The notes beneath the pieces were generated by a model. It was not told where the DNA came from, searched no databases, and saw nothing but the letters and a program-made list of their open reading frames with translations. From Massilia frigida (GTDB taxonomy: Bacteria; Pseudomonadota; Gammaproteobacteria; Burkholderiales; Burkholderiaceae_D): DNA of 64,000 nucleotides. The stretch spans positions 124,001 through 188,000 of the forward strand of contig NZ_WHJG01000001.1 of the NCBI RefSeq assembly GCF_011682175.1. Reading direction: 5' to 3'. A program made the position numbers and the translations under genes. This document shows positions 1-64,000 of the stretch, piece after piece; the stretch's first letter is position 1, and the number at the start of each line of letters is the position of its first letter.

Positions 1-462
1 TTTTTGGATACCTACGCGCTGTACCTGAGCGGGCGCCAGCAGGTGGTGCAGTGCTTCGGCAGCGCACCGACCTTCCATGCCTGTTATATCGACGAGGGCA
101 ACCGCATCGATACCGAAAGAACCGGCGCGCGCCTGCTCGCGCTGTACCAGGAGCGGCTGACGCCCTACACGGCCAATCTCGACAAGGCGGTCGACGCTTT
201 CCTGCGCAACGACCCGGCCGCCATCGCCGCATGCGCCACGGTCAGCGCGGTGCTGGGGCAGGATGCCATCCCCAAGCGCAACCTCGGCGTGCTGCTCAAG
301 AACCAGGCACGCTATGGCGCCGATGGCATCTTCGTCGCGCATACGGGCAGCCTGGCGGGCTACCTCTACATCCACAAACCGGGCCCAACGCAAATGGGGG
401 CACTCTCGTCATTCTTTCGCGGCCTTGGCTATCAAAGCCGCTTCGTACAGACAGGATTCTGA
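1..462 (+). CDS. GHMP-family amino-acid kinase, PduX-like (3' part only)
   Basis: The reading frame is open from the first base, so only the C-terminal 153 residues are present and the start lies to the left of the window. The visible part matches the C-terminal GHMP domain of PduX-type L-threonine kinases: a helical stretch, then the end segment IFVAHTGSLAGYLY, which resembles the AHSG(T/S)xAG motif of PduX. PduX makes O-phospho-L-threonine from ATP and threonine for cobalamin side-chain synthesis. Here the next gene begins 2 bp after the stop and encodes a PLP enzyme of the cysteine-synthase fold, and no cobalamin gene is visible. I therefore infer that the kinase activates a hydroxy amino acid (serine or threonine) for beta-replacement. 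The substrate is not proven, and the ATP-binding loop is outside the window. Confidence 0.7.
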   Translation, partial: FLDTYALYLSGRQQVVQCFGSAPTFHACYIDEGNRIDTERTGARLLALYQERLTPYTANLDKAVDAFLRNDPAAIAACATVSAVLGQDAIPKRNLGVLLKNQARYGADGIFVAHTGSLAGYLYIHKPGPTQMGALSSFFRGLGYQSRFVQTGF

Positions 463-464
463 CC

Positions 465-1472
465 ATGTTCGATCACATTGCGGACGCCATCAAGGCGCCG
501 GACTTCGTACGCCTCGGCCCCAACCTGTATGTCGCCCGTTTCGAGACGATGAAGGTGTATTCAACGCTGGTGGCGGTCGAGCGCTTGCTGGCAGCGGGCG
601 TGATCCGGCGCGGCGACACCCTGCTCGACAGCTCCAGCGGCATCTATGCCTACGCGCTCGCACTGGCATGCCACAAGTTCGACATGCAGTGCCACATCAT
701 CGCCTCGAAAACGGTGGACAAGACGCTGATGGTGCAGCTCCAGCTGCTCGGGGCGAACGTCGAGCAGGTGCCGCCATCGGCCACGCTGAAGATGGATCAG
801 AGCCTGCGCGTGGCGCGCATCCAGGACATCCGCGCGGCCCACCCGCATGTGCACTGGATGCAGCAGTACCACGATGACATTCATTACGCCGGATATGAGC
901 CGATCGCCAGCGAGATCGAACGCCTGCTCGGCACAGATAAGCTGACCATCGTCGGCGGCGTCGGCTCGGGCTGTTCCACCGGCGGCCTGGCGCGCGCGCT
1001 GCGCTGCTCCGACGATGCGGTGGAACTGGTTGGCGTACAGCCGTTCGGCAGTGTCACCTTCGGCTGCGCCCATATCGAAGACCCGGGCATCATCATCGCC
1101 GGCATCGGCACCGGCATCCCCTTTCGCAACGTGCAGCACGCGCTCTACGACCAAATTCACTGGATCGGTTTCGATTACGGGCTGGCAGGCGCGGTGGCCC
1201 TGCTGCGCAGGCACGCGATCTTTGCCGGCCTGTCGAGCGGCTGCTGCTACCTTGCCGCCGCCCGTGAAGCGCAGTTGCGTCCCGAGCGCACGGTGCTGTT
1301 CATCGCGCCCGATACCGGTCACCGCTACGTGGACGCGGTCTTCGCGCAGCACGCGAACGCGCTGGAACTGCATGCGCTGGCGCCCGTCCACGTCGACTCG
1401 CACGAGCAGCTTGTGCTGCCCTGGTCGGTGATGGACTGGAACCGCCGCACCGCCACCGAAACATTCAACTGA
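465..1472 (+). CDS. PLP-dependent beta-replacement enzyme, cysteine synthase / SbnA-like
   Basis: 335-residue fold-type II PLP enzyme. Landmarks in order: the likely Schiff-base lysine in ETMKVYS (near residue 30), the substrate loop SSSGIYAYA (near residue 65, where CysK has TSGNTG), the phosphate-binding glycine loop GGVGSGCSTGG (near 165), and AGLSSGCC near the C-terminus. The frame fits the CysK/SbnA family, but the Asn-Thr of the substrate loop is replaced by Ile-Tyr, so ordinary O-acetylserine sulfhydrylase activity is unlikely. SbnA uses O-phosphoserine with glutamate to build diaminopropionate precursors. The kinase immediately upstream would supply a phospho-amino acid, which suits an SbnA-type reaction here. 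ATG at 465 is preceded by AGGA. The nucleophile is unknown. Confidence 0.72.
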   Translation: MFDHIADAIKAPDFVRLGPNLYVARFETMKVYSTLVAVERLLAAGVIRRGDTLLDSSSGIYAYALALACHKFDMQCHIIASKTVDKTLMVQLQLLGANVEQVPPSATLKMDQSLRVARIQDIRAAHPHVHWMQQYHDDIHYAGYEPIASEIERLLGTDKLTIVGGVGSGCSTGGLARALRCSDDAVELVGVQPFGSVTFGCAHIEDPGIIIAGIGTGIPFRNVQHALYDQIHWIGFDYGLAGAVALLRRHAIFAGLSSGCCYLAAAREAQLRPERTVLFIAPDTGHRYVDAVFAQHANALELHALAPVHVDSHEQLVLPWSVMDWNRRTATETFN

Positions 1473-1490
1473 AAAGGGAGTAATCACACC

Positions 1491-3566
1491 ATGGCACACC
1501 TGTTAATGATCGAGAGCTGGGTCGGTGGCACCGGCCGTATCTTCCCCGCCACCATCACCGGCGCCGGCCACACCTACACCTTCGTGACGCGCAACCGCGG
1601 CCACTATCTGGATGGAGCCGACGCACCGATTCATCCGGTGCTGGCGCACGCCGCCAACGTACTGACGACCGAGACCAACGACGTGCCGGCGCTGATCGCC
1701 TTCCTGCGCGCCCAGCACCGCATGCTCAAATTCGACGGCGTGGTGACCATCTGCGACTACTACATCGACACCGTGGCCCAGGTCGCGCAGGTGCTGGAAC
1801 TGCCGCAGGCGTTTTGCAGCAACGTGGCGATGGTGCGCCGCAAACACCTGGTGCGCGAGGCGCTGGAAAAGGCCGGGCTGCCCAATCCCGTATTCCGCGC
1901 GGTGACGTCGTGGGACGCGGCATGCGAAGCGGCCAACGAGATCGGCTATCCGCTGATCCTCAAGCCGTCGGACCTGGCGTCGAGCGCGTTCGTCAAGCTG
2001 GTCAGGGATGAAGCGGAACTGTACGCCGCCTTCAGCGCGCTGGAAGCATTCCCGGCCAACTTCCGCGAGCAGGCGCGCGAGCCGCTATGGCTGCTGGAAG
2101 AGTACATGAAGGGCGAGGAAGTCAGCGTGGAAGCCTGCACCTTCGGCGGACAGACAAGCATCATCGGCATCACCGACAAGAGCCTGACGGGTTTCCCCTG
2201 TTTTATCGAGGATGGGCATATGTTCCCGGCGCGGCTGGACGGCGACGTGAGCGAAGCGGTGTGCGAGCTGGTGACGGCGGCGTTGCAGGCGGTCGGCTTC
2301 GACCACGGCATCAGCCACACCGAAGTGAAGATCACGCGCAAGGGGCCGCGCATCGTCGAGATCAATCCGCGCCCGGGCGGCAATTACATTGCGGAGCTGA
2401 TCGAGCGGGTGACGGGCATTGCATTCCTGTCCGCCCAGATCGACCTGGCGCTTGGCCGCCAGCCCGACCTTGCGCGCAAGCAGACCGGCGTGCAGAGCGC
2501 CGCCATCAAGTTCCTGGTCCCGGCGGGCGCAGGCCGGGTCAACGCCATGACCGGCATCGACAGCGTCGCCAGCGCGCCGCACGTTGCGCGCGCGCTGATT
2601 GCGAACGTCACCGGCAAGGACCTGGACGCGCCGATCGACAACGCCTGCTACCTGGGCCACGTGGTCGCGGTCGATCCGGACGGCCTGGATGCGCGCAAAT
2701 ATGCGGAGAAGGCACTAAGCCGGGTCGAGATCAGCTTCGCGGACGGCGCCAGGGAGCCGGCCGCGCCGTGGAACGTGGCGGGCCTGATCGACGACGTGCA
2801 GTGTGGCCTGTACGGACCGGCGCCGGAGTCGATGCACGTGGTCGGCGCGTCGTGGATTTCGCAGAGCACGCGTTTCCCGGGCACCCAGCAAACCTACCGC
2901 AACTACTATCTGGTGCTGCGCGTGGGGGCGGCCTTTGGCGCCTGCTGCATCGAACGCGACGCGCTCGACCCGACGATTGCGCCTGCGCTGGCGGGCAGCA
3001 GCGTGGCCGATCTGCTGGCCGATCCGCGCCTACCGGTGCGCATCGCCACGCTCGACGCTTACCTGAATGCGGTGCGGCCACCGCGCGAATCGGCGCTGGC
3101 GCAAGCGATGCTGCTGCCAGCCGGCGCGCCGCCGGTGCGTGCCGTGGCGCGCGACAATGCGATTGCCGCGCTGGTGTCGATCAAGCCGGGCCAGCGTGTG
3201 GGCCTGATCGGCGTGGTCAATCCGCTGGTGGACGCGATCGCGCGGCATGGCGGGATTTGCCTGCCGTGCGACTTCAACATGGACCGCACCCAGAGCGGGC
3301 TGGAAGTGGCGCGCGACATGCTGCCGATCCTGGAGCAGGCCGACATGATCATCGCCACCGGCATGACCTTGTCCAACGGGTCGTTCGACGAGATCCTGAT
3401 GGCGGCGCGGCGGCGCGGCATTCCGCTGATCGTGTACGCACAGACGGGCAGCGGCATCATCCCGCGCTTCCTGGGCGACGGCGTCAGCGCGGTATGCGCC
3501 GAGCCGTTCCCGTTCTCGCAGTTCAGCGCCGATCCGACTTCCGTCTATCTATACCGCGCGCCATGA
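1491..3566 (+). CDS. ATP-grasp ligase fused to DUF4213/DUF364 (putative metal-chelation) domain
   Basis: 691 residues in two parts. Residues 1-400 form an ATP-grasp carboxylate-amine ligase: N-terminal Rossmann-like region, ATP-binding lysine in YPLILKPSD (near 155), LLEEYMKGEEVSVE (near 205), and the metal-binding end EINPRPGGNY (near 285). This resembles L-amino-acid ligases and the ATP-grasp enzymes of dipeptide antibiotic pathways. Residues 430-690 match DUF4213 followed by DUF364: a DUF4213-like strand block near 470-490, then GQRVGLIGVVNPLVDAI and the signature TGMTLSNGSFDEIL. DUF364 is annotated only as a putative heavy-metal chelation domain. ATG at 1491 follows GGGAG. The stop overlaps the next start as ATGA. 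I infer that it condenses the product of the PLP enzyme with another amino acid; the role of the tail is unknown. Confidence 0.75.
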   Translation: MAHLLMIESWVGGTGRIFPATITGAGHTYTFVTRNRGHYLDGADAPIHPVLAHAANVLTTETNDVPALIAFLRAQHRMLKFDGVVTICDYYIDTVAQVAQVLELPQAFCSNVAMVRRKHLVREALEKAGLPNPVFRAVTSWDAACEAANEIGYPLILKPSDLASSAFVKLVRDEAELYAAFSALEAFPANFREQAREPLWLLEEYMKGEEVSVEACTFGGQTSIIGITDKSLTGFPCFIEDGHMFPARLDGDVSEAVCELVTAALQAVGFDHGISHTEVKITRKGPRIVEINPRPGGNYIAELIERVTGIAFLSAQIDLALGRQPDLARKQTGVQSAAIKFLVPAGAGRVNAMTGIDSVASAPHVARALIANVTGKDLDAPIDNACYLGHVVAVDPDGLDARKYAEKALSRVEISFADGAREPAAPWNVAGLIDDVQCGLYGPAPESMHVVGASWISQSTRFPGTQQTYRNYYLVLRVGAAFGACCIERDALDPTIAPALAGSSVADLLADPRLPVRIATLDAYLNAVRPPRESALAQAMLLPAGAPPVRAVARDNAIAALVSIKPGQRVGLIGVVNPLVDAIARHGGICLPCDFNMDRTQSGLEVARDMLPILEQADMIIATGMTLSNGSFDEILMAARRRGIPLIVYAQTGSGIIPRFLGDGVSAVCAEPFPFSQFSADPTSVYLYRAP

Positions 3567-4753
3567 CCGTTCTCTCCGGCCAGGTCCGCAAGCGCGGGCT
3601 CAATGCGCTGCTGGTGTACACCTTCCTGATGGTGGTCGGCTTTGCGATGCTGATGCCGCTGGTGAGCGTGCACTTTGTGAGCAACGCGGGCATGGCCGCA
3701 GCCGTGGTCGGCGGCGCGCTGGCACTGCGCCAGATGACCCAGCAGGGCCTCGCACTGGTGGGCGGCATGCTGGCAGACCGCTTCGGCGTGCGGCCCATGA
3801 TCTGCCTGGGCGTGCTGCTACGCGCGGCCGGCTTTGCCAGCCTGGCGTTCGCCGATGATGCCGTCATGCTGTGCGTGGCGATGGTGGTGTCGGCACTCGG
3901 TGGCGCACTGTTCGAGGCGCCTTACCAGGCGGCGATTGCGGCCCTGACCACCGACGAGACGCGGCCGCGCTACTACGCGCTCAGTAACTGGGTCAGCGGG
4001 ATTGCCAGCACCATTGGCCCGCTGGCCGGCGTGGCGCTGCTGCATGTGGACTTCCAGATGGTGTGCCTGGCTGCGGCCGCGTGCTTCGCGCTCAACTGCG
4101 GCATCACACTGTGGATGCTGCCGCCACTGGAAATCCAGGAGGCTCCGCAGGCCATGACGCACCGTCTCGCCCTGGTGACGCGCGACCGGCCCTTTTTGCT
4201 GTTCACCGGCCTGATGATGGGGTACTGGTTCGTGGCGGTACAGATCAATATCAGCTTTCCGCTGCTGGCCGAACGCCTGAGCGGAAACCAGGATAGCGTG
4301 GGCATCATGTTCGCGCTCAGCGCCGGCATGACGGTGCTGCTGCAATATCACCTGCTGCGGGTGGCGGAGCGCTGGCTGTCGACGCAGCAGATCCTGGTGC
4401 TGGGCGTGACGATCATCGCGCTCGGTGCCGGCGCCATCGCGCTGGCGCATACCTTCACAGCCTTCCTGGTGTGCGTGGCGGCGTTTTCGGTGGGCGCCAT
4501 CCTGGTGCGGCCAACCATGCAGAACCTGATCGCCAGCATGGCCAATCCGCAGGCGCTGGGGACCTTTCTCGGTTTCAGTTCGCTCAGCCTGGCGCTTGGC
4601 GGCGCGATCGGCAATGTGACCGGCGGCTGGCTGGTCGAGTTCTCAAGCGCGCGTCAATGGCCGCAACTGCCGTGGATGATATTTTGCGCGGTCGGGCTCT
4701 TGAGCGCCTTCGGCCTGTTCCGTTTGGCGCCACGCGCGCGGGAGGCCGCATGA
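3563..4753 (+). CDS. MFS drug/metabolite exporter, MdtH-like
   Basis: 396-residue major facilitator protein with about 11-12 hydrophobic segments. The N-terminal half carries ALRQMTQQGLALVGGMLADRFGVRPM, which closely follows the MdtH pattern (LRQ..QQG....GG..ADRFG.KPM), and GFSSLSLALGGAIGN lies near the C-terminus. The ATG lies inside the stop of the ligase gene (ATGA), and its own stop overlaps the start of the membrane-fusion gene in the same way, so the three are translationally coupled. The context suggests export of the compound made by the upstream enzymes, or self-protection against it. A general multidrug role cannot be excluded. I chose 3563 because of the coupling; a start further upstream would lie entirely inside the ligase gene. 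Confidence 0.85.
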   Translation: MTVLSGQVRKRGLNALLVYTFLMVVGFAMLMPLVSVHFVSNAGMAAAVVGGALALRQMTQQGLALVGGMLADRFGVRPMICLGVLLRAAGFASLAFADDAVMLCVAMVVSALGGALFEAPYQAAIAALTTDETRPRYYALSNWVSGIASTIGPLAGVALLHVDFQMVCLAAAACFALNCGITLWMLPPLEIQEAPQAMTHRLALVTRDRPFLLFTGLMMGYWFVAVQINISFPLLAERLSGNQDSVGIMFALSAGMTVLLQYHLLRVAERWLSTQQILVLGVTIIALGAGAIALAHTFTAFLVCVAAFSVGAILVRPTMQNLIASMANPQALGTFLGFSSLSLALGGAIGNVTGGWLVEFSSARQWPQLPWMIFCAVGLLSAFGLFRLAPRAREAA

Positions 4754-5835
4754 ACAAGCAGCAAGCGATTGCGCTGCTGTGCGGCGCGGTGGCCGTGGCC
4801 AGTGCGGCGCGCTACTGGAGCACGCCCGCGCGCGCCCAGGCGGCCCTGCCCTCCCCGCCCGCCATCGTGGTCAATACCGTGGTGGCGGTGGTGCGCGACG
4901 TACCGGTGGAGCTGCGGGCGAATGGCACGGTGACCCCGTCCAGCGTGGTGGACGTGCACGCGCAGACCACCAGCCTGGTGAAGCAAGTGCATATCCGCGA
5001 GGGCCAGTTCGTCAAGGAAGGCCAGCTGCTGTTTTCACTGGACGAGCGTGCCGACCGCGCCGGCGTGGAGCGCGCGCAGGCGCAGGTGATGCGCGACGAG
5101 GCGGCGCTGGCCGGCCTGGAGCTGCGCTACCGGCGCAGCATGGAACTGCTGGAGAAGCAGTTCATCGCCATCAACGCGGTCGATACGCTGCGCAGCGAGG
5201 TCGATGCGGCGCGCGCACTGCTGCGGGCCGACCAGGCAGCGCTGCGGGCCGCATCGGTGGGCGCCAGCTACAACACGATCCGCGCGCCGATGGCGGGCCG
5301 GGTTGGCGCGATCACGGTGTATCCGGGCAGCCTGGTGCAGGTGAGTACCCTGCTTGCCACGGTTACGCGGCTCGATCCGATTGCGGTCGCATTCACCCTG
5401 CCGGAGTCAAACGTGGGCGAACTGCTGGCGGCGCACCAGCGCGGCGCGGTCGCGGTGGAGGCCAACCACCGCACCGGCACGCTGAGCTTCATCGACAACC
5501 GCGTCGACCCGGTGGCCGGGGCGATCCGGGTCAAGGCGAGTTTCGAGAATGGCGACGCCGGCATGTGGCCGGGGCAGTATGTGGACGCGCGCGTCACCGT
5601 GCGCACACTGCGCAGCGCGGTCGTGATTCCGCAGGCGGCGATGATCACCAGCACCGCCGGCACCTTCGTGTATGTGGTGGGGCCGGACCAGACGGTGGCA
5701 CAGGTGGCGGTGAAGCAGCTGCATGCGTTCGGGTCGAGTGCGGCGGTCACCGGCCTGGCAGGCAGCGAAACCATCGTCACCGAGGGCAAGCAGAATCTGA
5801 AGCCCGGTGCGCGCGTCAAGGCGGGCCGGGGATGA
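4750..5835 (+). CDS. RND efflux periplasmic adaptor (membrane fusion protein, HlyD/AcrA family)
   Basis: 361 residues. An N-terminal hydrophobic segment (residues 6-20) acts as signal or anchor. It is followed by the first half of a lipoyl domain (ANGTVTPSSVVDVHA ... VKEGQLLFSLD), a short alpha-helical hairpin (about 95-160), the second lipoyl half (IRAPMAGRVGAITVYPGSLV), and beta-barrel and membrane-proximal domains. This is the normal order for adaptors that link an RND permease in the inner membrane to an outer-membrane channel. The gene overlaps both neighbours by 4 bp (ATGA at 4750 and again at 5832). No outer-membrane factor is encoded nearby, so the pump probably borrows a TolC/OprM-type channel or has its own outside the window. 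Confidence 0.9.
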   Translation: MNKQQAIALLCGAVAVASAARYWSTPARAQAALPSPPAIVVNTVVAVVRDVPVELRANGTVTPSSVVDVHAQTTSLVKQVHIREGQFVKEGQLLFSLDERADRAGVERAQAQVMRDEAALAGLELRYRRSMELLEKQFIAINAVDTLRSEVDAARALLRADQAALRAASVGASYNTIRAPMAGRVGAITVYPGSLVQVSTLLATVTRLDPIAVAFTLPESNVGELLAAHQRGAVAVEANHRTGTLSFIDNRVDPVAGAIRVKASFENGDAGMWPGQYVDARVTVRTLRSAVVIPQAAMITSTAGTFVYVVGPDQTVAQVAVKQLHAFGSSAAVTGLAGSETIVTEGKQNLKPGARVKAGRG

Positions 5836-8800
5836 ACCTGTCCGCCTATTGCATCGAGCGCCCCGTGATGGTGGTGCTGCTGTCGGCCAGCCTGGTGATT
5901 GCCGGGCTGCTGGCATACCGCTTCATTCCCGTGTCCGCGCTACCAAGCTACAACACGCCGGTCATCAACGTGCAGGCCAACCTGCCGGGTGCGAGTCCGG
6001 AAACGATGGCCGCGTCGGTGGCGCTGCCGCTGGAGAAGGAGTTCTCGGCGATTGCCGGCGTCACCTTGCTGACCTCCACCAGCACCCTGGGCGCGACGTC
6101 GCTGACGCTGGAGTTCGGGCCGGCCATCGACATCAATGCCGCCGCGGTGGACGTGCAGGCGGCGCTGCTGCGGGCGCAACGCGCGCTGCCACGGGAAATG
6201 ACCGAGCTGCCGTCGTACCGCAAGGTCAATCCGGCGGAAGCGCCGGTGCTGTCGATGGAGTTGACGTCGCCATCGATGGGCTTGTCGGAGCTGAACGACT
6301 ACGCGGAGAACCTGATTGCGCCAGGCTTGTCGGGCCTGCCCGGCGTGGCGCAGATGACGGTACTGGGCCAGAAGCGCTTCGCCGTGCGGGTGCGCGCCCA
6401 TCCCGGCCGCATGAAGGCGCGCGACCTGTCGATGGATGAACTGGCGGCCGCGCTGCAAGCGGCCAACGCCAATACGCCGCTCGGTGTGCTGGACGGGCCG
6501 GCCCAGACCATGGTTATCCAGGGTAACGCGCAACTGCTCAAGGCAGCCGACTATGCCGGGTTGATCGTGGCCATGCGCGCAGGCCAGCCGGTGCGCCTTG
6601 GCGACGTGGCCGACGTCGAGGACAGCTACCAGTCGGTGCGCTCGGCCAGCAGTTTTAACGGCGAGCGCTCGATCGTGCTGCTGCTGTACCGGCAGCCGGA
6701 TGCGAATACCCTGGCCGTGGTCGACGCGGCCAGGCGCACGCTCGAACGCATGCGCACGCAGTTGCCGCAATCGGTGGCGATCAATATGGTCAACGACCGT
6801 TCGGTATCGGTGCGCGAGGCGATGCATGACGTGAATGTCACGCTCGGGCTGACCATCGCGCTGGTGATCCTGGTGATCGTTTTGTTCCTGCGCCATGCGG
6901 CAGCGACCCTGATCCCGGCGCTGGCGATTCCAATTTCCCTGCTTGGCGCGCTGCTGCTGATGCACTGGCTCGGCTACAGCCTGAATAATGTCTCGCTACT
7001 GGGGATCACCCTGGCCGTGGGGCTGGTGGTGGACGATGCGATTGTCGTGCTGGAGAATATCGTGCGCCATATCGAGGCGGGCAAGACCCCGGTTGATGCC
7101 GCCATCACCGGGGCGCGCGAAGTGAGCCTGACCATCGTGTCGATCTCGATCTCGCTGGCGGCAGTGTTCATGCCGGTCTTCTTCATGCCGGGGGTGATGG
7201 GATTGCTGTTCCACGAGTTTGCCGTGGTGGTGTCGCTGGCGGTACTGGTGTCGGCGCTGGTGTCGCTGACGCTGGTGCCGATGCTGTCGAGCCGACTGCT
7301 GACTGAACATGAACGTCACGGCACAGCCACCAATACCGCCTTCGGGCGCGTCGAAAGGGCGTATGCGAGATCGCTCGACAAGGCGCTCGCACACCGGCCC
7401 ATGGTGCTGCTGGCGGCACTGGCCCTTCTGGTGCTGACGGTGGGGCTGTATGTGGCCATTCCCAAGGGCCTGCTGCCGGAAGAGGACCTGGGCCAGATCC
7501 GCGTGTCGACCGAGGCATCGGAAGATATATCGCCCTCCGCCATGCTGGCACTGCAAGTGAAGGTGGCGGCGGCAATCAAGGCCGATCCGAATGTGCGCGA
7601 TGTGACGTCGTCGGTCAGCGGCGACAACAGCGGCAGCCTGTTCCTGCTGCTGAAACCACGCGGGCAGCGCGCGCCGATGGCCGATGTGATCGCGAGCCTG
7701 AAACGCGCCACCAGCGCGATTGCCGGCGTGGCCGTGTATGTCAAGCCCGTACAGAATTTCCAGGTGGGCGGACGGCCGAGCAAGAGCCGCTACCAGTACA
7801 CGCTGCAAAGCGTGGGTGCCGGCGGTCCCGATGAATGGGCAGCGCGTTTCCTGGAGCGGATGCGGGCCGACCCGCGCTTTAGCGACGTGACCAGCGATGC
7901 GCGCAACCGCGGCTTGCAGGCGAGCTTGAAGATCGACCGCGACAAGGCGGCGGTGCTGGGCGTGCGGGTCGCCGATCTGCGCAGCGCTCTGTATTCGGCC
8001 TTTGGCGAGCGCCAGGTGGCGACCATGTACGGGACGGGCGCCACCTATTCGGTCATCCTCGAATCGGTGCAGGCCGAGCGCCAGTTCGACGATGCGCTGG
8101 GCCATGTGTCGGTGCGCAGCAAGGCGGGTGAGCTGGTGAACGTGTCGAGCTTTGCGACGGTGGAGCGAACGCTGGGGCCCTTGTCGGTCAATCACCAGGG
8201 GCAGCTGCAAGCGATCACGCTGTCGTTCAACCTGGCGCCCGGCGTGGCGCTGGATGCGGCGACCGGCGCCATTGATGCCATGGGGCGGGACATGCGGCTG
8301 CCGGCGTCCATCGTGGCGCATTATGGCGGCGACGCGGCGGTGTTCCAGGAGGCGCAATCGAGCCAGGTATGGCTGATCGTGGCCGCGCTCGGGGTGATCT
8401 ACATCCTGCTCGGGGTACTGTACGAGAGCTATATTCACCCGCTGACCATCCTGGCCGGGTTGCCATCGGCGGCGGTTGGCGCGCTGCTGACCTTATGGCT
8501 GTCCGGGATGGAGCTGACCATGATTGCGGTGATCGGCATGTTGCTGCTGATCGGGATCGTGAAGAAGAACGCCATCATGATCATCGACTTTGCGCTTCAC
8601 TTGCAGCGCGAGGAAGGCATGGCGCCGGACCTGGCGGTGCGGCAGGCTTGCCTGCTACGCTTCCGGCCGATCATGATGACGACGATTGCGGCGCTGATGG
8701 GTGCCCTGCCGATTGCGCTGGGATGGGGCGCGGGGGCCGAGCTGCGCCAGCCGCTGGGACTTGCGGTGGTCGGGGGACTGGCGTTTTCGCAGCTGGTTAC

Positions 8801-8924
8801 GCTGTATGTGACGCCGGTGATGTACCTGGCGCTGGACCGGTTTGAGTGCAAGACGAAGCGTCGGCGGGAGAAACCGGCGCGGGCCGGACGCCGTGATTGC
8901 GTTGTTGGCGAGACGGTCCTTTGA
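5832..8924 (+). CDS. RND efflux permease, MdtB/MdtC-like (AcrB family)
   Basis: 1030 residues, the usual length for an AcrB/MdtC-type proton antiporter. TM1 begins at once (IERPVMVVLL), followed by the porter-domain opening LPGASPETMAASVA. TM4 carries the proton-relay pair in GLVVDDAIVVLENI, and TM10 has the conserved lysine in GIVKKNAIMIIDFA. The sequence is closer to MdtB/MdtC and other drug or metabolite pumps than to CusA metal pumps, since I see no methionine metal-relay set. It is the last gene of the left-hand cluster. A 9-bp hairpin lies just past its stop, before the convergent DoxX gene. It probably exports the cluster product or provides self-resistance; the substrate is inferred from context only. 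Confidence 0.9.
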   Translation: MNLSAYCIERPVMVVLLSASLVIAGLLAYRFIPVSALPSYNTPVINVQANLPGASPETMAASVALPLEKEFSAIAGVTLLTSTSTLGATSLTLEFGPAIDINAAAVDVQAALLRAQRALPREMTELPSYRKVNPAEAPVLSMELTSPSMGLSELNDYAENLIAPGLSGLPGVAQMTVLGQKRFAVRVRAHPGRMKARDLSMDELAAALQAANANTPLGVLDGPAQTMVIQGNAQLLKAADYAGLIVAMRAGQPVRLGDVADVEDSYQSVRSASSFNGERSIVLLLYRQPDANTLAVVDAARRTLERMRTQLPQSVAINMVNDRSVSVREAMHDVNVTLGLTIALVILVIVLFLRHAAATLIPALAIPISLLGALLLMHWLGYSLNNVSLLGITLAVGLVVDDAIVVLENIVRHIEAGKTPVDAAITGAREVSLTIVSISISLAAVFMPVFFMPGVMGLLFHEFAVVVSLAVLVSALVSLTLVPMLSSRLLTEHERHGTATNTAFGRVERAYARSLDKALAHRPMVLLAALALLVLTVGLYVAIPKGLLPEEDLGQIRVSTEASEDISPSAMLALQVKVAAAIKADPNVRDVTSSVSGDNSGSLFLLLKPRGQRAPMADVIASLKRATSAIAGVAVYVKPVQNFQVGGRPSKSRYQYTLQSVGAGGPDEWAARFLERMRADPRFSDVTSDARNRGLQASLKIDRDKAAVLGVRVADLRSALYSAFGERQVATMYGTGATYSVILESVQAERQFDDALGHVSVRSKAGELVNVSSFATVERTLGPLSVNHQGQLQAITLSFNLAPGVALDAATGAIDAMGRDMRLPASIVAHYGGDAAVFQEAQSSQVWLIVAALGVIYILLGVLYESYIHPLTILAGLPSAAVGALLTLWLSGMELTMIAVIGMLLLIGIVKKNAIMIIDFALHLQREEGMAPDLAVRQACLLRFRPIMMTTIAALMGALPIALGWGAGAELRQPLGLAVVGGLAFSQLVTLYVTPVMYLALDRFECKTKRRREKPARAGRRDCVVGETVL

Positions 8925-8948
8925 CGGAGCGCCGTCCCCGGCGCTCCG
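8925..8948. terminator. Hairpin between convergent RND and DoxX genes
   Basis: Perfect 9-bp stem CGGAGCGCC / GGCGCTCCG with a 6-nt loop, lying directly between the two convergent stop codons. There is no clear T-run on either side, so it may act as a transcript end-stabiliser rather than a strong intrinsic terminator. Confidence 0.5.
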
Positions 8949-8962
8949 CCTGGCAAAAACGA

Positions 8963-9385
8963 TCAGGCAGGCTGGCGGCCAGCCGTGCCAGCGGCTTTCG
9001 ACTCCAGGCTGTACGCACCGGCGCCAAAGGCGACCACTTGCAGCAGGCCCCCGGCCATGGCCAGGTTTTTCAGCAGGTGAATCAGCTGGTTCTGGTCGCC
9101 GATCGCATGGTGGAACACCAGGCCGGTCACGATGGAGAACAGCGCCAGCCCGAGTGCCACCAGGCGCGTCTTGATGCCCAGGGCGAGCATCAGCCCGCCC
9201 ACCAGTTCAACCGCAATGGCGACAACCAGGCCGACCGAGGCCAGTGGCAGGCCCATGGCCTCGATGTAGCCGATGGTGGCCGCCGGCGCCATGATTTTCC
9301 CGATCGCGCTGAAGATAAAGATCGTTGCCAGCAGCACGCGGCCGATGACGGGAATAGCGGAAGTGTGTTGAGTCGTGCTGTTCAT
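8963..9385 (-). CDS. DoxX-family membrane protein
   Basis: 140 residues with four hydrophobic segments and the DoxX signature (GRVLLATIFIFSAIGKI near the N-terminus, AVELVGGLMLALG in the middle, LKNLAMAGGLLQVVAFG near the end). DoxX proteins are small inner-membrane proteins often linked to thiol, quinone or aromatic-compound stress. The start is placed at 9385 (MNSTTQ) because AAGGGAA sits at the right distance before this ATG; an in-frame ATG five codons upstream lacks a site. It lies 49 bp downstream of the pirin gene on the same strand and is probably co-transcribed with it, with the divergent LysR gene as likely regulator. Confidence 0.88.
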   Translation of the reverse strand: MNSTTQHTSAIPVIGRVLLATIFIFSAIGKIMAPAATIGYIEAMGLPLASVGLVVAIAVELVGGLMLALGIKTRLVALGLALFSIVTGLVFHHAIGDQNQLIHLLKNLAMAGGLLQVVAFGAGAYSLESKAAGTAGRQPA

Positions 9386-9434
9386 GGTATTTCCCTTCAA
9401 TTCAGATAATTTATATGTTGGTCCGGTACAGCGC

Positions 9435-10283
9435 TTACATCAGTTTCGCCGCGCGCAGCTGGGTGCCGATGCGCTCGATTTCCTTTTCGCCCTTGGCCAG
9501 CGCCGCTGCGCTGGTATGCACCGAGTAGTAACCCGTTACCAGGTCGTAGGGATGCTTGGGAGCGGAGCCGAGCACGAACTGCGTTGCACCCTGGGCGACA
9601 ACATCGATGGCGCCCTCGCCTTCTTCAAAGACCGCCACTTCGCGCTTGACCACCGTGTGCGCCGTTTGCAGGGCGCCGCTGGCGACCGAGACCCAGGCCA
9701 CGTCATGGCCGGCAGGTGGCGTGTAAGTCCATTTTTCGCCGTCCGCCAGCGTCACATGCAGATAGTTGATCGGCGCGCGCGGACGAATCGCGCTGCTTGC
9801 GTTGCCATACTTGCCGATGATGACGCGGGCCGGACCATGGCTCTGCACTTCATCCGGCGCCAGATACTGGCTTTGCGCAGGGCCGTTTTCATCTTCTTCC
9901 GGCAGTGCCAGCCAAAGCTGGAAGCCTTCGACCCGCTGGCCGGGGACCGCACCGCCATCGTGCCAGACGCCGCCGCCGGCGCTCATCCACTCCACGCCAC
10001 CGGTCGGCAAGATGCCTTGATGGCCGGTCGTTTCCTTGTATGCGACGGCGCCATCGAGCACCACGGTGACGGTGGCGATGCCCGAATGCGGGTGCAGGCC
10101 CATGTTGCTGCCGTTGGTGCCGAGCTGGAACAGGTCGAGGAAGACGAACGGTTTGATCAGCTGGCCGATGTCGCCGGGGCTGACCAGGCGGTTGATGCCG
10201 CCCTGGGTGTGGCCTGCGGAACGCAGCGCCAGTTGACGCCCGGCTGCTGCGGTTTGCTTGAGTTGCGCTTGATTCATGTTCAT
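9435..10283 (-). CDS. Pirin-family protein (bicupin; quercetinase-like)
   Basis: 282 residues. The N-terminal cupin holds the pirin metal motif: LHPHSGIATVTVVLDG (His-x-His), then EWMSAGGGVWHDG with a further His, and a Glu in VEGFQLWLALPEE. A C-terminal cupin half (RAPINYLHVTLADG onward) follows. Pirins bind a metal and some oxidise quercetin-like flavonoids; many are stress induced. The start at 10283 (MNMNQAQ) is chosen because GGAG lies 6 nt before it; an ATG four codons upstream would lie over that site. The pirin-DoxX pair and the divergent LysR gene recall Escherichia coli yhaK with yhaJ, where YhaJ also activates the DoxX gene yqjF. Confidence 0.87.
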   Translation of the reverse strand: MNMNQAQLKQTAAAGRQLALRSAGHTQGGINRLVSPGDIGQLIKPFVFLDLFQLGTNGSNMGLHPHSGIATVTVVLDGAVAYKETTGHQGILPTGGVEWMSAGGGVWHDGGAVPGQRVEGFQLWLALPEEDENGPAQSQYLAPDEVQSHGPARVIIGKYGNASSAIRPRAPINYLHVTLADGEKWTYTPPAGHDVAWVSVASGALQTAHTVVKREVAVFEEGEGAIDVVAQGATQFVLGSAPKHPYDLVTGYYSVHTSAAALAKGEKEIERIGTQLRAAKLM

Positions 10284-10392
10284 GAGGTACTCCATTCTTC
10301 CGGGTTGTTAGTGCATGAGTAGAATCTTAGGCCGCCTCGATACATCGGAGAAGCCTATATAATTAGATCGATAGTATCCAAGGAATAGATAT
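10284..10392 (+). promoter_or_regulatory. Divergent promoter region of pirin-DoxX and lysR
   Basis: 109-bp spacer between divergent start codons. A TATAAT at 10358-10363 lies 29 bp before the lysR ATG and could be its -10 box, with no good -35, as expected for a LysR-controlled site. Interrupted dyads around CTCGATACATCGGAG (near 10337) and GATCGATAGTATC (near 10366) are candidate LysR binding sites. This is inferred from layout. Confidence 0.4.
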
Positions 10393-11283
10393 ATGCTTGA
10401 CGGGATGTCGATCGACCAGCTGCGCACCTTTATTGCCGCTGCGGACGAAGGGAGTTTTTCGGCGGCTGGCCGCAAGCTGCGCCGTGCGCAGTCGGTGGTG
10501 AGCACGGCGCTGGCGAACCTGGAGTTACAGGTGGGGTTTGCGCTGTTCGAGCGGACCGGCCGCTATCCCCAGCTGACCGAGGCTGGCCGGGCGATGCTGG
10601 AACTGGCGCGCGCGGCCGCGCAGAGCATGGATGAGTTCAAGGCCAAGGCGCGCAGCCTGGCGGAGGGACTGGAACCCGAGCTGGCCGTGGCGGTGGATGT
10701 GATGTATCCGATTGCCAACCTGACTGCGGCCGTGCAAGCCTTTCACCAGGCGTTTCCCTCGACGCCCTTGCGGCTGTACGTGGAAGCGTTGGGCGCGGTG
10801 TTGCAGCCTTTGCTGGACGGGAATTGCCGGGTGGCGGTGATCGGCTCGCTGCCGGAGATTCCGGCCGGCTGCGCGTCCGAGTTCTTGTTGAGCGTGGCGG
10901 CGGTGACGGTCGTCGCGCCAACCCATCCGCTGGCGGCGCTGCAAGGCATGGTGCCGCGCTCCGCCGCAGCCGAACATATCCAGCTGGTGCTGACGGACCG
11001 CTCATCGCTGACCGCGGGACGCAATTTCGGGGTGGTGTCGACGCGTGTGTGGCGCCTGGCGGACCTGGGCGCGAAGCATGCGTTCCTGCGCGCCGGACTG
11101 GGATGGGGGCACATGCCGCTGCACATGGTCGAGGCCGACATCCGCAGCGGCGCGCTGGTGCCGATTCAGCTTGAAATCTTCGCGACGGCCGGGCCGGGGT
11201 TTTCCATGCATGCGATCCACCTGGCGGACAATCCACCGGGCCGTGCCGGCCGCTGGTTCATCGATCAGCTGAAACAGGGCTAA
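10393..11283 (+). CDS. LysR-family transcriptional regulator
   Basis: 296 residues, the normal length for LysR. The N-terminal winged helix-turn-helix (residues 5-64) reads IDQLRTFIAAADEGSFSAAG then SVVSTALANLELQVGFALFER, the classic LysR pattern. The rest is the periplasmic-binding-like effector domain. Divergent transcription from the pirin-DoxX pair is the usual layout for a LysR regulator and its target, so it probably senses an aromatic or quinone-like compound, by analogy to YhaJ. ATG at 10393 follows AGGA; an ATG four codons later has no usable site. The 3' end overlaps the convergent L,D-transpeptidase gene by 4 bp. Confidence 0.9.
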   Translation: MLDGMSIDQLRTFIAAADEGSFSAAGRKLRRAQSVVSTALANLELQVGFALFERTGRYPQLTEAGRAMLELARAAAQSMDEFKAKARSLAEGLEPELAVAVDVMYPIANLTAAVQAFHQAFPSTPLRLYVEALGAVLQPLLDGNCRVAVIGSLPEIPAGCASEFLLSVAAVTVVAPTHPLAALQGMVPRSAAAEHIQLVLTDRSSLTAGRNFGVVSTRVWRLADLGAKHAFLRAGLGWGHMPLHMVEADIRSGALVPIQLEIFATAGPGFSMHAIHLADNPPGRAGRWFIDQLKQG

Positions 11284-11798
11284 GGGAGAATGCTGACCTT
11301 GTCGCCTGGGCGCACGAGGTCGTACAGCACGCGCATCTGCTTGTCGTCGAGGGCGATGCAGCCCCAGGTCCAGTCGCTGCCGGCGCCTTTGCCGTGGATG
11401 AAAATTTCGCCGCCCATGGGCGTGTGCTGGGATGGCACGCGTCCTTGTTTGATGGCCTCCGCCATGGCTGCGTGCTGGCCGGGCGTGATGATGCCCGACT
11501 TGACGGCCAGGGCGGCGTCGTCGAGATTGGGGTAGCTGATGCCGAGCGACAGGTAAAACTGGCTCTGCGGATTCTTGTGCGTGATCAGGTAGCTTCCTTC
11601 GGGCGTCTTGCGGTCGCCCTGGCGCAGCTTGCGTCCGGTTGGCGAGGCGCCCAGGCCGATCTTGAAGGTGCGAGTCACGCCGTCGGCCTTGTATTCCAGG
11701 ATGCGTTTCGCCTTGAACACGGTGATGTGCGCGGCCCATGCCGGCACACTGCCGAGCAGGAGGAAAAGGAAGCTGGCGAGAAAAGAGAAATGGCGCAT
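11280..11798 (-). CDS. Secreted L,D-transpeptidase (YkuD domain, YafK-like)
   Basis: 172 residues. The signal peptide MRHFSFLASFLFLLLGSVPAWA is followed by a single YkuD catalytic domain: GLGASPTGRKLRQGDRKTPEG, then the catalytic block IFIHGKGAGSDWTWGCIAL with His and Cys. These enzymes cross-link peptidoglycan at 3-3 positions, attach lipoproteins, or, like DpaA/YafK, release them. The start at 11798 is chosen because the signal peptide begins there; an ATG 11 codons upstream would add a polar extension, and neither has a convincing ribosome site. It faces lysR convergently with a 4-bp overlap. Confidence 0.88.
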   Translation of the reverse strand: MRHFSFLASFLFLLLGSVPAWAAHITVFKAKRILEYKADGVTRTFKIGLGASPTGRKLRQGDRKTPEGSYLITHKNPQSQFYLSLGISYPNLDDAALAVKSGIITPGQHAAMAEAIKQGRVPSQHTPMGGEIFIHGKGAGSDWTWGCIALDDKQMRVLYDLVRPGDKVSILP

Positions 11799-11916
11799 GG
11801 AGGTGAACTGGCCGCACTGCGACGCATTCATCGGTCGTTGTCGAACTGGCTATTTTGCACTGATTCAAGCATTGCGTGGCAAAAATACTGCCGTGCCGAT
11901 CGGCGCGGGACTGCGC

Positions 11917-12531
11917 TCAGGCTGCCGATGCCAGATGGGCGTCGACCAGGGGCGCGATGGTGCCGGCGAATCGGTTGGCCAAGTCGTGGCCGCCGCCGGC
12001 GATGACGTGCAGACGGCTGTCAGGAAGCAAGCCCTGCAGGCGGGCGCCGACCGCCACCGGACTGATCGGATCGGCGTCGCCCCACAGCAGCAAGCTGGGC
12101 ATGCGCAGCGTCTTGATGGCGGTGCTCAGGTCGCCCCGGTAATCGCTCAGCCAGCGCGGCACGGCTGGGTTGGCTGCAAGGAAGGCGGCGCGCCAATCCT
12201 CGGCGTGCAGGTCGGCCATGTCGACGCCGCCCGAGGTCACGGCCAGCACCAGATGGGTGACCAGGTCCGGGCGCTTGAGCGCAGCCTGGATGGCTACCAC
12301 GCCCCCCATCGACTGGGCGATCAGCGCGCACGGGCGGTCGATCTGGCCGAGCACCATGGCGACCAGGCCGTCCATGCCGACGATGCCGGGATCGGCGGGC
12401 ACCACGCCAAAGCCGGGCCAGCCGAGCAGGCAGCGCGATGCCGGATGCGCCAGCGCGGCGGAGGCCGGCTGCCAGAACGCCGGGTTGCCGCCGGCGCCGG
12501 GAAGGAAGATCAATTTTTCTGGCGTGGACAT
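11917..12531 (-). CDS. Alpha/beta-hydrolase fold protein
   Basis: About 204 residues, short for the family. The pattern is clear: oxyanion-region FLPGAGGNPAFW, nucleophile elbow AQSMGG (Ser), the acid in LLLWGDADPISP (Asp), and the histidine in VIAGGGHDLANR. The cap is minimal. The substrate cannot be predicted; such proteins include esterases, lactonases and ester-processing enzymes. Two adjacent ATG codons occur at 12534 and 12531; the second has better spacing (6 nt) from AGGA. The membrane-protein gene on the same strand ends 13 bp upstream, so the two may be co-transcribed. Confidence 0.82.
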   Translation of the reverse strand: MSTPEKLIFLPGAGGNPAFWQPASAALAHPASRCLLGWPGFGVVPADPGIVGMDGLVAMVLGQIDRPCALIAQSMGGVVAIQAALKRPDLVTHLVLAVTSGGVDMADLHAEDWRAAFLAANPAVPRWLSDYRGDLSTAIKTLRMPSLLLWGDADPISPVAVGARLQGLLPDSRLHVIAGGGHDLANRFAGTIAPLVDAHLASAA

Positions 12532-12547
12532 CATGATTCCTCTAGGC

Positions 12548-12943
12548 CTACCACCATGCGTAGCGGAACCAGTCGCGCCGGATGCCGATCAGCACGGCGG
12601 GCATGAGAACCAGCGTCGCCGTGATCACGATATAAAACCAGGTCAGCACGGTGGAGACGTTGAGCATCGCGGACAGGACCGATCCCTGCGGCAGCGGGCC
12701 ATCGAAGGCGATGAGCGTGAGCGGGCTGACGAAAGCAATCGCCACGCTGAAACAGGAGGCGAAAAAGCGTCCCCAAGCGACGCGCCGGTACATCCCGACC
12801 ATGCCGGCGCAGAGCCATAGCAAGAGCATCAGTTCCACGTAGAAACTCGATGGGTCACCAAGGTAGCGCTGTACCGAGCGCACGGCCGCGTACGCAAAGA
12901 CGGCGATCAGGAGATAGTGCGCGAAGCGGGCATAACGAGGCAT
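12548..12943 (-). CDS. Small hypothetical membrane protein
   Basis: 131 residues with four predicted hydrophobic segments (about 8-22, 36-52, 62-82 and 96-120) and short charged loops. It ends in RRDWFRYAWW. I recognise no family. It lies just upstream of, and on the same strand as, the alpha/beta-hydrolase gene, which suggests one transcript. Base composition is like its neighbours. Confidence 0.65.
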   Translation of the reverse strand: MPRYARFAHYLLIAVFAYAAVRSVQRYLGDPSSFYVELMLLLWLCAGMVGMYRRVAWGRFFASCFSVAIAFVSPLTLIAFDGPLPQGSVLSAMLNVSTVLTWFYIVITATLVLMPAVLIGIRRDWFRYAWW

Positions 12944-13118
12944 GGTAACGATTCAGTAAAGTGCTGCGGTAAAAATGAAGATAAGCCCGGCGGGCTGGTT
13001 CAGGGCCTTGGCGGCGGATTGGTGCTGGCCCAGCTGACCGGCGCGCCATCGGACGCCGCCTTGGGCGCCGCGCCGTGCGCGCGATGCCGCGCTGGCCATC
13101 AGGCTGTCGGACCGGAAT

Positions 13119-13505
13119 TCATCGGCCATCCGGCGCTTGCCATAATTCGATCTTGTTGCCGTCCGGGTCAATCACCCATCCGAACTTGCCGTACTCCGAT
13201 TCGTCGACCTTGTCTTCCACCGTGCAGCCTTCGGCGCGCAGTACGGCCAGCAAGGCGTGCAGGTCGTCGACCCGATAATTGATCATGAAGGACGCGGAAC
13301 TCGGCGCAAAGTGCTTCGTGTCTTGCTCGAACAGGCTCCACACCGTGGCGCCCGTGCCGGCCGGGTTGTCCGGGCCAGCCCACTGGAAGGCGACGCCGCC
13401 CCATTCCTCGACCGCGAAGCCAAGATGCACCCGATACCATTCGGCCAGCCGCTGCGGGTCGGGGGATTTGAAGAACACACCGCCAATACCGGTGACACGT
13501 TTCAT
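13119..13505 (-). CDS. VOC-family (glyoxalase/bleomycin-resistance) protein
   Basis: 128 residues with a vicinal-oxygen-chelate fold: GIGGVFFKSPDPQRLAEWYRVHLGF at the start, and a second beta-alpha-beta repeat ending in FGWVIDPDGNKIELWQ, where the Glu is the usual metal ligand. Members act as glyoxalases, dioxygenases or antibiotic-binding proteins; the substrate here is unknown. The start at 13505 (MKRVTG) has AGGAG at good distance. The frame stays open upstream, but that extension has no homology features and overlaps the 3' end of the next gene. Confidence 0.85.
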   Translation of the reverse strand: MKRVTGIGGVFFKSPDPQRLAEWYRVHLGFAVEEWGGVAFQWAGPDNPAGTGATVWSLFEQDTKHFAPSSASFMINYRVDDLHALLAVLRAEGCTVEDKVDESEYGKFGWVIDPDGNKIELWQAPDGR

Positions 13506-13630
13506 ATCGGGCTCCTGGGTCAGTGCGTGTCGCGCAAGGGTGGCGACACACGGTGCCGCGTTAACGGCGGAAACAGATCGGAAGACAGCAGCAGGCAGGA
13601 TGGCCCCGCGATGCGGACACGCGGCGACAA

Positions 13631-14017
13631 TCAGGCCAGCAGAAAGACGGCCACCGCCAGGCCCAGCCCGCCCAGTACCATCATCCATGACGTACGCTCA
13701 CGCTCGCGCTCGAAAATGAAGTCGTGCGGATTGTTCGGATCATAGAGCACATTGACGGGCTGCCTGGCGTCGACGTCGGCGACCAGCGCCTCCGGAAAAC
13801 GCTGCTTTTTCACGATCTTGACACCGTTTTGCGCAGTGAAGCGAAACTCCGCCGTGTAGGTGCTGTAACCGCGCGACTTGCGTACGCTGTAGCCTTCAAT
13901 GGGATCGACCACGGCAATTTTTCCGACCGACTGCAAGTGCGACATATGGGTCCTGTCCTTGATGCCGGCACCGACGAACACCACCCCGACCACCACGCCC
14001 AGGACCTTGTAAATCAT
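13631..14017 (-). CDS. DUF3592 domain membrane protein
   Basis: About 128 residues. It has a TM segment at the N-terminus (KVLGVVVGVVFVGAG), a beta-rich soluble middle with GYSTYTAEFRFTAQNG and VNVLYDPNNPHD, and a TM segment at the C-terminus (VLGGLGLAVAVFLLA). This two-TM sandwich with the xVxYDPxNP signature is typical of DUF3592, whose function is unknown. The start at 14017 (MIYKVLG) is the best fit to the first TM segment but has only a weak ribosome site; the frame remains open for 46 codons upstream. Confidence 0.72.
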   Translation of the reverse strand: MIYKVLGVVVGVVFVGAGIKDRTHMSHLQSVGKIAVVDPIEGYSVRKSRGYSTYTAEFRFTAQNGVKIVKKQRFPEALVADVDARQPVNVLYDPNNPHDFIFERERERTSWMMVLGGLGLAVAVFLLA

Positions 14018-14171
14018 GCGCTTTGCTGCCACTGACAATGTCTCCCGAATATATTGGCCGGCACACTGCGATTCATTGTGCTTTTTGGAAAGCCATTTTC
14101 GACGTGTTGAAGCGGACCTGTAAAGACTTGACATCCCATTGTAGAAAATTAACAACTATTCAAGGAAGCGC

Positions 14172-15185
14172 TTACTTGCTTGCGCGCTCGGCAATCCATT
14201 TGCGCAAGGCAATTCCCTCGGGGAAGCCACGGCACTGGGCGGCCGTTTCCCATGACAGCAAGGCAAAGCCCTTGCCGGTCCACAGCCATTTCATGGACGA
14301 GCCGCATTCGTTGGTCGCCCGCCACTTTTCGTGGCTGCTCAACTCGCCCTTGTCGAAATAGGCGTTGACCACGGAATTGTCGTTGTGCTTGCCAGCTAGG
14401 GGCAAGATGGCGGGCTCTGCGGCAAAAGGCGGCTTGTCGTTGGCGATCCAGGCCTCGGACGAGGATTGATAGCTGCCATGCCCGCACGCGATGAGCAGCA
14501 GCACCTTGTTGCCGGACAAACGGCTCAGGCTGCGCTCCTTCTCGCGCTCGTCTTCATCCTTGTCCCCGGACAATCCACCGCATGCGCGCTTGGCGATGGA
14601 CTTGCTGATCGCCGCGAGCAGGCGCCTGTCGCCCGGGCGCGCGCGGGCCGGCGGCACGGCGCGCAGTAGCGGCACTGGCAGCGCCGGCAAGACGGAGGCT
14701 TCCTTTTTCGTTCCTTTGCGCACCAGGGCGCCGGGCGTGCCCACCCGCCCCTGCAGGTCATCCATCTTGAGCAAGGCGGCGCTGGCGCCGTTGAGCGACA
14801 CGCTCCAGCGCCGGCTGCCGGCTTCGATCTCGGCGCGTTCGCCTTTGAGCAGCGCGGCAATCAGGCCGGCGGCCTGTTCCTCGTCGATCTCCTGCTCGGG
14901 AACGACATCGCGCACGGCCACCTGGCCGACCGTGAGCGTGACCTGGTCGGGCACGTTGCCGCGTCCGGTGTCGAGCATCAGCGTGAGTTGTACGGGCTGG
15001 CCGGGACCGGCCTCGCGCCGCAGGTAGAGGGCAGCGGGTTCCTCGCCATCGCGCTGGTAGCCGACGGCTTCGCAGCGGCGCGTGTTGTCGCAAGCGACGG
15101 CCCAGTCGCCGTAGGTGAAGTCGGTCGCGTTGGCGCTGCCGCCAGCGAGGGCGAGCAGGAGGCCGATACGGTGCAGTGCTTTCAT
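14172..15185 (-). CDS. Secreted DUF1176 protein
   Basis: 337 residues. Signal peptide (MKALHRIGLLLALAGGSANA), then the DUF1176 opening FTYGDWAVACDNTRRCEAVGY with its paired cysteines, a central IalB-like part, and the C-terminal part with LLIACGHGSYQSSS and TNECGSSMKWLWTG, ending in RGFPEGIALRKW. DUF1176 proteins are periplasmic, widespread in proteobacteria and of unknown role. A highly charged stretch (SGDKDEDEREKERS, near 207-220) interrupts the domain and could be a linker. It is a monocistronic-looking gene with about 240 bp of non-coding sequence upstream. Confidence 0.82.
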   Translation of the reverse strand: MKALHRIGLLLALAGGSANATDFTYGDWAVACDNTRRCEAVGYQRDGEEPAALYLRREAGPGQPVQLTLMLDTGRGNVPDQVTLTVGQVAVRDVVPEQEIDEEQAAGLIAALLKGERAEIEAGSRRWSVSLNGASAALLKMDDLQGRVGTPGALVRKGTKKEASVLPALPVPLLRAVPPARARPGDRRLLAAISKSIAKRACGGLSGDKDEDEREKERSLSRLSGNKVLLLIACGHGSYQSSSEAWIANDKPPFAAEPAILPLAGKHNDNSVVNAYFDKGELSSHEKWRATNECGSSMKWLWTGKGFALLSWETAAQCRGFPEGIALRKWIAERASK

Positions 15186-15423
15186 GCGCGTTCCATGTCG
15201 AAGTTGAGCCGGTCTGGCAAATCAAGACAGCTTGTTTTTATTCTAAAAATATTTTTAAAGTGTCAACTAAACCTTGCGAAGCGTCAAGGCGGAAATCATC
15301 AACCCATCAGATGTAAGCGTCGTTGATAGCCACAGGGCGTTTGCTGTACACGAGGTTGACAGACGTGGCACGGCCGCAGCCGGTAATCCTTTAAAAATCA
15401 GTCACTTGGGAAATTGGCGGAAG

Positions 15424-15439
15424 TGGCACGGCGCTTGCA
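15424..15439 (+). promoter_or_regulatory. Sigma-54 (RpoN) promoter
   Basis: TGGCACGGCGCTTGCA matches the RpoN consensus TGGCAC-N5-TTGCA at every fixed base, with exactly 10 bp between the -24 GG and the -12 GC. The transcript would start near 15450, 31 bp before the ATG at 15481, and that ATG has its own GAGG site. A weaker TGGCACG with correctly spaced GC but no TT lies at 15366-15380. The rest of the 240-bp spacer is AT-rich near 15230-15270; an activator site was not identified. Confidence 0.8.
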
Positions 15440-15480
15440 TATAGATGAGTACGGCAGACTTTTCAGCAGGCGAGGATACG

Positions 15481-16290
15481 ATGACAGCAGCGGCATACGA
15501 GAATTTCAGGAGCGAAGGCTATGCGCTGGCGGGCCAGGCGCACGATTTGCAGCGGCGCGTCAGGCTGTATCAGCGTGTGTATCGGGACTCTGGCAAGCGC
15601 CTGACGTTCGCCTTGATCGCCGCGCACGGCACCTTGTGGGCGTCGGGCTATTTCAAACTGGGAACGCTGGGGGCGCGCATCGCCTCGCTGCCGTGGCTGT
15701 GCATTCCCGGCATGCGCGCGCAAAAGCTTGCCGCGTTTACCGGGTTTCTGGACCAATTTCGCAGCATCAACCGCCAGGTCTGCGCCGAATCGTATGCCAT
15801 TTTCTACTACACCAGACAGCATGGCGGCAGCGCCTTCATCCGCTCCGTGATCGGGGACCGGTTCACCGATCTGATGGTCGAATGCCATGCTTCCTGCGAG
15901 GCCGGTACCGAGTATCCCCGCCACAAGCGCGAAGCGCTGTTCCACGCCCTTATCGATTGGGAGCAGGAACATATCGTCGTACCCGGCGTGGAGAAAGCCT
16001 TCGCCGGCTTCGACTGGCCGCTGATTGCCTGGGTGGCCAGGCGTCCGGTGATCCGGTTTGCTTATTTCGGCAAGCACGACCGTCTGCGCTTCAACGATTT
16101 CGCACGCAAGGATGAACGCCTGGCTGCAGGCATGCACGCCTGCCGGCTCGCGGAAGACCTGGGGCTGCAAGCTGTCGAAGATGCGCTGGGTCGGCCGGAT
16201 GCCGGTGCCAACGCCGATGTCCGCGACCGCGAGGAAAGGTCAATGGTGCCGAATGCAAGAGCCGGTAGCTGCGCGATGGTTAGCGAATGA
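15481..16290 (+). CDS. Conserved hypothetical protein under sigma-54 control
   Basis: 269 residues, mostly helical, with no signal peptide and no domain I recognise. Notable stretches are YQRVYRDSGKRLTFALIAAHGTLW near the N-terminus, FRSINRQVCAESYAIFYYT in the middle and DWEQEHIVVPGVEKAFAGFDWP near 160. The start at 15481 is chosen over the in-frame ATG at 15445, because the latter lies upstream of the predicted RpoN transcription start and has no ribosome site. The last 25 residues, after a predicted helix, look disordered. Sigma-54 control suggests a role in nitrogen, carbon, motility or stress physiology, but no function can be assigned. Confidence 0.7.
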   Translation: MTAAAYENFRSEGYALAGQAHDLQRRVRLYQRVYRDSGKRLTFALIAAHGTLWASGYFKLGTLGARIASLPWLCIPGMRAQKLAAFTGFLDQFRSINRQVCAESYAIFYYTRQHGGSAFIRSVIGDRFTDLMVECHASCEAGTEYPRHKREALFHALIDWEQEHIVVPGVEKAFAGFDWPLIAWVARRPVIRFAYFGKHDRLRFNDFARKDERLAAGMHACRLAEDLGLQAVEDALGRPDAGANADVRDREERSMVPNARAGSCAMVSE

Positions 16291-16323
16291 CGCTGGCACG
16301 TTCCATCATGCTGAACATTTCCG

Positions 16324-16596
16324 CTACTTTTGCCGCACCCGCTTGTAGACCTCATCCCCATTACGCTTGCCTATGACGAGTACCGCTACCTCGTCATTGC
16401 TGTCTGTGTAATTGATCCGGTACTCGCCTGCATCGACGCGTCGTTCGGTATGGTTTGATGCCTTGAGCCACTGACTGTCTTGAGGACGAGAATTTTCCAG
16501 AAGCGTTGTCATGGCCTTGCCGACTTGCCTGTACTGTTTTGCATCCAGGCTTTCCCAAAATTTCGCTGCACTCCTACTTAGTCTTAACGTTTTCAT
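16324..16596 (-). CDS. RelE/ParE-superfamily toxin
   Basis: 90 residues. MKTLRLSRSAAKFWESL opens with the typical beta strand and helix. The conserved core follows: WLKASNHTERRVDAGEYRINYTD, then VLVIGKRNGDEVYKRV, matching the RelE pattern (yRxrvGdYRvxY ... vlxighR..VY). Such toxins are usually ribosome-dependent mRNA nucleases, or gyrase poisons in ParE. The start at 16596 lies 23 bp inside the 3' end of the upstream antitoxin frame, typical of a coupled toxin-antitoxin pair. The region is less GC-rich than its neighbours, consistent with acquisition. It sits just past the rpoC terminator. Confidence 0.8.
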   Translation of the reverse strand: MKTLRLSRSAAKFWESLDAKQYRQVGKAMTTLLENSRPQDSQWLKASNHTERRVDAGEYRINYTDSNDEVAVLVIGKRNGDEVYKRVRQK

Positions 16597-16711
16597 GGGC
16601 GTTATTCCTAAGTCTGTGCAGGAGACCCGCCACCTTTTCCAGCTCGGCAAAACCTTCCTGGCGCGTCGTCGCATCCGCCGCGTTCAATGTGGTGAAATTT
16701 GATTCTCTCAA
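16574..16711 (-). CDS. Small antitoxin partner of the RelE-type toxin (TTG start)
   Basis: 45-residue frame beginning at TTG (16711), preceded by AGGAG at 8 nt. There is no ATG in this frame, so the gene is easily missed. The peptide starts LRESNFTTLNAADATTRQEGFAEL and ends in a basic helix (LHRLRNNAHENVKTK). It overlaps the start of the toxin gene by 23 bp, the usual antitoxin-then-toxin order. I do not recognise the DNA-binding type; the C-terminal helix could be the toxin-binding part. The strength of the ribosome site and the overlap support it. Confidence 0.65.
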   Translation of the reverse strand: MRESNFTTLNAADATTRQEGFAELEKVAGLLHRLRNNAHENVKTK

Positions 16712-16914
16712 GGTATTTCTCCTGATAAGGTCGAAGCGGTCGAGCTGTTCAGGCGCATGCGCTCGCACCTCGCTTTGACGTTCACGACAAACGATCGAAC
16801 CAGTATGAGCGCGTGCAAAAACCGGGTCAAACGGCGCGCGTGCGGGCCAACTGAAATGCGCATCGGGTTTGATATGGCGCAATGGAGTCGTCCAGAGAAA
16901 GGTGCTATTGGCAT

Positions 16915-16949
16915 AAAAAAACGGCACCGGGATCGCTCCTCGGTGCCGT
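16915..16949 (-). terminator. Rho-independent terminator of the rpoBC operon
   Basis: Stem ACGGCACCG (16921-16929) with CGGTGCCGT (16941-16949). On the minus strand it is followed by a run of T (complement of the A-run at 16915-16920). It lies 23 bp after the rpoC stop and separates rpoC from the toxin-antitoxin genes. Confidence 0.92.
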
Positions 16950-16971
16950 TTTCGTGTGCGTCTAAGCTAGA

Positions 16972-21207
<4,236 letters not shown>

Positions 21208-21251
21208 GTATCACTCCAGGTGATTGAATTTCTATGTTGCAACTTCTGCCA

Positions 21252-21279
21252 TCATCCCCGGACCAAGGGCCGGGGATGA
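21252..21279. repeat. Palindrome between rpoB and rpoC
   Basis: Perfect 10-bp stem TCATCCCCGG / CCGGGGATGA with an 8-nt loop, in the 106-bp rpoB-rpoC spacer. It belongs to the same GTCATCCCCG-type palindromes seen downstream of nusG and near 31.4 kb. There is no T-run, so it is probably an RNA-processing or stabilising hairpin or a dispersed repeat. Confidence 0.6.
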
Positions 21280-21313
21280 CGGGCGCTGGCGGGGACGACG
21301 GGCGCCGGCGGTA

Positions 21314-25420
<4,107 letters not shown>

Positions 25421-25674
25421 GGACACTCCGTGAGTGACAGAAAGGATGAGAATTCAGGAATTTCCAGGGCCGGGCGCGCACTAGAAAGGCCTCAAGTCTC
25501 GAACTTTTTGCCAGGTGATAAGAAGATAATACGAATACTACCGGGTACCGCTTAAGCATTACTTATACGACAGGGACGACAAAAGAGCCAAAGCCGCATC
25601 CTCCCCCTTTCGGGAGAGGACCGCAAGCTTTGACTCCGGCGCAGAACTGAACGCCAAATAAGGCTTTGTTGCTA

Positions 25675-26049
25675 TTACTTGATTTCGGCTTTCGCGCCAG
25701 CTTCTTCCAGCTTTTTCTTGCCGGCTTCAGCGTCAGCTTTCGAGATCGCTTCTTTAACCGTTTTTGGTGCGCCATCGACCAGGTCTTTAGCTTCTTTCAA
25801 GCCCAGACCGGTGATTTCGCGAACTGCTTTAATAACGCCAACTTTGTTCGCGCCGAAATCAGCCAGGATCAGGTTGAATTCGGTCTGCTCTTCAACAACA
25901 GCTGCAGGACCTGCATTGTTGCCGCCGCCGCTGGATACTGCAGCTGCCGATACGCCGAATTTTTCTTCGAATGCCTTGACCAGGTCGTTCAGGTCCATTA
26001 CGGACATTTCGCCAACTGCTGCCAGGATGTCGTCTTTGCTGATTGCCAT
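25675..26049 (-). CDS. rplL: 50S ribosomal protein L7/L12
   Basis: 124 residues. The N-terminal dimerisation helices ([24 protein letters not shown]) are followed by an Ala/Gly hinge and the C-terminal factor-binding domain ([37 protein letters not shown]). Multiple copies form the ribosomal stalk with L10 and recruit EF-Tu and EF-G. The start at 26049 has GGAG; an upstream in-frame codon four residues earlier overlaps that site. It is co-transcribed with rplJ and rpoBC. Confidence 0.98.
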
Positions 26050-26157
26050 TTGAAACTCCATTTATTTTGTGGAGGACAGTGCCGCTTTGCAGCGATGTCC
26101 TCTAATACGTTGTATAGATTGGTATTGACTAAAAAAAGCGCAAGTAATCGCGGACGA

Positions 26158-26700
26158 TTACGCTGCTGCTGAGGCTTCTTCTGCTGCTGCAGTTTCTTCT
26201 GCAGGAGCGGCGCCTTCGCCTTTTTTCGCTGCCAGGGCAGCCAGACCACGTGCAAAGCTCGACACCGGCGTCAGCATCAGGCCCAGGATCTGGGCGATGA
26301 GGACTTCACGGCTAGGAATGCTTGCCAACGCGACAACAGCTGCTTTATCCAGCTGCTTGCCTGCGTAGTTACCTGCGGTAATAACCAGTTTGTCGTTGGT
26401 TTTAGCAAAGTCAGCGATGACTTTAGCTGCTGCAACGGCATCATCCGAGATCGAGTAGATCAGCGGACCGACCATCGAGTCGGCCAGGTTAGCAAACTGC
26501 GTACCTTCAACGGATTTGCGAGCCAGCGTGTTCTTCAGAACACGCAGGTACACACCCTGGGTACGCGCTTTGGCACGAAGTTGCGTCAAGTGACCAACCT
26601 GGATGCCACGATATTCGGCCACGACGATGGTTTGCGCAGTTGCTACTTTTGCGGAAACTTCGGCGACGACGGCCTTTTTGTCATTCAGATTGAGACCCAC
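26158..26700 (-). CDS. rplJ: 50S ribosomal protein L10
   Basis: 180 residues beginning at GTG (26700) with a perfect AGGAGG site, reading (M)[22 protein letters not shown]. The body is typical L10 ([32 protein letters not shown]) and the alanine-rich C-terminal helix binds L12 dimers. The frame is open for 75 codons upstream, but that part is the structured L10 leader and not protein. The L10-L12 complex represses its own translation through the leader. Confidence 0.97.
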
Positions 26701-26704
26701 GGTC

Positions 26705-26970
26705 AACCTCCTAAAATGATGCGCGGCAAATGCCTTGCATCGGTTCGAACAACGGCGTCCGACGTTTAGAAGTACAACTGAGCGGATGAATTCACGCAGC
26801 GGGACTAACAAAACTTGCTCGGGTGCACCATCTGCGTTGGGTGATCTATTAACCTCCAGCCTGCCTGCTGCCTTCAGCCCAACGGTCTTTGATTGTCTGC
26901 CCGGGTTTGCGCCCGGACATCCCAAAGAGTCGCCACGGTTTGCACCGTGGACTTAATTTTGTACTTGAAG
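26705..26970 (-). promoter_or_regulatory. L10 leader: autoregulatory 5' region of rplJL
   Basis: Non-coding 277-bp spacer between rplA and rplJ in the classic position of the L10(L12)4-binding mRNA leader. It is rich in interrupted complementarity, for example CCGTGG/CCACGG near 26935-26950 and GGGC/GCCC blocks near 26875-26915. The identification rests on position and family knowledge (Rfam L10_leader), not on a computed fold. Confidence 0.7.
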
Positions 26971-26977
26971 CCGAAAC

Positions 26978-27673
26978 TTAAGCAGCCAGGGAACCCTGGT
27001 CGACGCGAACGCCGGCGCCCATGGTCGACGACAGGGCTACCTTGCGCAGGTAAACACCTTTCGACGAGGCTGGCTTAGCCTTGTTCAGTGCATCGATCAG
27101 CGCAACCAGGTTGGCTTTCAGGTCAGCGTCAGCGAACGATTTACGGCCGATCGTTGCGTGGATGATACCTGCCTTGTCGGTACGGTACTGAACCTGGCCG
27201 GCTTTCGCGTTTTTCACGGCGGTAGCGACGTCAGGAGTAACAGTGCCGACTTTCGGGTTAGGCATCAGGCCGCGTGGTCCCAGGATCTGGCCCAGGGTAC
27301 CAACGATACGCATGGTATCTGGCGAAGCGATGACGATATCGAAAGGCATGTTGCCGGCTTTAACCATCTCAGCCAGGTCTTCCATACCAACGATGTCGGC
27401 GCCGGCAGCTTTTGCCTGCTCGGCTTTTTCGCCGGTTGCAAATACTGCAACGCGAACGGTCTTGCCGGTGCCTGCTGGCAGAACGACGGAGCCGCGCACG
27501 ACTTGATCCGACTTCTTAGGATCCACGCCCAGCTGAACCGATACGTCGATCGATTCGTTGAACTTGGCGGTGGCGAATTCTTTCACCAGAGCGACTGCAT
27601 TGTCGAAGCCGTAGGACTTGTTACGGTCGACTTTGGCTTTGATTGCTTTAACGCGTTTGGACAGCTTAGCCAT
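26978..27673 (-). CDS. rplA: 50S ribosomal protein L1
   Basis: 231 residues, full length. [21 protein letters not shown] at the start, [23 protein letters not shown], and the signature [24 protein letters not shown] are all as expected. L1 forms the ribosomal stalk near the E site and represses its own operon by binding mRNA near rplK. The start overlaps the rplK stop by one base (TAATG), so the two are translationally coupled. Confidence 0.99.
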
Positions 27674-28104
27674 TACAGACCCTCCACCGTGATGCCGATC
27701 GAACGAGCGGAACCGGCGATGATGCGCACTGCGGCATCCATGTCGGCAGCGGTCAGATCCGGCTGTTTGATTTTAGCGATTTCTTCAGCTTGAGCGCGGG
27801 TCAGCTTGCCTACCTTGGTGGTATGTGGCGTTGGCGAACCTTTGGTGATGCCGGCGAACTTCTTGATCAGGTAAGTCGCTGGAGGGGTCTTCATCACGAA
27901 AGTGAAGGACTTGTCCGCGAACGCCGTGATCACGACTGGAATTGGCATACCTGGCTCTTGACCCTGGGTCTGGGCGTTGAACGCCTTGCAGAATTCCATG
28001 ATGTTCAGGCCGCGCTGACCCAGTGCTGGGCCAATCGGTGGGGATGGGTTTGCTTTACCAGCTGGCACTTGCAGCTTGATAAAACCAATGATTTTCTTTG
28101 CCAT
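27673..28104 (-). CDS. rplK: 50S ribosomal protein L11
   Basis: 143 residues, full length. [32 protein letters not shown] is the conserved opening with the proline-rich thiostrepton-site motif, and the C-terminal domain binds 23S rRNA ([13 protein letters not shown] at the end). The start is at 28104 with AGGAG before it. The 226-bp spacer to nusG contains a palindrome just past nusG and probably the L11 promoter, although no convincing -35/-10 pair was found. Confidence 0.99.
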
Positions 28105-28292
28105 GATGGCTCCTATCTTGGATTGAGTAGTAGCGCCCCGCCGGTACAATCATGGCAGGGCTCCTCTTACCGGGTTCCGCTTAAACTGCCGCGACGCCCC
28201 GATTAGGCGTTTTACCATCGTCGCTCCCGCGAAGGGCTCGGCGCCCCCGCGGTTGCCCAAGTTTCTATGCGTTACCACCGGCACACACTTGG

Positions 28293-28324
28293 ATCCCCGC
28301 CGAGTGCCGTCTTGGCGCGGGGAT
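28293..28324. repeat. Palindrome just downstream of nusG
   Basis: Stem ATCCCCGC / GCGGGGAT around a 16-nt loop, ending 7 bp past the nusG stop, followed by GACG. It is the same family as the palindromes at 21252 and 31425. It lacks a T-run and is likely a dispersed palindrome that could protect or terminate the secE-nusG message. Confidence 0.5.
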
Positions 28325-28330
28325 GACGTT

Positions 28331-28990
28331 TTAGACTTTCTCGACCTGGCCGAACTCGAGTTCGACTGGCGTTGCACGACCGAAGATGGTAACCGAGACG
28401 CGCACTTTGGATTTCTCGTAATTGACTTCTTCGACGTTGCCGTTGAAGTCGGTGAACGGACCATCCTTGATACGCACTTGCTCGCCCACTTCGTACAGCA
28501 CTTTCGGGCGTGGCTTCTCGATGCCTTCTTGCATCTGCTGCATGATCTTGTCGATTTCGCGCGCGGGAATCGGCGTCGGCTTGTTCGACTTACCGCCAAT
28601 AAAGCCGGTGACCTTGCTGGTGTTCTTGACCAAGTGCCAGGTCTCGTCCGTCATTTCCATTTCAACCAGCACATAGCCTGGGAAGAAACGACGTTCGGTA
28701 ACCGACTTCTGGCCGTTCTTGACTTCAACGACTTCTTCGACCGGCACCAGGATGCGGCCGAACTGATCTTGCATACCGGCGCGCTCGACGCGCTCGGTCA
28801 GTGCACGCATGACACTTTTTTCCATGCCGGAATAAGCATGCACAACGTACCAGCGCTTGTTGCTAACTGGCACGCTCAGTGCTGCGCCAGCGTCTTGTGC
28901 CGGAGCGTCTACGCCCGGCACCGAAGCGTCGGCCGCCGGAGCGTCAACCGCTGGTTCGCCGGCCGCATCATCTTGCACATTTTCGCTCAT
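28331..28990 (-). CDS. nusG: Transcription termination/antitermination factor NusG
   Basis: 219 residues. The NGN domain starts at [16 protein letters not shown] (near residue 45) and the KOW domain is [23 protein letters not shown]. NusG binds RNA polymerase, suppresses pausing and links it to Rho or the ribosome. Unusually, about 40 acidic, alanine- and proline-rich residues precede the NGN domain, whereas most betaproteobacterial NusG proteins have about 8-10. The start at 28990 follows the secE stop by one base and has GGAAA in place, so the extension seems real. Confidence 0.97.
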
Positions 28991-28991
28991 G

Positions 28992-29378
28992 TTATTTCCA
29001 ACCCAGGATCACGTCGTACAACAAAAATTCAAGCATCTGGTCCGTGCCCCACAGAAACAGCGCCATGACGGTCACAAACGCAAACACGATACCCGTGATC
29101 TGCATAGCTTCTTTGGGAGCGGGCCAAACGACTTTCTTGGTCTCGCGCACAGATTCTTTGGCGAAATTCAAGAAATCACGACCACTGGACGAAGTCCACA
29201 AAAGCAGGACGGCAAAAACTAAACCAGCCGCGAGTGCGGAACCGCACATCCAAGCTGGTTTACTTTGGCCCTTCAGGTAGAAGAACCCGACGACCCCTGC
29301 AATCGCGGCAACCACTGCCAGCGCGACTTTAAACTTGTCGTTCGACGTGCTGACGGTTTGCACGGATTGATTAGACAT
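28992..29378 (-). CDS. secE: Preprotein translocase subunit SecE
   Basis: 128 residues with three TM segments: two near the N-terminus ([34 protein letters not shown]) and the conserved one at the C-terminus. The amphipathic signature [20 protein letters not shown] comes before the last TM segment. This three-TM form is the enterobacterial and betaproteobacterial type. SecE stabilises SecY in the translocon. It lies directly upstream of nusG and just downstream of tRNA-Trp. Confidence 0.97.
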
Positions 29379-29412
29379 ACGTTTTTACTTTCGGTGCCCT
29401 GCACCAGAACGG

Positions 29413-29488
29413 TGGCAGGGACGGAGGGCATCGAACCCCCAACCTTCGGTTTTGGAGACCGACGCTCTGCCAATTGAGCTACGTCCCT
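29413..29488 (-). tRNA. tRNA-Trp (CCA)
   Basis: 76 nt including an encoded CCA end. Acceptor AGGGACG pairs with CGTCCCT; the D arm, anticodon loop CTCCAAA (anticodon CCA at 29453-29455) and TTCGATG T loop are all present. It lies between tuf and secE, the standard place in this operon. Confidence 0.97.
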
Positions 29489-29513
29489 ACGTAAAACTTC
29501 AGTGGAATCAGCA

Positions 29514-29543
29514 ATTATACCATCGTCCGGCCGCTGATGGCAA
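29514..29543 (-). promoter_or_regulatory. Promoter of the tRNA-Trp-secE-nusG transcript
   Basis: On the minus strand: TTGCCA, an 18-bp spacer, then TATAAT with an extended TGG in front of the -10. Transcription would start about 20 bp before the tRNA-Trp 5' end. Confidence 0.75.
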
Positions 29544-29596
29544 GCTGCTGATTTCGGCGGAGCGCCGGACGGAGAGTCCGGGCTCGCCCTAACTAA

Positions 29597-30802
29597 TTAC
29601 TTGCCAGCGACTTCGCTGAGAATCTTTGCAACAACACCTGCACCAACGGTACGGCCACCTTCGCGGATGGCGAAACGCAGGCCTTCTTCCATCGCGATCG
29701 GGTTGATCAGCTTGACGGTGATCGACACGTTATCGCCTGGCATAACCATTTCTTTGTCCGCTGGCAACTCGATCGAACCAGTCACGTCCGTCGTACGGAA
29801 GTAGAACTGTGGACGATAGTTGTTGAAGAACGGGGTGTGACGGCCGCCTTCGTCTTTCGACAGGACATAGATCTCGCCGGTGAAGTGATTGTGCGGCTTG
29901 ATCGAGTTTGGCTTGGCCAGAACCTGGCCACGCTGCACGTCTTCACGCTTGGTGCCGCGCAACAGCAGACCGACGTTGTCGCCAGCTTGACCCTGGTCCA
30001 GCAGCTTGCGGAACATTTCCACGCCGGTGCAAGTGGTCTTGACGGTGTCGGAGATGCCGACGATTTCGATTTCTTCGCCAACTTTAACAACACCGCGCTC
30101 GATACGGCCGGTCACAACGGTGCCGCGACCCGAGATCGAGAACACGTCTTCCACAGGCATCAGGAAGGCGCCGTCGATTGCGCGCTCTGGCGTCGGGATG
30201 TAGGTGTCGAGTGCGTCGGCCAGGGCCATGATCGCCACTTCGCCCATTTCGCCGGTATTGCCTTCGAGGGCCATACGTGCCGAACCCTTGATGATTGGCA
30301 GGTCGTCGCCTGGGAACTCGTATTTCGACAAGAGCTCACGCACTTCCATTTCAACCAGTTCCAGCAGTTCTGCGTCGTCGACCAGGTCGCACTTGTTCAG
30401 GAACACGATGATGTAAGGAACGCCAACCTGGCGTGCCAGCAGGATGTGCTCGCGGGTCTGTGGCATTGGGCCGTCAGCTGCGGAGCAAACCAGGATCGCG
30501 CCATCCATCTGTGCTGCGCCGGTGATCATGTTCTTGATGTAATCGGCGTGGCCTGGGCAGTCAACGTGAGCGTAGTGGCGGTTAGCCGTTTCGTACTCGA
30601 CGTGAGCGGTGTTGATGGTGATGCCGCGCGCTTTTTCTTCTGGTGCTGCATCGATCTGGTCGTATGCTTTTGCTTCGCCGCCGAATTTCTTCGACAGAAC
30701 GGTTGCGATAGCTGCCGTCAGGGTGGTCTTGCCGTGATCAACGTGTCCGATGGTACCGACGTTGACGTGCGGCTTGGTCCGTTCGAATTTACCTTTTGCC
30801 AT
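29597..30802 (-). CDS. tuf: Elongation factor Tu
   Basis: 401 residues. The GTPase motifs are intact: GHVDHGKTT (P loop), DCPGH (switch II), NKCD and GSA. Domains 2 and 3 are complete, ending [14 protein letters not shown]. The tail SEVAGK is about five residues longer than the usual betaproteobacterial end. EF-Tu carries aminoacyl-tRNA to the ribosome. It is co-transcribed with the three tRNAs upstream, the typical tufB arrangement; a second tuf copy is expected elsewhere but is not in this window. Confidence 0.99.
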
Positions 30803-30896
30803 TTTAGACTCCTAACGATTTTGAGTGTGACCAGGCACGCGCCTGACTAACTATTGAATACTGCGACTGTTGCGTATGCCGTGAGGCATTGAATTC

Positions 30897-30971
<75 letters not shown>

Positions 30972-31029
30972 GATTATGTATTACGATTTTGCGATCTTGC
31001 TGCCACCGATCGCGCATTGCATGAAGCAC

Positions 31030-31103
31030 TGGAGCGGGTGAAGGGAATCGAACCCTCGTCGTAAGCTTGGAAGGCTTCTGCTCTACCATTGAGCTACACC
31101 CGC
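31030..31103 (-). tRNA. tRNA-Gly (TCC)
   Basis: 74 nt with encoded CCA. Acceptor GCGGGTG pairs with CACCCGC; anticodon loop CTTCCAA with anticodon TCC at 31069-31071. Second tRNA of the tuf operon. Confidence 0.96.
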
Positions 31104-31144
31104 GAGTTACTACTTCACCGACTACAACATCTTCTGCAACAACT

Positions 31145-31229
<85 letters not shown>

Positions 31230-31243
31230 GCGAGGAACCGCAG

Positions 31244-31272
31244 AGTATGAAGCAAGATCAACATGCTGTCAA
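31244..31272 (-). promoter_or_regulatory. Main promoter of the tRNA-Tyr/Gly/Thr-tuf operon
   Basis: On the minus strand: TTGACA, 17-bp spacer, CATACT, immediately upstream of tRNA-Tyr. A perfect -35 with optimal spacing is typical of stable RNA promoters. Confidence 0.85.
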
Positions 31273-31326
31273 TTATATTTGCAGGGTGCTTTCTGCTATC
31301 TCACTGACGTCTTGCTTCGGGGCGTG

Positions 31327-31356
31327 ATTGTAACGGGAAGAAGTCGGAATGTGCAA
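31327..31356 (-). promoter_or_regulatory. Possible second (upstream) promoter of the tRNA-tuf operon
   Basis: On the minus strand: TTGCAC, 18-bp spacer, TACAAT, about 80 bp upstream of the main promoter. Tandem promoters are common at stable RNA operons. An AT-rich block (near 31370-31390) lies just upstream of it and could be an UP-like element. Confidence 0.5.
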
Positions 31357-31424
31357 GGGTTGGGCGAAAAAATGTGAAATATTTTTTTGGATGCAACTTT
31401 TGAGTAAGGACGTTAGTCTGTAGA

Positions 31425-31454
31425 CCGTCATTCCCGCGCAGGCGGGAATGACGG
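31425..31454. repeat. GTCATTCCCGC-type palindromic repeat
   Basis: 13-bp perfect stem CCGTCATTCCCGC / GCGGGAATGACGG around GCAG. This is the classic palindromic form scattered between genes in many betaproteobacteria. It lies past the 3' end of the HDOD gene and upstream of the tRNA operon promoters. Confidence 0.8.
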
Positions 31455-31502
31455 AGCAATAGGTAGCGGTCAAAAATCCAACTAACGGAAGACGTATAAG
31501 TT

Positions 31503-33059
31503 CTACGGCGCCAGTGCCAGCAGCACCTGCCCTTTCAGGGCCTTGATGAGCGACGTTTCGTCGGGCGGCACGCCCTCCGGCGCGAGCTCGGCCCGGTCGG
31601 CGTAGAACAGGCCCACCTGCACCTTGCTCGCCACCAGCGGCAGCACGATGAAGCTCTTGGCATCCGGCAGCAGGGCCCGGTGCCAGCCCGGCAGCAAATC
31701 GCGGATCTTCTGGCTGGTGGCGTCCGCGATCATCAGGTCGGCATCGTTTTCCATGGCCAGGTGAAACAGGTCGCGCGTCGCGCCCATGGGAAAGGCAAAG
31801 CCGGCCTGGCGCCGCGCATGGTCTTCGCCGAACGCCAGGCGCGCCCGGTACTGGCCGCTGCGCGCATCTTTCAGGCACACCGTGGCGAAACGAAATCCCA
31901 TGCTCTTGTACAAGGTTTCCAGCACCGCCAGGATGACATCGTTGACCTTGGCGTCGCCCGCGGCGCGCATCTGCGTCACATCCTGCACCCCGGCCAGCAG
32001 CAGCGCGCGCGCATTGTGCGGCTTGCCGCTCGGATGGGCCCCGCCCGCCGCGTCCCCGCCGGCGTCCATGGTGGCCAGCAGCAGCACATTCGGCAGCCCG
32101 CCACTGTCCGCCGTTTCCTCGTCGCGCGGCTGCGGCTCCATGTTCATGCTGCGCATCAGCGTCGTCATTTCATTCTGGACCGTCTCGAACAAGTCCTTCA
32201 TCTGGTCGGCGCTCAGGTTCAGCGCCACGCCGTAGCGCAGCTGCAGCGCCTGGAACTCCTTGCTCTCGGCCGGACTGGCGGAGCGCCCCAGCAGGCGCGA
32301 CACCTCCATCGAGAACGAGGCCACCTGGCGCATCCACTCGCCACGGTTGATGGCCACCTTCTGCGCCCCCGCCTGCAGCGGGCTGAGCGAGCGGACGATC
32401 ACGTCCGGAATCTTCCACTCCGCCATCACCGCCTGCGACAGCGCGTCGTAGCTCGCTCCCAGGATCATTTGCGAGGCCTGGCCCACGCTGTGGGTGCCGC
32501 CCTTGACCAGCGCGTTGATCTCGCGGTAGCGGTCGTGCTCGTGCGAGGCCACCAGCAGCGGCCCCAGGTTCTTGAACAGCGCCCCGATCGAGGCTTCCTC
32601 GGCGCCCTGGTAAAAGCTGTGGCGCGCCATTTCGCGCCCCACCAGGCTGGCGCACAGGGCCGCTTCGAGCTCGATCCGCACGCTGGTGGCGTGCGCGCTG
32701 TTGGACAGGGCATCGACCAGCAGCATCGCCAGCGCCGTGGTGCGCACATTGTCGAAGCCGAGCAGCGAGATGGCGCGCGAGATGGTGGTCACCGTGGTGC
32801 CCGACTTGGTGCGGTAGGTCGGCGTATTCGACAGGCGCAGGATGCGCTGGGTCAGGGCCACGTCCGACAGCACGTAATAGGCCAGGTCGTGCGTGCCCTC
32901 GTCGTCGGACGATGCCATCTCGACCACGCGCGCCACCGAGGCGCCCAGGGCGAACATGTCTTCGTCGCCGCACACCTTGTGGATCAGGGAGGCGCGTACG
33001 CGCCGGGTGTCGCCCTCGGCGTGGGAAGGAGAAGCGGAAGGAGGAGAAGCGCTGGACAT
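31503..33059 (-). CDS. HDOD-domain signalling protein with C-terminal GAF-like domain
   Basis: 518 residues. An HDOD domain spans about 25-230 (FALGASVARVVEMASSDDEG, YVLSDVALTQRILRLSNTP, TTISRAISLLGFDNVRT, SIGALFKNLGPLLVA). Then comes a helical linker, and from about 345 a GAF-like sensory domain (VNDVILAVLETLYKSMGFRFATVCL ... SFIVLPLVASKVQVGLFYAD). HDOD proteins lack phosphodiesterase residues and act as signalling scaffolds controlling c-di-GMP, motility or competence outputs. The three minus-strand genes here (HD-GYP, receiver-TPR, HDOD) are in the right order for one operon, and only 9 bp separate this gene from the receiver-TPR gene. Confidence 0.88.
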   Translation of the reverse strand: MSSASPPSASPSHAEGDTRRVRASLIHKVCGDEDMFALGASVARVVEMASSDDEGTHDLAYYVLSDVALTQRILRLSNTPTYRTKSGTTVTTISRAISLLGFDNVRTTALAMLLVDALSNSAHATSVRIELEAALCASLVGREMARHSFYQGAEEASIGALFKNLGPLLVASHEHDRYREINALVKGGTHSVGQASQMILGASYDALSQAVMAEWKIPDVIVRSLSPLQAGAQKVAINRGEWMRQVASFSMEVSRLLGRSASPAESKEFQALQLRYGVALNLSADQMKDLFETVQNEMTTLMRSMNMEPQPRDEETADSGGLPNVLLLATMDAGGDAAGGAHPSGKPHNARALLLAGVQDVTQMRAAGDAKVNDVILAVLETLYKSMGFRFATVCLKDARSGQYRARLAFGEDHARRQAGFAFPMGATRDLFHLAMENDADLMIADATSQKIRDLLPGWHRALLPDAKSFIVLPLVASKVQVGLFYADRAELAPEGVPPDETSLIKALKGQVLLALAP

Positions 33060-33068
33060 GAGGTCGGT

Positions 33069-34709
33069 TCAAGCGGGCGCGCCGGCTTTCCTGCGCGCGC
33101 CCTTGTCGTATTTGGTCAGGATCTGCTGATGCAGGCCGGCCAGGGCCGGCAATTTGGGATTGACGGGGTCGAGCCGGCGCACATTGTCGATCAGCGCCAG
33201 CGCATGCTTGGCCAGCAGCTCGTCCCAGCCGACGTTTTCCAGGCACTTGAGCACGGCGACGGCGGCATTGAACACCACTTGCGGATTGTCCGGCAGCTTG
33301 CCGACCGCCTCCAGCATCAGCTCGACCGAGCCGCGGTAGTCGCCCTCGTTGGCCTTGGCCGCGCCGGCCGCCACCAGGTCGACCACGGCCTGGCGGCTCT
33401 CGTGCGCCACCGTCAGGGCCAGGTCGGTGCGCCCGGCCTGCTCGAACACCGCCATCGCCTTGGCCATGACGGCGCCGTTGGCGGCGTTGCGCATCACGTC
33501 GCTCATGACGTCGGCCGCGCCCTGCTCCATATTGTTTTCCAAACAGTTGCGGGCGAGCTCCATCTTGACTTCGGGCGACAGGCCACTGGTGATGCGGCAA
33601 GCTTCCAGCGCGGCCGTGAGCGACTCTTCCAGGCGCGCATCGTTACCGGTGTACTCATGCACCATGGCCGACGAAATGGCGCTGCACACGGCCGTGTTCT
33701 TCTGCCCGCCCATCGACTTGTCGAGGTCGCGGATCACGGCCGCCGCCTGCACCGGGTCGCCCTTCTTCACCAGGGTCTGGACCAGCTTGACGTGGTCTTC
33801 CGGATCGCGGAAGGTCGAATACTTGGCCTTGCTCACCACTTGCTTGAGCACTCTTTCGGCGGTCTCGGTGTCGCCCGTCTCCATCGCGACTTCGCCCAGC
33901 TTGCGCAGGCGCCGCACCGCATGCGGCGAGACCGCCACCGCGTCGCTCAGGACCGCTTGCGACTGGTCCAGCTCGCCGATGGCCGCATGGGTGCGCGCCA
34001 GCCAGTCGTAGGCATCGACGAATTTCTTGTTGCTATCGACCAGCGAGGTCAGGATGTCCTTGGCTTCCTCGAAGCGCTCGCGCATGAACAGGGTCTTGGC
34101 CAGGCCCAGGCGGGCCCAGGCGATCGCCTTGGCATCGAACAATTGCTGGTAGATCGGCTCGGCCAGCTCCGGCTCGCCCAGGAACATGTGCAGCTCGGCG
34201 CGCAGGCGCAGGAAATCGACCGCGTAGCGCGGCTGCAGGCGCAGGCCGTCGGCGCACGCCTCGATCGCCGCGCGCTGGTTGCCCGCATCCATCAGTTGAT
34301 AGACCGGCATGAACACATTGCGTTTCTCGAGCGCGCGCGCGATGCGTTCGAGCAGCAGGTCGGCGGTAAACGGCTTGAGGATGTAATCGGTGGGCGCCAG
34401 CTCGGCCGCGCTGACCACCTTGCCGTAATTGCCTTCGGCGGTGACCATGATGAACATGGTCGACATGGTCATCAGCTTATGGTGGCGCAAGTCTTCCAGC
34501 AATTGCTGGCCATCCTGGCCGCCGTCGAGGTCGTATTCGCAGAGCACCACGTCGAAGCTCTTCAAGCCCAGGTGCTTGATGGCGGCATTGGAACTGCCCG
34601 CATGGTCGATCCTGGTCAGCCCGCACAGGGTCAGCATGTTGTGGATGCTCGCGCGCATGCCCGCATGCGGCTCGACAATCAACGCGGTCAGTCCCTCGAG
34701 TTCGTTCAT
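33069..34709 (-). CDS. Receiver-like (REC) protein with TPR repeats; phosphoacceptor Asp replaced by Glu
   Basis: 546 residues. Residues 7-125 form a CheY-like receiver, followed by about 400 residues of TPR-type helical repeats (for example RRLRKLGEVAMETGDTETAERVL). The segment corresponding to the phosphoacceptor strand reads DVVLCEYDLDGGQDG: Glu58 stands where Asp is expected. The acidic pair at strand 1 is also changed (IVEPHAG), while the switch Thr90 and Lys112 remain. A Glu here often mimics the phosphorylated state, so the domain may be locked active or regulated by binding only. It sits between an HDOD and an HD-GYP gene, suggesting a shared signalling complex built by the TPR part. 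Confidence 0.85.
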   Translation of the reverse strand: MNELEGLTALIVEPHAGMRASIHNMLTLCGLTRIDHAGSSNAAIKHLGLKSFDVVLCEYDLDGGQDGQQLLEDLRHHKLMTMSTMFIMVTAEGNYGKVVSAAELAPTDYILKPFTADLLLERIARALEKRNVFMPVYQLMDAGNQRAAIEACADGLRLQPRYAVDFLRLRAELHMFLGEPELAEPIYQQLFDAKAIAWARLGLAKTLFMRERFEEAKDILTSLVDSNKKFVDAYDWLARTHAAIGELDQSQAVLSDAVAVSPHAVRRLRKLGEVAMETGDTETAERVLKQVVSKAKYSTFRDPEDHVKLVQTLVKKGDPVQAAAVIRDLDKSMGGQKNTAVCSAISSAMVHEYTGNDARLEESLTAALEACRITSGLSPEVKMELARNCLENNMEQGAADVMSDVMRNAANGAVMAKAMAVFEQAGRTDLALTVAHESRQAVVDLVAAGAAKANEGDYRGSVELMLEAVGKLPDNPQVVFNAAVAVLKCLENVGWDELLAKHALALIDNVRRLDPVNPKLPALAGLHQQILTKYDKGARRKAGAPA

Positions 34710-34899
34710 CTCTTGTTTTTCCGGTCAGCCTGTGGCGGGCAGAGTTCCGCGACGTACGTCGGCACGCTGGGTCTCAGTATATTACGGCAGAGGAACGAAA
34801 TAGTTGAATTCCGCCGTACGGAACGGCGAAGCCGATGCAGGAATGCCACAGCGGCCCTGCGCCGCGCACCCGCTACACGCGCCCGCTACGCGCGCCGGG

Positions 34900-36489
34900 T
34901 CAATCGTCGTCGGCGCCTAAGGGCGCGGGCGGACTGGTGCGGATGATGTCGAGCAGCGCCGTCACCACCTCGGGATCGAACTGGCTCCCGCTGCGCTCGG
35001 CGATGTAGGCCACCACGTCCGGATACGGCCACGGTTCCTTGTACGGGCGCCGGTGCAGCAGCGCATCGAACACGTCGACCACCGCCACGATGCGCGCCGC
35101 CAGCGGAATGGCGCGTCCGTTCAAGCCCTCGGGATAGCCGCCGCCATCGAAATGCTCATGGTGGGCGCCGGCGATCTGGGCGCCGTAGGTCAGGTAGCTG
35201 ACCCCGTCGACCATGCTGGCGGCGCGCTCCAGGATCGAGCGCCCGATTTCGGCATGGGTCTGCATTACGCGCCGCTCCTCGGGCGTGTGCGCGGCCGGCT
35301 TGAGCAAGACCTGGTCGGGCGTGGACACCTTGCCCACGTCGTGCAGGATGCTGGCCAGGCCGATCATTTCCAGCAATTGCGGGGTCAGGGCCGGATCGTC
35401 CACCCCGCCCTGCTTCATGCGCTGCGCGATGCGGGTCGACATGTCCTGCACGCGCCGCACATGGCCGCCGGTGCCGTGGTCGCGGAACTCGGCCAGGTCG
35501 GCCAGCGCCACCACGGTCGCTTCCTGCGCCTTGCGCAGCTGGCCGAACATGTACAGATTGTCGAAGGCGGCCGCGATGCGCTGGCAAAACACTTCGAGCA
35601 GGTCGCGCTGGATCGGGGCCAGCGGCCACGGCGGCGTGACCGAAATGCACAGCTGGCGCTCTTCCTGGGTGTGGATGTACAACACATTGACCGGATGCTC
35701 GAACTGGCTCTGCCTTTCGCGGAAGGCCTTGGCGATGGCCGGCATCAGCGGATGGTCGGGCGGCAGCGCTTCGCTGTCGGCCAGGGAGGTATAGCTGCCG
35801 GTGGCGGCCACCACGGTCGGCCCGCCGGTGACGGCCGACATCACGCACAGCACGCCGTCGGCACCGACGTCGAGGATGGCGCTAACCTGGTTGAGCACGC
35901 CAGAGGCGAACTCGCGCAGCGAATGGATCTGGTACAGATTGGTGGCGCCGGCCAGGATCTTGCCCAAGCCGATGCGGCTGCGTTCGAGCATCATCAGGCT
36001 CTCGTAGGCGCGCAGCGCCGAGATGACGGTGGTAAACAGCTTTTGCGTGGTCAGCTCGGTCTTGGCCTTGTAATCGTTGATGTCGTATTCGATGATCACG
36101 CGCTGCTCGGGCGCCTGGCCCGGCTGGCCGGTGCGCAGCACCACGCGCACGATCTGGTTGTTGAGTTCCTCGCGGATGCGGCGCGCCAGGATCAGGCCGG
36201 CGTCATCGGTTTCCATGACCACGTCGAGCAGCACCAGGGCGATGTCGGGCGTGTCGCGCAGGATGCGGTAACCCTCGGCCCCGCTGTAGGCGGAAAACAG
36301 TTCCAGCTCGCGGCCCTTGAAGGCCACGTTGCGCAGCGCCAGCCGGGTGACCGCGTGCACGTCGACGTCGTCGTCGACGATGAGCACGCGCCACAGGCGC
36401 TGGTCGAGCGCGGCGGTACTGGCGCCGCCGCTCTCGTCGTCTTCGTCGAGCAGCCAGTTATCGTCCGATGCATCTGTGGGGTCGGTCAT
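34900..36489 (-). CDS. Two-component response regulator with DUF3369 and HD-GYP c-di-GMP phosphodiesterase domain
   Basis: 529 residues. Receiver (35-160) with VLIVDDD and phosphoacceptor Asp89 in LVLLDVVME; DUF3369 sensory region (about 170-320); HD-GYP domain (about 325-515) with ILHDVGK (His383, Asp384), GAHHEHFDGGGYP (His443, His444, GYP at 451-453) and the other metal ligands in place. HD-GYP enzymes hydrolyse cyclic di-GMP and so favour motility over biofilm. No cognate histidine kinase is adjacent. An acidic N-terminal tail (about 30 residues) precedes the receiver. It is divergent from cheW. Confidence 0.93.
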   Translation of the reverse strand: MTDPTDASDDNWLLDEDDESGGASTAALDQRLWRVLIVDDDVDVHAVTRLALRNVAFKGRELELFSAYSGAEGYRILRDTPDIALVLLDVVMETDDAGLILARRIREELNNQIVRVVLRTGQPGQAPEQRVIIEYDINDYKAKTELTTQKLFTTVISALRAYESLMMLERSRIGLGKILAGATNLYQIHSLREFASGVLNQVSAILDVGADGVLCVMSAVTGGPTVVAATGSYTSLADSEALPPDHPLMPAIAKAFRERQSQFEHPVNVLYIHTQEERQLCISVTPPWPLAPIQRDLLEVFCQRIAAAFDNLYMFGQLRKAQEATVVALADLAEFRDHGTGGHVRRVQDMSTRIAQRMKQGGVDDPALTPQLLEMIGLASILHDVGKVSTPDQVLLKPAAHTPEERRVMQTHAEIGRSILERAASMVDGVSYLTYGAQIAGAHHEHFDGGGYPEGLNGRAIPLAARIVAVVDVFDALLHRRPYKEPWPYPDVVAYIAERSGSQFDPEVVTALLDIIRTSPPAPLGADDD

Positions 36490-36769
36490 ACAGGCTCCAT
36501 AAGGGCCCCTGTCAAACGGGGGTCATACATGATGCAAATCAAAACAGCGCGTTCCAGCCCGACCGTAACTATAAGCAAACAGTGCAACTGTGACATGGCA
36601 GTATCCGCTTTTTACCAATCAAATTATAAACAATGTTTTGTCCCAGGCGAGCACCGCTGCATTCATATTTTGCGAACCGGCAACAGCACCGCTCGTCATT
36701 TGGCGCGTCATCTGCTACTCTTTGAGAGCACAGGCGTCCGCCGCGGCGCCGCTTTGACAAGGAGACACC
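36490..36769. other. Divergent intergenic region between HD-GYP gene and cheW
   Basis: 280 bp without a gene. The AT-rich stretch near 36595-36640 probably holds promoter elements, but no convincing sigma-70, sigma-28 or sigma-54 site was found. AAGGAGACACC before 36770 is the cheW ribosome site. Confidence 0.5.
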
Positions 36770-37276
36770 ATGCAAGTTCCTTCTTCGACTGTAACTGGTG
36801 GCGGGCCATCCGGCAAGGATATCGCGGGTCACGAGTTCCTGGCGTTCACGCTTGGCTCGGAAGAATACGGGATCGACATCCTCAAGGTACAGGAAATCCG
36901 CGGCTATGAGGCGGTAACGCGGATTGCCAACGCACCCGAATTCATCAAGGGCGTGATCAACCTGCGCGGCATCATCATTCCGGTGGTCGACATGCGCATC
37001 AAGTTCAACCTCGGCACGCCGGTGTACGACCAGTTCACGGTGGTCATCATCCTTAATATTTCCGGACGGGTGATGGGGATGGTGGTCGACAGCGTGAGCG
37101 ATGTGACCACATTGACACCCGAGCAAGTCAAGCCGGCGCCGGAGATGGGCACCGCGTTCGGCAGCGACTACCTGATCGGGCTGGGCACGATCGACGAGCG
37201 CATGCTGATCCTGGTCGATATCGACAAGCTGATGTCGTCGAGCGACATGGGGCTGATCGAGTCCTTGGCCAGCTGA
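36770..37276 (+). CDS. cheW: Chemotaxis adaptor CheW
   Basis: 168 residues, complete CheW fold: [48 protein letters not shown], and [23 protein letters not shown] near the C-terminus. CheW links methyl-accepting chemoreceptors to the kinase CheA. Here it stands alone, without cheA, receptors or flagellar genes nearby, but divergent from an HD-GYP phosphodiesterase, which suggests coordinated motility and c-di-GMP control. Strong AAGGAG site before ATG 36770. Convergent with the hypothetical gene that follows. Confidence 0.95.
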
Positions 37277-37288
37277 GCGCGGGGAAAT

Positions 37289-37942
37289 CTAGATTGGTCC
37301 GTGTACGTCTGGTGGGAGCGACCTCATTGCCCTAGCTTCGTGAATTTCATGCGCTGCTAAAACTTGATCAGAGGGGTTAACTATGAACTCGAACAGCGAA
37401 TCCCTATTATCATAGTCATCCAGATTCCAGGGATTAGTAAGATTCCTGTACACATCGTCTGGCGATGTCATCAAATCAATGCGATCTTGCTCGGATATCG
37501 CTGCCAACCGATGCGTAAGGGTGGCAATGTTTTTGACAGAGAAATTCCTGTTTTTCCAATATAGCTCACGCAAATTCGACTCAGACAAGTGACCGTTCGC
37601 TCGCAGCTTTTGCAACTTCACGAGGATGCTCGTTAGCTCATCATTGAACTTCCTGTAGTCAACTAGCAGGCTCCGCAATTCCAACCGCCCCCATTCGGCA
37701 GGGGGCCGTGGAAAACTGGCAACATACTCGTCCAAGGTCGCTGCGAGAGAACGGCAGGCCTGTTCTGGAGTGGCGCCGGATTTTTGGACACCGCCGATTT
37801 GCTCTCCTGAATCGCGTCGCTCTACTGTCGCCCTGGCGAAATGAAAATTTGTCTGGACCTCACGTACGTGCAAGACGATTCGGTGAAACCCGTCACTCCA
37901 CCCATCGTGATACTTGCCAATTTTCCATTTCGTTATGAGCAT
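37289..37942 (-). CDS. Hypothetical protein (lower-GC island gene)
   Basis: 217 residues, soluble and helix-rich, with no recognised motif. The first 45 residues look like a small beta-sheet (KWKIGKYHDGWSDGFHRIVLHV), the rest is mostly helical (LRELYWKNRNFSVKNIATLTHRL). Base composition is visibly less GC-rich than in neighbouring genes and codon use is less biased, which points to recent acquisition. Convergent with cheW, 12 bp apart. No partner gene suggests a role. Confidence 0.6.
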   Translation of the reverse strand: MLITKWKIGKYHDGWSDGFHRIVLHVREVQTNFHFARATVERRDSGEQIGGVQKSGATPEQACRSLAATLDEYVASFPRPPAEWGRLELRSLLVDYRKFNDELTSILVKLQKLRANGHLSESNLRELYWKNRNFSVKNIATLTHRLAAISEQDRIDLMTSPDDVYRNLTNPWNLDDYDNRDSLFEFIVNPSDQVLAAHEIHEARAMRSLPPDVHGPI

Positions 37943-38014
37943 GCGTTGCAGTTCCAGACGTTCTAGTTGGGTTGAAAATAGGAGAATGGGGCGCAGTTCC
38001 CACCGTCGCCGGCT

Positions 38015-38383
38015 TCAGGTTCCATGCGGGTCGAAGTAGGCGGCCCAAGTGATAGCCGACGGTTGCAGTTTGGCCGCAGCCCCGAACAACGCCAGCGCCT
38101 GCCTGCGCGTGCCGGTATTGAACACCGCCACCGCCAGATTGAAGGTGGTGTGGCGATCAAGCGATCCCCGCGCCAGCGCTTCGCGCAGCACTGTTTCGGC
38201 CTCGCGGTACAGCGCGCGGTCGCACAGCAGTGCGCCGAGGCAGGTCAGCACTTGCGGATCATGCGGATGGTCGGCACGGGCTTGCTCGAGCAGCGCCTGG
38301 GCGGCGGCAATGTTGCTGTCCCAGTGCTCCAGGCGCTGCCAAGCCTGATCGACCAACTTCCGCGCTTCGGTGATCTCATTCAT
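38015..38383 (-). CDS. Small TPR-repeat protein
   Basis: 122 residues, all helical, with three TPR-like units (DPQVLTCLGALLCDRALYREAE, then LREALARGSLDRHTTFNLAVAVFNTG, then ALALFGAAAKLQPSA). There is no signal peptide and no other domain. It probably mediates a protein contact; the partner is unknown. ATG at 38383 is chosen; an in-frame TTG five codons upstream is possible, and both have weak ribosome sites. Confidence 0.65.
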   Translation of the reverse strand: MNEITEARKLVDQAWQRLEHWDSNIAAAQALLEQARADHPHDPQVLTCLGALLCDRALYREAETVLREALARGSLDRHTTFNLAVAVFNTGTRRQALALFGAAAKLQPSAITWAAYFDPHGT

Positions 38384-38505
38384 GGTCAGGCGATACAAGA
38401 AGCGCTACTGCGTTTAAAAATTGGACGTCCCGTGTGGTGCTTGCAATCGCCTGTCATGTCAGGATAATTCTCAAGAGTGAACGCACGCAAAGCAAGGGGC
38501 CTATC

Positions 38506-38691
38506 ATGGAGGGCAATACAGCCAACCGCGCCGCTGCGAGTAAAGATGTGCATGCCGCTGACGCTTATAGCGCGTGGCTCACGGCCGAGGTGCAGGCGTC
38601 GATTGACGATCCCAGCCCTGGCGTTCCGCACGACGAGGCAATGCGCCAGATTCGCGCCGCGCCTGCGCTTGCGTACCAACCGGAAGATTGA
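38506..38691 (+). CDS. Orphan antitoxin-like 'stability determinant' protein
   Basis: 61 residues. YSAWLTAEVQASIDDPSPGVPHDEAMRQI follows the pattern of short 'stability determinant' antitoxins (AWF.A.Vq.ALdDPrP.vPHdevma.m), which normally stand before a ParE/RelE-type toxin. Here no toxin follows: the next gene is on the other strand and encodes a DUF1311 protein. It is either a solitary antitoxin or a remnant. ATG at 38506 has AAGGGG at 6 nt; ATGs further upstream in frame lack a site. The product is too small for firm assignment. Confidence 0.55.
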   Translation: MEGNTANRAAASKDVHAADAYSAWLTAEVQASIDDPSPGVPHDEAMRQIRAAPALAYQPED

Positions 38692-38701
38692 CCAGCGTCG
38701 C

Positions 38702-39163
38702 TCACCGAACGCGCGCCAGTTCCTCCAGCTCGGCCGCCCGTGCCGCGCGCGCGCTGACCGCGCATTCACTGGCTGCCAGGCGAGCGGACGTGCCGCCATC
38801 GGGATCGTCATAAAACCCGCAGTTCGCCTCGGTGTATTTCAGCCACAGCCGCTGGGCTTCCTGGAGCTGGTTCTTGCGCGCGCCTTGCTGACGCGCCAGC
38901 AACGCCCGGTACGCGATATTCAGGCGCTTGTCCTCCAGCACGTATTGCGCCGACATGCACTCCTGCATATCGACATTGCTGACCGCTCTGTCCATGCAAC
39001 GCTGGTACTGCTTGCCGCGCGCGGTAGCCGGCGCGGTAGCCGACGCGGTAGCCGGCGCGGTAGCCGACGCGGTAGCCGACGCGACATCCGGCGCGGCGGC
39101 GCTGGCGGTGGTTACAGCACCGCCGGCCAGCGCCAGCAACAACATCGTTCGGAATACGGTCAT
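38702..39163 (-). CDS. Secreted DUF1311 (LprI-like) protein
   Basis: About 153 residues. Signal peptide MTVFRTMLLLALAGGAVTTASA, a low-complexity Ala/Thr/Ser stretch encoded by a 12-bp tandem repeat, then the DUF1311 domain with paired cysteines (YQRCMDRAVSNVDMQECMSAQ ... WLKYTEANCGFY ... ASECAVSARAARAAEL). LprI-like proteins are periplasmic; some inhibit lysozyme. The start at 39163 has AGGA at 8 nt; another ATG three codons earlier and a TTG further up are also in frame. The gene lies directly past the J-domain gene's terminator on the same strand. Confidence 0.78.
   Translation of the reverse strand: MTVFRTMLLLALAGGAVTTASAAAPDVASATASATAPATASATAPATARGKQYQRCMDRAVSNVDMQECMSAQYVLEDKRLNIAYRALLARQQGARKNQLQEAQRLWLKYTEANCGFYDDPDGGTSARLAASECAVSARAARAAELEELARVR
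39021..39080. repeat. 12-bp in-frame tandem repeat (five copies)
   Basis: Five head-to-tail copies of GCGGTAGCCGRC (39021-39080) plus a decayed sixth (39081-39092) within the DUF1311 gene. Each adds four residues of the Ala/Thr/Ser linker after the signal peptide, so copy number can vary without breaking the frame. Confidence 0.9.
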
Positions 39164-39200
39164 GGGCAACATCCTGGCAAGTCCGGGCGCACCCGGGATG

Positions 39201-39224
39201 AAAAAAATCCGGTTCAACCCGGAT
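39201..39224 (-). terminator. Intrinsic terminator overlapping the J-domain gene stop
   Basis: Minus-strand stem ATCCGG / CCGGAT with a 6-nt loop, then seven T (complement of the A-run at 39201-39207). The stop codon of the J-domain gene (39214-39216) lies inside the loop, so a ribosome finishing translation would cover the hairpin. Confidence 0.8.
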
Positions 39225-40188
39225 CAAGAGAACGCGCCGCAGCCGCCTGCTTGCGCCGCCCCACGCATTCGGCCTGGCTGCCGCCCACGTCCACATTCTG
39301 GTAGCGCACCTCGTACTTGCCGGCCGTCAGGCGGTCGGCCACGAAGGTGTCGCGCGCCTGCACGTACACATGGCGCACGTTCGAGCGCCGGTCGAGGTCG
39401 AAAATCTTGACCAGCACCGGTGAGCCGTTGCGCGTGTTGTCGATGCTGATCTGCGTCTCCGGCCCCTGGTTGCCGATCGGGAAACCGTCCACATAGGCCG
39501 ACTGCGCCGGCCACGGCTCGCCGTTGGGCGCGATCAGCGAATGCAGTTCGCTTTCGCAGTCGGCCACCCGCGCCGGCACCACCAGTTCGGTCACGCCCAG
39601 CGTGCGGATATCGGGCGGACGCTGGCCGGCGTCAGCCACATGCGGCTTGGCCACCGCCCAGCTATCGGCGCGCGCCTCGGCCGGCTTGCCGGTGGGCGCC
39701 GGCGTCTCCGTGCGCGGCGTTTCCAGCGCCGACGCCAACACCACCGGCACCGGCACCGCCCGCTCCTGCCCCAGGAAAAAGGCCCCAGCCGCGCACCCCA
39801 GGCCGAAACACAGCATCAGCCCGAACCACCAGCGCGGGTCGCGCACGGCCCGGTACGGCGGCGCCAGCGCGACCGGCGCCGTATCCCAGGCCGGCGCCAC
39901 GTCATGGCGCGGCTTGTCGCGCCCCTCGTCGGTACGGGTACTTTCCAGCCATTCGATTTCCCATTCCTCGGCCGCGATCCACTCGTCGTGCTCCTTGCGC
40001 CGCACCGGGTCGGACAAGGTGCCGTAGGCGCTGTTGAGGATCGCCATGATGCGCGCGGCCTTCTCGTCGCCGGGATTCTTGTCGGGATGGTATTTCTGGC
40101 TCAAGGCCTTGTAGGCGGCACGAATGACTTCCTGCGGCGCCAGGCGCGCCACCTTCAGGTTGTCATAATGTGTGTGGATCTTGGCCAT
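39214..40188 (-). CDS. Membrane-anchored J-domain (DnaJ-like) protein
   Basis: 324 residues. The N-terminal J domain (residues 6-70) has HYDNLKVARLAPQEVIRAAYKALSQKYHPDKNPGD with the essential HPD. There is no zinc finger or DnaJ C-terminal domain. One TM segment follows near 120-140 (WWFGLMLCFGLGCAAGAFFLG), then a proline-rich linker and a periplasmic beta-type domain with CESELHSL and RYQNVDVGGSQAECVG. The J domain would recruit DnaK at the inner membrane; the C-terminal part resembles no family I can name. It could help deliver or sense a membrane or envelope client. Confidence 0.85.
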   Translation of the reverse strand: MAKIHTHYDNLKVARLAPQEVIRAAYKALSQKYHPDKNPGDEKAARIMAILNSAYGTLSDPVRRKEHDEWIAAEEWEIEWLESTRTDEGRDKPRHDVAPAWDTAPVALAPPYRAVRDPRWWFGLMLCFGLGCAAGAFFLGQERAVPVPVVLASALETPRTETPAPTGKPAEARADSWAVAKPHVADAGQRPPDIRTLGVTELVVPARVADCESELHSLIAPNGEPWPAQSAYVDGFPIGNQGPETQISIDNTRNGSPVLVKIFDLDRRSNVRHVYVQARDTFVADRLTAGKYEVRYQNVDVGGSQAECVGRRKQAAAARSLDPG

Positions 40189-40307
40189 TGTCGTCGGGTA
40201 GGAGAAGCGGGCAGTCGTCCATGATAGCCGATGTCGTCACGCCGGCAAGCCCGCCCGGCGTCACACTGTCATCGTCATTGTAGCGGCAAGGCAAGTTACC
40301 AGATGCG

Positions 40308-41456
40308 CTACAGGCGGTGGCTGCGGTCGGCCCGCGCCAGCGCGTCGGGCAGGGCCACGCCGCTGCCAACCACCAGCACCTTGAACAGTTCCCCCATTTC
40401 GGCCGGGGAAACGAGTTTTTGCACGGCCTTGGACAGCGGCAGGTAGCGCATCGGGTCGGCCGGGTCGTGCCGCAGCAGCAGTTCGCCGATACCGGCGCCC
40501 AGCAGGAACGAGGCCTGGTTCATGTAGGCCAGCACGTCGAGCCCGGCATCCTGGGCGCCCAGCGCCATGGCGGTGAAGTCGACGTGGGCGGTGATGTCCT
40601 GCAAACCGGGCAGGTAGAACGGTTCCGGATGGGCGTGGTGGCGGTAGTGGCACATCAGGGTGCCGCCGATCCGCTGGTCGAGATAGAACTCGTGCGCCGG
40701 GAATCCATAATCGAGCAGGATGGCGGCGCCCTTGCCGCTGCCGAACATGCGCGCCAGCGACCCCATGAAGCCGCAGGCCACGGGATGGATCTCGGTCAGG
40801 TAGCCGTCCGGCAACTGGTCGGCGTCCGGAATCTGGCGCGCGATCTGGGCCGCCAGCGCGGCGTCGGGCAGGCGCGGCACATAAGCGAACTCGCCCTGCT
40901 CCACAGTCACCGCCAGCTCGCGCCACAGCCCCGCATCCTTGCGCACCAGCGCCACCGGCATGGCGTCGAGCACTTCGTTGGCCAGCACCACGCCGTCGAA
41001 CGCGGCCGGGAAGTCGTCCAGCCAGCGCACCTGGGGGAAGTCTTTCAGCGCTTCCTGCTGGCGCGCGCGCAGTTCGCCCGACAATTCCATGATCGCGTAG
41101 CTCGCCACCGGCACGCCGTCGGCCGCCAGCGCGCTGAGCACGTCGCGCGCCAGCTTGCCGGTACCGGCCCCGAATTCCAGGATCGCCGGCGCGCTTTGCG
41201 CCATCAGCGGCGCGGCCACCCGCGCCAGCGCGGCCCCGAACAGGGAACTGATTTCGGGCGCGGTGACAAAGTCGCCGGCCGCGCCCAGCTTGGCGGCGCC
41301 GCCCGTGTAGTAGCCCAGGTCCGGCGCGTACAGGGCCAGTTCCATGAAGCGGGCAAAGGAAATCGCGCCGTCGTGCCGCGCGATCTCGGCGGCAATCAGG
41401 TTTTGCAGGGCGTGGGACGCGGCCAGCGCGTCGCTATCGGGGACAGGAAGGGACAT
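40308..41456 (-). CDS. SAM-dependent methyltransferase, MidA/NDUFAF7 family (DUF185)
   Basis: 382 residues. ISFARFMELALYAPDLGYYTGG opens the DUF185 pattern, then FVTAPEISSLFGAALA, the SAM loop ILEFGAGTGKLA, and ANEVLDAMPV and ILLDYGFPAHEFY further on. NDUFAF7/MidA methylates an arginine of the NADH dehydrogenase subunit NuoD/NDUFS2 in eukaryotes; bacterial members are widespread and probably have a related protein target. The start at 41456 fits the family N-terminus, although its ribosome site is poor; the frame remains open upstream into the kinase gene. It may be co-transcribed with the two-component genes. Confidence 0.88.
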   Translation of the reverse strand: MSLPVPDSDALAASHALQNLIAAEIARHDGAISFARFMELALYAPDLGYYTGGAAKLGAAGDFVTAPEISSLFGAALARVAAPLMAQSAPAILEFGAGTGKLARDVLSALAADGVPVASYAIMELSGELRARQQEALKDFPQVRWLDDFPAAFDGVVLANEVLDAMPVALVRKDAGLWRELAVTVEQGEFAYVPRLPDAALAAQIARQIPDADQLPDGYLTEIHPVACGFMGSLARMFGSGKGAAILLDYGFPAHEFYLDQRIGGTLMCHYRHHAHPEPFYLPGLQDITAHVDFTAMALGAQDAGLDVLAYMNQASFLLGAGIGELLLRHDPADPMRYLPLSKAVQKLVSPAEMGELFKVLVVGSGVALPDALARADRSHRL

Positions 41457-41496
41457 CCGGGCATTGTAGCGACAACGGCCGCCGTCAACAATCCGT

Positions 41497-42969
41497 TCAG
41501 CCGGCGCCCCCGGCCGCGGACGCATTGGGCAGCACCAGGGTGGCACAAAAGCCGCCGCCCTCGGCGTTTTGCAGCAGCAGCTGGCCGCCGTGGGCCTGGG
41601 CGATGCCGCGCGCGATACCCAGCCCCAGCCCCATGCCGCTGCTGTTTTGCTTGCGCCCGTGTTCAAGGCGTACATACGGCTCGAACAACTGGGCCAGCGC
41701 GTCTTCCGGCACGCCGGGACCATGGTCGCGCACGGCGATGCGGATGCTGGACCCGACCGCGCGCACGGCGATCTGGGCCCGTTCGCCGTAATGCAGCGCA
41801 TTTTCCAGCAGGTTGCCGATGGCGCGCTTGAGCGCCAGCGGCTTGGCCGTCACCGACAGGCCGGTCGGGCTGAACGATACTTCGTGCCCGGCCAGCTGGG
41901 CGCCGCGCACCATGCGCGCCAGAAAGGCGTCGAGCCGGATTTCGGTCGGGGTTTCGTGGATGTCGCTGTCTTTCACGCACTGGAGCGCGCCCTTGACCAT
42001 CATTTCCAGTTCGTCGATATCTTCGTGAAATTCGGCGCGCAAGGTGTCGTCGTCGAGCAGTTCGGCGCGCAGCTTGAGGCGCATGATGGGCGTGCGCAAG
42101 TCGTGCGAGATCGATACGAACAGGCGTTCGCGGTCGTCGATGTAGCGCCCGATGCGCTCGCGCATGGCGCCGAAGGCGCGCGCGGTGTTGACGAATTCGC
42201 GGCTGCCGGTTTCCGGCAGGGCCGGCATGCGCTCGCCGTTGCCGAAGGCGGTGGCCGCTTCCGACAGCGCCGCCAGCGGACGCGTGGTCCAGCGCACCAC
42301 GGGAATCGACAGCATCACCACCGCCAGCAGCGACAGCGCGTGCAGCAGCAGGTGGTCGCGCGTAAACAGCTTGCCGCTGTCGAGGAAATACGGACTGGGC
42401 ATCAGGGTGGCCAGGTACAGCCAGTGGCCCGGCTCCATTTCGACCTGCATCAGCAGCACCGGGGCCGGCTTGGCCAGCACGATCTGGCGCACCCGGCTCT
42501 CGGGCAGGGCCGACAGGCGGGTGCCGTCGTCGGCCACCACCAGCTGCTCGGGCCACACGAAGGCGACCCGCACATTGCGGTTATTCGGCAAATCGGCGTG
42601 CAGGGTGGACTGGACGGTGCCGAGCGCGATATCGGCCAGCGGCTGCGGCCCGATGCTCTCGGCCGCCACCGGCGCGCGGTTCAGGCTGACGAAAAAGCGG
42701 GTGCCGCCCATTTCGCCGAATTGCTGGATGATCAGGGGCCGGTAATTCGGCGGCAAGCTCAAAAAGAAGCGCACCGCGCTGGCGGCGCTGTGGCCGAGCT
42801 GCTGGGCGGCGTTGGCGACCTCGACCTCGGACTCGGCGCGGCGCTGGCTAGCCCAGATGTAGTTCCCGGCCAGTTGGGTCAGCATCACGCCGGCCACCAT
42901 CAGCAGGGTCAATCGTCCCAGCAGCGACTGCGGCAGGCAGCGCTCCCAGCCGCGCGGACGCTTACTCAT
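41497..42969 (-). CDS. Sensor histidine kinase of the sugar-responsive two-component pair
   Basis: 490 residues. TM1 near 18-40, a periplasmic domain of about 160 residues, TM2 near 205-225, and HAMP (RWTTRPLAALSEAATAFGNG). The H box is FVSISHDLRTPIMRLKLRAEL, the N box NLLENALHYG, and the ATP lid DHGPGVPEDAL then GMGLGLGIARG. All catalytic features are present. The start at 42969 overlaps the regulator gene by 8 bp, so the two are coupled. The layout next to a binding protein and gts-type transporter resembles GtrS-GltR of pseudomonads, which controls glucose uptake; that function is inferred. Confidence 0.92.
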   Translation of the reverse strand: MSKRPRGWERCLPQSLLGRLTLLMVAGVMLTQLAGNYIWASQRRAESEVEVANAAQQLGHSAASAVRFFLSLPPNYRPLIIQQFGEMGGTRFFVSLNRAPVAAESIGPQPLADIALGTVQSTLHADLPNNRNVRVAFVWPEQLVVADDGTRLSALPESRVRQIVLAKPAPVLLMQVEMEPGHWLYLATLMPSPYFLDSGKLFTRDHLLLHALSLLAVVMLSIPVVRWTTRPLAALSEAATAFGNGERMPALPETGSREFVNTARAFGAMRERIGRYIDDRERLFVSISHDLRTPIMRLKLRAELLDDDTLRAEFHEDIDELEMMVKGALQCVKDSDIHETPTEIRLDAFLARMVRGAQLAGHEVSFSPTGLSVTAKPLALKRAIGNLLENALHYGERAQIAVRAVGSSIRIAVRDHGPGVPEDALAQLFEPYVRLEHGRKQNSSGMGLGLGIARGIAQAHGGQLLLQNAEGGGFCATLVLPNASAAGGAG

Positions 42970-43672
42970 GGCTGCTGATGACGCTGGCGGCGAACACATA
43001 GCCGGCGCCGCGCACGGTCTTGATCAGCCACGGCTGCTTGCCGCAATCGTTGAAACGCAGCCGCAGGCGGCTGATCTGGACATCGAGGAAGCGGTCGAAC
43101 GGCCCGGCGTCGCGCCCGCGCGTGGCTTCGCACAGCACGCTGCGGTCGAGGATTTCGCCGGCGTGGTCGATGAAATACTTGAGCAACTGGAAATCGAGCC
43201 CCGACAGCGGCACCGGCGTGCCGAGATGGTCGACCACGCTGCGCTCGACGGTGTCGATGGTAAAGCCGCCGAAACGGTGATAGCGCGGCGGCGTCGCCGC
43301 TTCCATGCCAGTGCGGCGGTGGATCGCCTTGATACGGGCCAGCAATTCGCGCGGGCTGTGCGGCTTGGAAATATAGTCGTCGGCCCCGAGTTCCAGCCCA
43401 ACCACGCGGTCGGCTTCGTCGGAACTGGCGGTGAGCATGATGATCGGCACGTTCGAGCGGCGCCGCACCGCCTGGCACAGGGCAAAGCCGTCGGTGTCGG
43501 GCAGCATGACGTCGAGGATCACCAGCGACAGGGTATCGACGCTGCGGTTGAACTCAGTAAAAAAGGACGCGCCGTTGTGGGCCAGGGTGACCGAATACTG
43601 GTTCTTTTCCAGGTAAGTCTTGAGCAGGGTCCTGATCTTCTGGTCATCGTCGACGATAAGGATATTTCGCAT
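42962..43672 (-). CDS. OmpR-family response regulator (GltR-like)
   Basis: 236 residues. Receiver domain with ILIVDDDQKIR, phosphoacceptor Asp in SLVILDVMLPDTDGF, Thr in IIMLTAS and Lys in YISKPHSP. The C-terminal winged helix of the OmpR type ends in WLIKTVRGAGYVFAA. It is the partner of the adjacent histidine kinase (8-bp overlap), and the solute-binding protein gene ends 12 bp upstream, so the three form an operon. The likely target is the divergent porin and ABC transporter operon across the 435-bp spacer. Confidence 0.93.
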   Translation of the reverse strand: MRNILIVDDDQKIRTLLKTYLEKNQYSVTLAHNGASFFTEFNRSVDTLSLVILDVMLPDTDGFALCQAVRRRSNVPIIMLTASSDEADRVVGLELGADDYISKPHSPRELLARIKAIHRRTGMEAATPPRYHRFGGFTIDTVERSVVDHLGTPVPLSGLDFQLLKYFIDHAGEILDRSVLCEATRGRDAGPFDRFLDVQISRLRLRFNDCGKQPWLIKTVRGAGYVFAASVISSHE

Positions 43673-43684
43673 TGTGTCAGTCTG

Positions 43685-45034
43685 TTACCTGTCTTGCGGG
43701 CGGCGGCCGATCACGCCCAAACGGCGTTGGGTATCGGCAACGCTTACCCTTTCGTTAAGAAAAAAGCGGTGCAGCTCGGCCACCATGGCGTCGCGTGCGG
43801 TTTCATCGGTGGCCATGCGGTGCACCATGCTGGGCACCTGCCCGGCCGGGGAGGTGGCGAACAGGGTCCAGGAGGCGCGCGCGCAGGCATCCATGGCGGC
43901 CAGGTCGGGCGCGCGCAGCACCGGCACCGAGCCCTTGACGCGGCTGTAGTCGCGCTGCAGGGCCGGCTGCACGACCATGGCCGCCAGCGTTTCCTGGGAG
44001 GCGCGCTGGGCCGGGCGCTCAGCCAGCATGCTGAGCATGTCGACGTTATACAGGTGGAAGGCGGCCGTGCCGGGCACGGCACCGCAGCCGATATCGCGGT
44101 CGCTGTGCAATCCCATGGCGTTGAGCTCGCCCTTGGCCCAGTCGCCCATGACCAGCATGCCGGCGCTGCCGTCGGCCAGCTGGCGCACTTCCTCCGCCCA
44201 GCTCAGCTCGCGCACGGGCGCACCCATCCACTTCTTCAGGCCGCGCAAATGCGTCAGCGCGCGGCCCAGGCGCGGATCGGCGAAGGCGGCCGGCTCGCGC
44301 TGCTGGAACAGCTGGCGGAAATACGCCGCCCCGCCCTCGGCCAGCACCAGGGTTTCAAACAGGGTGGCGACCTGCCACGGTTCGCTGCTTTGCGCCAGCG
44401 GCGTGACGCCGGCGCGCGCAAGCACGGCAGCGGCGCGCTCGAAATCGGGCCAGGTAACCGGCGCGCTCAAGCCGTGACGGGCGAACAGGGCGCGATTGTG
44501 AAACAGGATATTGATGCGGTGAATGCCGAGCGGGGCCGCCACCACATGCTGGCCCGGGCGGATCAGGGCCGCAATACCGGGCAACAACTGGCGCTCCCAG
44601 TCGCCGCGCGCCGCCACCTGGTCCAGGTCGGCCAGCAGGCCGAGGTTGGCCCAGTCGCGGATCACGATCCCGTTGAGCTGGGCGACTTCCGGCGCATCCT
44701 TGGCCAGCACCCGGCTGCGCAGGACGATGCCGGCGCCGATGCCCGAGCCGCCCGGCACCATGGCGTCGCGCCACTGCACGTGCTGCTGGCCCAGGCGCTC
44801 GGCCAGCAGGTCGACCGCGCGCCGCTCGCTGGCCGACTGCCACCAGTGCAGCACTTGCAGCGACTCGGTCACGGGTTTGGCCTCGGCCTTGGCCTCGGCC
44901 TCGGCCTTGGCCTTGGCATCAGGCCCCGATGCCGCAACCGGCAGCGCCAGCACGGCGAGCGCCAGCGCGGCCAGCAAGCGCCCGCCGCGCGCGCTTGTCT
45001 CCCGGGGCACGTTGCCCGTTGTCGCTTTCGCCAC
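43685..45034 (-). CDS. Sugar solute-binding protein linked to the two-component system
   Basis: 449 residues, GtsA/MalE-type binding protein. Signal region with RLLAALALAVLALPVAAS, then an unusual (Ala-Lys/Glu)-rich spacer of about 14 residues, then the family core: LQVLHWWQSASERRAVDLLA, LFETLVLAEGGAAYF, MLVMGDWAKGELNAMG, PGTAAFHLYNVDMLS. It is a paralogue of the transporter's own binding protein (46865). Because its operon encodes a kinase and a regulator and no permease, it probably presents sugar to the kinase. The start is placed at GTG 45034, 8 nt after AGGAGG; a GTG two codons earlier is too close. Confidence 0.82.
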   Translation of the reverse strand: MAKATTGNVPRETSARGGRLLAALALAVLALPVAASGPDAKAKAEAEAKAEAKPVTESLQVLHWWQSASERRAVDLLAERLGQQHVQWRDAMVPGGSGIGAGIVLRSRVLAKDAPEVAQLNGIVIRDWANLGLLADLDQVAARGDWERQLLPGIAALIRPGQHVVAAPLGIHRINILFHNRALFARHGLSAPVTWPDFERAAAVLARAGVTPLAQSSEPWQVATLFETLVLAEGGAAYFRQLFQQREPAAFADPRLGRALTHLRGLKKWMGAPVRELSWAEEVRQLADGSAGMLVMGDWAKGELNAMGLHSDRDIGCGAVPGTAAFHLYNVDMLSMLAERPAQRASQETLAAMVVQPALQRDYSRVKGSVPVLRAPDLAAMDACARASWTLFATSPAGQVPSMVHRMATDETARDAMVAELHRFFLNERVSVADTQRRLGVIGRRPQDR

Positions 45035-45469
45035 TATCACGCCCTCCTGTTTGCGGGACAGTGTATAACGAAAAAACTACGCAAAAAATGTAATTTTACT
45101 ACAGCGATTTGCAAAGTTATTTTGCGAATTGTTTCGTTTTGTTGCAGGCCGCGCCATCCTGTTTCAGCCGCGTTTCCAGCGCCGCCTCATACTGAGCGAA
45201 GCACGTTTTGCGCCGGGCGCGATTGTAAAGATATGTTGCAACCTCATCAGCCACAAAACGGCGTTTTCCTTATAAATCAGGCACTTGGAATGTTACAAGG
45301 GCCGATTTCCTGGCAATGGCACTTTTTTGCACGCCGATGCTACTGTCGCCCACGTTGTCGCTTGAACACGCTTTAAGGTGGCCGGGATGTCGACGCAACA
45401 GTGCCACAAGCGTGCTGACCAAGGTAGCGCCACTCGCCCCGCTACTTTACATACTAATAAGGAGACTAA
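45035..45469. other. Divergent regulatory region between sensor operon and porin/ABC operon
   Basis: 435 bp without a gene; it separates the two halves of the sugar locus. The AT-rich segment 45060-45150 and the stretch 45430-45465 before the porin gene probably hold the two promoters and regulator sites, but no box pair is convincing. TGGCAC followed by TTGC near 45317 has one base too few for a sigma-54 site. AAGGAG lies before the porin ATG. Confidence 0.55.
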
Positions 45470-46753
45470 ATGAAACGCATTACTTTGAGTACATTAGCAA
45501 CTGCATTGCTGCTCGCTTTCGCCAGCAGCGCCGCCGTCGCCGGGGACCATGATACCGAGGGCTTCCACGGTTACCTGCGCGCCGGCGTTGGCTCGTCGAG
45601 CGCCGGCGGCTCGCAAAGCTGCTACGGCCTGGGCGGCATCACCATGTCCTACCGCCTCGGCAACGAGTGCGACAGCTTCACCGAATTCGGCTACACCCAC
45701 ACCCTGGCCAAAGCCAGCAATGGCGCCACGTTTGTCGGCACCATCTGGGCCGACGCTTACAAGAACAGCTCGGACTTCGGCGACGCCAAACTGGCCGTCT
45801 CGAAAGCCTATGTCGAAGCGAAAAACCTGCCATTCATGAACGGCGGCATCATCTGGGCCGGTAAGCGTCACTACTACCGTCCCGACATCCACATGCTGGA
45901 CATGCAGTTCATCAACATGAACGGTACCGGCGGCGGTGTCGACGGCTACCCTGTCGGCCCTGGCAAGATCAGCTACGCCGTATTCAAGGATAACGACGAG
46001 AACATCTACTCCACCGATGCGGTCACCGGCGTACGCACCCTGCGCAGCACCAATGCCGCGCTGCGCCAGAACATCGTCTACGAAGGCTTGCCGGTCAACC
46101 CGAACGGCACCCTCGATTTCGCCGTCAGCCTGATCCATGCCCAGAACGACAACAAAAGCATCAACACCCATGACGGCTACCAGGTCTCGATGTTCCACCG
46201 CCAGGCCAAGCTGCTCGGCGGCGGCAACACCTTCGGCGTGCAGTATGGCGTCGGCCCGGGCACCGGCATCAATGGCCCGTGCTGCGCGCGTATCGGCCCG
46301 TCTGGCAGTACCCTGCTCGGTTCGGACGTGACGCGCGTGCGCGTCTTCAACGATATCGTGATCCAGCCGACGCGCGACTTCAGCATGGAATTCGTGGCCC
46401 TGTACCAGCGCGACAAATCGGACCTGGGCGGCAGCAGCACCTGGACCACCGTCGGCGCGCGCCCTGTGTACGCCCTGGCCGAAAACTTCAAGATGCAGGC
46501 TGAACTGGGCGTGAGCCGCCTGAAAGACAAGATGAACCCGACGGCCCAGCGCCTGACCAAGCTGACCCTGGCACCGACCATCACCCTGGGGCGCGATTAC
46601 TTCGCCCGTCCGGAACTGCGCGCCTTTGTCAGCTACGGCAAGTGGAACGACGCCGCCAAGGGCGCCGTGAACGCCTTCAACAATGGCGGCCCGGTGTATG
46701 GCGACAAGACCAGCGGCACCTCGTACGGCGTACATCTGGAAGCCTGGTGGTAA
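45470..46753 (+). CDS. LamB-type carbohydrate porin
   Basis: 427 residues. Signal peptide (cleavage near AAVAGDHDT), mature opening GFHGYLRAGVGSSSAGGSQSCYG, then YRLGNECDSFTEFGY and GGIIWAGKRHYYRPDIHMLDMQF, all following maltoporin, and the final aromatic GVHLEAWW. These form an 18-strand trimeric porin that passes sugars. It is the first gene before the ABC transporter and would feed sugar to its binding protein. GtsABC loci of pseudomonads carry OprB-type porins, but this one follows the LamB pattern. Confidence 0.9.
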   Translation: MKRITLSTLATALLLAFASSAAVAGDHDTEGFHGYLRAGVGSSSAGGSQSCYGLGGITMSYRLGNECDSFTEFGYTHTLAKASNGATFVGTIWADAYKNSSDFGDAKLAVSKAYVEAKNLPFMNGGIIWAGKRHYYRPDIHMLDMQFINMNGTGGGVDGYPVGPGKISYAVFKDNDENIYSTDAVTGVRTLRSTNAALRQNIVYEGLPVNPNGTLDFAVSLIHAQNDNKSINTHDGYQVSMFHRQAKLLGGGNTFGVQYGVGPGTGINGPCCARIGPSGSTLLGSDVTRVRVFNDIVIQPTRDFSMEFVALYQRDKSDLGGSSTWTTVGARPVYALAENFKMQAELGVSRLKDKMNPTAQRLTKLTLAPTITLGRDYFARPELRAFVSYGKWNDAAKGAVNAFNNGGPVYGDKTSGTSYGVHLEAWW

Positions 46754-46864
46754 CAGCAAGGCGGTAGAACGACTCACGCATCAACGGTGCGCGGTGAACG
46801 CCGCGCACCCGCATCGACGCACGCACACCCGCAGTCAAACCAAAAATCGTTGGAGACAAATCCC

Positions 46865-48118
46865 ATGAAAATCAAACAACTCAAATTCTTCCTGGCCGCG
46901 GCCGGCCTGGTGACCCTGGCCGGCGTGGCGCAAGCCGCACCGCAAGTCGAAGTGCTGCACTACTGGACCTCCGGCGGCGAAGCCAAATCGATCGCCGAAC
47001 TGAAGAAAATGATGGAAGCGAAGGGCGTGGTCTGGAAAGACTTCGCGGTCGCTGGCGGCGCCGGCGAAAACGCCACCACCGCCCTCAAAGCGCGCGTGAT
47101 CGCCAACAGCCCGCCGACCGCGGCCCAGATCAAGGGCCCGGCCATCCAGGAATGGGGCAATGAAGGCGTGCTGGCCAATATCGACAGCGCCGCCAGCGCC
47201 GGCAAATGGGATAGCCTGCTGCCACCAGTCATCTCCAACGTGATGAAATACAAGGGCCACTACGTCGCCGCGCCGGTTAACGTGCACCGCGTCAACTGGC
47301 TGTGGATCAACCCTGCGGTACTGGCCAAGGCCGGCGCCAAGACCCCGACCAACTTCGACGAATTCTTCGCCGCGGCCGACAAGATCAAGAAAGCCGGCCT
47401 GGTGGCGATCGCCCACGGCGGCCAGCCATGGCAGGACACCACCATCTTTGAAACGGTGGTACTGGGCGTCGGCGGCGCCGACTTCTACAACAAGTCGCTG
47501 GTCAAGCTCGACCAGGCCAGCCTGACCAGCCCGACCATGATCAAGTCGTTCGAGACGCTGGCCAAAATCAAGACCTACATCGACAAGGATGCCGCTGGCC
47601 GCGACTGGAACCTGGCTACCGCCATGGTCATCAACGGCAAGGCCGGCATGCAGTTCATGGGTGACTGGGCCAAGGGCGAATTCACCGCCGCCGGCAAGGT
47701 AGCGGGCAAGGACTTCCTGTGCGTGGCCGCGCCGGGCACCGAGAAATCGTTCACTTTCAATATCGATTCGCTGGCCATGTTCACGGTCAAGAATCCGGAA
47801 GAGCAGAAAGCCCAGCTGACCCTGGCGTCGGCCGTGATGAGCCCGGAATTCCAGGAAGTATTCAACCTGAACAAGGGTTCGATCCCGGCGCGCGCCAACA
47901 TCGCCCGCACCAAGTTCGACAGCTGCGCCACCAAGTCGATGGATGACATGGCCGCCAGCAACAAGGGCAACGCCCTGCTGCCAAGCCTGGCCCACGGCAT
48001 GGCGCTCGATTCGGCCAAGGCCGGCGCGATCCAGGACGTGGTGGCCAAGTTCATGAACTCCGCCATGACCCCTCAGGCAGCGGTACAGGCACTGGCCAAA
48101 GCGGCAAAAACGCAGTAA
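46865..48118 (+). CDS. ABC sugar transporter, substrate-binding protein (GtsA-like)
   Basis: 417 residues. Signal peptide MKIKQLKFFLAAAGLVTLAGVAQA, then VEVLHYWTSGGEAKSIAEL, GGAGENATTALKARVI, WINPAVLAKAG, GGQPWQDTTIFETVVLGVGG and MQFMGDWAKGEF, which follow the glucose/mannose-binding GtsA proteins of pseudomonads. It delivers sugar to the two permeases that follow. ATG at 46865 has GGAG. A strong hairpin after the stop probably keeps its message more abundant than that of the permeases. The sugar (glucose or mannose) is inferred. Confidence 0.92.
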   Translation: MKIKQLKFFLAAAGLVTLAGVAQAAPQVEVLHYWTSGGEAKSIAELKKMMEAKGVVWKDFAVAGGAGENATTALKARVIANSPPTAAQIKGPAIQEWGNEGVLANIDSAASAGKWDSLLPPVISNVMKYKGHYVAAPVNVHRVNWLWINPAVLAKAGAKTPTNFDEFFAAADKIKKAGLVAIAHGGQPWQDTTIFETVVLGVGGADFYNKSLVKLDQASLTSPTMIKSFETLAKIKTYIDKDAAGRDWNLATAMVINGKAGMQFMGDWAKGEFTAAGKVAGKDFLCVAAPGTEKSFTFNIDSLAMFTVKNPEEQKAQLTLASAVMSPEFQEVFNLNKGSIPARANIARTKFDSCATKSMDDMAASNKGNALLPSLAHGMALDSAKAGAIQDVVAKFMNSAMTPQAAVQALAKAAKTQ

Positions 48119-48135
48119 GCCTCTGGTAGCACCCC

Positions 48136-48160
48136 CGCGCGCGGCCCACGGCCGCGCGCG
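48136..48160 (+). terminator. Intercistronic hairpin after the binding-protein gene
   Basis: 11-bp perfect GC stem CGCGCGCGGCC / GGCCGCGCGCG with a 3-nt loop and no T-run, 17 bp past the binding-protein stop. It is placed like the hairpins that protect malE-type messages and lower permease expression. Confidence 0.7.
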
Positions 48161-48222
48161 CACCCGTCAGCCCGGCCCGCCGCATTGGCGCCGGCCTGCA
48201 TCCGTCTTTTGGAGATCTATTC

Positions 48223-49173
48223 ATGTCCGCTTCCTCCCTGACTTCCAGTCCGGGGCCGCAGGCGCGCACGCGCGCCCCCGCGGTTCCCGGCCGCTGGGCC
48301 GCCCGCGTCGACGCCTGGATGGCGCGCCTGGTGCTGGCGCCCACCATCCTGATGTCGCTGGTATTCGTGTACGGCTTCATCGTGCTGACCGCCTTCCTGT
48401 CGCTGACCGAATCGCGCATGATGCCGCGCTTCGAGTACGCCGGCTTCGGCCAGTACACCGCCCTGTTCGGCCTGGATCGCTGGTGGACCGCGGCGGCCAA
48501 CCTGGGCATCTTCGGCGGCCTGTTCATCTTGCTGTGCCTGGCCATCGGCCTGTCGATCGCGATCTTGCTCGACCAGCGCATCCGCGCCGAGGGCGCCCTG
48601 CGCGCGATCTACCTGTATCCGATGGCGCTGTCGTTCATCGTGACCGGCGCGGCGTGGAAGTGGATTCTCAATCCCGGCCTCGGGCTGGAAAAAATGCTGC
48701 ACGACTGGGGCTTCGTCAACGCTAGGCTCGACTGGCTGGTCGACTCCGACATGGCGATCTACACGGTGGTCATCGCCGGCGTGTGGCAGTCGTCGGGTTT
48801 CGTCATGGCGCTGTTCCTGGCCGGTTTGCGCGGCGTCGATGACGCCATCATCAAGGCCGCCATGGTCGATGGCGCCAGCCTGCCCACGATCTACCTGCGC
48901 ATCGTCATTCCGGCGCTGCGGCCGGTATTCTTCAGCGTGCTGCTGGTGCTGTCGCACATCGCCATCAAGAGCTTCGACCTGGTGATGGCGCTGACCGCCG
49001 GCGGACCGGGCACCTCGTCCGACGTTCCAGCCATTTTCATGTACCAGTTCTCGTTCACGCGCGGCCAGCTTGGCCTGGGCGCGGCGTCAGCCATGATGAT
49101 GCTGGCCACCGTGCTGGCGGTGCTGGTGCCACTCATGTACCTCGAAACCAAAGGAGCGCGCCATGGACGCTGA
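48223..49173 (+). CDS. ABC sugar transporter permease (GtsB-like)
   Basis: 316 residues with six main TM segments; MalF-type permease. The cytoplasmic EAA loop is AAMVDGASLPTIYLRIVIPALRP, which contacts the ATPase. The N-terminal 30 residues are Pro/Ala-rich and probably disordered. It pairs with the following MalG-type permease; the genes overlap by 11 bp. Confidence 0.93.
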   Translation: MSASSLTSSPGPQARTRAPAVPGRWAARVDAWMARLVLAPTILMSLVFVYGFIVLTAFLSLTESRMMPRFEYAGFGQYTALFGLDRWWTAAANLGIFGGLFILLCLAIGLSIAILLDQRIRAEGALRAIYLYPMALSFIVTGAAWKWILNPGLGLEKMLHDWGFVNARLDWLVDSDMAIYTVVIAGVWQSSGFVMALFLAGLRGVDDAIIKAAMVDGASLPTIYLRIVIPALRPVFFSVLLVLSHIAIKSFDLVMALTAGGPGTSSDVPAIFMYQFSFTRGQLGLGAASAMMMLATVLAVLVPLMYLETKGARHGR

Positions 49174-50029
49174 CCAGAAGCAGCTCACCGCCGGACGTAT
49201 TTTCATCTACGTGCTGCTGACCCTCGTGGCGCTGTACTACCTGGCGCCGCTGTACGTGATGCTCACCACCTCGTTCAAGTCGCTCGAGCAGATCCGCACC
49301 GGTACCATCCTCGACCTGCCGCTGGCCCCGACCACGGAAGCTTGGTCGCGCGCCTGGAGCGGCGCCTGTACCGGCGTGCGCTGCGAGGGCCTGGCGCCCT
49401 ACTTCTGGAATTCGGTCAGCATGACGATACCGGCGGTGCTCGTTTCGAGCCTGATCGGCTCCCTCAACGGCTACGTGCTGGCGCACTGGCGCTTTCGCGG
49501 CTCGAACGTGGTGTTCACGGCCCTGATGGTGGGCTGCTTCATCCCGTTCCAGGTGGTGATCTTGCCGATGGCGCGCCTGCTCGGCATGGCCGGACTGGCC
49601 AACACCACCACTGGCCTGATCATCGTGCACATCATCTACGGGGTGGCGTTTACCACGCTGTTCTTCCGTAACTACTACGTCACCGTACCGGAAGAACTGG
49701 TGAACGCGGCGCGCATCGACGGCGCCGGCTTTTTCACCATTTACCGCCGCGTGATCTTCCCGCTGTCGCTGCCGATCTTCATGGTGTGCTTCATCTGGCA
49801 GTTCACCCAGATCTGGAACGACTTCCTGTTCGGCGTGGTGTTCGGCGGTGCCGATGCGCAGCCGGTCACGGTGGCACTGAATAACCTGGTCAACACATCG
49901 ACCGGCGTCACCGAATACAACGTCAACATGGCCGCCGCCATTATCGCCGCCTTGCCGACCCTGGGACTGTACCTGGTGGCTGGCAAATACTTCGTGCGCG
50001 GGCTGACCGCCGGCGCGGTCAAGGGCTGA
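49163..50029 (+). CDS. ABC sugar transporter permease (GtsC-like)
   Basis: 288 residues, MalG-type permease with six TM segments (first at IFIYVLLTLVALYYLAPLYVML). The EAA loop is AARIDGAGFFTIYRRVIFPLSLP. It forms the membrane channel with the previous permease; the ATPase gene starts 33 bp later. The periplasmic loop contains two Cys (ACTGVRC), which may form a disulphide. Confidence 0.93.
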   Translation: MDADQKQLTAGRIFIYVLLTLVALYYLAPLYVMLTTSFKSLEQIRTGTILDLPLAPTTEAWSRAWSGACTGVRCEGLAPYFWNSVSMTIPAVLVSSLIGSLNGYVLAHWRFRGSNVVFTALMVGCFIPFQVVILPMARLLGMAGLANTTTGLIIVHIIYGVAFTTLFFRNYYVTVPEELVNAARIDGAGFFTIYRRVIFPLSLPIFMVCFIWQFTQIWNDFLFGVVFGGADAQPVTVALNNLVNTSTGVTEYNVNMAAAIIAALPTLGLYLVAGKYFVRGLTAGAVKG

Positions 50030-50062
50030 TTTCAACTTATTCAAGGCAGGAGAACCACAACG

Positions 50063-51193
50063 ATGGCCAGTTTATCGATCCGCAATGTGCGCAAGGTGTA
50101 CCCGAACGGCGCTGAAATCTTAAAAGGCATTAACCTCGAAATCGAGGATGGGCAGTTCCTGATCCTGGTCGGCGGCTCCGGCTGCGGCAAGTCGACCCTG
50201 CTGAACATGATCGCCGGCCTGGAAACGGTGTCCGAAGGCGAAATCCTGATCGGCGAGCGCGTCGTCAACGACGTGCCGCCCAAGTCGCGCGACATCGCCA
50301 TGGTGTTCCAGTCGTACGCGCTGTATCCGACCATGACCGTGCGCGAGAACATCTCGTTCGGCCTGGGCATCCGCAAGGTGCCCAAGGCGGAACAGGAAAA
50401 GATCGTGGCGAGGGTGGCCGAAACCTTGCAGATGACCCACCTGCTCGACCGCAAGCCGGCCTTGCTGTCCGGCGGCCAGCGCCAGCGCGTGGCCATGGGG
50501 CGTGCCATTGCGCGCGACCCGTCGCTGTTCCTGTTCGACGAACCGCTGTCGAACCTGGACGCCAAGCTGCGCGTGGAAATGCGCGCCGAGATCAAGTTGA
50601 TGCACCAGCGCCTGGGCACCACCATCGTCTACGTCACCCACGACCAGATCGAGGCGATGACCCTGGGCGACAAGATCGCCGTCATGCGCGACGGCGTGGT
50701 GCAGCAGTACGGCAGCCCGCAAGAGATCTACGACCGCCCGGACAACCTGTACGTGGCCGGTTTCATCGGCTCGCCGTCGATGAATTTCTTGAAGGGCAAA
50801 CTGGTACAGCACAACGGCGGCACCGCCTTCACGCTCGATGTGGATGGCGAGATCGCCCTGCTGCCGCTGCCGGACGGCGGCAGCCAATACGGCGCCTGGC
50901 ACGAGCGCGAGGTCATTCTCGGCATCCGTCCCGAGCACGTGACCGATGCCCTGAGCGCGCGCCAGTCGGGCGCCCACGAAGGCTACGCGCCGACCGAAGT
51001 CACCTGCCTGGTCGAGATGACCGAGCCGACCGGCCCCGATACGCTGGTGTTCACGTGGGTGGGCGGCGTGCGCGCCACCTGCCGCACCCACCCGCGCGCG
51101 CACGCCATGCCGGGTGAGCGCATCAACCTCGCCTTCGACCTGTCGCATGCGATCCTGTTCGACCCGGCCACGGAACAACGGTTGGGAGCATAA
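50063..51193 (+). CDS. ABC sugar transporter ATPase (MalK/UgpC/GtsD family)
   Basis: 376 residues. Walker A GGSGCGKST, Q loop VFQSYALYPTMTV, signature LSGGQRQRVAMGRAI, Walker B LFLFDEPLSNLDAKL and the switch histidine in YVTHDQ. A C-terminal regulatory MOP/TOBE-type domain (about 235-376) may bind partner proteins. AGGAG precedes the ATG. It powers the transporter and completes the four-gene set. Confidence 0.94.
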   Translation: MASLSIRNVRKVYPNGAEILKGINLEIEDGQFLILVGGSGCGKSTLLNMIAGLETVSEGEILIGERVVNDVPPKSRDIAMVFQSYALYPTMTVRENISFGLGIRKVPKAEQEKIVARVAETLQMTHLLDRKPALLSGGQRQRVAMGRAIARDPSLFLFDEPLSNLDAKLRVEMRAEIKLMHQRLGTTIVYVTHDQIEAMTLGDKIAVMRDGVVQQYGSPQEIYDRPDNLYVAGFIGSPSMNFLKGKLVQHNGGTAFTLDVDGEIALLPLPDGGSQYGAWHEREVILGIRPEHVTDALSARQSGAHEGYAPTEVTCLVEMTEPTGPDTLVFTWVGGVRATCRTHPRAHAMPGERINLAFDLSHAILFDPATEQRLGA

Positions 51194-51308
51194 GGGAGCC
51201 AAAACCGGAGCGGTTTGGGTAGCTTGAGCAAACTTTAGGCGATAATAGCGGCTCGCGCCGGCGCGGCGCCCGATCCGCCTGTTTTTCTGCTTATTAGTCT
51301 GCTCATTT

Positions 51309-52097
51309 ATGCAACAACCCGCACCCACCGTACGCCAGCCGGTCGCCCTCGTGACCGGCGCCGGACGCCGCATCGGCCGCGCCATCGCGCTCGGCCTGGC
51401 GCGCGCCGGCTGGGACGTGGCGCTGCACTACCGCAGCTCGGAAGCGGACGCGCGCGCGGTGGCCGCCGCCATCGCCGCGCTGGGACGCCGCTCCGCCCTG
51501 CTGCAATGCGACCTGGCCGACGAAGCCGGCGTGCGCGCGCTGCTGGCGCGCGCGGCGGCCGAACTGGGGCCGGTCGGCTGCGTCGTCAACAACGCTTCGC
51601 AGTTCGACTACGACAGCGCGGCCGACTTTTCGCCGGCGCTGCTGGCGCGCCACATGCAGGCCAACGTGGCCGCGCCCATCCTGCTGGCCCAGGCCCTGCA
51701 CGCGGCCACGCCGGCCGGCGAGCAGGCGGTGGTCATCAACCTGCTCGACCAGAAGCTGTACAACCTCAATCCCGATTTTCTGTCGTACACCCTGTCCAAG
51801 GCCGCCCTGCACACCGCCACCAGCATGCTCGCGCAAGCGCTCGCGCCGACGGTGCGCGTGGTCGGCGTGGCGCCCGGGATCACCATGCAGTCGGGCGAAC
51901 AGACCGAGGCCGGTTTCGCCCAGGCCCACCAGGCCACGCCGCTGGGGCAATCGAGCACGCCCGACGACATCGTGGCCGCGGTGTGCTACCTGGCGGGCGC
52001 GCGCGCCGTCACCGGCACCACCCTGGTGGTCGACGGCGGCCAGCACCTGATGCCGCTGGCGCGCGACGTGATGTTCTTACCAAATAAAACAACCTGA
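51309..52097 (+). CDS. folM: Pteridine/dihydromonapterin reductase-like SDR (FolM)
   Basis: 262 residues. NADP(H)-binding loop TGAGRRIGRA has Arg at the third glycine position, the TGxxxRxG form typical of pteridine reductases. The active-site strand is INLLDQKLYN, with Asp where classical SDRs have Ser, followed by YTLSKAAL (Tyr and Lys). The next gene is folB, so a role in reducing dihydrobiopterin/monapterin or dihydrofolate is likely. The ribosome site is weak. Gap to the folB start is 10 bp. Confidence 0.82.
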   Translation: MQQPAPTVRQPVALVTGAGRRIGRAIALGLARAGWDVALHYRSSEADARAVAAAIAALGRRSALLQCDLADEAGVRALLARAAAELGPVGCVVNNASQFDYDSAADFSPALLARHMQANVAAPILLAQALHAATPAGEQAVVINLLDQKLYNLNPDFLSYTLSKAALHTATSMLAQALAPTVRVVGVAPGITMQSGEQTEAGFAQAHQATPLGQSSTPDDIVAAVCYLAGARAVTGTTLVVDGGQHLMPLARDVMFLPNKTT

Positions 52098-52107
52098 AAG
52101 ACTCCCT

Positions 52108-52506
52108 ATGCTGTCCGCCCTGTCCCACCCCAAGCTGAGCGCCTGCCGCCGCCTGTTCCTGCGCAATTACGAAGTGATGATCAACATCGGCGTGCACGAC
52201 TTCGAGAAAAAGGGCGAGCAGCGCGTCCTGATCAACGTCGACCTGTACATCCCGCTGGCGCTGTCCACCCCCAAGGACGACCATCTGGGCGAAGTGGTCG
52301 ACTACGACTTCATGCGCGAAACCATCGCGCGCCGCATGGCGCAGGGCCACGTGCATTTGCAGGAGACCCTGTGCGACGACGTGGTGCGCGCGATGCTGGC
52401 GCACCCGAACGTGCACGCGGTGTGCGTGTCGACCATGAAGCCGGATGTGTATCCGGACTGCGAAGGCGTCGGCGTGGAAGTATTCCAGATCAAGGAAGCA
52501 GCATGA
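52108..52506 (+). CDS. folB: Dihydroneopterin aldolase/epimerase
   Basis: 132 residues. The core [31 protein letters not shown] and [15 protein letters not shown] match FolB, and the catalytic Tyr and Lys region is near the C-terminus ([19 protein letters not shown]). It converts dihydroneopterin to hydroxymethyl-dihydropterin in folate synthesis. The stop overlaps the ttcA start (ATGA). Confidence 0.93.
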
Positions 52507-53405
52507 GCGAAGCGGACGTGATCGAGCGTAGCGGCGACAAGGTCGCCCACGAAAACCAGAAGCTGCACAAGCGCCTGTGCCGCCAGGTCGGCCAGGCCAT
52601 CGGCGACTTCAACATGATCGAAGATGGCGACAAGGTCATGGTGTGCCTGTCGGGCGGCAAGGACAGCTATGCGCTGCTCGATATTTTGCTGACCCTGCGC
52701 GAACGCGCGCCGATCCATTTCGAGATCATCGCCGTCAACCTGGACCAGAAGCAGCCGAACTTCCCGGCCGATATCTTGCCGGCCTATCTGACCAAACTGG
52801 GCGTGCCCTTCCACATCGAGAACCAGGATACCTACAGCATCGTCAAGCGCCTGATCCCCGAAGGGAAAACCACCTGTTCGCTGTGTTCGCGCCTGCGGCG
52901 CGGGATTTTGTACCGCGTGGCCGATGAACTGGGATGCAACAAGATCGCGCTGGGCCACCACCGCGACGACATCCTCGAGACCTTCTTCCTGAATATGTTC
53001 TTCGGCGGGAAGCTCAAGGCCATGCCGGCCAAGCTGGTGTCCGACGACGGCAAGCACATGGTGATCCGTCCGATGGCGTATGTGAAGGAAGCCGATTCGG
53101 AGCGCTACGCCGAGGTCAAGCAGTTCCCGATCATCCCGTGCGACCTGTGCGGCTCGCAGGAGAACCTGCAGCGCAAGCAGATCAAGAACCTGATGCGCGA
53201 GTGGGAGAAAAAATATCCGGGCCGGGTCGAAAGCATCTTCTCGTCGCTGTCCACCGTGGTGCCGTCGCATCTGATGGACCAGGATCTGTTCGGGTTCAAG
53301 GACATCAAGGCCGATGGCGTGGCCAGCCCGCTGGGCGATATCGCCTTCGATGAAGAACCATGTTCGACGCCGACCATGGGGACGATTCCGCTGCAGCCGA
53401 TGTGA
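52503..53405 (+). CDS. ttcA: tRNA 2-thiocytidine(32) synthetase TtcA
   Basis: 300 residues. PP loop SGGKDS at 50-55 and the first cluster cysteines CSLC (Cys125, Cys128), with a further Cys pair PCDLC near 216. [19 protein letters not shown] is characteristic. TtcA uses an iron-sulfur cluster and ATP to thiolate C32 of some tRNAs. ATG at 52503 overlaps the folB stop. Ends with a strong terminator. Confidence 0.97.
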
Positions 53406-53423
53406 GGCTGGCGGTTTCAACCG

Positions 53424-53449
53424 AAAAGCCCGCTGCTGCGGGCTTTTTT
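53424..53449 (+). terminator. Rho-independent terminator after ttcA
   Basis: AAAAGCCCGC / GCGGGCTTTT with a 4-nt loop and a run of T to 53449, 19 bp past the ttcA stop. Confidence 0.95.
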
Positions 53450-53475
53450 ACGCCGGCGGCGCTCCGGCGTATGAT

Positions 53476-53557
53476 TCTATTCACGAATCTATTCACGAAT
53501 CCATTCATTTGGGTCAGTCTTCCCTATGACAGGGTGGCAAACGAATCTATTCACTCA
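53476..53557. repeat. TCTATTCAC repeats (candidate operator) before the hipA-like gene
   Basis: 12-bp unit TCTATTCACGAA repeated head to tail at 53476-53487 and 53488-53499, a partial copy (TCCATTCA) at 53500, and a fourth TCTATTCAC at 53546-53557, ending 11 bp before the ATG at 53569. HipA-type modules are often autoregulated, so this is a plausible binding array; no regulator gene is adjacent. Confidence 0.65.
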
Positions 53558-53568
53558 GCGCCGGCACC

Positions 53569-54916
53569 ATGGCTAAAAATGAGCGTATTGACAAGTTAAG
53601 GCGGCTGTTGCTGCGCGGCCCGGCCAACGCATCGGCGATCATGGATGCGTTAACGGTCAGCCAATCGACCCTGTCGCGCCTGTGGCAAGCCATGCCGGAT
53701 GGCGTTGCGCTGGGCGCGGGCAAGGCGCCGGTATGCGCTGCAACGCCAGGTACCCGGGGTTGCAGCCCCGCTACCCGTGTATTGCGTATCCGGAAAGGGC
53801 GTGGTGACCGTGATCGGCGCCCTGACTCCGCTTCAGGCAGGCTTTTGCGTGCTGACCCGGCCAGAAACGAAGGCTTCCACGCTGTACGCGGGCATGCCGT
53901 GGTTTCTCAGGGACTTGCGGCCGCACGGTTTTCTGGGCCGCTTCGAGCCGCGCAAACATCGCGACCTCGACCTGCCGGCCGCTATCCTCAGGTGGACCGA
54001 TGAGCATGTGCTTCAGTATCTCGCGCGGCGCAGCGAACACGCGGCCGGCAACCTCATTCTCGGGAACGAATCGTACGCCAGGTATGTCGCTGATCGCGGC
54101 AGGATGCGGGAGGCGCTTGTCCCGCAGGACAGGCGCGCCACGCTCTATCCGGTGATGGCCGAACAGGTGATGCAAGGCGAGCCGCCCGGTTCCCCGGCCG
54201 GCGGCGAACAGCCCAAATTTACAGCGGTAGTCGAGCGCAGCGAACAAGGGTTGATCGAGCATGTCATGGTGAAGTTTTCCCCACCTGTCGGCACGCCGGG
54301 CGGGCGCCGCTGGGGCGATTTGCTGGTGTGCGAGCATCTGGCGCTGGCCGTCCTCGCACGCAACAATATTGCTGCCGCGGCCACCTCGCTACTCGAGAGC
54401 GGAGAGCGGGTATTTCTTGAAGTGGTACGCATTGATCGGGGCGGACTCGAAGGACGCCGGCCGATGGCGACGTTCGAGGCATTCGATGGCGAAGTGGGCA
54501 TGCTCGATCAACCCTGGACCGCCGTGGCACGCGAACTGGGGCGCATGGGCGATCTTCCCGAGGACGACGTGGCCACGGTGGCGATGCTCGATCTGTACGG
54601 GACGCTGATCGGCAATACGGACAGGCATCACGGGAATATCGCCGTGTCGTGGACAGCGGACGGCAAGCGCCGCCTGGTCGAGGCCTACGACATGCTGCCG
54701 ATGCTGTACCGCCCGAGCGTGCACGGCGAAGTGACCGATCGTGAATGGGTGCCGCATCTGGGATCCCGGCTCGATTTGCGGCACCTTCGGGCTTGCTGTC
54801 GCATGGCGCTCGAGTTCTGGGAAAACGTCATGAGTGATCCTCGCATTTCCGGAGAATTCAAAACAGACGTCGCCCGCCCGCACTTGAACACAGTGCGTCA
54901 ACTTGACCCCACCTAA
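53569..54916 (+). pseudogene. HipA-family Ser/Thr kinase, YjjJ-type, with a frameshift near 53725
   Basis: The frame from 53569 gives a winged-helix start (RIDKLRRLLLRGPANASAIMDALTVSQSTLSRLW), as in YjjJ (HipH), up to LGAGKA. The rest of the protein continues in the next frame (RRYALQRQVPGVAAPLPVYCVSGKG...). Joining them needs the removal of one base within GCGCCGG at about 53726-53731. The kinase part looks intact: PKFTAVVERS, ATP-lysine in MVKFSPP, catalytic loop GNTDRHHGN, metal site in AYDMLPMLY. It is about 445 residues when joined. Either the gene is broken, the base is a sequencing error, or the 405-residue frame starting at 53699 is made alone. YjjJ has no HipB partner in most genomes. 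Confidence 0.72.
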
Positions 54917-54943
54917 ACCACGATGAGGCCCGGACCGACCGCC

Positions 54944-56704
54944 TTACGGCGCCAGCGCCGTGCGCAGCACCGGATACAGGTTCAGGCGCTCGTCATACGA
55001 GGCGTGGCGCCTGGCGAAAAACTCCAGGCGCGCATGCGGGTTCTTGGCGAATGCCGGATCGCCGTCGACCTTGGCCTTGAACGCGGCGGCCAGCGCGGGG
55101 TCGGCCGCCATCATCTCGCGCGCGACATCCTCGGCCACATAGTCTTCCATGTATTCCTTGCGCTCGAACGCGGTGTTGAACATCCCCCACTGCACCAGCG
55201 AATCCGGACCGGCCGGCTCGAACAGGGCGATCACCAGGCGCGCCTTGGCTTGCGCCACTGGCACGAACAGCGCGCCCTTCTCCAGCGCGCGCGGCTCCGT
55301 TTTCCACGCGCCCTGCAAGGTCACGCGCTGGTGCGATTCGAGCGAGGCCGGTGCGTACGTTACCTTCTCGGCGCGGAAGGTCTCCACATCCGCCGTCGGC
55401 TGCGCCGCGCCCAAGGTACGGTAGCTGATGCCGTGCTGGCCCAGCTTACGCGCCACCATCGCCGCATGCGCGGCCGGCACGATGTAGCCGGCCTTGGGCG
55501 CGGTCGCCATCACGTCGGGCAGAATCTCGTCGCGCAGCGGCACGGTCCAGATTTGCGGTTTGGTTTCGTCGTAGCGCGTCATCAGCGCACCCGACACGTC
55601 CGACGGCGTGCGCGTGTACGCGTAGCCACGGAAGTCGATCATGCGCACCTTGTCGGTGGCCTTGTAGGTGAGCGGCAGCTCGGTGCCGCCCAGCCGCGCC
55701 GCGCGCGCATCGGCTTCGCGCGCCACCGTTTGCCACGCCTTGCCATGCTGCGCCACCTGGTCCAGCACCGACACCACCGAGTTGCGCGTGATGCGCACGC
55801 GGGTCGGGTAGTCCTTCCACGAATGGGTCTCGACCAGCATGCAGATCCGGTTGCGCAAGGCAAAATAGCCGGTTGAAAAGCGCGGGTCCGAGACGCCGTC
55901 GGCAAAGCCCGAGGCCGGATTGTCATCCTCGGCAAACGACATGTAGAACGGCTGCGGCAGGGAGCCCAGCTTGGCAATATCGGCCAGCACGCCGCTGCGC
56001 AGCGCCAGCCCGGCCTTGCGGAATTCGGCGTCGGCCGAATGCACCGGTTCCACCTGGATCGAAATATCGTGCTCGAACTTGGCGCCGTCGGTCACGTGCA
56101 GGTCGACATAGACCAGCGGATCCCAGGCGTTCACCAGCGCCAGCATGGCCTGCATTTCGATGGAGTCGGCCTTGGCGTAATCGCGGTTCAGGTTGAAGTT
56201 CTGGCCAGTGGTACGCCAGCCCATTTCGACCGGGCCGCGCTGGTTGGGGCGGTTCCACTGCTTGAAGCGCTCGTGGCCGTCGACATTGAAGACCGGGACG
56301 AACAGCAGCACCTGCTTGTCCAGCGCACCAGGCGCGGCGCGGTTTTCCAGCACCTCGCGCAGCGCCAGGAAGCCGGCGTCCTTGCCATCGATCTCGCCCG
56401 CGTGGATGCCGCCCTGGACCAGCACCACGGGGATGGCGCGCGCCGCCGCGGCCTGCGCCGTCATTGCGCCAGTGCGCGTGACCACCAGCGCCTGCATCGG
56501 CCGCCCTTCCGGCGTGCGTCCGAACTCGATGCACTTGACCTGCTTGGGATACGCTTTCTGGAACGCTGAGCAGAGCGCAATGACTTCGTCGTAGCGCCCG
56601 GTTTTCTGGAACTGCGAGCGCTCCGCGACGGTGCTCAGGTCGGGGGCGGCGTGGGACAGGGGTACGGCGGACAGCAGGGCAAGCAGCAGCGCAGAACGGA
56701 TCAT
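54944..56704 (-). CDS. Secreted M14 zinc carboxypeptidase
   Basis: 586 residues. Signal peptide MIRSALLLALLSAVPLSHA; M14 domain from about 30: IEFGRTPEGRPM, the zinc motif QGGIHAGEIDGKDAG (His-x-x-Glu), substrate Arg/Asn region FNLNRDYAKAD, the third ligand in VYVDLHVTDGAKFEHD, and the Glu of LVETHSWKDYPTRV. A C-terminal beta-rich domain of about 230 residues follows. M14 enzymes remove C-terminal residues or process cell-wall peptides; this longer, fused form is common in Gram-negatives. ATG 56704 has GGAG at 8 nt. It faces the frameshifted HipA gene. Confidence 0.86.
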   Translation of the reverse strand: MIRSALLLALLSAVPLSHAAPDLSTVAERSQFQKTGRYDEVIALCSAFQKAYPKQVKCIEFGRTPEGRPMQALVVTRTGAMTAQAAAARAIPVVLVQGGIHAGEIDGKDAGFLALREVLENRAAPGALDKQVLLFVPVFNVDGHERFKQWNRPNQRGPVEMGWRTTGQNFNLNRDYAKADSIEMQAMLALVNAWDPLVYVDLHVTDGAKFEHDISIQVEPVHSADAEFRKAGLALRSGVLADIAKLGSLPQPFYMSFAEDDNPASGFADGVSDPRFSTGYFALRNRICMLVETHSWKDYPTRVRITRNSVVSVLDQVAQHGKAWQTVAREADARAARLGGTELPLTYKATDKVRMIDFRGYAYTRTPSDVSGALMTRYDETKPQIWTVPLRDEILPDVMATAPKAGYIVPAAHAAMVARKLGQHGISYRTLGAAQPTADVETFRAEKVTYAPASLESHQRVTLQGAWKTEPRALEKGALFVPVAQAKARLVIALFEPAGPDSLVQWGMFNTAFERKEYMEDYVAEDVAREMMAADPALAAAFKAKVDGDPAFAKNPHARLEFFARRHASYDERLNLYPVLRTALAP

Positions 56705-56799
56705 CGGTAAAGCTCCGGCAAAGTTGTCAATACGGGGCGCACGGTGCGCGAACCGAAAATTATAGTCGGCTTTGCGCGCCCCCGTATTGGCAGTGGTGC

Positions 56800-59700
56800 T
56801 TATGCCTTGAAGTACGGCCGCTCCGATATGAACAGCAGGCGCTTGACCGCCACGCGCCATTCGGCCGGCGCCTTCTCGCCCAACAGCACCAGTCCGGCGC
56901 TGTAGACTTGGGCGAGCGCCTCCGGATCGCCGGTCTCGAGCCGGCGTTCGGCCACACGCGGGTCCTGGCCGGCGGCGATGCTGTCGAAGAAGGCCAGCAT
57001 TTTCTCCTGGTAGGGCCCTGCAACAGTGCGCGTCGCTTCACGGTAAGGCCCTGCGTCGTAGCCATGCCTGGTCGCCAGCGCCAGTCCGACCCAGATGGTG
57101 CCCGCGTCCATGTCTTGCCCAAACGGCAGTGCCATGGCGCGTTTGATCAAGCCGGCATCGGCGCCGTCCGAGGCGGCCGCCAGGCGCAGGATGTGCATCG
57201 CGCGCGCCGGATCGAGCGCGGGCATATCGCTTGCCTCGTTGAGGCGCCCGGTTGACAACACCCGGTATGCCCGCAACGGCGAATCTTCCGCCTGCGCTCC
57301 CTTCTCGACCTCCAGCAGGTACTGCAGACGGCGCGACTTGTTTTCCAGTTCGGCCAGATCGGCACCCGGGTCCAGCATGCGCCGCACGCGCGCCAGGTTG
57401 ATGGCCGCGTCGTCGGCCATGGCAGGAACGGTGCGCACCAGTTGTTCCAGCGCGGGCACCGCGCCGGCGAAGTCCTTGGCCTGCATCTTGTCGAACGCGC
57501 TCCAGCGCGCCAGCCACGCGTTCCCGGGCCAGCGCTCGCGCGCCTGCGCCATCTCGCGTTTTACGATGGCGCCTTTGTCGCGGCAGCGCAGCGCGAGGTA
57601 TCTGAGATCGCCATCATCAAGCTGCGCAGCCGATTGCGCAGCCAGTTCAGCACACAGGGCAGGCTTGCGCGCGGCGCTGGCTTCGTCCATGTCGATGCGG
57701 CGCAGGAGCACGTCGCGTGGAGCGTTTTTCAGGCGTTCCTCCAAAACGGAGCCAAACTCCGGGAACCTGCGCGCATACGCCAGCCAGGTTTCGGCGTCCA
57801 CCGTAGCTAGGTCGTCCCAGCGCGCGTGCATCATGCCGAGGTGCTTGGCCTGGGCCTCGTCGGTGAGCAGCGCAAGCTGCGCTTGCGGGGCCGCGTCGGC
57901 CATGCCGTCCAACACGCTGCGCGCACTCCTGCCGCCCTTGCCGGAGATGGATTGCGGTGGCTTGGCGAACAGGAAGTCGACGTCGGTGTCGATCCAGCGC
58001 GGCGCACCGAGTACGGTCTCTGGAACCGGATTGGCGTGGCCGTAAGTGGCTACCCAGCGCACCAGCGGCGCGGCCGAGGCCACGTTGTAGACCGGATGCC
58101 CGCCACGCTGTGAAACGGCATCGAAGATTTCGATCGGGCGCCCGTCGGCGCTACGCGTCTCGACATGGTGCTTGCCCAGCATCGGCACGCTCAGCTCCCG
58201 GTGCGCATGCGCCGGCACGCCCATCAGCTTGCCGTCGATATTCACGTTGACCGGCGCACCAAGGCCGTTGTACACCGTGATCACCGGATCGCTGCCGAAG
58301 GCCGACACGCCGCCTTTGGTGAACGAGCCGGCGCTCAGGACCGCGATCACGATCGACGCGGCGACCAGCAGGCGCGCGCCACCCGGCACGGCGCCGTCGG
58401 CCCGTTGGAAGCGCGCCCACCAGTCGAGTTCCTGTTGGCGCTTACGTTCGGCTCCCACCAGCAGCAAGGGGTACGAGGGCGGCACCTGCGATGGCAGCGG
58501 CGCAGCCACCATCGCTTCGTCGCCGCGCGAACAGCGCACGACCATGGTTTCGGTGACCAGCAATTCTTCGAGGGCATCTGCATGCAGCATGTCGAGCCAG
58601 CCAGACAGGGCGTTACTCCAGGCTTCGGAGTCGCGCATGAATTCGTTGATGTTCTCCGCGTGGGGCGGCGCCATCGAGTAGCCGCCCAGGGCCCTGCGCC
58701 AGTCGGTCTTCAGGCCGAGGCGCTGGCCGAAGCGCGGGTCGATGTGCACAAACGCTGATTCGCGGTGGATCTGGTCCATCACGTTATACAACTCGGCACC
58801 CTGCCTGACCACGCGTGCGACGCCGTCGGCGGTCACGCGGCGCACCGCCGTGACGACCGCCGCTGCGTTATTGAGCATACCTTGCGCATCGTGCATGTCG
58901 GCCAGGCGGTGTTCGGCGTAGTGCACCAGCGCTAACAGGCCGTCGAGATAGGCTTCCCAGCCGCCACCCAACTGGCGCGCCATGTTCTGGTGCCAGCTGC
59001 GGCACAGCCAGTCGTGCCGGTGCAGGCGCGCGTTGACTTCCTCGATTTCCGCGCGCACCCGCTCCAGCGCGGCGGGCAGCTGCTTCTTGCTGAATTCTTC
59101 ACCGCGCAGGCGCACCACACCCCCGGGCGCGGTCAGGTGGCCGGCGATGAGGGCGTCGAGCTGTCCGCGCTCGTCCTGCAGGGTGCGCAGCAGCTGCACG
59201 TCGTCCGTCAACGTGGCTGGGTACAGGCTCGCCAGCGTGTCCGGCGCGGCGGCGTAATGCCCGTCGCGCAGTTGCGACAAAGCCGACGCATGGCGGGTCA
59301 GCGGGCGGCCGAAATAGACGCCGCAGTAGCGGCGGTTGTACTGTTCGCGCTGGAACGGAAGCGCCAGCGTCTTGAGCGACTCTTCCAGGTCGACCGGCGT
59401 GGACCGGCTGTCGCCGAGCAAGCTACGCGTCATCTGTTCGCGCAGTGCGGATGGCTGCTCGAAGATCGTCCAGGCACTGGCCGGGTCGATTGGGGCCGCC
59501 ACGTAAATGCGCTTGGCGTTCGCTTCGCGTTCGTGATTGAGCGGGTGGGTCCGCCACATTTTGGACGGCTGCGCCAGTTCGGCCTTGAACACGCGGTGCG
59601 CTTCGCGGCCTTGCTCGGGCAGCGGCGGCACCTCGGCGTAAGTGCGGTCGTTGAGGATGCTGCTCATGCGCTGCAGCAGGTGAGTCTGGACCGTGAACGC

Positions 59701-60621
59701 GTCGCGCGTGGTGCGCCCGGTGGCGTGTTCACGGTGGATGAACGACAGCGCGCGCGCCCAGACGTCGTCCGCGCCACGGGTGCGGTGCAGCGCGTGGATC
59801 AGGGCGTCGCTGCCGGTGAGCGACACAGCCACCAGGTCAGCCTGCATTTCCATCTCGCGCGACAGGGCGCGCTGCATCACCACCACCCGGAACACGGAGT
59901 CGACCAGCGAACGGATCGACCAGATGATCACCTGCAGCACGCCGACCGCCATGGCCAGGCGGAAGTCGATCCGGCCCACGCCGGCCAGGAACTCGTCGAA
60001 CTTGTCGCGCCGCGTGACCATGTGGCCGGCGATCTGCTGGGCCACGTAGACCCAGCGCCCGACCGCCATCGAACGCTGCGCGAAATGGCCGAATTCGTGC
60101 GCCAGCACGGCGCGCAGTTCGCCGCGCGAGAGCGTGTTCACCAGCGGCAGGCCGATTTCCAGATTCTTCTTGGACGGGAAAATCAGGTTGAACAGCGACA
60201 GGTCGTAGAACACCGCGGCATTTACCCTGGCCGACAGGAACACCTTGTGCGGACGCGGCGCGCCGGCGGCGTCGGCCAGCTCGAACAGATAGGCGAACAG
60301 GCGCGGCTGCTCACTGGCGGTGACCTCGTGCAAGTCCTCGAACTTGGCGTTACGCACCGAGAAGATCGCCTTGAGCATCAGCACGCCGATGAACAGCGAA
60401 CAGGCGGCCATGATGTAGGCGAAAATGCCCAGGTCGCTGCCGGCGCCGTCGACGAAGACTTGCCACGGGGTGTACATGAACCAGCCGGCCAGACCGCAGT
60501 ACAGCGCGACGAACAGCAGCAAGCCGGCCACCGCGAGGCGCGCGCTGTTCTTGTAGGCGCGGCTCGGGGCGGTCAGGCGGGCCGCCAGTTCCGGGGACGG
60601 GGCGTTGATCGGGGCGTTGAT
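56800..60621 (-). CDS. Large M48-type (Ste24/HtpX-like) membrane metalloprotease with C-terminal helical region; probable ATC start
   Basis: 1273 residues. Two TM segments (about 28-48 and 64-85), then the M48 zinc motif HEFGH at 175-179 and the third ligand Glu in LSREMEMQADLVAVSLTG; another TM segment lies near 790. The C-terminal 400 residues are helical. No in-frame ATG, GTG or TTG lies near the expected start. ATC at 60621 has a perfect AGGAG at 6 nt and gives (M)NAPINAPSPELAARL. An in-frame TTG 60 codons upstream would read through the AT-rich spacer and has no ribosome site, so ATC, or an ATG misread, is the best choice. M48 peptidases guard inner-membrane or lipoprotein quality; the substrate is unknown. 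Confidence 0.8.
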   Translation of the reverse strand: MNAPINAPSPELAARLTAPSRAYKNSARLAVAGLLLFVALYCGLAGWFMYTPWQVFVDGAGSDLGIFAYIMAACSLFIGVLMLKAIFSVRNAKFEDLHEVTASEQPRLFAYLFELADAAGAPRPHKVFLSARVNAAVFYDLSLFNLIFPSKKNLEIGLPLVNTLSRGELRAVLAHEFGHFAQRSMAVGRWVYVAQQIAGHMVTRRDKFDEFLAGVGRIDFRLAMAVGVLQVIIWSIRSLVDSVFRVVVMQRALSREMEMQADLVAVSLTGSDALIHALHRTRGADDVWARALSFIHREHATGRTTRDAFTVQTHLLQRMSSILNDRTYAEVPPLPEQGREAHRVFKAELAQPSKMWRTHPLNHEREANAKRIYVAAPIDPASAWTIFEQPSALREQMTRSLLGDSRSTPVDLEESLKTLALPFQREQYNRRYCGVYFGRPLTRHASALSQLRDGHYAAAPDTLASLYPATLTDDVQLLRTLQDERGQLDALIAGHLTAPGGVVRLRGEEFSKKQLPAALERVRAEIEEVNARLHRHDWLCRSWHQNMARQLGGGWEAYLDGLLALVHYAEHRLADMHDAQGMLNNAAAVVTAVRRVTADGVARVVRQGAELYNVMDQIHRESAFVHIDPRFGQRLGLKTDWRRALGGYSMAPPHAENINEFMRDSEAWSNALSGWLDMLHADALEELLVTETMVVRCSRGDEAMVAAPLPSQVPPSYPLLLVGAERKRQQELDWWARFQRADGAVPGGARLLVAASIVIAVLSAGSFTKGGVSAFGSDPVITVYNGLGAPVNVNIDGKLMGVPAHAHRELSVPMLGKHHVETRSADGRPIEIFDAVSQRGGHPVYNVASAAPLVRWVATYGHANPVPETVLGAPRWIDTDVDFLFAKPPQSISGKGGRSARSVLDGMADAAPQAQLALLTDEAQAKHLGMMHARWDDLATVDAETWLAYARRFPEFGSVLEERLKNAPRDVLLRRIDMDEASAARKPALCAELAAQSAAQLDDGDLRYLALRCRDKGAIVKREMAQARERWPGNAWLARWSAFDKMQAKDFAGAVPALEQLVRTVPAMADDAAINLARVRRMLDPGADLAELENKSRRLQYLLEVEKGAQAEDSPLRAYRVLSTGRLNEASDMPALDPARAMHILRLAAASDGADAGLIKRAMALPFGQDMDAGTIWVGLALATRHGYDAGPYREATRTVAGPYQEKMLAFFDSIAAGQDPRVAERRLETGDPEALAQVYSAGLVLLGEKAPAEWRVAVKRLLFISERPYFKA

Positions 60622-60812
60622 GGCAGTCTCCTGGCGTTGAGGACGGTGTAAAGATGCAAAACATTCAATTTTAAAGGACAAATGCTCGAGGAATTTGTCT
60701 AGACGCAATATATATGCACAAAAAGCAACATAAGACGTACGCTGCCTTGCGGCATATTTTGTTAATCTGATCACATTGCCGGCAAGCGTCGGCTTACACA
60801 AGGAAATACAAG

Positions 60813-61208
60813 ATGACGACCGAACTGATGATCCTGGGATGGACCCTGGTGCTGGCGGTGGTGCAGATCATGCTGACCAGCGCGTTCCGGAACAGGGAAA
60901 CCGGGATGGAGTACAACATGGGTCCGCGCGATGGCGGGGCGCCGCCGCCGCGGCCGGTGACGGCGCGTCTTCAGCGGGCCCAGGCCAATCTGTTCGAGAC
61001 GCTGCCGCTGTTTGCGGCGGCCGTCCTGATTGCGCATGTGGGCGGGCGCGAGGGCGCCCTGACCTTGTGGGGCGCCTGGGCTTACCTGGTCGCGCGCGTG
61101 GTGTACGTGCCGCTGTACGCGGCCGGCATTCCGGTGCTGCGCTCGATTGTGTGGACGGTGTCGATGGTGGGGCTGGGGATGATGCTGGTGGCGATCTTGC
61201 TGCCGTAA
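60813..61208 (+). CDS. MAPEG-family membrane protein
   Basis: 131 residues with four TM segments. MILGWTLVLAVVQIML at the start, then a loop (GMEYNMGPRDGG), RLQRAQANLFETLPLFAAAVLIAH with the MAPEG signature RxxxAxxNxxE, and ARVVYVPLYAAGIPVLRSIVW. Eukaryotic members are microsomal glutathione transferases and eicosanoid enzymes; the bacterial role is mostly unknown. AAGGAA precedes the ATG. It is divergent from the M48 gene. Confidence 0.88.
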   Translation: MTTELMILGWTLVLAVVQIMLTSAFRNRETGMEYNMGPRDGGAPPPRPVTARLQRAQANLFETLPLFAAAVLIAHVGGREGALTLWGAWAYLVARVVYVPLYAAGIPVLRSIVWTVSMVGLGMMLVAILLP

Positions 61209-61230
61209 GGTCCCTGCGTCGACCCCGGTT

Positions 61231-61632
61231 TTACACCAGGTCCATCGTGTACTCAAGCTCGTAGTAATGTTTGCTGTCGACGATGTCGAGCTTGAACTTA
61301 CCCTGGATGCCGGCCAGCCCCTCGGTCCCCGATCCGGGCACGATGCTGATCGACAGGTGGCTGGCGCCCGCATGCATGGTGCCTGCGTGCTGCAGCGCGA
61401 AGCTGCCGCTCATGCCGTCCAGCGTGCCGGTCACATGTTCGATGGCCACGTACCCCGCCGAACCGGCGGCGGGATTGCCGGCCGACAGCATCTCGCCCTG
61501 GCCAATGCCGATCAAATCGCCGCTGTAGTATTTATCGATCAGCATTCGCCCCAGAGAGACGCGGCCCGCCCCCTCCCCGGATGGCGGCGCTTGCATGGTG
61601 ATCTCGAAGGTTCCCTTGGCGGTGATGAACAT
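61231..61632 (-). CDS. DUF3224 domain protein
   Basis: 133 residues, all-beta. GTFEITMQAPP at the start, the middle EHVTGTLDGMSGSFALQHAGTM and the end VPGSGTEGLAGIQGKFKLDI follow DUF3224, a lipocalin-like barrel of unknown function found in many bacteria. No signal peptide. It lies convergent to the MAPEG gene. Confidence 0.85.
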   Translation of the reverse strand: MFITAKGTFEITMQAPPSGEGAGRVSLGRMLIDKYYSGDLIGIGQGEMLSAGNPAAGSAGYVAIEHVTGTLDGMSGSFALQHAGTMHAGASHLSISIVPGSGTEGLAGIQGKFKLDIVDSKHYYELEYTMDLV

Positions 61633-61677
61633 GGTCGTCTGGCCTCGTCAATTGCGAAGCCCCCATGATACCCCGGA

Positions 61678-61708
61678 TAAAAAATGGCCCGCTCGGAGGC
61701 GGGCCATT
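61678..61708 (-). terminator. Intrinsic terminator of the indolepyruvate oxidoreductase gene
   Basis: Stem AATGGCCCGC / GCGGGCCATT with a 6-nt loop (61683-61708), followed on the minus strand by a T-run (complement of the A-run ending at 61683). It lies beyond the 15-bp repeats that follow the stop. Confidence 0.9.
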
Positions 61709-61741
61709 CATCTGACACTAACAGGTGTTACGCCACCGGCC

Positions 61742-61786
61742 TACGCGACCCGGTCTTACGCGACCCGGTCTTACGCGACCCGGTCT
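61742..61786. repeat. 15-bp tandem repeat spanning the oxidoreductase stop
   Basis: Three exact copies of TACGCGACCCGGTCT (61742-61786). The unit closely resembles the native 3' end of the gene (TACGCAACCCGATGG at its stop), and each copy carries a stop codon (TAA) in the minus-strand frame, so it looks like a duplicated stop-codon region. Confidence 0.88.
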
Positions 61787-64000
61787 ACGCAACCCGATGG
61801 ATCTGGATCACGCCGTCCGGCGAGGCCGGCTTGCCGAAGGCCGCCAGCAGCGCGGCTTCCTTCTCCTTGGCCGCCTTCAGGTGGCGCTCCTTCACATGCC
61901 CGTACCCGCGAATATCTTCAGGGATGCTGGCAATGGCCACCGCTTGCGACAAGGTCTCCGCGTTCAGCTTCGGCAGCAGGCCGCCGACCGTGTTGCGGTA
62001 CTCGGTAATGAGCGCGCGTTCCATCTTGCGCTCCGCCGTGTAGCCGAAGATGTCGAGCGCGCCGCCACGCAAGCCCTTCATCTTGGCCATCAGGCCGAAC
62101 GCCTTCATCATCCACGGGCCGAATTCCTGCTTGATCAGCTGGCCCTTGGAGTCGTGCTTGGCGAACAGCGGCGGCGCCAAGTGGAACTTGAGCTTGATGT
62201 CGCCCTCGAACATGCCGGCGATCTTCTCCTGGAAGGCGCCATTGGTGTACAGGCGCGCGACTTCATACTCGTCCTTGTACGCCATCAGCTTGTAGAAGTA
62301 GCGCGCCACCGCTTCGGTCAGGCGCGTGCCCTTGCCCAGCTTCGCTTCCTCGGCGCGCACCTGGTCCACGAAGGCCTTGTACTGGTTGGCGTAGGCGACA
62401 TCCTGGTAAGCGGTCAGCAGTTCGATGCGCTTGTTGATGATCTCGTCCAGGCTTTGCGTGCGCTTGAATTCGATCACCTTGGCCGGCGTCGTCATTTTCA
62501 CCAGCGACGCCAGATCGTGTGCCGCCGTGCGGCCCCAGGTAAAGGCGCTCTTGTTGAAGCCCACCGAGACATTGTTCAGTTCAATCGCCTTCAAGATCGA
62601 CGCTTCGCTCAAAGGCACCTGCCCTTTTTGCCACGCGTAGCCGAGCATGAACATATTGGTGGCGATCGAGTCGCCCATCAGCGCCGTGGCGATCTGGCCG
62701 GCATCGATAAAATCGACGCGCTCGGCACCGCAAGCCTTGACGATTTCCGCTTGCGAGGACGCTCCCGGGAATTGCCAGTCCGGGTTCTTGACGAATGCCG
62801 CCGTCGAGGAACCGGTCGAATTGATCGCCGCGTAAGTGCGGCCTTCGCCCATGCGCGAGAGGGCGTCGCGGCTGGCCGTGACGATCAGGTCGCAGCCGAT
62901 GACCAGGTCGGCGCTGCCGGTGCCCACGCGGGTCGAATGCAAATCGGCCTGCTTGTCGGCCAGGCGCACGTGCGACATCACCGGGCCGCCCTTCTGGGCC
63001 AGTCCGCTCATGTCGAGCACAATGGCGCCCTTGCCTTCGACGTGGGCCGCCATCGCCAGGATCTGGCCGACGGTGACCACGCCGGTGCCGCCGATCCCGG
63101 TGATCAGGATGCCGTACGGCGCGGCCGTGCCTTTCAACACAGGCGTCGGCAGCTGCGGCGGGGCCGCTTCGCCGGCGGCGGCTTTCTTCGGCTTCTTGAG
63201 CGAACCGCCTTCGACCGTGACAAAACTCGGGCAGAAACCCGTCACGCACGAGAAGTCCTTGTTGCAGGACGACTGGTTGATCTGGCGCTTGCGGCCCAGT
63301 TCCGTTTCCAGCGGTTCGACCGACAGGCAGTTCGACTGCACCGAGCAGTCGCCGCAGCCTTCGCACACAGCCTCGTTGATGACGGCGCGCTTGGCTGGAT
63401 CCGGGTACTCGTTGCGTTTCCGGCGACGCCGTTTTTCGGACGCACAGGTCTGGTCGTAGATCATGGCCGACACGCCCGGCTTGTCGCGCAGTTCGCGCTG
63501 CACATCCATCAACTCGCTGCGGTGGCGCACGGTCACGCCTTCGGCCCACTTGTAGTCGGACGGGTATTTTTCCGGTTCGTCGGTGACGACGATGATCGGG
63601 CCCACGCCTTCGGCCGCGATCTGGCGGCTGATCATGCCCGGGTCAAGCGGACCGTCGAATTCCTGGCCGCCGGTCATCGCAACCGCGTCGTTGAACAGGA
63701 TCTTGTAGGTGATGTTGACCTTGGCCGCCACCGCCGCGCGGATCGCCAGGATCCCCGAGTGGAAGTAGGTGCCGTCGCCCAGGTTGGTGAAGACGTGCTT
63801 CTCGTTGGTGAACGGCGCCTGGCCAACCCAGGTCACGCCTTCGGCGCCCATGTGAGTGAAGGTCGAGGTTTCGCGGTCCATCCACAGCACCATGTAGTGG
63901 CAGCCGATGCCGGCCAGCGCGCGCGAGCCTTCCGGCACCTTGGTCGAGGAGTTGTGCGGGCAGCCGGAGCAGAAATACGGCGTGCGGTCGGTGTCCGGAT
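61785..64000 (-). CDS. Indolepyruvate ferredoxin oxidoreductase, fused alpha/beta subunits (3' part; continues past the right edge)
   Basis: About 738 residues of the C-terminal part; the frame is open to the right edge (PDTDRTPYFCSGCPHNSSTK at its visible end). Visible parts: a thiamine-diphosphate domain (GIGCHYMVLWMDRETSTFTHMGAEGV, GDGTYFHSGILAIR), a cysteine set (CEGCGDCSVQSNCLS), then the gamma-like domain with ILITGIGGTGVVTVGQIL and DMSGLAQKGGPVMSHVR. The enzyme oxidatively decarboxylates aryl pyruvates to aryl-acetyl-CoA using ferredoxin or another acceptor. The single-chain form is common in betaproteobacteria (about 1150-1190 residues in full). It ends in a stop next to a 15-bp tandem repeat. 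Confidence 0.95.
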   Translation of the reverse strand, partial: PDTDRTPYFCSGCPHNSSTKVPEGSRALAGIGCHYMVLWMDRETSTFTHMGAEGVTWVGQAPFTNEKHVFTNLGDGTYFHSGILAIRAAVAAKVNITYKILFNDAVAMTGGQEFDGPLDPGMISRQIAAEGVGPIIVVTDEPEKYPSDYKWAEGVTVRHRSELMDVQRELRDKPGVSAMIYDQTCASEKRRRRKRNEYPDPAKRAVINEAVCEGCGDCSVQSNCLSVEPLETELGRKRQINQSSCNKDFSCVTGFCPSFVTVEGGSLKKPKKAAAGEAAPPQLPTPVLKGTAAPYGILITGIGGTGVVTVGQILAMAAHVEGKGAIVLDMSGLAQKGGPVMSHVRLADKQADLHSTRVGTGSADLVIGCDLIVTASRDALSRMGEGRTYAAINSTGSSTAAFVKNPDWQFPGASSQAEIVKACGAERVDFIDAGQIATALMGDSIATNMFMLGYAWQKGQVPLSEASILKAIELNNVSVGFNKSAFTWGRTAAHDLASLVKMTTPAKVIEFKRTQSLDEIINKRIELLTAYQDVAYANQYKAFVDQVRAEEAKLGKGTRLTEAVARYFYKLMAYKDEYEVARLYTNGAFQEKIAGMFEGDIKLKFHLAPPLFAKHDSKGQLIKQEFGPWMMKAFGLMAKMKGLRGGALDIFGYTAERKMERALITEYRNTVGGLLPKLNAETLSQAVAIASIPEDIRGYGHVKERHLKAAKEKEAALLAAFGKPASPDGVIQIHRVA

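Follow-up and report, generated by a model that had tools for sequence, protein, structure and literature searches.

A PduX-type kinase and a PALP-fold enzyme in a putative metallophore operon of Massilia frigida

What does a PduX-type kinase contribute to when its gene is packed together with those of a PLP enzyme, an ATP-grasp ligase and two exporters? Such a set lies at the left end of a 64,000-nucleotide stretch of Massilia frigida (contig NZ_WHJG01000001.1, positions 124,001 to 188,000), which is called the window here. The preliminary description proposed that serine or threonine is phosphorylated, turned into a 2,3-diamino-type residue, coupled to another amino acid and exported, either as a metallophore or as an antibiotic-like dipeptide. 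From the genes and their neighbours, we consider it probable that the operon makes and exports a small metallophore, which a TonB receptor and an ABC-2 transporter would return to the cell, the metal being most likely zinc in Massilia.

The operon comprises six genes on the forward strand, in the order and with the tight packing that had been described. The window opens within the gene of the PduX-type GHMP kinase, whose 3' part occupies positions 1..462; the whole gene (L009:11515-12462, about -485 to 462 in window coordinates) has its putative start codon left of the window. After a gap of 2 follows the PALP-fold PLP enzyme, SbnA/CysK-like by Pfam, NCBIfam and alignment (465..1472), and after a gap of 18 an ATP-grasp ligase fused to DUF364 (1491..3566). 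The remaining genes encode a predicted MFS exporter (3563..4753; MFS_1, 122.7 bits in Pfam; nearest NCBIfam model MdtH, under its cut-off), a periplasmic RND adaptor of the RND_mfp subfamily by NCBIfam (4750..5835; HlyD_3, 51.3 bits) and an RND permease, near MdtC in NCBIfam but under the MdtC cut-off (5832..8924; ACR_tran, 929.7 bits). The two exporters noted previously are this one MFS protein and this one RND adaptor/permease pair. Overlaps of 4 bp occur at three of the five junctions, namely ligase-DUF364/MFS, MFS/RND adaptor and RND adaptor/RND permease. By tblastn, only the four Massilia loci among 80 carry the RND pair, and it is missing from the stretch examined in the second genus with the cluster (L109).

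The kinase is a PduX homologue, as had been claimed, on the evidence of its GHMP-kinase motifs. Pfam places GHMP_kinases_N in it at 28.0 bits (cut-off 22.3). Alignment of the M. rubra orthologue reveals the motifs GE..QG, SS..D and AH.G, which an annotated Salmonella PduX and a kinase within a cobalamin operon also have, and 23 columns, one of them the start methionine, are invariant across the eight aligned sequences. The relationship is distant: the M. rubra kinase is 22% identical to PduX, tblastn from the kinase reaches the annotated PduX at E = 0.1 only, and a PDB search with it gave nothing significant (best E = 0.39). In the PLP enzyme, PALP scores 108.4 bits, and K30, presumably the PLP lysine, is invariant in 17/17 aligned sequences. 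The SbnA-like label holds in that SbnA is the nearest NCBIfam profile, but the curated SbnA cut-off (TIGR03945) is far from reached (125.8 vs 349.95 bits); the model of the dapdiamide A synthase DdaF (NF041595) gives 35.4 bits against a cut-off of 840.

The same two genes stand together in other genomes, which answers a check on gene order suggested with the first reading. Of 490 relatives, the best 80 were examined, and in 74 of them the kinase gene is the immediate 5' neighbour of the PLP gene; we therefore regard the pairing as more than chance. Since the gene caller missed or mis-started genes, such as the PLP gene at several loci, counts were taken from tblastn, and locus counts and layout calls follow its thresholds.

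In the ligase, ATP-grasp_4 (76.9 bits) and LAL_C2 (57.7 bits) match within residues ~1-425, and DUF364 (PF04016) covers residues ~425-691 at 34.0 bits, over the gathering cut-off of 23. A single-domain DUF364 relative in another locus (L015) scores 40.7 bits; as a PDB query it retrieved a sole match, to a DUF364 structure, at E = 0.78. Structures of DUF364 have been solved; the part of the source consulted (PMC2954201) gives no known reaction for the domain and ties it to metal transport genes. The kinase-PLP gene set now offers it a setting.

The genes directly leftward on the same contig are of the metal-uptake type. They encode a divergent Fur-family regulator, a TonB receptor, an ABC ATPase and two ABC-2 permeases with DUF3526; cobalamin or housekeeping genes at this place had been named beforehand as speaking against an undescribed pathway, as had unlinked kinase and PLP genes, and the neighbours are neither while the two genes are linked. 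In Massilia, the receptor is divergent from the ABC-2 operon with an operator site in between. At the other loci of layout A, a class defined by the presence of either receptor or ABC-2 genes, the two point the same way, and both are present in 18/18 layout-A loci. The Zur-repressed znuK/znuGHI locus of Caulobacter also has a receptor divergent from an ABC-2 operon with the site in between (PMC4176598, as excerpted). It resembles the Massilia locus in its TonB receptor, ABC-2 ATPase, two ABC-2 permeases and divergent layout, a likeness of arrangement, and differs in that the excerpt mentions no biosynthesis and export genes, which in Massilia are coupled to the transport genes. ZnuA is absent from the Massilia genome; because it is also missing in 162/245 genomes of the family, this absence is weak evidence, and we dropped it as support for zinc on its own. 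The genome of the second genus (G001) does have ZnuA.

A 22-bp operator sits at both divergent promoters of the locus, and it fits the published actinobacterial Zur consensus (PMC5472717) if one extra central base is allowed. Both sites are present again in four named Massilia loci, and weaker forms occur at both promoters in the second genus. Across all loci, the 22-base form at ≤4 mismatches gives 13 matches against 6.7 by chance, a small excess, in which the 10 Massilia sites are the matches having one mismatch. Chance levels came from three Markov shuffles for the 22-base form and from single letter shuffles for the other motifs. Beyond Massilia, a de novo motif, AAATGttATaatATaaCATTT, lies 5' of the receptor in 12 of 14 layout-A loci, and the Caulobacter Zur sites given in the excerpt resemble it (PMC4176598). 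A Zur site (≤3 mismatches) is found in 23/26 actinobacterial loci of layouts C and E. These sites could serve only the import of free zinc.

An iron siderophore under a Fur-like repressor would account for part of this pattern. The operator halves GATAAT/ATTATC resemble a Fur box, and a general Fur consensus fits 19 times at ≤5 mismatches vs none in one shuffle; the 16 matches listed all coincide with Zur-consensus sites. The Fur-family protein scores about equally against Fur and Zur structures, and by our reading of the alignment it lacks a cysteine where Zur of S. coelicolor has its metal-site cysteine. FecCD-type importers adjoin most actinobacterial relatives, and NCBI labels two of these permeases as iron permeases. 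However, when the two 22-bp sites are merged into a degenerate consensus, it matches nowhere else in the 7.79-Mb genome at ≤3 mismatches, and a global Fur regulon is therefore disfavoured; a first operator pattern with the wrong spacing, since discarded, had three weak matches elsewhere. IdeR boxes, again by a general consensus, number 5 vs 4 in one shuffle, with none at a kinase-PLP cluster. Gamma-type Zur boxes occur at Lysobacter-type loci, and layout-C loci fit the ChIP-defined Streptomyces Zur consensus. We regard iron as an unlikely answer, and a metallophore, most likely for zinc, as the better one.

Release of a 2,3-diamino residue, as first suggested, is unsupported, because the known routes need a second enzyme and none was found here. 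Besides an SbnB-like dehydrogenase, known release alternatively uses an argininosuccinate-lyase-like enzyme. With the ArgH-type lyase of one locus (L104) as the sole tblastn query, at E up to 1e-5, such a lyase was found in 0/80 loci. No SbnB-like dehydrogenase is among the Massilia locus genes scanned; the SbnB-like protein of L062 matches 1/80 loci, L062 itself, where its gene lies past a transporter operon on the opposite strand. Rhizobial and Sulfuriferula clusters have a kinase, PLP enzyme and ATP-grasp protein homologous to those of Massilia (25-32% identity) and add a lyase, annotated as lyase family protein or argH, for which we found no counterpart in the Massilia cluster. As no known partner that would release a diamino acid was found, the chelator may simply be the coupled amino-acid adduct.

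The same result bears on a dapdiamide-like dipeptide antibiotic built on a diamino acid, with the pumps for self-protection. Dapdiamide clusters presumably also have ATP-grasp ligases, and the operon holds MFS and RND exporters. SbnA-like enzymes occur in dapdiamide clusters, as far as the excerpted source goes (PMC3179956). The missing SbnB-like or lyase partner, the TonB receptor and importer genes adjoining the operon, and the Zur-type sites or B12 riboswitches of most relatives speak against this alternative, which we hold to be improbable. The metallophore half of the original proposal, by comparison, agrees with what accompanies the operon: a receptor, an importer, a regulator and metal-responsive sites.

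The relatives divide by DUF364. Zur-type sites are present in 39/45 loci with DUF364, and a cobalamin riboswitch precedes the cluster in 24/31 loci with the ligase and without DUF364; a ferric-reductase-like gene accompanies 19 of these 24. A Fisher test of DUF364 vs riboswitch that treats related loci as independent gives p = 2.6e-12. On the tree, whose Zn label means DUF364 and whose Co label means riboswitch, neither being a measured metal, four changes of the DUF364 label and two of the riboswitch label suffice, so the association amounts to a handful of events. Two long branches, L032 and L033, join in this tree. We set aside L031, which the script counted in layout B yet which bears a layout-A ligase, DUF364 and MFS gene on a 9.8-kb contig. 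A de novo motif in layout-B leaders was rejected as a protein-binding site because it lies just 3' of the riboswitch aptamer (in L049, motif at ~8904, aptamer at 8661-8885).

A role in cobalamin metabolism, with threonine phosphate made for the aminopropanol linker, or in corrinoid salvage, would suit a kinase related to PduX and to a cob-operon kinase and layout-B loci mostly preceded by cobalamin riboswitches, but it is very improbable, and is rejected for Massilia because the left-hand genes are not cob genes and L009 has no riboswitch: a scan of 14 loci from layout A, Massilia and layouts C/E gave none, and most of these carry Zur-type sites, the conserved neighbours with families scanned include no cobalamin-synthesis gene, and we know of no role in that pathway for either an ATP-grasp ligase or an MFS exporter.

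We propose the following course for the Massilia metallophore. The kinase would phosphorylate the hydroxyl of L-threonine or L-serine, and the PLP enzyme would eliminate the phosphate and let a second amino acid add to the beta carbon through its amino group. The resulting adduct would stay uncut as an aminopolycarboxylate-type ligand, since we found neither a lyase nor a dehydrogenase to cleave it. The ligase may attach one more amino acid, and DUF364 may perform a modification that goes with zinc. The MFS and RND proteins would carry the product out, and the TonB receptor and ABC-2 transporter would take it back. The divergent Fur-family protein would repress both promoters via the 22-bp operator.

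The B12-sensor wiring of the Streptomyces relatives points to cobalt, and our best reading is zinc in Massilia, Lysobacter and some actinobacteria and cobalt in a Streptomyces branch. More tentatively, and at somewhat less than even chance, a PduX-type kinase and a PALP-fold enzyme may mark an undescribed, widespread metallophore class. Its DUF364 branch, in Proteobacteria and Actinobacteria, would be of the zinc/Zur type with DUF364 setting the zinc preference; its ligase-only branch would make a cobalt metallophore under cobalamin-riboswitch control, the first dedicated to that metal, and its reductase-like genes could free cobalt from a Co(III) complex. Among the matches listed, a literature search found no description of this gene combination, nor the words 'cobaltophore' and 'cobalt metallophore'. 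If this is true, a search that looks for NRPS, NIS or opine genes would pass over this metallophore class. The kinase-PLP-ligase set is a biosynthetic logic open to test, and zinc and cobalt branches with a common core form a natural comparison of metals.

To our knowledge, few classes of zinc-scavenging molecule are known. The opine zincophores staphylopine and pseudopaline share with our proposal the idea of an amino-acid-derived chelator, secreted and zinc-responsive, that has genes for its export and import (PMC7438024, in the part consulted), and differ in their nicotianamine-synthase-like and opine-dehydrogenase genes, for which the 17 Massilia locus genes scanned give no Pfam match. The L-Dap module SbnA/SbnB of staphyloferrin B has a PLP enzyme of the same fold and beta-replacement chemistry, SbnA being the nearest profile noted above; that module has SbnB, whereas the Massilia cluster has a dedicated kinase. 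The pathway to [S,S]-EDDS in Amycolatopsis japonicum presumably includes a cysteine-synthase-like step, and we know of no PduX-type kinase, ATP-grasp or DUF364 protein in it. EDDS, for which the excerpted source names aspartate as precursor (PMC9252823), is a zinc- and Zur-repressed small chelator, as we propose for the Massilia product.

Our findings on gene context and regulation lend good support to one of the two products suggested in the preliminary description, a metallophore, the other being an antibiotic-like dipeptide. The left edge of the window (C111:124001-188000 of the Massilia frigida genome G000) cuts the kinase gene, and the left flank was read as the stretch L009, whose positions minus 12000 are window positions. 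The kinase gene (L009:11515-12462, its 5' end being a candidate start) is the first of the operon. Then come the PLP enzyme gene (465-1472), a gene that fuses ATP-grasp with DUF364 (1491-3566) and an MFS gene (3563-4753); an RND pair, adaptor (4750-5835) and permease (5832-8924), closes the operon. Gene coordinates and domain scores bear out this packed arrangement. Among NCBIfam models, the PLP enzyme is closest to SbnA (125.8 bits versus a cut-off of 349.95), and the ligase to the N-terminal region of a long model bearing the name argininosuccinate lyase (209.2 bits versus 625), a family taken to be an ATP-grasp-lyase fusion.

Extending the sequence leftwards, as had been suggested, revealed a Fur-family gene on the minus strand (L009:10943-11377), divergent from the kinase gene. 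Beside it, on the plus strand, lie genes for an ABC ATPase and for two ABC-2 permeases with DUF3526 (L009:7343-10892), and a TonB receptor gene (L009:5070-7259) diverges from these; two M28 peptidase genes are located farther left. Elsewhere in the window, four tRNA genes occupy the minus strand at 29413-31229, Trp and then a cluster of Thr, Gly and Tyr.

Of the 8000 candidates scored in each protein search, 570 were related to the ligase and 1391 to the PLP enzyme (E <= 0.001). A contig scan gave 490 encoding stretches, the best 80 of which were fetched and examined. In 74 of these 80 loci the kinase gene lies directly 5' of the PLP gene (tblastn). The kinase was missing by tblastn from two Kribbella and three Amycolatopsis loci, and the contig of the sixth exception, L044, begins at the PLP gene. 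The PLP gene is uncommon in the window's family, occurring in 7 of 245 genomes at E <= 1e-60; six of these belong to the window's genus.

The loci were sorted by neighboring genes. Layout A, defined by receptor or ABC-2 genes, comprises 18 loci of Massilia, Lysobacter, Rhodanobacteraceae, Sphingomonas and others; all 18 have both receptor and ABC-2 genes, the ligase and DUF364. The receptor gene diverges from the ABC-2 genes in the four Massilia loci and runs in the same direction in the other 14. The PLP enzyme of L024, whose contig title reads Bacillus sp. 2B10, is sister to a Sphingomonas one; this record probably bears the wrong name or is contaminated. Layout C/E (26 actinobacterial loci) always has DUF364, has a FecCD-type importer in 24 loci, and lacks the ligase throughout by tblastn; an Opp-type importer occurs in two Kribbella loci and L062. 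In the Kribbella clusters (L043:5174-9989 and L082), an Opp/Nik-type ABC importer replaces FecCD, and no kinase was detected. Layout B (28 loci, the cut locus L031 being set aside) has ligase and kinase without DUF364, and layout D (three Amycolatopsis loci) has ligase and FecCD without the kinase. Four loci (L032, L038, L044, L060) fall outside every layout. These layouts recur on NCBI-annotated plasmids of Streptomyces clavifer (layout B, plus metE and a ferric-reductase-like gene), of Streptomyces sp. SGAir0924 (layout C), and of Tsukamurella, where DUF364 and the PLP enzyme go with MFS and importer genes. Some actinobacterial loci also have methyltransferase-like genes, which fall into two different clusters (L038:5299-6039 and L042:7470-8207, the latter with a weak Pfam match) and may methylate the product.

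In Massilia, the intergenic region between the kinase and Fur-family genes carries TAATGATAATGCATTATCGTTA, and that between the receptor and ABC genes carries TAATGAGAACTTATTATCAATA on the opposite strand. The consensus of the two, at up to 3 mismatches, had no further match in the 7.79-Mb genome, where the reversed control pattern had 0. The published actinobacterial Zur consensus is taaTGaNAANNNTTNtCANta in excerpts of PMC5472717; the Massilia form differs by one extra central base. In a plus-strand scan with a 22-base form of this consensus, both sites of L009 and L011-L014 were 1 mismatch away, as were both in a near relative (L110). The locus L109 belongs to a second genus in the family; its genes follow the Massilia order, with no RND genes behind MFS in the part that was read, and weaker sites (3 and 2 mismatches) occupy the same two places. 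Across all loci, the 22-base form with up to 4 mismatches allowed matched 13 times versus 6.7 in shuffled sequence, and the Massilia sites make up 10 of these matches. The Massilia frigida genome has three Fur-family genes and no ZnuA, which is also missing from 162 of the 245 genomes of the family. The local Fur-family regulator, to judge by its sequence, is not clearly Zur.

Meanwhile, 12 of the 14 non-Massilia layout-A loci, half of which are Lysobacter and not independent, carry the high-scoring palindromic motif AAATGttATaatATaaCATTT upstream of the receptor gene (width 21; log-likelihood 181.2 versus 32.5 for one letter shuffle). A similar site lies slightly farther upstream in L016, and in L022 the stretch ends at the receptor. 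Excerpts of PMC4176598 list Zur sites for Caulobacter znuK and znuGHI that are similar to this motif. When up to 3 mismatches are allowed, Zur sites occur in 23 of 26 layout-C/E loci; with up to 4, all loci together gave 43 matches versus 4.7 in Markov-shuffled sequence. A Zur-type site thus accompanies 39 of 45 DUF364 loci (12/14, 4/4 Massilia, 23/26, and 0/1 for L031). As far as the sequence sites go, zinc is the likely metal in Massilia.

On the other hand, a cobalamin riboswitch, by B12-box or Rfam, was found in 24 of the 31 loci having the ligase without DUF364. A B12-box pattern lies 5' of the kinase in 22 layout-B loci, and Rfam confirmed all nine of those scanned (L035, L040, L045, L049, L050, L053, L056, L070, L081). 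In L027 and L028 Rfam places the riboswitch before the FecCD gene, with scores of 35.3 and 42.5 bits versus a gathering threshold of 31.5, and L040, L045, L049, L050, L056 and L070 have a second one before the SBP-FecCD operon. None was found in L030, L033, L038, L044, L048, L051, L060, L069, L079 and L080, or in the 14 loci scanned from Massilia, layout A and layout C/E. DUF364 (45 loci) and the riboswitch (24) never coincide among the 80 loci; these are related, and the association rests on few events, because the PLP enzyme tree needs 4 changes for the former label and 2 for the latter. A ferric-reductase-like gene is present in 20 loci, 19 with the riboswitch and L048, and FhuF-like (5 loci) and ferredoxin-like genes (9) always accompany a riboswitch; none of the three types occurs in a DUF364 locus among the 80. 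A reductase would fit cobalt, for which binding as Co(III) is possible, but not zinc. The most surprising element, the presumed cobalt branch of Streptomyces, lies outside the window.

We noticed no description of the gene set among the matches listed in open-licence PMC papers, and one may be in print elsewhere. In an opine zincophore survey (PMC7438024), the terms DUF364, ATP-grasp, cysteine synthase, Lysobacter and Massilia have 0 occurrences. For DUF364, excerpts of PMC2954201 propose chelator synthesis beside metal transporters from structure and genome context; 'kinase' and 'cysteine synthase' do not occur in its main text.

The chemistry of the operon is offered as a proposal. The M. 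rubra kinase has 23 invariant columns in common with PduX, a Peptoclostridium cobalamin-operon kinase and five other cluster kinases, which makes a phosphorylated hydroxy amino acid, derived from either Thr or Ser, its likely product; the tblastn link to PduX is weak, being reached at E = 0.1 only. In the PLP enzyme K30 is invariant, and a distinctive stretch, SSSGIYAYALA, lies presumably at the position of the CysK/SbnA substrate loop. In another gene row, on a Tabrizicola plasmid typed conjugative (L103:1124-6128), SET-domain, GHMP kinase, PLP enzyme, DMT transporter and alanine racemase genes are consecutive. Near a layout-C cluster of Streptomyces huiliensis, a row including SbnB-like (OCD family) and cysteine-synthase-like genes (L062:16623-20989) has, just upstream, boxes matching what we take to be the IdeR consensus.

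A sister pathway is found on a rhizobial symbiosis-type plasmid (L102:7815-12655) and a Sulfuriferula plasmid (L104:7911-16891), where a lyase gene accompanies the kinase, PLP enzyme and ATP-grasp genes. Such a lyase would be expected if aspartate were the nitrogen donor and fumarate were released. Since one lyase query found nothing in the 80 loci and one SbnB-like query found only its own locus, L062, we propose that the amino-acid adduct would be kept uncut, extended by the ATP-grasp ligase and modified by DUF364. The kept adduct would then presumably be a ligand resembling EDDS or aspergillomarasmine.
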